DNA of 23,030 bases from a virus, in the IMG/VR virus record IMGVR_UViG_3300045997_000225, positions 1-23,030 of that record; one strand, 5' to 3'. Shown here one piece after another: positions 1-23,030 of the stretch (position 1 is its first letter; each line of letters begins with the position of its first letter). The notes under the pieces were generated by a model. The model did not search any database. It was not told the origin of the DNA and saw nothing but the letters and a program-made list of their open reading frames with translations. The position numbers and the translations under genes were made by a program.

Positions 1-1
1 A

Positions 2-1417
2 TTACCAGGTCAGGGTGTTGGCAGCGGCAACGCCACCCGGCTGGATCAGGCCCCACGATGCGGGCTGGACGGTGCGGACACCGACGCTCCAGGTTTGCCA
101 CAGGCTGCGAGCCACAGCGCCGGTCGTTCCAGCGCCAGACGGCAGGCCGTTGGCCGAGATGCCACCGTTCGGCAGCACCTGACCGACGGGGCCGACCACG
201 CCAGCGGCAGTCACAGCGTGGGTCGGGGCAGAGCCGTCGCTGTCGGCTTCGACCACAGTGGCGACGTCCGACACGTCGAACTCAGTGGTGTCAAAGGCAG
301 TGGCCAGCGTCGCGGCATCGACCAGCATCATCGTCTTGCTCGGGACATTCAGCGACTTGATCACTTCGATGCCGAGCAGGCGACCGCCGTTCATTTCCGC
401 AGCGAACAGGAACTCACCCATCGCGGTCTGCATCATGCTGACCGACATCGCGTCCAGCGTGTTGACGATCAGGACAGGGCGCGAACCCAGACCAGCGCCA
501 GTCAGCGTGCCCATCGCGGCCTTGATGTCGGCCACGACAGCGTCAATGCCACCACCAGCGGTTCCGGCAGCAGCCGACACCCCGTTCAGGATGCCAGCGG
601 GACGGACGCCTGCAACGGCAGCACCGGCACCAACGAACGCCGCGTCCATCTCGACGCTCATGTCGTCCAGGATGGCTTGGCGAACGATGGATTCGATCGC
701 CGGGGTGGAGCGCCGTGCCAGTTCCTTGCTGAAGGTGCTGATGACGCCCATCTTGTAGCGGCTCAGCTTGGAGGCACCGATCGCCATGCGGCCCAGCGGG
801 ATCGCGCCGCCTTCGCCAACCCACGCGCCGCCCATGTTGGCACCGGTCGCGCCACGGGCATTCCGGCGCGGCAGGGTCACGGAGTCAAAGCCGCCGAAGT
901 CCAGCGGGACAGCCTTCGCAGCCAGCGCAGCGGCCACCGAGGTCGGCACCATCAGGTTGATGAAGCCACGGGTGTCGGTCTGCACCAGTTCCGCAGCCCA
1001 GCCCGCGTCAAACGTCGTGGCCAGCGGGACGGCGGACTTCGCGACCAGGACGGCTTCCAGCGCCTTGTTCGACTTGTAGCGCTCGGCCAGCACCTGTTCC
1101 GGGTTCTTCTTCTCGCAGTGAGCGAGGAACGCGACAACGGCCTGCTTGGCGAACAGGTCAACCGCGTCGGTCGACTTGCCGGTGGAATGGATGATTGCCG
1201 GAGCAACAGCGGCGCGCTCAGCCAAAGCTTTCTCGGCGCGTTGCAGGCTTTCCAGCGACTTGGTCATCTGCTCGACTTCACCGGCCAGTTGGTCCACGGT
1301 GGCGAGGATGCCGTCATCGTTGGGGGAGGTTTCCAGGCTCTTGGTGGCTTCCACCAGAGCATCCTTCTTGAGGACGAGGGCTGCTTGTGCAGCGACAATG
1401 CGTTCAGCGAGGTTCAT
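2..1417 (-). CDS. Major capsid protein, HK97 fold
   Basis: The 471-residue product forms the icosahedral shell of the phage head. Its first ~100 residues are charged, helical and rich in Leu, Glu and Lys, like the delta (scaffold) domain that the prohead protease removes in HK97-type phages. The rest, from about residue 130, has the usual capsid pattern: a TFDAGWAAELV start, a VTLPRRN strand, a Gly-rich E-loop-like stretch (GGAWVGEGGAIPLG), a KLSRYKMGVISTFSKEL strand-helix, and a late domain containing LLGIEVI. It directly follows the protease, and their ATGA overlap (1414-1417) suggests coupled translation. The stop TAA is at 2-4, so the gene is complete. The family is assigned from pattern and position; no search was run. 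Confidence 0.9.
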   Translation of the reverse strand: MNLAERIVAAQAALVLKKDALVEATKSLETSPNDDGILATVDQLAGEVEQMTKSLESLQRAEKALAERAAVAPAIIHSTGKSTDAVDLFAKQAVVAFLAHCEKKNPEQVLAERYKSNKALEAVLVAKSAVPLATTFDAGWAAELVQTDTRGFINLMVPTSVAAALAAKAVPLDFGGFDSVTLPRRNARGATGANMGGAWVGEGGAIPLGRMAIGASKLSRYKMGVISTFSKELARRSTPAIESIVRQAILDDMSVEMDAAFVGAGAAVAGVRPAGILNGVSAAAGTAGGGIDAVVADIKAAMGTLTGAGLGSRPVLIVNTLDAMSVSMMQTAMGEFLFAAEMNGGRLLGIEVIKSLNVPSKTMMLVDAATLATAFDTTEFDVSDVATVVEADSDGSAPTHAVTAAGVVGPVGQVLPNGGISANGLPSGAGTTGAVARSLWQTWSVGVRTVQPASWGLIQPGGVAAANTLTW

Positions 1418-1980
1418 GATTTTTCCTTGAGTTGCCGTTTTGCGGCGATGATTGCAAGAGCAGCACGTTTCCGCACCGCATCAAAGTCGCCGGACTCGGC
1501 GGGATCAACGCCTTGCTTTTGGACAGGCAAGGTGATGTTGAATTGTTTGGCGATCTGCATCGCGCGAGGATGCGCCGGAGTGGAAACGATGCTCGTCTCC
1601 ATCAGGTCAATCTCTTTGAAGTGGATGCCGCCTTTTTCGTTGGGTTCACCGCGACCACGGAATCCGATGCTTGCGCCGAGCGGCACGCCATCGTCCAACA
1701 GCGTCTTGAGCATCTGGCCAAGACTGGTGGAAGCAAATTTGATGTAGCCGACGAGGGTGTCCCCTTCGCGCTTCAAGTTCGTCCAGAACCCGGCGATCTT
1801 GTCGCTGTCGTGATTGAACAGAGCGATGAGTTTCTTCGTTCTTGCCGCGATCCCGTCGTAGGCTTTCGGGTCGATTGTGTCGCGCACCCTGTCCGGCGTC
1901 GCAGCCGACATGATAAACTTGCCGTCGAACTCGGCTGTCGCGGACTTCTGGATCTGGATGTCAAGGTGTTTGGTGTGCAC
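1414..1980 (-). CDS. Prohead maturation protease (HK97 gp4-like, U35/S78)
   Basis: A serine protease of 188 residues that would cleave the capsid delta domain during head maturation. It has the family core: LFNHDSDKIAG with the likely catalytic His57, GASIGFRG with the likely nucleophile Ser104, and EIDLMETSIVSTPAH (123-137), which is typical of these enzymes. The length is normal for a protease without a fused scaffold. The start is GTG (1980-1978). Two in-frame TGA codons lie 12-18 bases upstream, so no longer reading is possible, and no strong Shine-Dalgarno precedes it. The stop overlaps the capsid start by 4 bases. Upstream is an unusual 182-base gap to TerL where a portal gene would be expected. 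Confidence 0.9.
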   Translation of the reverse strand: MHTKHLDIQIQKSATAEFDGKFIMSAATPDRVRDTIDPKAYDGIAARTKKLIALFNHDSDKIAGFWTNLKREGDTLVGYIKFASTSLGQMLKTLLDDGVPLGASIGFRGRGEPNEKGGIHFKEIDLMETSIVSTPAHPRAMQIAKQFNITLPVQKQGVDPAESGDFDAVRKRAALAIIAAKRQLKEKS

Positions 1981-2162
1981 AGCGCAACACTTTCATCAAG
2001 GAAAGGTTGCCGTCGTCCCGCTGCGCAGGCCCCGGAGGATTTGATTTGCGTCTGTCTTCAGGAAATGGTCTGTTTCTAGCCACGAACTTGCCCTGTCAAC
2101 GTTGCATTGACCTTGATTTTGCCTCGCTTCCGCAGCACAGTCAACAAGATCAGGGAAAACAC
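1981..2162. other. Gap between TerL and protease, no portal gene
   Basis: These 182 bases hold no convincing gene. The only small reading on the minus strand is a GTG codon directly after the TerL stop (2162), in the same frame, giving a 28-residue peptide with a hydrophobic start (VFSLILLTVLRKRGK) and then TAG. A weak TTGACA lies on the minus strand in the same stretch but has no matching -10. I call nothing here. The absence of a portal is discussed under findings. Confidence 0.5.
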
Positions 2163-3704
2163 CTACCCAATCATCGCAGAAACGTCGAATTCTGCTGCTT
2201 CGACCATGAATTCGCCTGTCGACATGACTGCCGCGACCAACGGGTCGATGCGCTGGGTGGCCTTGCTCTTGTCGAGTTTGCGGTTGCCTGCCGGGTCGCG
2301 CACAGAAATTGCATTGGCCGCAGCCATGTTCAACAGCGGGTGTGCACCGTGACGCAGCTTGCCCTGCAACAACAACGTCTCGAAGTGCTCCACGCGCGGG
2401 CTCATGGACTGGTAGCCTTGACCGACTTCGATCCATTGGGCGGACTCCAACGCATGTTGACGAGCGGCGGCACCTTGCGCCTCTTTGATGCGCCAGCGGT
2501 CGAAATGCACAGAAGCGACCTCGATTTCCAGCTCTGTCAGCTTCATGCGCAACCACTCGAACAACCAGTCGTAGTCCAGCGTCGCACCCGGCACCGCGAC
2601 CAACTGGCCGCTCTTGACCCAAGTCGTGTACGGAGCCTTGTCGCGCAGCTCGCGCTCTTTCATACCGATTTGTGGCGCGAACACAAACGGCAGCAGGTGA
2701 ACCGCGCCGTCAACGTCCTTGGCGCTGAGCACCGCAGCAGTCAAGTCGTTGCGCGACGACAAATCCAGCCCCAGCGCAACGCGCGCCCCGGAGCGGAACA
2801 CGGCCACATCTGGCGGCTCAGAGCAGCTCTTCCACACGCCGGGTGCAAGCCAGATCTGTTGCAAGCTCACCCGTTGGTTCAGCAGCAAGTTGCGCGTGGA
2901 CGCCTCCAGCGCCGGGATGCGCGCGGCTTGCTTCAACTGCTCTTCCAGATCTTTGCGGCTGCGGAACAAGTCCAGCGCCGGGTTGGCGGCCAACCACTGC
3001 TTCTCGTCCAACAGATCGCAATTCGGCTCTGCAGCGTACAGCTGGCAAACGGTGTGCGGATCTCCCGACCGCAAAGCGTCGTCAATGCGCACGCTCAGGA
3101 AGTCTGCGTCGGACGCGGCTTGTGTGCTGATCATGATGGTCAGCGGGTTTTCGTGAGCGCCGCTGGCCGTGAGACACGCCTCCAGGAAGGGCGAAGTCGG
3201 GCCGACCACTTGGCCGCACTCGTCGATGATCAGCAGCACCGGGGAAAGCCCGTGAGCGGTGGTGGCGTCAGCGGACAGCGCCCGGTACTCGACGTTGTCC
3301 TTCAGCCCGATGATGCGCTTGGCGGAGGGGACGATGCGGTACAACCCCTCCAGCTCTGGATTCAGGTGCAAGATCTTCACCGCGAGGTTGAAGACGAGCG
3401 CGGCTTGGTCGCGGCTATTGGCCGCAGACAGCACCTGCGAGTTGCGTATGCGCTCCGGGCCGATCGTGTGCGCCAACAACAAGCACGCGATCGTCACCGT
3501 CTTGGCGTTCTTGCGCGCCATGGACAATATTGCGTGCCGCGTCAGGTGCGGGTTGTCGTACACGGCGCGTATGAAGCGCAGCTGGAAGTCAGCGAGCTTG
3601 ATGGGCTTGCCGACCAACGCGCCCTCCGGCACGCGGCAATAAGTCTCGATGAACTTGATGACGCGGTCGGCGCGCGTGGGTTCACTCTTCTTGCGCGGCG
3701 GCAT
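2163..3704 (-). CDS. Terminase large subunit (TerL)
   Basis: The ATP-driven DNA packaging motor and nuclease, 513 residues from the chosen ATG. The ATPase domain shows a Walker A-like SMARKNAKTV (61-70, the RKNxKT form common in phage terminases), Walker B LLIIDE (157-162) with catalytic Glu162, and a coupling motif near STQA (193-196). The nuclease domain begins at ALGLDLSSRNDLTA, with metal-binding Asp314, and later acidic positions include HFDRW and RIDPLVAA. The frame stays open upstream to 3914, but that part overlaps the preceding gene and is low-complexity Arg/Ser/Pro, so the ATG at 3704 is preferred. Its Shine-Dalgarno is weak (AGAGAG); a good AAGGAG lies about 26 bases upstream, so a CTG start a few codons earlier is possible. 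It overlaps the small Cys-rich gene by 23 bases. Confidence 0.92.
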   Translation of the reverse strand: MPPRKKSEPTRADRVIKFIETYCRVPEGALVGKPIKLADFQLRFIRAVYDNPHLTRHAILSMARKNAKTVTIACLLLAHTIGPERIRNSQVLSAANSRDQAALVFNLAVKILHLNPELEGLYRIVPSAKRIIGLKDNVEYRALSADATTAHGLSPVLLIIDECGQVVGPTSPFLEACLTASGAHENPLTIMISTQAASDADFLSVRIDDALRSGDPHTVCQLYAAEPNCDLLDEKQWLAANPALDLFRSRKDLEEQLKQAARIPALEASTRNLLLNQRVSLQQIWLAPGVWKSCSEPPDVAVFRSGARVALGLDLSSRNDLTAAVLSAKDVDGAVHLLPFVFAPQIGMKERELRDKAPYTTWVKSGQLVAVPGATLDYDWLFEWLRMKLTELEIEVASVHFDRWRIKEAQGAAARQHALESAQWIEVGQGYQSMSPRVEHFETLLLQGKLRHGAHPLLNMAAANAISVRDPAGNRKLDKSKATQRIDPLVAAVMSTGEFMVEAAEFDVSAMIG

Positions 3705-3957
3705 CTTCGCTCTCTGCAGCAGCAGTTTCTCCTTTTGCGCGGGCCACCCTGTACGGGTTGTAGGCCCACACGGGGCAGATCTCCGACCGGCAAGTCGCGG
3801 CCTCTTCTGCGTCGAAGTTGCAACAGTCGAAGCACTTGGCCTTGATGGCGGCGCGCGGCGAGAGCTCGCCCTTGTAGGCGCGCTCCAGCATGGTGCGTCG
3901 CCGCTCGGGCACACGAGCGACTTGGGCGGCTTGGCGCGGGGTGAGTTGTGTGGTCAA
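3682..3957 (-). CDS. Small Cys-rich phage protein next to TerL
   Basis: A 91-residue protein that I cannot assign a function. It has a compact cysteine cluster: KCFDCCNFD followed by TCRSEICPVWAYNPYR, with about five Cys in 25 residues. This suggests metal binding or a small treble-clef-like fold, and similar short Cys-rich proteins occur beside terminase genes in other siphophages. The start is TTG (3957-3955), preceded by AAGGAG at good spacing and overlapping the TerS stop as TTGA, so translational coupling is likely. Its acidic Ala/Glu tail overlaps the first 23 bases of TerL in another frame. Tight packing within the terminase operon supports it as a real gene that may help packaging; that role is inference. 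Confidence 0.75.
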   Translation of the reverse strand: MTTQLTPRQAAQVARVPERRRTMLERAYKGELSPRAAIKAKCFDCCNFDAEEAATCRSEICPVWAYNPYRVARAKGETAAAESEDAAAQEE

Positions 3958-4409
3958 ATCAGGTCTCCTTCAGAAGCGCGCTCCAGCACCTTGCGGGTGG
4001 CACGAGCAGCGCTGTTGCGTTTTTGCTGGTCTTGGTTGGTCAAGCCGCGCGCCGCCGCGCCCAGCCCGATCAGTTTGTTGAGCTGCACCACCGTGGAGGT
4101 GATTTGCAACAACATTGTGCCGAGCGGGTTCGTCACCAGCGTGCCGCGATCGTTGCGGGTGGTGTAGCCTTCAGCGTCCAGCCCCTCGTTCACCTCCTCT
4201 ATGCGGCGGTAACAGATTGCGAGGTTGGCCGCGACGCGCAGGTCGTTTTCGCTCCACGTGGCCGGTTCACGGTGGTCGACGATGCTCTTGAAGATTTTCT
4301 GTTCGTGCTCCGTCAGCGGAATTGGCGACACCGCAGGCGTCATCACGCCGCGTGCCAAGTCCTTGTAGCCGTCAGAGCTGGTGAGTTTGGTGCGATTACG
4401 GGCAGCCAT
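3954..4409 (-). CDS. Terminase small subunit (TerS)
   Basis: A 151-residue protein that would recognise phage DNA and present it to TerL. The identification rests on position (directly upstream of TerL with one small gene between), length, and a helical P27-like pattern: an N-terminal basic segment, LTEHEQKIFKSIVDH, a helix with NDLRVAANLAICYRRIEE, then TNPLGTMLLQITSTVVQLNKLIGL, which resembles the oligomerisation helix ahead of the C-terminal tail in this family. The start is the ATG at 4409 with AAGGAG at good spacing; the longer open frame to 4739 crosses a Pro/Arg-rich stretch opposite the HNH gene and is rejected. The stop overlaps the next gene by 4 bases. Confidence 0.8.
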   Translation of the reverse strand: MAARNRTKLTSSDGYKDLARGVMTPAVSPIPLTEHEQKIFKSIVDHREPATWSENDLRVAANLAICYRRIEEVNEGLDAEGYTTRNDRGTLVTNPLGTMLLQITSTVVQLNKLIGLGAAARGLTNQDQQKRNSAARATRKVLERASEGDLI

Positions 4410-4525
4410 GAGAAACTCCTTGGTTGGTTTGGTCGGGGAATGAGCGTAGGCCACTGACCGGGTGGGATACGCGGGAAAACGGGGGCGGGTGGTGGAACGG
4501 TAGCATTGGAGGCTCGGCTGGGCGT

Positions 4526-4810
4526 TTAGGCCCACCCCGGCGGGTATCCGTGCACGTCCACCGCGACAGTCTCTTTTCCGCCACGGCCTTTCTCGGCATG
4601 GCGCTTGTTGTCGCACGACGGGCACAAGCACCGCAGGTTGCTCAGATCGAACGCCAGCGCCGGGAATTGCCGCACTGGGCGGATGTGATCGACCCGGCTC
4701 GCCCCAATGCCGCGCAATGAAGCGCCGCAGGTGACGCATCGCCAGCCGTCCCTACGCAGCGCGGATTGCCGCAGGGGTTTCCATCGAGGGTCGGTGTATA
4801 CATCCAACAT
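4526..4810 (-). CDS. HNH endonuclease of the packaging module
   Basis: A 94-residue HNH nuclease. Key residues visible are CVTCG (zinc knuckle), RVDHIRPVRQFPALAFDLSNLRCLCPSCDNKRH, which gives the DH, N and H of the HNH motif, and a second CxxC. Free-standing HNH proteins beside terminase genes act with the terminase in cos cleavage in phages such as HK97, so a packaging role is likely. The ATG at 4810 has GGAG six bases upstream. An in-frame TTG at 4840 is less likely because it lies inside one arm of an inverted repeat. The 115-base gap to TerS contains only a GC-rich stretch and the TerS ribosome binding site. Confidence 0.85.
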   Translation of the reverse strand: MLDVYTDPRWKPLRQSALRRDGWRCVTCGASLRGIGASRVDHIRPVRQFPALAFDLSNLRCLCPSCDNKRHAEKGRGGKETVAVDVHGYPPGWA

Positions 4811-4832
4811 AAATGCTCCAAATTCTTTCCAT

Positions 4833-4931
4833 CCGGTCAACCGCTAACCCGCAACCCCTAAAACCCCTATATATAAAACAGCCTGAATCTTTCTCGCGAC
4901 TTTACTCGGTAGAGGTTTAGCGGTTGACCGG
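4833..4931. repeat. 18-bp inverted repeat flanking AT-rich core
   Basis: Arms at 4833-4850 and 4914-4931 match at 17 of 18 positions when one is inverted (CCGGTCAACCGCTAA shared). The 63-base interval contains TATATATAAA and, read on the minus strand, spaced G-runs (GGGG, GGGG, GGG, then GG). It lies between helicase and the HNH-TerS-TerL genes. It could be a terminase binding site/cos region or an operator for the packaging genes. No terminator-like T-run accompanies it. Confidence 0.75.
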
Positions 4932-4963
4932 TTTGGCAAAATTCGCTCCAAAGCAGTAGTCAT

Positions 4964-6460
4964 TCAGAATTGCGGCCCTTGGAAAAGTCCGTTTGCGCGT
5001 CCATCGACGATCCGCTCCTTCCAAGTGGCAAACAGCTCCGTGCCCATCGCGTCACGCTCGCCTTGCTGCGCGGCCATTTCTGCTTCGGCTGCGGCATCAA
5101 CCAAGAAGAAGCGTTCCGGCACCCCGGAGAGGTTCTGTCTGCCCAGCGGCACGACCTTCAACCGTTTCAAGACGTGGTGAAACGCTGCGCTTTGTTGCGG
5201 CGTCGCTCCGATGTCTCGGATCAGGTCAGAAGAGCAGAACATCTTCACGCCAGCGTCCTTCCACTTCTTGACGGTTTCTTGTGCGTCGCGTTCGAGCTGC
5301 GGCGTGGAGGTCTTGATGATGTGGCGCTTTGCGTCTGTCATGCGCGGACGCGCGCCTGGATTGAACTTGCTCAGGTCTCTGGAGGCGAGGAAGTGCGACA
5401 CGCCAGCGATGAATTCGTCGTCGTCCAGCGCGCGGTAAAGTCTGTCGTAGTATTCTTGCGGCTGCACCCACTCCGGGTTGTGCACGATCTCAAATCTGCG
5501 GTCGTCTTCCGGGATCGGCAGCGCGTCGTCGTGGTTGGAGAAGACCAACCAGCGCGTCGTGTTGTACTCTGCGGTCATCTTGCCGTACTTTGGGTTGATC
5601 ATGCGGATCTCCTCCGTCATGATTTGTCGCAACCGGGCAGACAGCGTGAACAACGAGTTGTTGGTGCCGATGTGGATCTCGTCCACCACCGCGCATCTGC
5701 GGCAGGACAACGCATTATTGAATGTGCCGCCCAAGAGCGCGACCAAGTCCAGCGACGGAGCGACCTCGCCGACCCACACCCGCGACAGCACCGAAGATAG
5801 CCAGTTGCGCCCGACACCGAACTTCTCTGTCCAAAACAACCACCCATAGTGCGGCAGCACTTGCGGTTGCTGTTCGCAGTGGGCGAGCCAGTCCAAGAAT
5901 TTTTCTCGATCGTCGTGATTCGGCACAATGTACGACATGTGCGTGTGAAAGATGTTTATGTCCGCCTCCACCCGTCTTCGCTTCATCGGGGTCCACAGAT
6001 TCACGGACAAGTCGCCAGAAGGGGAGGAGATGAACCGCTCTTTGCCGATGGCGTACATCGCCTCTGTCACGTTCTTGCGTTCTGAGTCCTTGAGCCAAAG
6101 GTCGGCGGCTTCGACCAGCACGGGGTCGCCGTGGCGGTTGGTGCGCGTGCCGTCTTGCACCAAGTTCCCTGCCGTCATGTTCTTGAAATGTCGCGGCGGT
6201 ATCGAAGCGAGCCGCAAACCGTAATCGCTCAAGTGGTCCGGCGGCAGCATCACCACCTCGTCTCGGGCCATGACGTAGATGCAGCGCTCCAGCATCTGCT
6301 CCAGATTGACCCGCTCGCTCTTGAACGGCTCCAGCGTGCGACCCCCGTTGGCGATGTCCCAGTTACGTTGTCGTGTCCATTGTTTCCTCAACTCGTGACT
6401 TTCCGCGTCCGAGAAAGCGGACAGATTGGCGTTCATCGCCTCCAGTATGCTGTCTGTCAT
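4964..6460 (-). CDS. Phage replicative helicase (DUF5906-type SF3-like ATPase)
   Basis: A 498-residue putative replication helicase. The C-terminal half holds an SF3-like ATPase core: a phosphate-binding loop at 211-221 (TEKFGVGRNWL), Walker B AVVDE (257-261), a sensor-like FSNHDD (307-312) and a DDRRF arginine finger (319-323). The P-loop is degenerate: the usual GK(S/T) is GRN, so Arg replaces the catalytic Lys. The first ~170 residues resemble the linker that joins primase and helicase in single-chain versions; here the primase is a separate gene just upstream, overlapping by 4 bases (ATGA). C-terminal residues ~390-460 look like a small helical or winged-helix domain. The family assignment is from motifs only. 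Confidence 0.8.
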   Translation of the reverse strand: MTDSILEAMNANLSAFSDAESHELRKQWTRQRNWDIANGGRTLEPFKSERVNLEQMLERCIYVMARDEVVMLPPDHLSDYGLRLASIPPRHFKNMTAGNLVQDGTRTNRHGDPVLVEAADLWLKDSERKNVTEAMYAIGKERFISSPSGDLSVNLWTPMKRRRVEADINIFHTHMSYIVPNHDDREKFLDWLAHCEQQPQVLPHYGWLFWTEKFGVGRNWLSSVLSRVWVGEVAPSLDLVALLGGTFNNALSCRRCAVVDEIHIGTNNSLFTLSARLRQIMTEEIRMINPKYGKMTAEYNTTRWLVFSNHDDALPIPEDDRRFEIVHNPEWVQPQEYYDRLYRALDDDEFIAGVSHFLASRDLSKFNPGARPRMTDAKRHIIKTSTPQLERDAQETVKKWKDAGVKMFCSSDLIRDIGATPQQSAAFHHVLKRLKVVPLGRQNLSGVPERFFLVDAAAEAEMAAQQGERDAMGTELFATWKERIVDGRANGLFQGPQF

Positions 6461-7425
6461 TCCTTGCCACCTCTTTCATTTGCTTGCTCACAAATTTCGT
6501 TGAATATCGGCTCCAGTGAGTCCACCAGATCGCCCCAGTCTTTGCCTTCGCAGCTGCCATGCCAGCACTTGAACCCTCCATACCAATGATTCTCTTCCGA
6601 AGGCGCAGTCAATGCCGCGCCGTTGTCCACTCCTGCTGTGTGATTCCCGACCCAAGGACAAGTTATGTGCACCCAGTTCTTGCCCGCGCCACCTTCCCCC
6701 GTGATCATCCCGAAGTTCTTGATGGCGGCGTAAATGCTCGTGAACATGGACGCCCGCGCCATCGCCTCTTCGCTGGGGAGCCGCCTGTGCACGCGCGCAA
6801 CCTCGATGGGCTTGAGGTTGAATGCGCTGGCGATTTCCGCGATGGAATATCGCAGCTCCGGGTTCCAGTCTTTCATGTTGACGCGGAACGGCTTGCCGTC
6901 GCGCTTGTACTTGTCCTTGCCATTCACGCCGCCAGGGAGTCTGAACACGCGGTTCACCCCCTTCATGCCCGTGTCCTGCCCGAGAAATTGCGCGTGCACG
7001 AACGCATCTATCAGCGCATTGAATTTCGACTTGTCGGTGACGAGCCGGTCGAACATGTACACGGCCTGAAAGTTGTCTGGCGACGTCTCTATGAGCGCAG
7101 TCGGTTTCAGCGCGTCGATCGTGCTCAGCGGAAATTTCGATCCCGGCCCCGAACCCAAGTCGTCGATCATCAACAACACGCCGCCGACGAAGTTGTCCGT
7201 CTTGCGGTCGAAGCGCACACCGGGCTGGAAGTTGAAGCACGAGACGCACCCGTAAAGGTTCGCCCCCTCGTCCACCACCTTCTCGTTCAGCACGCGCACG
7301 TTCCACTTGCCTTGGATGTTGGCGTATGGGTCACCGCGAAATTGGCACACCGCCAACCTCGCATTTTCGGGGACGAACTTCTGCGTCGCGCGAATGAATT
7401 CGTCGAGCTTTGCGTTTTCACTCAT
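6457..7425 (-). CDS. DNA primase, AEP/RepB-like with C-terminal zinc motif
   Basis: A 322-residue putative primase of the archaeo-eukaryotic primase type used by phages and plasmids. It shows LLMIDDLG (84-91) with the likely metal-binding Asp pair, ETSPDNFQAVYMF (113-125), and NRVFRLPGGVNGK (158-170), the three blocks expected in order in RepB-like primases. The C-terminus has a zinc motif, C256 and H262 (CPWVGNHT) with C287 and C292 (CWHGSC), which resembles a CHC2-like finger moved to the C-terminal side. The ATG at 7425 has GGAG seven bases upstream; an ATG at 7443 lacks a ribosome site. It is coupled to the helicase by ATGA, so the pair likely works as a split primase-helicase. Confidence 0.8.
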   Translation of the reverse strand: MSENAKLDEFIRATQKFVPENARLAVCQFRGDPYANIQGKWNVRVLNEKVVDEGANLYGCVSCFNFQPGVRFDRKTDNFVGGVLLMIDDLGSGPGSKFPLSTIDALKPTALIETSPDNFQAVYMFDRLVTDKSKFNALIDAFVHAQFLGQDTGMKGVNRVFRLPGGVNGKDKYKRDGKPFRVNMKDWNPELRYSIAEIASAFNLKPIEVARVHRRLPSEEAMARASMFTSIYAAIKNFGMITGEGGAGKNWVHITCPWVGNHTAGVDNGAALTAPSEENHWYGGFKCWHGSCEGKDWGDLVDSLEPIFNEICEQANERGGKE

Positions 7426-7441
7426 GACACCGCTCCCATGC

Positions 7442-7473
7442 AAAAAAAGAAGGGGCCAGCAAATGCCAGCCCC
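7442..7473 (-). terminator. Intrinsic terminator inside leftward operon
   Basis: On the minus strand a 9-bp stem (GGGGCTGGC with GCTGGCCCC, loop ATTT) is followed by TTCTTTTTTT. Two stem pairs are G.U in the minus-strand RNA but C-A mismatches in plus-strand RNA, so it is built for leftward transcription. It separates the ssDNA-binding-like gene from primase, helicase and head genes. Confidence 0.8.
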
Positions 7474-7486
7474 CGTGTTGTTTGCG

Positions 7487-8320
7487 TCAGAACGCGTCAG
7501 ATTGTGGTGCGGGTTCCTGGTAGCGGACTTCGCCTGCGCGACCTTCGCGCAGCGACATATAAAACGCCTTGCCCGCTGCGTAGTCCTCGACGTTCTGGGC
7601 CATGCCTTCCAGCGCGAACTTCACGCCGTACCAGGAGCCTTGGTCGTTGCTTTCCAGCACCGTCGTGACGCGCACGCGGTTGGCCCAAGTGGGCGGACAC
7701 ACAGCGGTGCCGTTAGGCGCCTTCACACGCACGCCGGACAGCATGCTCATCAACGCCTTCGACTTCTTGATCTGGGTGCTGGTCAGCGACAGCAGCACGT
7801 TGCCGCCACCTTCAATCAGCGCAAAGTGGTTGCGTGTGTCGGACAGCCGGTCAGAGCGCTTGGGGTTGATGGAGCCGTCTTCTGCGGGGAAGTACAACCG
7901 GCCTTCCAGGTCGTGCACCGTGCCGTCTGCGGTCATGTGCGCAACCGCTTCCGGCATGAGCTCGCCCTTGAAGCCGCCGCCCGCATCACGCGCGCCCCAA
8001 CGCACAAAGCGCCGCTGGTAGTGGCACGGCAAAATCACCACGCCGACCTTGCCGTCGTAGTACTCGCCCGTCACCGTATTCATCAGCATCCCGGCCTTGG
8101 CGTCGGGGTCGTACTGGCTGGAGGCCTCGTCCATTTGCGGCGACATTTTCTGGATCACCGTGAGGAACGGAATGGCGAACGAATCCTTGTCCGCGCCTTC
8201 CATGCCGCTGCCGGCGTCTGCCATGAAGTCTGCGTCCATGTACGGCAGCACATTCGTTGCGGCGGGTGCTGCAACTTCGGTGGCCGTCGATGCGGCCTTG
8301 TCTTCTGGTTTCTTGCTCAT
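7487..8320 (-). CDS. Putative phage ssDNA-binding protein
   Basis: A 277-residue protein, likely an ssDNA-binding or recombination accessory protein in replication. After an Ala/Thr-rich tail it has MEGADKDSFAIPFLTVIQKMSPQMDE, a pattern I associate with phage proteins annotated as ssDNA binding in replication modules. It then shows strands with many aromatic and basic residues (YYDGKVGVVILPCHYQRRFVRWG) suited to an OB-like fold. The C-terminus ends in SDAF, a short acidic-aromatic tip reminiscent of SSB tails. It sits just before the primase and helicase genes, and an intrinsic terminator follows, so it may be made in higher amounts than those enzymes. The ATG at 8320 has AGAGAG upstream. The fold is not proven by sequence alone. 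Confidence 0.55.
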   Translation of the reverse strand: MSKKPEDKAASTATEVAAPAATNVLPYMDADFMADAGSGMEGADKDSFAIPFLTVIQKMSPQMDEASSQYDPDAKAGMLMNTVTGEYYDGKVGVVILPCHYQRRFVRWGARDAGGGFKGELMPEAVAHMTADGTVHDLEGRLYFPAEDGSINPKRSDRLSDTRNHFALIEGGGNVLLSLTSTQIKKSKALMSMLSGVRVKAPNGTAVCPPTWANRVRVTTVLESNDQGSWYGVKFALEGMAQNVEDYAAGKAFYMSLREGRAGEVRYQEPAPQSDAF

Positions 8321-8335
8321 GATTTCTCTCTGATT

Positions 8336-8839
8336 TCACTTGGTGAATGTTGCGACGCTGTAAGGGTGAACCCCGAACAGATCGAACGGTATTGACTCGC
8401 CAGCAGCGAGCCGCTCTTTGATGAACGCCTTGAGCGTCATCGGGTGGACGACTTCCTGCGAGACCGCAGGCAGTCCGTCTTCGTTGAGCCGCGCAGCGCA
8501 TTCCCGCGCAGCCTCTAAGTCGCCCCTGCCAAACTCGACAGCGACGACCGTCTTGATCAGCGCACCGTGCCCGTGATCCGTCAGCCACTGCAGCGCTTGC
8601 TGCTGCTTTGCCTCCGTGATGGCGCAGCTGATTTCCTCTTTCACGATCAGCCGCTCGCCGGTCGACAACCGGAACTCAGACAAGCCAACCTCCCGCATCA
8701 GCTCCGGCAGGTCGTCTTGGCGGATCTTCGTCAAAGCCGCCTTGCGTTCCTTCAGTTGCGCCTCCAACGCGGCCACCGCGTTTTGCTGCGTCAGCATCAA
8801 GTTCGCCAGCGTCGTTACGCGCTCCAGATCGCCGCTCAT
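8336..8839 (-). CDS. Conserved phage replication-module protein, unknown function
   Basis: A 167-residue protein of unknown function. Residues ~5-45 are a coiled-coil-like helix (LTQQNAVAALEAQLKERKAAL). The middle has a strand-rich part with STGERLIVKEEISC, and the end has MTLKAFIKERLAAGESIPFDLFGVHP, a motif I recognise from conserved hypothetical proteins in phage replication modules. The ATG at 8839 has GGAGG at good spacing and overlaps the stop of the preceding gene (ATGA), which settles the start over the longer open frame to 8884. It lies 15 bases upstream of the ssDNA-binding-like gene, so a role in replication or recombination is plausible but unproven. Confidence 0.7.
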   Translation of the reverse strand: MSGDLERVTTLANLMLTQQNAVAALEAQLKERKAALTKIRQDDLPELMREVGLSEFRLSTGERLIVKEEISCAITEAKQQQALQWLTDHGHGALIKTVVAVEFGRGDLEAARECAARLNEDGLPAVSQEVVHPMTLKAFIKERLAAGESIPFDLFGVHPYSVATFTK

Positions 8840-9183
8840 AACCGCACCTCCACAAGCCGGTACTTTTCCGTTTCCCGATCCCACCGCAGCAGCCGAACGT
8901 ACCCGAACTTCTTGATCTGGATTGCGGCGACCGCAGCGATCAGTGCCGGGTCTCCAACGGCCAGCACATAGTCCTCTTTCACAGAATCAATCATGCGCAG
9001 CTTCATCTCGTCGATGACGCCTTGGATGTCGTCGTATACGCGGGCTTGATTGGCGATCGAGAAGGGGAGGAGGATGACGGACTCACCGTAGCTGAAGGCC
9101 GACGACACGTCGACTGCAGGTCGGTGCGTCTCCGTTGTTGGATTCCATCTGTGTGGAACGGGTGGCACGAACACCTTGTTCAT
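8836..9183 (-). CDS. First gene of leftward operon, unknown function
   Basis: A 115-residue protein with no function I can name. It is soluble, with strands around SYGESVILLPFSIANQARVYDD, a helix DDIQGVIDEMKLRMIDSV, a possible binding loop YVLAVGDPALIAAVAAIQIKK, and a basic strand-rich end (YVRLLRWDRETEKYRLVEVRL). The ATG at 9183 follows AGAAAGGA and an untranslated leader of about 40 bases from a possible -10 (GATAAT, 9234-9229). The stop overlaps the next start by 4 bases. As the promoter-proximal gene of the replication-packaging operon it may be an early regulator or replication accessory protein; this is inference. Confidence 0.7.
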   Translation of the reverse strand: MNKVFVPPVPHRWNPTTETHRPAVDVSSAFSYGESVILLPFSIANQARVYDDIQGVIDEMKLRMIDSVKEDYVLAVGDPALIAAVAAIQIKKFGYVRLLRWDRETEKYRLVEVRL

Positions 9184-9228
9184 TTCTTGTCCTTTCTGTG
9201 ACTGTTTTCGAAGAAAAACCGAGAGCGT

Positions 9229-9268
9229 ATTATCGTCTCAAACCGCCGCAGTATTGAGGAAAATTCCG
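9229..9268 (-). promoter_or_regulatory. Possible leftward promoter with shared box
   Basis: On the minus strand GATAAT lies at 9234-9229. The hexamer 17 bases upstream, at 9257-9252, is only a weak -35 match (TCAATA). Overlapping that -35 is TTGAGGAAAATTCCG (plus strand 9254-9268), which is identical over 15 bases to the spacer of the rightward promoter at 10282-10296. This suggests a common operator for the two divergent operons. Confidence 0.45.
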
Positions 9269-9441
9269 CTCGGAATTCAGCTCTCGGCACCAATGTGTCC
9301 AACATCGTTATAATGCGACGTCGCGCGCGTCTGTCACCTAGCTTGGCAGCCAAAGAAGTCCATGTCCGATAGCCGCCCCGCGCGCCGCCCCAAAAAAACC
9401 ACGAACGCCCCCCCCGCACCATACCCCGTCCCCCACCGCCG

Positions 9442-9993
9442 TGGCCAGCAAATGGCCATATAACCACGAGCCAATCAATGGGCCATAGAGCCACGACGCG
9501 CGGCCAGACGGGGTCAGCCTCAGCGCCGCGCCGCTGGCCAGGCAACGCCCATATAACCAAGACCCACGAGATGGCCCAGGAAGCCACAACGACCGGCGAG
9601 ACGGGGTCGGCCCCAGCCGCGTGGCAACGCCAGGCAACGCCCATATAACCAAGGCCCAATATATGGCCCAGGAAGCCACAACGACCGGCGAGACGGGGTC
9701 GCGCACAAATATCTCGTTTGCCCAAAAATCGCCCATATAACCACGACCAATTATATGGGCCAGGAAGCCGCGCCGAGCGGCGAGACGGGGGTGGCCCCAG
9801 AAACCCTTTGCGCCCAGGAAACGCCCATTAAACCAAGGCCCAATATATGGGCCAGGAAGCCAAGGCACGCGGCGAGACGGGGTTGCCCCAGATATCGCGG
9901 GCAGGCCAGGAAACGCCCATTAAACCAATACCCAATATATGGGCCAGGAAGCCACCGCGACCGGCGAGACGGGGTAGGCCTCAGTTCTTGCGT
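9442..9993. repeat. Six tandem 92-bp repeats with internal dyads
   Basis: The ATATAA/ATTAAA anchor occurs at 9458, 9551, 9643, 9735, 9827 and 9919, and the GAGACGGGG anchor at 9504 (CAGACGGGG in the first unit), 9598, 9690, 9782, 9874 and 9966, so the period is 92 bases (93-94 between the first two units). Each unit carries GCCCAT(A/T)(T/A)AA, then ATATGG(G)CC, GGAAGCCA, a CGGCGAGACGGGG block and GCCCCAG or a variant. The unit at 9731-9760 holds a perfect 10-bp inverted repeat with a 10-base loop; units at 9838 and 9930 contain palindromic CCCAATATATGGG. The later units are more alike and the first is the most diverged. Because 92 is not a multiple of 3, the open minus-strand frames across it do not encode a repeated peptide. 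Likely non-coding: origin iterons, a partition site or a structured RNA array. Confidence 0.9.
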
Positions 9994-10134
9994 TTGGCCA
10001 AATTTGGGCGCGAGCCGCCGCCTGCCCGCGTGCCGCCTAGGGCGCAAAAACGCCGGATGGCCATAGGCGTGTTGTAAGGCCCAAATATGCCAACTCAGCG
10101 CGCGCCCACACGAGTGCACCAGGTGCTCGGCGAT

Positions 10135-10189
10135 CGTGGCGAAATCGGAAGATGGGTTTCCGTGTGTTCTTTGGGCGATTTTCGCCACG
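10135..10189. repeat. Inverted repeat upstream of rightward promoter
   Basis: CGTGGCGAAATCG (10135-10147) and CGATTTTCGCCACG (10176-10189) are inverted copies differing by one A. The core GGCGAAA(A)T also lies within the spacers of the promoters at 14863, 17257 and 19306 (GGCGAAAATT), so this may be an operator for the same regulator. No repressor gene is visible in the window. Confidence 0.55.
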
Positions 10190-10274
10190 AAAATTTTCCG
10201 CCCGTACCCCTGCACCAGCCCAAATTATCTCCGGAATTCGTCCAAAATATATTTTTGAATTTTCGTCAAAACGC

Positions 10275-10303
10275 TTGCCTTTTGAGGAAAATTCCGTCAT
10301 ACT
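10275..10303 (+). promoter_or_regulatory. Rightward promoter P1
   Basis: TTGCCT (10275-10280), a 17-base spacer and CATACT (10298-10303). The spacer has TTGAGGAAAATTCCG. An AT-rich tract with AAAATATATTTTTGAATTTT directly upstream could act as an UP element. The leader after it (10309-10336, CCCC, G-run, GGGAAAAACCCC) is homologous to that of P3. It should drive the small-gene cluster starting at 10368. Confidence 0.75.
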
Positions 10304-10367
10304 TCGGGTATCCCCAGGGGGGGCGGGAAAAACCCCAAACAACCAACCTTCAGAAAGCGAGAAAATC

Positions 10368-10955
10368 ATGAAAGCCAACCAAATCACCGCCGCCACCACC
10401 GCTGAGCTTGTGGCCTTTTACAACACCCACGCCGACAAGCCGGTCAAGAAATTCGCTGACCGCGCCACCGCAGAAAAGCGCGTGGCGGCTTTGATCGCGT
10501 CGCTGGCCCCAAGCCCCGCTGACGCTTGCCCCTTCTGTGGCGGCACAGAATTGACGTCGGGCCACGGCCACGACGACGGCTCCATCACCGATGAACATTT
10601 GTTCACGTGCCACGACTGCGGCAAAGAATATGACGTGAACACCGGTGAGGAATTTGTGGCCAAAGAAACTGACGCCACGCGCGCGGCGGCCATTGCGGCT
10701 TCTTGGCTGAACCCGGAAACCGCCGCCAAGCGCGCTGAGCGCCACGGCTGTGAGGTTGATGGCCAATATTTCCCGTCGGTGCGCAAGGCGTTTTTGGCCT
10801 TGGGTTTGCCGCTGGCCAAGCACATTTCTTTCCGCATGGATCTGAAGAAATACGGTGAGCAGGCGTTTGGCAAACATTCTTTCGTGTCGGTGGCTTTCCG
10901 CCCCGCTGGCCAAGAAGCCGCTGAGCCCGCCGCCGCTGAAACCGCCGCCGAGTGA
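10368..10955 (+). CDS. Zinc-finger phage protein, unknown function
   Basis: A 195-residue protein. Residues ~11-45 (LVAFYNTHADKPVKKFADR) form a motif seen in several phage and plasmid proteins with a KPVKKF core. Residues 54-84 form a four-Cys zinc ribbon (CPFCGG and CHDCG). Residues 131-176 (YFPSVRKAFLALGLPLAKH) look like a DNA-binding or DUF-type C-terminal domain known from phage proteins where it follows similar N-terminal motifs. The tail is Ala/Glu-rich. The ATG at 10368 has AGAAAG 10 bases upstream, which decides it over the open frame from 10152. As the first gene after P1 it may be a regulator; the function is not established. Confidence 0.7.
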   Translation: MKANQITAATTAELVAFYNTHADKPVKKFADRATAEKRVAALIASLAPSPADACPFCGGTELTSGHGHDDGSITDEHLFTCHDCGKEYDVNTGEEFVAKETDATRAAAIAASWLNPETAAKRAERHGCEVDGQYFPSVRKAFLALGLPLAKHISFRMDLKKYGEQAFGKHSFVSVAFRPAGQEAAEPAAAETAAE

Positions 10956-10961
10956 TGAAGC

Positions 10962-10997
10962 CCGCCGCGCCCATCACCCCGGTGCGGCGGATTTTTT
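10962..10997 (+). terminator. Terminator-like hairpin after first rightward gene
   Basis: CCGCCGC (10962-10968) pairs with GCGGCGG (10984-10990) around a 15-base loop, followed by A and six T. It lies six bases after the stop codon and runs straight into the leader of the next gene, so it probably attenuates rather than ends transcription. Confidence 0.65.
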
Positions 10998-11024
10998 GAA
11001 CAACCACAGAAAGTGAGAAACCCC

Positions 11025-11219
11025 GTGAACAACGTCAAGCTGAATTTGCCCCTTGAGCTCGCGCAGGAAATGGACGTCATTTTGCGCCGCCGCGCTGAGC
11101 ATTTGTCTGAGTGCATCGCCAGCCGCGCGCGTGACCCGCATTTGGTGGACATTGACCGCCGCCAGCTGGCGCGTGCCCGTGAGCTTCAGGCGTTGTTGGC
11201 GGTGGCCTTGGGCCGCTGA
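11025..11219 (+). CDS. Small helical protein, unknown function
   Basis: A 64-residue protein, charged and helical: LPLELAQEMDVILRRRAEHLSE, then HLVDIDRRQLARARELQALLAVALG. It could be a small DNA-binding or antitoxin-like helical protein, but no family is recognised. The start is GTG (11025) behind the repeated leader with AGAAAGTGA at 11008. An earlier in-frame GTG (11013) lies inside the ribosome-site repeat and is rejected, because the repeat is conserved before other genes where it is not translated. The gene is flanked by two copies of the intergenic module. Confidence 0.65.
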   Translation: MNNVKLNLPLELAQEMDVILRRRAEHLSECIASRARDPHLVDIDRRQLARARELQALLAVALGR

Positions 11220-11240
11220 CCCCCGCGCGGCGGATTTTTT
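11212..11240 (+). terminator. Weak terminator-like hairpin in intergenic module
   Basis: GCCGC (11212-11216) pairs with GCGGC (11227-11231), followed by GGA and six T (11235-11240). The left arm overlaps the end of the preceding gene. This is a degraded version of the hairpin at 10962. Confidence 0.45.
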
Positions 11241-11267
11241 GACCAAACATAGAAAGTGAGAAACCCC

Positions 11268-11567
11268 ATGAAACTCAGTTGCATTGAACGCGCCAACGAC
11301 ATCAAACTTGTCGACCGCGCGGCTGGCCTTTGGGAATCCGGCGATTGGTGCGTGTCGGCCGACAATGCCGCCGCCCTTGTCGGTGGACAAATATTCTTCC
11401 ACAGCGCTTGGGCGGCGGAAAGCCACCACGGAGGAAATGTCGTGGCGTGGCGCGCTTGCGACCAAGACCCGCGTCGCGTCGTTTTCCAGTACACATTTGA
11501 CGCGGCTTGCGTTGGCGTCAAATTCGCGCGTGGCGCGTCCCGGCAGGCGGTGGCGTTTTGGCGCTGA
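11268..11567 (+). CDS. Small protein, unknown function
   Basis: A 99-residue protein that I do not recognise. It has several Trp and Cys residues and alternating hydrophobic strands (IFFHSAWAAESHHGGNVVAW, RRVVFQYTFDAACVGVKF), so a small mixed alpha-beta fold is likely. The ATG at 11268 sits at the end of a full intergenic module (T-run, TTGACCAA, AGAAAGTGA at 11251). It lies between other genes built the same way. No signal peptide, membrane segment or metal motif is visible. Confidence 0.65.
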   Translation: MKLSCIERANDIKLVDRAAGLWESGDWCVSADNAAALVGGQIFFHSAWAAESHHGGNVVAWRACDQDPRRVVFQYTFDAACVGVKFARGASRQAVAFWR

Positions 11568-11624
11568 CCCCGCTGACCCCCGTGCCCCGAATTTTTTGAC
11601 CAAACACAGAAAGTGAGAAACCCC

Positions 11625-11882
11625 ATGAACATTCCCTTCACCGCGCGGCTGCAAGCCGCCCTGACCGCAGCCGGTTATGTCCACGAATTTTTTCCCGCGC
11701 AGTGGGAAGATGTCGGCGGGCCGGAAAGCGGGCCACAGCTGGCGGGCCACAACGATTTCCACGTGTGGTCGCTGGCCGTGAACCCCGGTGCCCTCCAGCA
11801 AGTTGTGGTCGTGGACGGCCACATTGTTGAGGTGGAAATGGCCCCGGACTTCGAGGGTGTGTACGCGCCCGAGCCCCGCTGA
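11625..11882 (+). CDS. Small acidic protein, unknown function
   Basis: An 85-residue acidic protein, unknown. It begins MNIPFTARLQAALTAAGYVHEF and then has strands HVWSLAVNPGALQQVVVVDGH and IVEVEMAPDFEGVY, suggesting a small beta-sheet protein. The ATG at 11625 follows AGAAAGTGA (11608) in a standard copy of the intergenic module, whose leader is nearly identical to that of the preceding gene. No known domain is recognised. Confidence 0.65.
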   Translation: MNIPFTARLQAALTAAGYVHEFFPAQWEDVGGPESGPQLAGHNDFHVWSLAVNPGALQQVVVVDGHIVEVEMAPDFEGVYAPEPR

Positions 11883-11930
11883 CCCCCGTGCCCCGAGTTT
11901 TTTGATCAACCACAGAAAGTGAAAACCGAA

Positions 11931-12176
11931 ATGACCGAACAGATTCAAGCTTGCGAGCGGCTCGTGAAGTGCGCCGAGTTTTACGCATCAATGTTGGACG
12001 ACGACTCCGCCTTGGTGGCGGCGTCCGACGCCAGGACGCTGCTCACAGAAAACCCCGCGCTCAAGTACGCCGCCGCGCGCGCATACGTCAGCCTCACACA
12101 TTCCCTGGGCGTGTTCCACCCCGAGACGCGCGACGCCAAGTCTGTGGCGCGCTCGTTGGGCGCAAACCCCCGCTGA
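11931..12176 (+). CDS. Small helical protein, unknown function
   Basis: An 81-residue protein, mostly helical (IQACERLVKCAEFYASMLDD, ALKYAAARAYVSLTHSLGVF). It has two Cys near the N-terminus but no metal motif. The ATG at 11931 follows AGAAAGTGA (11914) in the intergenic module with TTGATCAA; the in-frame GTG at 11919 is part of that module and is not used as the start. Function unknown. Confidence 0.65.
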   Translation: MTEQIQACERLVKCAEFYASMLDDDSALVAASDARTLLTENPALKYAAARAYVSLTHSLGVFHPETRDAKSVARSLGANPR

Positions 12177-12224
12177 CCCGGTGCCCCGAATTTTTTGATC
12201 AACCAACAGAAAGTGAAACCAGAA

Positions 12225-12536
12225 ATGAAAACCCAAATCGTCACCCACACCATCACATACGCCGCGCAAATGAACGGCGGCGACGTTGTGTCGTTCCAAA
12301 TTGCGCTGATGAACCTTGAGCCGGAAACGCTGGCGTGGGCGCTGCGCGGTGAAGAAGCGATGCGCTGTGGCCTTGCACCGGCTGAAGCCGCCCCCTACGA
12401 AATCTTGTCGCTGCACGTCGACTGGACGGTGTGTGAAGCCGCCTTCATCGCGCGCACCACCGGCTGCGGGCCGAAACCGGACGACAACTTCATGATCGCT
12501 GGCGTTGTCAGCTGCCTTTCCCCCTTGACCCGGTAA
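12225..12536 (+). CDS. Small protein, unknown function
   Basis: A 103-residue protein with no recognised family. It has an N-terminal strand TQIVTHTITYAAQ, a helix SFQIALMNLEPETLAWALRGEEA, and a second half with several Cys (CGLAPAEAAP, VDWTVCEAAF, TTGCGPK, VVSCLS). The ATG at 12225 follows AGAAAGTGA (12208) in a standard module. It could be an early host-interaction protein like other small genes in such blocks; this is only inference. Confidence 0.6.
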   Translation: MKTQIVTHTITYAAQMNGGDVVSFQIALMNLEPETLAWALRGEEAMRCGLAPAEAAPYEILSLHVDWTVCEAAFIARTTGCGPKPDDNFMIAGVVSCLSPLTR

Positions 12537-12575
12537 GCCGGATTTTTTCCTCAACTCACAGAAAGACCCTTCATC

Positions 12576-13145
12576 ATGTTTGACATCAACACCGCCATCA
12601 ACACCGCCATCAACGCAGCCGTCGCCGAGGCGGTCGGCCCACTTCTGTCGCGCATTGCGGCGCTGGAAGCCGCCGCCCCCAAATCCGGCGTGGCCGTACA
12701 ACCCGCCGCCACCGAGATTGCCGCTGCGGTTGTCGCCGCCGCCGCGACGGAAATTCCCGCCATGGCGCAGCGGGCCATTGACGACGCCATCGCCGTCACC
12801 AATGTCGCGGCGCTTGTGGAAAGCGTTGTTCAGGCGTACGACCTTCAGCCGCTGATGGACGCCGCGCTCGACACAATCGCGCTCGACGAGCTTGTGGAAA
12901 ACGCCATTGAAGCCGCCAACATCAGCGACCAAGTTGAGTCTGTCGTCAACGAAGTTGTGAACGGGCTCGACCTCGAAGGCAAAGTGGAAAGCGCCATCGA
13001 CCACGCCAACATTGAGCGCGCCGTCGAGCGCGCCATTGACGACGCCGACGTTGTTGGCAACGTTCTGGGCGTGATTGATGTTCGCGCCGAGGTCGTCAAG
13101 GCGTTTGCCGCTGGCGAATTGGTGCTGACCCTGAAAGCCGCCTAA
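12576..13145 (+). CDS. Ala/Val-rich acidic helical repeat protein
   Basis: A 189-residue protein of very simple composition, rich in Ala, Val, Glu and Asp. Residues ~80-165 contain degenerate repeats of the type VESVV..A.DL and VE.AI..ANI, giving amphipathic helices with a regular hydrophobic face, so it is probably an elongated coiled-coil or helical-bundle protein. Residues 1-30 (INTAINTAINAAVAEAV) are also repetitive. There is no signal peptide or membrane segment. The ATG at 12576 follows AGAAAG at 12560, in a leader that lacks the usual TGA. The function is unknown; a structural or scaffold-like role is possible. Confidence 0.65.
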   Translation: MFDINTAINTAINAAVAEAVGPLLSRIAALEAAAPKSGVAVQPAATEIAAAVVAAAATEIPAMAQRAIDDAIAVTNVAALVESVVQAYDLQPLMDAALDTIALDELVENAIEAANISDQVESVVNEVVNGLDLEGKVESAIDHANIERAVERAIDDADVVGNVLGVIDVRAEVVKAFAAGELVLTLKAA

Positions 13146-13150
13146 CGCAC

Positions 13151-13271
13151 CCAAATCGCCACCGGGCGGCGTGGGTGGGGTTGACCCCTCACCGCTGCGC
13201 CGAGCCCACAGAGCCGACCGACGCCAGTGTTTGCGCGGCTCCCCCGGCAACCCGGTGGCACGAGTTTTTTT
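13151..13271 (+). ncRNA. Structured intergenic element, copy 1
   Basis: This 121-base element is related to 14511-14631. The outer stem CCACCGGG (13159-13166) with CCCGGTGG (13251-13258) is perfect. Inside are a G-rich/C-rich hairpin (GGTGGGG with CCCCTCACC) and a second hairpin of GAGCC (13202-13206) with GGCTC (13237-13241). It ends in CACGAG and seven T. It could be a small RNA with its own terminator, or an elaborate attenuator before the secreted-protein gene. Confidence 0.55.
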
Positions 13272-13297
13272 GCCAAACCACAGAAAGTGAGAATATC

Positions 13298-13747
13298 GTG
13301 AAAGTTTCCAAAATCGTCCTGGCCCTTGTTTCCGCCACCCTTGCCTCTGCCGCGATGGCGAGCGGATTTGTCGAATTCAAAACCGCCAGCGGCGGCAAGA
13401 TGGTCGTGTACAACGTCACGATCACCCCCGCAATCCTCAACGAGAACAAAGACGTTCAGTTTGATCTGGTCATCGAACACCGCCCCCTCAATGGCAGCCC
13501 TTTGCGCCAAGAACACACCGCCTCTTGCACAGAGAGCGGCGGGCGGTATGCAGTGATCAACGACAAAGGCGAGATCGTCGGCGCACAAAAGATCTGGGTC
13601 GCAGACGGCCAGACCGTGGCAGACAAAATCTTCAGCCACGCATGCGTCGTCTCTGTCGAAAAGTTTGAGGCCATGGCTGCGCGCCAACAACGCAGCGCCC
13701 CGAGCGGCTACACCCCCGGCAGCAAGCCCGGCAAGTTTGCCCTTTGA
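13298..13747 (+). CDS. Secreted or periplasmic small protein
   Basis: A 149-residue protein with a clear Sec signal peptide: Lys at 2 and 5, a hydrophobic core VLALVSATLASAA, and a likely cleavage after AMA, before SG (about residue 22). The mature part is beta-rich (KMVVYNVTITPAILN, VQFDLVIEHRP), has two Cys (in TASCTES and SHACVV) that could form a disulfide, and ends in a Gly/Ser/Pro-rich tail. The start GTG (13298) follows AGAAAGTGA (13282). Exported phage proteins in such accessory blocks can alter the host envelope or block superinfection; this role is inference. Confidence 0.7.
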   Translation: MKVSKIVLALVSATLASAAMASGFVEFKTASGGKMVVYNVTITPAILNENKDVQFDLVIEHRPLNGSPLRQEHTASCTESGGRYAVINDKGEIVGAQKIWVADGQTVADKIFSHACVVSVEKFEAMAARQQRSAPSGYTPGSKPGKFAL

Positions 13748-13772
13748 CCTAACCACAGAAAGTGAGCACATC

Positions 13773-14507
13773 ATGAACGAAGAAAAGATCATCAGCCGCG
13801 TGCGCAAGATGTTGGCTTTGGCCGCAGACGAACGTGCCTCTGACGGCGAGCGCGACAACGCCATGCGCATGGCGCACAATCTCCTGGCCAAGCACAACTT
13901 GACGCTCGCGCAGGCCAGCGACACGCCGGAAGAAGCCCGCGACCGCATTGTGTTCGTCGACCGCAACGACCCATGGGCGCGGCAGGTGGCGTACGGCATC
14001 GCACAACTGTTCTTCTGCAAGTACTACTTCATCGGGTACACAGACAAGACCCTCTGTCACCACTTCTTCATCGGCAAGGAAAGCAACGCGGTGACCGCTC
14101 AGCTTGTGGCCGAACACGCCATCAAGTCTGTGCGCAAAGAAGCCGCCGCCTACGTGCGCGACGGTGGGCCAGGCACGCCACGCGATTTCTGCAAGGGCGC
14201 GACCGCCCGCATTTACCAGCGGTGTACCGAATTGCGCCGCGCGGCTGAAGCTGAGTCCGCCGCCGCACCGACCCAGACATCCACCGGCACCGCGCTTGTG
14301 TTGGCCAGCTTGTACAAGACGGAGGAAAACGCCAACGACGCTTTCCTCGCACAGCTCGGCCTCAACTTGCGCGAGGGCAAGAGCCGCGAGCGCTCTGTCA
14401 GCAGCATCACCGCGTTGCGCGCAGGTGCGGCGTATGGCGACAAGGTGCACTTGGGCCGGTCGATCGGCACCGACGCGCGCAGCGACCGCGTAGCGTTGGC
14501 TGCATGA
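13773..14507 (+). CDS. DUF2786-family protein
   Basis: A 244-residue protein. The N-terminal ~40 residues (ISRVRKMLALAADERA followed by AMRMAHNLLAKHNLTLAQA) match the DUF2786 pattern, a domain found in phage and bacterial proteins whose role is not established. The remainder (WARQVAYGIAQLFFCKYYF, HHFFIGKESNAVTAQLVAEHAIKS, FCKGATARIYQRC) is the C-terminal domain that usually accompanies it. The ATG at 13773 follows AGAAAGTGA (13757). The leader is shorter than usual and lacks the T-run, with only 25 bases to the preceding gene. Function unknown. Confidence 0.8.
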   Translation: MNEEKIISRVRKMLALAADERASDGERDNAMRMAHNLLAKHNLTLAQASDTPEEARDRIVFVDRNDPWARQVAYGIAQLFFCKYYFIGYTDKTLCHHFFIGKESNAVTAQLVAEHAIKSVRKEAAAYVRDGGPGTPRDFCKGATARIYQRCTELRRAAEAESAAAPTQTSTGTALVLASLYKTEENANDAFLAQLGLNLREGKSRERSVSSITALRAGAAYGDKVHLGRSIGTDARSDRVALAA

Positions 14508-14510
14508 GGG

Positions 14511-14631
14511 CAAATCGCCACCGGGCGGCGTGGGTGGGGGTAGCCCCCCAGCCAACGCGCCGAGCACACAGAGCCCGTCCCCTGGAGGTGTTCTGCTCGG
14601 CCCCCCGGCAACCCGGTGGCACGAGTTTTTT
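14511..14631 (+). ncRNA. Structured intergenic element, copy 2
   Basis: Second copy of the element at 13151. The outer stem CCACCGGG (14518-14525) with CCCGGTGG (14612-14619) is kept exactly. An inner hairpin GGGGG-tag-CCCCC and a hairpin CCGAGC (about 14560) with GCTCGG (14595-14600) are also present, followed by CACGAG and six T. The middle differs in sequence from copy 1 but keeps hairpins at the same places, which suggests selection for structure. Confidence 0.55.
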
Positions 14632-14659
14632 GAATTAACCACAGAAAGTGAAATCGCAA

Positions 14660-14845
14660 ATGAACCCCGCATTCAAAGTCATCATCGGCGCAATCGTCGT
14701 CATTGTGTCCCTCGTCGTCGCTGAAGACCTTTACACCGCGCATCAGCGCAGCCAAGTCAACACCACGCTCAAAGGCCTCGACAAGGCCACGTGCGACGCC
14801 TGGAGGTCGATGGGCGTGCGCAACCACCCGACGTGCGACCGCTGA
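14660..14845 (+). CDS. Small single-pass membrane protein
   Basis: A 61-residue protein with one N-terminal membrane segment (FKVIIGAIVVIVSLVVAEDL, residues ~5-24) and a short soluble tail with two Cys (ATCDAWRSMG, HPTCDR), which probably faces the periplasm. The pattern could also be an uncleaved signal anchor. The ATG at 14660 follows AGAAAGTGA (14643). It is the last gene before promoter P2. The role is unknown; membrane-located phage small proteins are often involved in lysis or superinfection exclusion. Confidence 0.6.
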   Translation: MNPAFKVIIGAIVVIVSLVVAEDLYTAHQRSQVNTTLKGLDKATCDAWRSMGVRNHPTCDR

Positions 14846-14862
14846 CATTATCCTCAAACCCC

Positions 14863-14891
14863 TTGCCTTTTGGCGAAAATTCAGGGATAAT
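14863..14891 (+). promoter_or_regulatory. Rightward promoter P2 (methyltransferase operon)
   Basis: TTGCCT (14863-14868), a 17-base spacer containing TTGGCGAAAATT, and GATAAT (14886-14891). About 45 bases of leader with AGAAAG at 14913 precede the ATG at 14928. The core is identical to P3 from the CCTCAAACCCC upstream bases through the -10, but the downstream leader differs and lacks the hairpins. Confidence 0.8.
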
Positions 14892-14927
14892 TAGGGCTCC
14901 CAACCACCCCTTAGAAAGAAGTCAGAA

Positions 14928-16235
14928 ATGAAAAACGACACCCCAATCCGCTTGCTCCGAGAAGCTTCTCACAACCACAAGTACCGCGTTGTGGCGGGCT
15001 GCGACTGTGTGTACTGCGGCACCCCCGTCAAGGCTGTGAACCAAGGTTCTGCCGGAGACCATGTGCCGCCGCTGGCTGTGTTGGACGCAAACTTCGGCGT
15101 CGCTGTGGGCGACATGGAAACTGTTCCTTGCTGCTCAGAGTGCAACACACTGCTGGGCGCCATCCCGCTGGTCACCGTCGCGCAGCGCCGCGCGCACGTC
15201 CTCGCCGTCCGTCCTCTCGTCGGCAAGACAGAAGCCCAGATCATCGCGGGCGCCATGTACAACGCCAACATCAATGAAGGCTTCAAACGTGGCGAAGGTC
15301 AAGTCGACACGCCGGACGTGGTCGCAGGACAGATCCTAGACAAGTTGCAACTGCTAGGTTCTTTTTGTGACCCTGCCTGCGGAGACGGCTCTTTCGTGCG
15401 CATGCAAATCCGTCGGCTGGTGGAGGCTGGCGTAGACAACGCGTGGATCGAAGCGAACGTGCGCGGCTACGACAACGACGTAGAGATGGCCGCAGAAGCT
15501 GTGCGACGGCTGCGTCGCGAATTTCCAAGTCTGGATGGCAAGGCGATCTTCAAACAACAGGACATCTTCACAATGAAAGACCACTTCACCACCATCATTA
15601 TGAACCCGCCTTGGAACTTGAAGACGGGCGGCAAGACGGTCGAGCGCAACACCTGGCGCAAGTTTGCCGACGCGGCGCTGAAGCTCGCCGAGACGGTCGT
15701 CGTTGTGGCGCCAATGAGCGCGCGGCAAGCCGGCAAAAGGGTGCTTGTCGAAGCTGTCCGGTTCGAAGGTGTCGAGCACGACGGCTGCGCGGTTGTTTGG
15801 TCGGAGGACGCGGCGCAGGACTTCAGCGCTTTCCCGAAGTTTGATTTGCACTTTCTGTCTCAAGTCGTCGGCGGCGACGCGGTGATGTCTGAAAAGGGCA
15901 AGCGAGACATACATTCCGTGGAGCTTGAGAATTGGCGCGGCGGCGCTCCTTACTGGGCAACACCAAGAGCTGCCGCGACTTACAAGGTGGGCGAGCCAAA
16001 AGGGTTGTTTCGGCTCAACGCTTCTGGAAAGCACGAATTTGCCTGGTCCAAGTCTCTCCGTCCGGGGAACGTGGCCTATGGCGAGCAGGCTGAGTTCGAG
16101 CGGTTCTGCGCCTATGCGTCGTCTGAAGCCGGTGTGCGTGACTTGAGGGCGCTTGCAGACAGAGCGAACATGGGATTTATAAATCTCAACAAGGCCACCC
16201 TCAACGCCGCGTTCTCCAGCCGGGTGACGAAATGA
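14928..16235 (+). CDS. HNH nuclease-N6-adenine methyltransferase fusion (gene A)
   Basis: A 435-residue protein with two joined parts. Residues ~20-80 form an HNH-like zinc domain: CVYC (27-30), GDHVPPLA with the Asp44-His45 pair, and CSECN (69-73). Residues ~125-435 form an N6-adenine DNA methyltransferase in the usual gamma-like motif order: motif X (TPDVV, 128-132), AdoMet-binding motif I (DPACGDGS, 148-155), motif II (YDND, 181-184), Asp212 of motif III, and catalytic motif IV NPPW (226-229). Codons for residues 223-306 are part of a 253-bp perfect repeat found again in gene B. The ATG has AGAAAG upstream. The stop overlaps the gene B start by 4 bases. It may methylate phage DNA and, if the HNH part is active, cut unmodified DNA. 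Confidence 0.85.
   Translation: MKNDTPIRLLREASHNHKYRVVAGCDCVYCGTPVKAVNQGSAGDHVPPLAVLDANFGVAVGDMETVPCCSECNTLLGAIPLVTVAQRRAHVLAVRPLVGKTEAQIIAGAMYNANINEGFKRGEGQVDTPDVVAGQILDKLQLLGSFCDPACGDGSFVRMQIRRLVEAGVDNAWIEANVRGYDNDVEMAAEAVRRLRREFPSLDGKAIFKQQDIFTMKDHFTTIIMNPPWNLKTGGKTVERNTWRKFADAALKLAETVVVVAPMSARQAGKRVLVEAVRFEGVEHDGCAVVWSEDAAQDFSAFPKFDLHFLSQVVGGDAVMSEKGKRDIHSVELENWRGGAPYWATPRAAATYKVGEPKGLFRLNASGKHEFAWSKSLRPGNVAYGEQAEFERFCAYASSEAGVRDLRALADRANMGFINLNKATLNAAFSSRVTK
15593..15845 (+). repeat. 253-bp direct repeat, copy 1 (inside gene A)
   Basis: By base-by-base reading this is identical to 16243-16495, with an offset of 650. It covers motif IV NPPW through the FPKFD codons. The frames of the two genes correspond, so recombination between copies would join gene A to the gene B end in frame. 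Confidence 0.97.
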
Positions 16236-16882
16236 TGTCGGTCATCATTATGAACCCGCCTTGGAACTTGAAGACGGGCGGCAAGACGGTCGAGCGCAAC
16301 ACCTGGCGCAAGTTTGCCGACGCGGCGCTGAAGCTCGCCGAGACGGTCGTCGTTGTGGCGCCAATGAGCGCGCGGCAAGCCGGCAAAAGGGTGCTTGTCG
16401 AAGCTGTCCGGTTCGAAGGTGTCGAGCACGACGGCTGCGCGGTTGTTTGGTCGGAGGACGCGGCGCAGGACTTCAGCGCTTTCCCGAAGTTTGATGTGGC
16501 GATTGATCTGTTCAAAGACGGCAAATCAATCCGTTCTGACGACAAGAAGTCGGCCACCACAACCGTCGCTGTGCACAACTGGTCTGGCGCGCGTTTCTGG
16601 GCGACGCCGAGCTACGCCGAGCGTTGTGGCGTCAACGAAGCCAAGCTGATGCTCCGGCTCAAGGCAGCGGGCAATCACGACGCAGAATTCGGCAAAGGGC
16701 TCCGCGCAATGTGTTACGTCGTCACAGGCCCAGACGCAAAAGCGTTTCACGCCTACACAGAAACGCCAGAAGGGCTCGCGGCTTTGATTGAGTTGTCCGG
16801 CGGCAAGAACGGCGGCTTTCTGAACCCGAAGCCTGCTGTGCTCAACGCCGCATTTTCCGCGCGCCACAAGGAACCAAAATGA
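16232..16882 (+). CDS. Catalytic half of an adenine methyltransferase (gene B)
   Basis: A 216-residue protein that begins at the catalytic motif: MMSVIIMNPPWNLK, so NPPW lies at residues 8-11. It has no AdoMet-binding motif I. Residues 5-88 are encoded by DNA identical to part of gene A. The rest is a diverged relative of the gene A C-terminus: HNWSGARFWATP matches ENWRGGAPYWATP, and VLNAAFSARHKE matches TLNAAFSSRVTK. It overlaps gene A by ATGA and gene C by ATGA, so all three should be translated together. Alone it cannot bind AdoMet in the normal way. It may pair with the product of gene C, which supplies motifs X to III, or with gene A. Confidence 0.85.
   Translation: MMSVIIMNPPWNLKTGGKTVERNTWRKFADAALKLAETVVVVAPMSARQAGKRVLVEAVRFEGVEHDGCAVVWSEDAAQDFSAFPKFDVAIDLFKDGKSIRSDDKKSATTTVAVHNWSGARFWATPSYAERCGVNEAKLMLRLKAAGNHDAEFGKGLRAMCYVVTGPDAKAFHAYTETPEGLAALIELSGGKNGGFLNPKPAVLNAAFSARHKEPK
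16243..16495 (+). repeat. 253-bp direct repeat, copy 2 (inside gene B)
   Basis: Identical to 15593-15845. The sequence diverges abruptly at both edges: before the shared CATCATTA, and after TTGAT. Confidence 0.97.
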
Positions 16883-17241
16883 GCACTCACAACGACGCCG
16901 CCCGCGACGCAAAGTACCGCGACCCGTCGGTCGGTTCCGTTCACACGCCCATGGCTATGAGCCGCGAGATTGTCGCCGCAATGGACGCCGCGCTCTTCGC
17001 TCCGGGCAAGACGTTCCTCGACCCTGCGTGCGGCTCAGGCAATTTGCTGGTGGCCGTAGCCGAGCGGCGGCTGAGCCTAGGGGTGACCCCCAGCGACGTC
17101 GCCGCCACGACATTCGGCGTCGACATCAATGCCGAGGCCGTGTCGGAAGCGCTCGACCGGCTGAGCCTGCTCCTAGGCGAGGAAAACCGCTCGACAATGG
17201 CGGCGAACTTTGATGTGCGGGACTGGCTGACAACCAATTAA
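16879..17241 (+). CDS. AdoMet-binding half of an adenine methyltransferase (gene C)
   Basis: A 120-residue protein with the N-terminal half of an N6-adenine methyltransferase: motif X (VHTPMAMSREIV, 21-32), motif I (FLDPACGSGNLL, 46-57), motif II (TTFGVDIN, 77-84), and a motif III-like FDVRDWL (111-117). It stops three residues later, exactly where the NPPW motif should follow. The missing part is what gene B encodes, and gene B lies upstream, so the two halves are in reversed order. The stop TAA is clean and promoter P3 follows after 15 bases. It is a diverged relative of the gene A N-terminal half without the HNH part. It is probably a subunit of a split enzyme; decay is the alternative, but intact frames and ATGA coupling argue against it. 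Confidence 0.85.
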   Translation: MSTHNDAARDAKYRDPSVGSVHTPMAMSREIVAAMDAALFAPGKTFLDPACGSGNLLVAVAERRLSLGVTPSDVAATTFGVDINAEAVSEALDRLSLLLGEENRSTMAANFDVRDWLTTN

Positions 17242-17256
17242 TTTCCCTCAAACCCC

Positions 17257-17285
17257 TTGCCTTTTGGCGAAAATTCAGGGATAAT
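17257..17285 (+). promoter_or_regulatory. Rightward promoter P3
   Basis: TTGCCT (17257-17262), a 17-base spacer with TTGGCGAAAATT, and GATAAT (17280-17285). Transcription should begin near 17291. Confidence 0.8.
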
Positions 17286-17290
17286 TAAAT

Positions 17291-17316
17291 CCCCTTCGGG
17301 GGGCGGGAAAAACCCC
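17291..17316 (+). promoter_or_regulatory. 5' leader hairpins of P3 transcript
   Basis: CCCCTTCGGGG (17291-17301) forms a UUCG tetraloop hairpin right at the predicted transcript start. It is followed by GGG (17305-17307), AAAAA, CCCC, a short second hairpin. No T-run follows, so these are not terminators; 5' end protection or a leader switch is possible. Confidence 0.6.
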
Positions 17317-17343
17317 TTCAACAACCTAGAAAGTGAGCGAGAA

Positions 17344-17628
17344 ATGAAACTGGAATTTGTCTCTGTGGCGCAAGCGACGCCGCTGGATTACGAGGATGTG
17401 CTTGTCGCGGTCTCCGTGCCTGCGCTGGGCACAGAGGTGCGCTTTGAAGTTGCGTTTTACGAATGCACCGCGCAGCGTTGGATGCGCGCAGCGCGCGGCA
17501 CCTATGAAGTGCTGGACCATGTGTTGCTGGACCCGGAAGTCGCGTCCGCAGGCAACGCGCGCGCCCCAGCGACCGTCGTGGGCTGGGCCGAGTTGCCCGG
17601 TGTGACTGCGGAAGAACTGTTCAACTGA
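17344..17628 (+). CDS. Small protein, unknown function
   Basis: A 94-residue acidic protein, unknown. It is strand-rich (MKLEFVSVAQATPLDYED, LVAVSVPALGTEVRFEVAFY) and then has MRAARGTYEVLDHVLLDPE and a VVGWAELPGVTAEELF end. No metal or membrane motif is visible. The ATG at 17344 follows AGAAAGTGA (17328). It is the first gene after P3 and its leader hairpins, so it is probably strongly expressed. Confidence 0.65.
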   Translation: MKLEFVSVAQATPLDYEDVLVAVSVPALGTEVRFEVAFYECTAQRWMRAARGTYEVLDHVLLDPEVASAGNARAPATVVGWAELPGVTAEELFN

Positions 17629-17646
17629 AACAACCAAGGAACAACC

Positions 17647-17754
17647 ATGCTAGCAATCATCGCCTTCATCCTGCTGGGAATGTGGCTCGGCTTTTGGCCG
17701 GCACTCGGCATCACAGTGGCCTTCGTCGTCGTCGTGGCGATGATGGACGCCTAA
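17647..17754 (+). CDS. Tiny membrane peptide
   Basis: A 35-residue peptide that is almost entirely hydrophobic: MLAIIAFILLGMWLGFWPAL, then ITVAFVVVVAMMDA. It could form a hairpin of two short membrane segments around the FWP turn. AAGGA lies 6 bases upstream of the ATG, and the gene fills the gap between its neighbours, with the next leader after it. It resembles the size of small phage membrane peptides and of toxin-like peptides, but no family can be named. Confidence 0.55.
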   Translation: MLAIIAFILLGMWLGFWPALGITVAFVVVVAMMDA

Positions 17755-17786
17755 CCCGTCAACCAACCAAGAAAGTGAAATCAAAA

Positions 17787-18455
17787 ATGTCCGACGACAA
17801 AGACCCGCGCCCCACCGCGCAAGACGTTGTGCTCGTGGAGCCCTTCGAAACCCACGCCATCGGGCGCGCAGCCTACGGCACAGTGCGTGCCAGAGTGTTC
17901 GGCTACTGGTCACGCGACCCCATCAGCATCACCATCCAGCGCAACTGGTGTCGCGACCCTGAGTGGAGCGGCGAGTGGCGCGTGTCGTTGTCGCACAGCT
18001 CCGGTGGCCGCGACACCTCTGAAGTCGCCGACGACCTGCAAGCCGCGCGCAACCTCGCGGAAGGTCTGTGCGAGCTGGCGGACGTCGGGCAGTACCTGCT
18101 GTCGCGCTCCGCAGACTTGGAAGCCGCCTACCAAGAGCGCGTCGCTGAAGACAGAGCCGAGCGCGAGCGCGCCGACGCCGCGCAGCAAGCCGCCTTCGAC
18201 GCAGACGAGCCGCTCGGCGAGCCGCGAGCGACAGAGCTGCTGCGCTCAGCCGTGGCGCGCGGCAAGACGACCGAGATTGCTGTGTACGCGCGCGGCTCCG
18301 GCAGCGCAGAACACGGGGCTGTTTGCATCGGCCCCAGCGGCAAGGCCACGTACAAGCGCAACTTCCGTGTCGTGTCTCGTGCCGCCATGGTCGTTTGGCT
18401 TGCGACCGCGAGTCACTCCACAAAGCTCGTCGAGGAAGAAGGTGCCACATGCTGA
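17787..18455 (+). CDS. Protein of unknown function with helical core
   Basis: A 222-residue protein. The first ~85 residues are strand-rich with several Trp (VFGYWSRDPISITIQRNW, WSGEWRVSLSHSS). Residues ~95-150 form a long charged helix (LEAAYQERVAEDRAERERAD) likely to be coiled coil. The end has a strand-rich region (TTEIAVYARGSGSAEHGAVC, KRNFRVVSRAAMVVWL). The ATG at 17787 has AGAAAGTGA at 17770. Its last 7 bases overlap the next gene. No family recognised. Confidence 0.7.
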   Translation: MSDDKDPRPTAQDVVLVEPFETHAIGRAAYGTVRARVFGYWSRDPISITIQRNWCRDPEWSGEWRVSLSHSSGGRDTSEVADDLQAARNLAEGLCELADVGQYLLSRSADLEAAYQERVAEDRAERERADAAQQAAFDADEPLGEPRATELLRSAVARGKTTEIAVYARGSGSAEHGAVCIGPSGKATYKRNFRVVSRAAMVVWLATASHSTKLVEEEGATC

Positions 18456-18952
18456 AGTCTGTCCCCATCGAGCGCATGCAAGTGCTGCGCCGCCTGATCA
18501 AGAACGCCACACAACGTCGCCGCCGCACTGCGGCCATCCACGCGGTGGTGCTGACCAACCAGGATCTGTTCCGTGGCGCCACGCGGCCAGAGCAATTTGC
18601 CCTTTGCGCCGCGCTCGGCATTCAGCGCAGCTACACAACCGAGATCGCCAAGATGTTGGCCATGACGGATTTCCTGAAGACGCGCGCGGTGCCCGCTGCG
18701 CCGCTCACGCTGGAGGCCATCCGCGATGAGATCGCCTCGGCCCAGGATGGCCATAGAACCGCCGCGCTGCATGGGTTGGCCTTCTCCTACCCGGACGTGA
18801 TTCAGGCAAACACCCTGGAGCACGCCTGCCGCGTGCTGGGCATCGGACAGAGCTACGTTGTTGAGCTGGCCAAGATGTGTGCGCTGGCGCAGTATATGAG
18901 CGCAGACCCCCACCACCCCGGAGCGGCGGATTTTTTGATCAACCAACCATGA
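18449..18952 (+). CDS. Protein with internal tandem duplication, unknown function
   Basis: A 167-residue protein built from two similar halves. Residues ~10-76 (RTAAIHAVVLTNQDLF, LGIQRSYTTEIAKMLAM) and ~88-150 (RTAALHGLAFSYPDVI, LGIGQSYVVELAKMCAL) align with shared RTAA(I/L)H, LGI.(R/Q)SY and E(I/L)AKM. Each half is helical and the LGI...SY..E segment resembles a helix-turn-helix, so it may bind DNA with two HTH units; this is a guess. The last 17 residues (SADPHHPGAADFLINQP) are encoded by the intergenic GC-rich/T-run repeat, so the original stop was probably lost and the frame runs through the module. The ATG overlaps the previous gene, with GAAGAAG as a weak ribosome site. Confidence 0.7.
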   Translation: MLKSVPIERMQVLRRLIKNATQRRRRTAAIHAVVLTNQDLFRGATRPEQFALCAALGIQRSYTTEIAKMLAMTDFLKTRAVPAAPLTLEAIRDEIASAQDGHRTAALHGLAFSYPDVIQANTLEHACRVLGIGQSYVVELAKMCALAQYMSADPHHPGAADFLINQP

Positions 18953-18964
18953 AATGAAACTACA

Positions 18965-19288
18965 ATGAAAAACGCAACACTCAAGAAGTACGCGCTGAGC
19001 ATGATCTGCTACGAAGACTTGCTGTCCCACGTTGTGCCGTACGCGATGCGCCTTTGGCACGACGACGCGGCAGGCGTGGCGTGCACAATGACGATGGACG
19101 CGGGCGTCTTGACGCTGGGGCTGTACGAGGAAAAGCCCGACGGAGCCTTCGTCACGTGCATCAGCTGCACCTCGACAGACGGGTCTTTCATGGCCCTGCC
19201 GCAAACGCTGAGCATGATGGAGGCAACGGTCGACATTGGCCGCGCGCTGCAATTCCTGCAAGAACGTGTCCCAGCAAAACAGAGCTGA
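18965..19288 (+). CDS. Small protein, unknown function
   Basis: A 107-residue protein, unknown. It has a helix at the start (LKKYALSMICYEDLLSHVVPYA), then a strand-rich middle with three Cys (AGVACTMTMDAGVLTLGLY, FVTCISCTSTDG), and a C-terminal helix (ATVDIGRALQFLQERVP). The ATG at 18965 lies 12 bases after the preceding stop, with a degraded ribosome site (ATGAAATGAAAC instead of AGAAAGTGA). An AT-rich tract and promoter P4 follow. Confidence 0.65.
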   Translation: MKNATLKKYALSMICYEDLLSHVVPYAMRLWHDDAAGVACTMTMDAGVLTLGLYEEKPDGAFVTCISCTSTDGSFMALPQTLSMMEATVDIGRALQFLQERVPAKQS

Positions 19289-19305
19289 AATATTTTTTAA
19301 AACCA

Positions 19306-19334
19306 TTGCTTTTTGGCGAAAATTAAGCGATAAT
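19306..19334 (+). promoter_or_regulatory. Rightward promoter P4
   Basis: TTGCTT (19306-19311), a 17-base spacer with TTGGCGAAAATTA, and GATAAT (19329-19334). AT-rich bases directly upstream (AAATATTTTTTAAAA) resemble an UP element. The start is expected near 19341. Confidence 0.8.
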
Positions 19335-19340
19335 CAAACT

Positions 19341-19367
19341 CCCTTCGGGGCGGCGGAGAAATCCGCC
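19341..19367 (+). promoter_or_regulatory. 5' leader hairpins of P4 transcript
   Basis: CCCTTCGGGG (19341-19350) is a UUCG hairpin at the predicted transcript start. GGCGGA-GAAA-TCCGCC (19352-19367) is a perfect 6-bp hairpin with a GNRA tetraloop. There is no T-run after it. The arrangement matches P3 but with different stem sequences. Confidence 0.65.
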
Positions 19368-19395
19368 GAACAACCAACCTTTTAGAAAGTGTATC

Positions 19396-20175
19396 ATGAC
19401 CCCCATCGCAATGTCCCGTGACGCCATCCGCAAAGTCGCTCCCGCTGTGTTCGCCACGCGAGCTTCGTTTGCCACCACCCAGCGCTACAACTTCTTCAGC
19501 ACCGAGCAGGCGCTGGATGTGTTGGAAGACGCAGGCTACGTCGTCGTCCGCGCTCAGCAAGACAAGGCGCGGCTGCGCGACCCACGCTTCGTGCGGCATG
19601 CGCTCACGCTGCGTCACGCAGACGAGGTCGCTATGACGAAGGTCGGCGACACCATCGCTGAGATCATCCTCGTCAACAGCCACAACACCCGCACGAAGCT
19701 GACGCTGCGCGCAGGGCTGTTCCGGCTGATTTGCTCCAACGGCATGGTTGTCGGAGACCCTGCCGTCTCGGAAGCAATCAGCCACGCGGGCACCGCCGCG
19801 GCAGAGGTGCTGGACAGGGTGCGGAAAGCCGCTGCGCTCACGCACAAGGTGAACGCCACCGTCGAGGCCTGGAAGAACATCGAGCTGACGGAAAGCCGCC
19901 AGATTGACTTTGCAAAGGCGGCGGCTGAGTTGCGCTTCGGGGAGCGGGCTGCGTCGTACGAGCCTGTGCAATTGCTGCAGCTGCGCCGCCCCGAAGACGA
20001 AGGCCGGTCGCTGTGGCGCGTGTTCAACCGCGTCCAGGAAAACACCGTCGCGCGCTCCCTGATCGGCATGAATGCACTCAACCGCGCAGTGCAGAGCCGC
20101 CCGCTGACGGACATCGGCTCGCGCGTCAAGTACAACGAGGAGTTGTGGCAGCTGGCGGAGACCTTTGCCAGCTGA
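19396..20175 (+). CDS. DUF932-family phage/plasmid-like protein
   Basis: A 259-residue protein of the DUF932 family, common in phages and plasmids; the function is not established. Family features visible: a start with YNFFSTEQALDVLEDAGY, the central block EIILVNSHNTRTKLTLRAGL followed by FRLICSNGMVVG (the hallmark N-S-H and R...CSNG), and RSLWRVFNRVQENTVA near the end with a closing NEELWQLAE. The length suits the shorter family members. The ATG at 19396 follows AGAAAGTG (19384). It is first after P4 and probably well expressed. The downstream GC-rich hairpin (ACCGCC..GCGCGGTGC, about 20190-20212, then TTTTT) may be a weak terminator. Confidence 0.88.
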   Translation: MTPIAMSRDAIRKVAPAVFATRASFATTQRYNFFSTEQALDVLEDAGYVVVRAQQDKARLRDPRFVRHALTLRHADEVAMTKVGDTIAEIILVNSHNTRTKLTLRAGLFRLICSNGMVVGDPAVSEAISHAGTAAAEVLDRVRKAAALTHKVNATVEAWKNIELTESRQIDFAKAAAELRFGERAASYEPVQLLQLRRPEDEGRSLWRVFNRVQENTVARSLIGMNALNRAVQSRPLTDIGSRVKYNEELWQLAETFAS

Positions 20176-20189
20176 TCTTTTGCAACCAA

Positions 20190-20217
20190 CCGCACCGCCG
20201 CCGCGCGGTGCTTTTTC
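20190..20217 (+). terminator. Possible terminator after DUF932 gene
   Basis: GCACCGC pairs with GCGGTGC with CGCC(G)C in the loop region, followed by TTTTTC. It is moderate in strength and lies 15 bases after the stop; downstream genes have no other visible promoter, so read-through must occur. Confidence 0.6.
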
Positions 20218-20235
20218 ACACACGGAGGAACAAAC

Positions 20236-20490
20236 ATGAAGTCCAATGCCGGCAGGCCGGTCATTTTGCAAGATCACGACGAGGTACGCATCGGGAGCAA
20301 TCCCGACAAGACGCTCCAACGCGTCAGTGTGCGCCGCGCCATCGTGGATTTTGTCGTCGACAAGGGTGGGCGCGCCACCGTCGGCGACATCAACAAGAAG
20401 TTCAAGTTCGAATGTCGCACGCGGATCATGTCCTTGATCAAGGTCGGGTGGCTGCAAGTGAGCGACAAGGAGGAGGCAGCATGCCAATAA
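20236..20490 (+). CDS. Small winged-helix-like DNA-binding protein
   Basis: An 84-residue basic protein. Residues ~28-75 fit a winged-helix pattern: VRRAIVDFVVDKGG (helix 1), ATVGDINKKFKFECRTRIMS (helix-turn-helix), LIKVGWLQV (wing). It may regulate phage or host genes. The ATG at 20236 has GGAGG 8 bases upstream. It overlaps the next gene by 10 bases; its end contains the AAGGAGGAGG ribosome site of that gene, suggesting coupled translation. Confidence 0.65.
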   Translation: MKSNAGRPVILQDHDEVRIGSNPDKTLQRVSVRRAIVDFVVDKGGRATVGDINKKFKFECRTRIMSLIKVGWLQVSDKEEAACQ

Positions 20491-21380
20491 TCGGCGCAGG
20501 GTTTGCGGGCTTGATCGCGGCGCATGCCTTTCAGAAAGAACACCTCTTCGAAGTCGCGGCAGCACCGGCGCAAATGCATCGTGCGTTGCTGCGCTTCAGA
20601 AGCGACGCAGTGAGCAAGCTGACGGGCATTGATTTCCGCCGCGTGACCGTGCGCAAGGGGCTCTACCACGAAGGCAACTTCACAGAGCCCAGCATCGGGC
20701 TGGCCAACCTTTACGCGACCAAGTGTCTGCATAAGCTGGTCGGTGAGCGCTCGGTATGGGACTTGGATCCGGTGGTCCGCTACGTGGCTCCGGAGACGTT
20801 CTACGAGCAGCTGCTAGACGCGGTAGGCGACCGCATCCACTGGGGCCACGCCTTCGACTTTTCCGGGCGCACCCCCGCGTCGGAGCCGGTGATATCCACT
20901 GCGCCGATGCCCTTGGTGCTGGGGCAGGTCGGGCTCGCTGCAGACACCACCTTCGAGCGCGCCCCGATCACGGTGCAGCGGTTCCGGGTGCCGGATTGCG
21001 ACGTGCACCAGACAGTCTACTTCCCCACGCACACCCACTCCGTTTACCGCGCCAGCATCACCGGCAACTTGTTGATCGTGGAGCACGCGGGCGTGAATGT
21101 GCACGGATCTTGGCTGGCGGACGTGAACGCAGCCTTCCAGTTATCGTGGGAAATTGAGCCATTGGACACGGTGAAGCAAAGCTACGGCAAGATCGCTCCC
21201 ATCGACGACTCACTGCGCAAACGGCTGATTCACAATCTGTCCACCAAGCACAACATCTTCAGCCTCGGGCGGTTTGCTTGCTGGCGGAACGTTCTGTTGG
21301 ACGATGTCGTCAACGACGCCGCCGTGGTGCGGCGGCTACTCCACGCGCACGGCTATGACAGAAGCATCGCCGCGCTGTGA
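20481..21380 (+). CDS. FAD/NAD(P)-binding oxidoreductase-like protein
   Basis: A 299-residue protein with an N-terminal Rossmann dinucleotide-binding motif, IIGAGFAGLIAAHAF (residues 3-17), starting almost at the first residue. A second feature is VISTAPMPLVLG (~138), typical of the strand-loop in FAD-dependent amine oxidase/UDP-galactopyranose mutase-type proteins. The acidic residue that usually ends the second strand of the fold is not seen. It sits directly before thyX, which also uses a flavin, so a role in supplying reduced flavin or in a nucleotide modification path is possible but unproven. AAGGAGGAGG gives a strong ribosome site. Confidence 0.7.
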   Translation: MPIIGAGFAGLIAAHAFQKEHLFEVAAAPAQMHRALLRFRSDAVSKLTGIDFRRVTVRKGLYHEGNFTEPSIGLANLYATKCLHKLVGERSVWDLDPVVRYVAPETFYEQLLDAVGDRIHWGHAFDFSGRTPASEPVISTAPMPLVLGQVGLAADTTFERAPITVQRFRVPDCDVHQTVYFPTHTHSVYRASITGNLLIVEHAGVNVHGSWLADVNAAFQLSWEIEPLDTVKQSYGKIAPIDDSLRKRLIHNLSTKHNIFSLGRFACWRNVLLDDVVNDAAVVRRLLHAHGYDRSIAAL

Positions 21381-21385
21381 ACGGT

Positions 21386-21417
21386 CGCTCCCCATCACCC
21401 CGGAGCGGCGGATTTTT
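21386..21417 (+). terminator. Terminator-like hairpin before thyX
   Basis: CGCTCC (21386-21391) pairs with GGAGCG (21402-21407), then GCGGA and six T. This is another copy of the intergenic module, with AGAAAGGAA serving as the thyX ribosome site. Confidence 0.6.
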
Positions 21418-21439
21418 TGAACCGAGAAAGGAACCACGA

Positions 21440-22153
21440 ATGAAAGTCACACTGATCAGTCACACGCAGGACGCGGCTGAGCTGCTGCTGTTCACCAAGA
21501 GCACGCGGCTGACGCTGAGTCCGGGCTTGATGGAGGAAATCACCCGCAAGTCTGACGCCGAGAAGCTGGCAGAGCTGGAGTACATGGCCAACACAATTCC
21601 CAGTTCGTGGGAGTTTGTGGACTATGTCTTCCTCGTCGAAGGCGTCAGCCGCGCCTACACTCACCAACAAGTACGGACGCGCGCGGCGTCGTACGCGCAA
21701 CAGACCATGCGCGTGCTGGAGATGGGCGCGTTCGATTACGTCTACACAGACAAGAACGTGGCAGACCCTGCCGCGCTGGTCATCATCAACGATCTGCTCG
21801 CAAAGATCCAGCAGACCTACAACTCGTTGCTCGTGCTCGGCCAGCCCGCCGAGGACGCACGCGGCATTCTCCCGACCAACATCGCCACCAACATCGTGTG
21901 CAAATTCAATCTGCGCACGCTCGTGGATCTGGCCAAGAGCCGCACCGGTGGTCGCACGCAGTCTGAATACCAGAAGGTCATCAACGCCATGTGCGACGAG
22001 GTGTTGCGCGTGCACCCCTGGGTCGAGAAGTTCCTGTTCAAGGACGGGCGCGATTACTTTGCCGAGCTCGAAGAGTTTGCGCGGCAGAAGTTCCCGGACT
22101 TGAAAGAGCGCGGCGAGCTGTTGAAGATCATCGACCACATGAGGAAATCATGA
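21440..22153 (+). CDS. thyX: Flavin-dependent thymidylate synthase ThyX
   Basis: A 237-residue enzyme that makes dTMP from dUMP with methylene-tetrahydrofolate, FAD and NADPH, supplying thymidine for phage DNA. The core signature is at 65-91: VEGVSRAYTHQQVRTR, then AASYAQQTMRV. Later blocks are EDARGILP (138-145), FNLRTLVDLAKSR (156-168) and GGRTQSEYQ (170-178). The usual RHRxxS motif reads RTRAAS (79-84), so the first His is replaced by Thr, while His75 and both Arg are kept. The ATG at 21440 has AGAAAGGAA. The stop overlaps the next start (ATGA). The changed motif residue is unusual and may alter activity. Confidence 0.9.
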   Translation: MKVTLISHTQDAAELLLFTKSTRLTLSPGLMEEITRKSDAEKLAELEYMANTIPSSWEFVDYVFLVEGVSRAYTHQQVRTRAASYAQQTMRVLEMGAFDYVYTDKNVADPAALVIINDLLAKIQQTYNSLLVLGQPAEDARGILPTNIATNIVCKFNLRTLVDLAKSRTGGRTQSEYQKVINAMCDEVLRVHPWVEKFLFKDGRDYFAELEEFARQKFPDLKERGELLKIIDHMRKS

Positions 22154-22464
22154 GCAAGGCCGACTACAAGTGCACCGCCTGCGGCCATGTGCAGCAGGTG
22201 ACGGAGGTTCACACCGAGTATGGCGTGTACGTCGGGTCAGGAGCAAACTGGTGCGACAAGTGCGGCGACGGCAAGCCCGAAAGGGTCGAACCGCTGGCGC
22301 GCAGCAGCGCAGCAAATCAGGCCGAGGCCGCGCGTGCAACCGCGCGGATCGCCATCGGGCATCTGCAGGCAGTTTTGAACAAAGCCCGTACGCACACAGA
22401 GCAGCAAGCCGCAGACGCTGCCGCGCGTGACTGGCTCATCAGCATTGGGAGCGAACCGGCATGA
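22150..22464 (+). CDS. Small zinc-ribbon protein, unknown function
   Basis: A 104-residue protein with an N-terminal zinc ribbon: CTAC (8-11) and CDKC (35-38) around a short strand region. The remaining ~60 residues are helical and Ala-rich (AANQAEAARATARIAIGHLQA). It is coupled to thyX by ATGA and to the next gene by ATGA. The function is unknown; the layout suits a small nucleic-acid-binding protein. Confidence 0.7.
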   Translation: MSKADYKCTACGHVQQVTEVHTEYGVYVGSGANWCDKCGDGKPERVEPLARSSAANQAEAARATARIAIGHLQAVLNKARTHTEQQAADAAARDWLISIGSEPA

Positions 22465-22652
22465 CAACCCCCACATTCACCAAGGAACAACTCGCGCACT
22501 ACAAAGCCTATGAGCGTGTACGCGCAAGCTGCCGGTACAACATGCTCGACCCGAGGGCGCGGCAAGCGGCATCATTGACGCAGGAGGAGTACGCGTTTGT
22601 CATGGAGAACTTTGACGCTCTTCAAGAACAGTTTGAAAAGGAAAGATCATGA
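22461..22652 (+). CDS. Small helical protein, unknown function
   Basis: A 63-residue protein, helical and charged (TKEQLAHYKAYERVRASCRY, TQEEYAFVMENFDALQEQFE). The ATG is in the ATGA overlap with the preceding gene, and the stop again overlaps the following start. No family recognised. Its position in a tight run after thyX suggests co-translation with its neighbours. Confidence 0.65.
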   Translation: MTTPTFTKEQLAHYKAYERVRASCRYNMLDPRARQAASLTQEEYAFVMENFDALQEQFEKERS

Positions 22653-23030
22653 CCGCAATATTGTGCCCGCACTGCGCGCAAGAACAAGGCTTTTCCGTCG
22701 GCGATAAGGACTGCAACTTGTGCGGCGGGCAAGGCGTCCTGACCGAGGAGCAGGCGCTCGCTGCGCTGGAAGCTGCCAAGCAGCGCGCCAGCCGCACCCA
22801 TGGCGTGGCGGGATCGCTCTCGCAGCACCGCGCTGCGCTGAACGACTACGTGGCGCTGGAGCAGGCGTTGACGCGGCTGGGACGTGCGTCGTTCGGAGAG
22901 CAGCGCCGCCAAGTGCGCATCTTGGATCTGGACAACACAATCGCCAACGACGCTTGGCGCATCCCCAGCATCAACTGGCAGAAGTCCAACCCCGAAGAGC
23001 GTTACCTGGATTACCACCAGCTGGCCGCGT
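22649..23030 (+). CDS. Zinc-ribbon plus HAD-phosphatase protein, cut by window edge
   Basis: The first 127 residues are visible. Residues 6-25 form a CPHC...CNLCGG zinc motif (C6, C9, C22, C25). A charged helical linker follows, then QVRILDLDNTIANDAW (89-103). The DLDNT (93-97) matches the DxDxT nucleophile motif of HAD phosphatases, as in phage polynucleotide 5'-kinase/3'-phosphatases or 5'-nucleotidases. Only the first HAD motif is in the window, so kinase or nuclease parts may follow beyond it. The ATG is in the ATGA overlap with the preceding gene. The gene is incomplete only because the window ends. Confidence 0.75.
   Translation, partial: MTAILCPHCAQEQGFSVGDKDCNLCGGQGVLTEEQALAALEAAKQRASRTHGVAGSLSQHRAALNDYVALEQALTRLGRASFGEQRRQVRILDLDNTIANDAWRIPSINWQKSNPEERYLDYHQLAA

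Follow-up and report, generated by a model that had tools for sequence, protein, structure and literature searches.

The A-B-C locus

The window, by which we mean the whole stretch of 23,030 nucleotides analysed here, encodes a major head protein, a head protease, a terminase, a RepB-type primase and Thy1, and its source is a tailed phage. Three of its genes, referred to below as A, B and C, follow one another on the same strand (Table 1). According to the original prediction, B opens at motif IV and lacks motif I, C carries motif I and ends before motif IV, both frames are intact and coupled by ATGA, and a complete gene A lies directly upstream; the frames, the coordinates and the sequence bear out each of these points. 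The translation of B contains no motif I, and that of C terminates in NFDVRDWLTTN, just short of motif IV. When C is joined to B, the junction reads NFDVRDWLTTN+MMSVIIMNPPW, with a spacing close to that of gene A (IFKQQDIFTMKDHFTTIIMNPPW); the cut between C and B thus loses no residues. The overlap between B and C is likely to represent translational coupling. As a promoter-like repeat stands before A and again after C, we read A-B-C as one unit.

Table 1. Features of the A-B-C locus (positions in the window)
Feature	Position	Strand	Description	Basis
Promoter-like element before A	14856..14893	+	TTGCCT-spacer-GATAAT; repeat family D6	putative promoter
Gene A	14928..16235	+	435 aa; single-chain paralogue, C before B as is usual; motif I and NPPW in one frame	ORF
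Motif I of A	15369-15389	+	DPACGDG	sequence
253-bp exact repeat, copy in A	15593..15845	+	from IIMNPPW to FPKFD	base-for-base identity
NPPW of A	15603-15614	+		sequence
ATGA overlap, A stop and B start	16232..16235	+		sequence
Gene B	16232..16882	+	216 aa; catalytic half (motif IV onwards) and putative target-recognition half	ORF
253-bp exact repeat, copy in B	16243..16495	+	about codons 4-88	base-for-base identity
Motif IV of B	16253..16264	+	NPPW, residues 8-11	sequence
ATGA overlap, B stop and C start	16879..16882	+		sequence
Gene C	16879..17241	+	120 aa; AdoMet-binding half with motif I region; stops ahead of motif IV	ORF
Motif I of C	17020..17040	+	DPACGSG; D48 of LDPACGSG at 17020	sequence
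Second promoter-like D6 element	17250-17287		3' of C	

Genes A and B share an exact repeat of 253 bp, a feature absent from the first description of this locus. Outside the repeated block, the tails of A and B are about one third identical at the protein level. The combination of identical bases with divergent tails argues that the block is recent and that A and B are older paralogues; the block may have arisen by duplication or by gene conversion.

The N-terminus of gene A (14928-15320) is cysteine-rich (CVYC, CCSEC) and contains DHVPP, which suggests an HNH-like domain. This region had no Pfam match, and its PHROG scores were 2.8e-6 for phrog_36777 and only 0.048 for the HNH family phrog_16726. 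A single-chain structure model of gene A reached a pLDDT of 46 and was set aside.

Sequence relationships of B and C

In Pfam, C of the window matches N6_Mtase (1.7e-5) and B has no match; the Pfam matches of C and A are to adenine-type and general methyltransferase families, with no C5 methyltransferase family among them. In PHROG, the window C matches phrog_11371 (3.4e-12) and phrog_21201 (5.7e-10), its scores against the C families ranging from 3.4e-12 to 6.5e-6, and the window B again has no match; the B genes of relatives score with phrog_3689. In that resource phrog_3689 (B) and phrogs 4376, 21201 and 11371 (C or fused forms) stand as separate families, with function partly unknown.

Profiles of the two families, built without the window sequences, recovered both genes, with scores of 2e-23 for C and 8.5e-7 for B over residues 3-56 (both at Z=1e5); composition-shuffled versions of B and C gave no score against the same profiles. 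The window B was also matched to the B of the L003 type by tblastn (3e-6). NPP is invariant in 14 aligned B halves and DPACG in the alignment of C. The gamma-class form of motif I, (D/E)PxCGxG, is found in C as DPACGSG, and the gamma-class NPP(Y/F/W) in B as NPPW. We found no close relatives of A, of B or of the A/B block in the viral contigs searched, nor did tblastn match A or B to any isolated phage.

Gene order and linkage among relatives

A search with the window C alone returned eight viral loci. With an alignment of seven C proteins 201 were found, of which 80 were kept, and the removal of near copies left 70 non-redundant C domains, including the window C and that of gene A. Among these 70, a short or medium-length B lies immediately upstream of C in 34, and a helicase-B in six. 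A further nine are fused B-C proteins and one is a fused C-B protein; three are split C-B pairs, one of them doubtful (L083, with a motif SPPY at residue 268). Two C domains have a candidate B on both sides, and in one of these loci (L007) the downstream gene is Dam-like, making it in effect a split B-C locus. No adjacent B was recognised for 13 C domains. Thus, relatives with separate genes in B-C order (about 40 of 70) or fused in that order are common, and no other layout is as frequent in the family as split B-C. In most loci the ends of B and C overlap by 4 to about 30 bases. Adjacent B and C pairs occur in the isolated phages P-SSM2, S-CAM7, S-SKS1 and PSD9, in the last of these as ORF103/ORF102, and in a Curtobacterium plasmid, and the fused B-C form in the Aeromonas phages PX29 and ZPAH1.

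Because these loci had been found through C, we assessed linkage in loci fetched by one B subfamily instead (57 loci, near copies included). Two truncated loci were set aside; in all 55 with enough sequence C lies directly downstream of B, as a separate gene in 44 and fused in 11. The split B proteins of L081, L078, L089 and L042 are 50-53% identical to the fused relative L013. Together with the linkage, this shows that one enzyme exists in both a split and a fused B-C form. The window B is distant from the subfamily used here, and the linkage evidence therefore reaches it by homology. B and C belong to a large and apparently unnamed phage family.

In 29 of 42 pairs the overlap of B and C is in the same frame, for which reason a programmed frameshift joining B to C was considered; it was dropped, no slippery site being evident by eye.

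Four loci (L029, positions 1510-4944, L020, L038 and L090) encode proteins of about 1140-1160 residues with a C-terminal B half, the C half being a separate downstream gene; the protein of L029 has ResIII and Eco57I domains, and the four are possibly restriction-modification-like enzymes. In the B of Shigella phage PSD9 (L108, 1524-3023) the N-terminus resembles, by eye, a GIY-YIG nuclease domain. C-like domains also lie within proteins of 802-944 residues at L087 (11-2419) and L088 (3111-5945), in which no motif IV was seen.

Predicted structure of a fused relative

The fused B-C relative L013 was modelled with a pLDDT of 84.8 and a pTM of 0.83. By VIA-align, residues 1-399 of the model align over their full length with the beta-class enzymes MboIIA (Z 11.8), RsrI (10.8) and CcrM (10.7). 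Taken singly, the B part (1-286) corresponds to TaqI 97-412 and CamA 157-577, from motif IV through the recognition domain, and the C part to HsdM. In Foldseek the top-ranked matches were CamA and TaqI. At the level of sequence, the C profile (a search with the C half) found gamma-type chains (BseCI, CamA, HsdM) and related chains, and none of the beta class. Taken together, these matches predict that gamma-type halves in beta-class order form one domain. The earlier statement that B-C stands in the motif order of the beta class agrees with the order of the genes and with the end-to-end match of the fused relative.

Arrays of B genes and additional AdoMet domains

Many B genes in which motif IV lies near residue 110 carry a C-like domain, here C', in front. 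The C profile finds C' at 1e-11 to 1e-16 in most of these genes that have a motif-I-like sequence. Profile comparison with C gave a probability of 99.4% for this type; a second type, which is degenerate, reached 96.5%, and a third, in which the motif is replaced, 81%. The helicase type showed no match in the same comparison.

Whole-record searches showed that several loci combine one C with more than one B. L169 has five C'-B genes and one C, L170 four C'-B genes and one C, L171 four short B genes and one C, and L172 three B genes and one C. Among the copies in L169 identity is 84-89% in the block that ends shortly after motif IV and 22-45% in the rest; the corresponding values in L170 are 63-80% and 20-28%. 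A and B of the window, with their identical block followed by divergent tails, resemble this pattern. In addition, closely related C proteins adjoin very different B genes, and in Synechococcus phage ACG-2014f C lies about 100 kb away from a short B. These observations suggest that C is shared and acts in trans, and that it may serve each B of an array.

A tree of C domains was rooted with bacterial C-B enzymes. Its alignment columns are few, its branches long and its root weak; within it, all separate C domains and those of fused B-C proteins fall on one side (97/59), the window C among them, and C' falls on the other together with the fused C-B protein L010 (86/77), with the AdoMet domain of gene A unplaced. 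C and C' thus appear to have split anciently.

A proposed two-subunit adenine methyltransferase

B and C are complementary, intact halves, and very likely constitute one enzyme. C would fold as the AdoMet-binding half of a Rossmann domain, with B contributing the catalytic half that bears NPPW as well as the part that recognises the target. Assembly of the two would occur in trans, favoured by the coupling of their translation, and would yield a domain whose gamma-type parts stand in beta-class order. In the family at large, C would act as the cofactor subunit and B as an exchangeable specificity subunit, with one C for one to five B genes, the catalytic block of B being conserved or homogenised by recombination and its target-recognition half varying. 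In the window, A and B may be two such halves, A with an AdoMet domain of its own, and C would serve B and possibly A as well. The probable use is protection: methylated at one site or several, the phage DNA would escape cutting by the restriction enzymes of the host.

We consider this explanation, that of an adenine methyltransferase from a phage family with exchangeable B subunits and an anti-restriction use, to be the best available and, taken whole, likely; the anatomy, the linkage, the arrays and the model of the fused relative are observations, from which we infer that the separate subunits assemble, the methyltransferase activity, the use of one C by several B and the anti-restriction role. 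Counted against it are those B genes whose own AdoMet domain seems usable, next to which C could have another role, as well as the 13 of 70 C domains without a recognised B beside them and the higher dN/dS of B in L085 and L048 (0.42). A more specific version, in which one C serves an array of catalytic and target-recognition subunits that swap recognition halves through recombination, and in which the layouts of relatives (fused C-B, [C'-B]+C, B+C and fused B-C) preserve steps of the permutation, is plausible, falling a little short of one that we would favour.

Alternative explanations

Models of circular permutation in methyltransferases include duplication and, as the alternative, fission and fusion (PMC3320104), and at the level of the family both routes are possible. 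The layout expected under permutation by duplication, [C'-B]+C, is present in the family. By the other route, a C-B gene would have broken into C and B, which were reordered and at times fused again as B-C. All four layouts exist, and the split C-B pairs L003 and L004 adjoin the fused B-C L024 in trees (88/88 and 98/93), as this route would have it; however, C'-B genes that stand beside a separate, anciently diverged C amount to two AdoMet domains in one locus. We hold fission and fusion to be a tentative possibility, and one that concerns the history of the family rather than the function of the pair, so that our confidences in these readings are not mutually exclusive.

The locus itself had originally been taken for a natural intermediate of permutation by duplication. 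In such a history, a tandem duplication of gene A would have been followed by trimming of the two copies, each from a different end, B and C being what remained. The complete C-B enzyme A directly upstream, the paralogous tails of A and B with their identical block, and the presence of [C'-B]+C layouts in the family are all consistent with such an origin. Nevertheless, the window C is about 40% identical to the C of L003 as against about 30% to the AdoMet domain of A, and in the tree it groups with the C domains of other phages and not with that of A. Moreover, B begins at the normal start of family B genes, only the shared block being recent, and split B-C is widespread in the family. This part of the original prediction is thereby not supported, and a fresh local origin is unlikely.

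We give a similarly low probability to the reading of C as a regulator, or as a partner of A or of another enzyme, rather than as the cofactor half of B. The motif-I-like domain retained in the B genes of L085, L069, L021 and L071 speaks for it, since C might be dispensable for catalysis there; but short B genes have no AdoMet domain of any kind, and in models the fused B-C form makes up a single catalytic domain.

That the exact repeat is an assembly error, with the true start of B being different, is quite improbable. The record is metagenomic, the repeat is longer than short reads, and no near relative was found; however, the repeat does not include the B-C junction, the start encoded ahead of it in B (MMSV..NPPW) is one that is normal for the family, and similar conserved blocks occur in other arrays.

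Among the close relative pairs that gave a value, dN/dS was 0.09-0.27 for B and C, with the exception of B in the pair L085 and L048 (0.42), whose recognition halves differ. Decay of a broken methyltransferase gene into fragments, a reading to which the lack in each half of motifs essential to a one-piece enzyme and the recent recombination in the A-B block might point, is the least probable of all, given the intact frames, a cut identical to that in dozens of relatives, the mostly low dN/dS of these and the constant linkage of B and C.

Comparison with known methyltransferases

The gamma-class enzymes M.TaqI, M.BseCI, CamA and HsdM have in common with C and B the motif I DPxCGxG and the motif IV NPP(Y/F/W), but they are single chains in the order I, IV and TRD, an order not found in the window, where two genes stand as B-C. 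Enzymes of the beta class (M.MboIIA, M.RsrI, CcrM) have the same order as B-C, namely IV, TRD and I, in one chain.

Circularly permuted, fused adenine methylases like M.EcoKI have been described from jumbo phages (Iyer et al. 2021, PMC7824862). As characterised there, they are single chains whose gamma-type parts follow the B-C order, like L013 and the proteins of PX29 and ZPAH1; the comparison is with that published description, in which APU01582.1 is the example. B and C are separate genes in the window, unlike the fused jumbo-phage enzymes, and we found no mention in that account of several B using one C. The two-subunit enzyme made of permuted halves had been put forward as new, and it is this novelty that the published fused enzymes weaken. 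Searches of openly licensed papers yielded nothing on a split adenine form, nor on the combination of a single C with many B. Natural methyltransferases of two polypeptides are known among cytosine-5 enzymes, namely M.AquI and M.EcoHK31I (PMC3404938), which differ from B and C in their cytosine-5 chemistry and motifs and in being cut elsewhere; permuted cytosine-5 methyltransferases have also been published (PMC5944983).

Should B and C function as predicted, the cofactor and specificity halves of a methyltransferase have become separate proteins in phages, which could then acquire new target sites through the addition or exchange of B genes only. The family also provides naturally occurring stages of circular permutation that can be tested, a subject on which most work has used engineered enzymes, and many hypothetical phage genes could be annotated as subunits of DNA methyltransferases.

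Other repeats in the window

The promoter-like repeat that flanks the locus recurs in the window, with copies at 10268, 14856, 17250 and 19299. A leader-like repeat (AACCACAGAAAGTGAGAA...ATG) stands ahead of many genes, at several sites between 10338 and 21450. Six copies of a further repeat, with a period of 92 bp, occupy positions 9442-9984, the other copies being 68-76% identical to the first.
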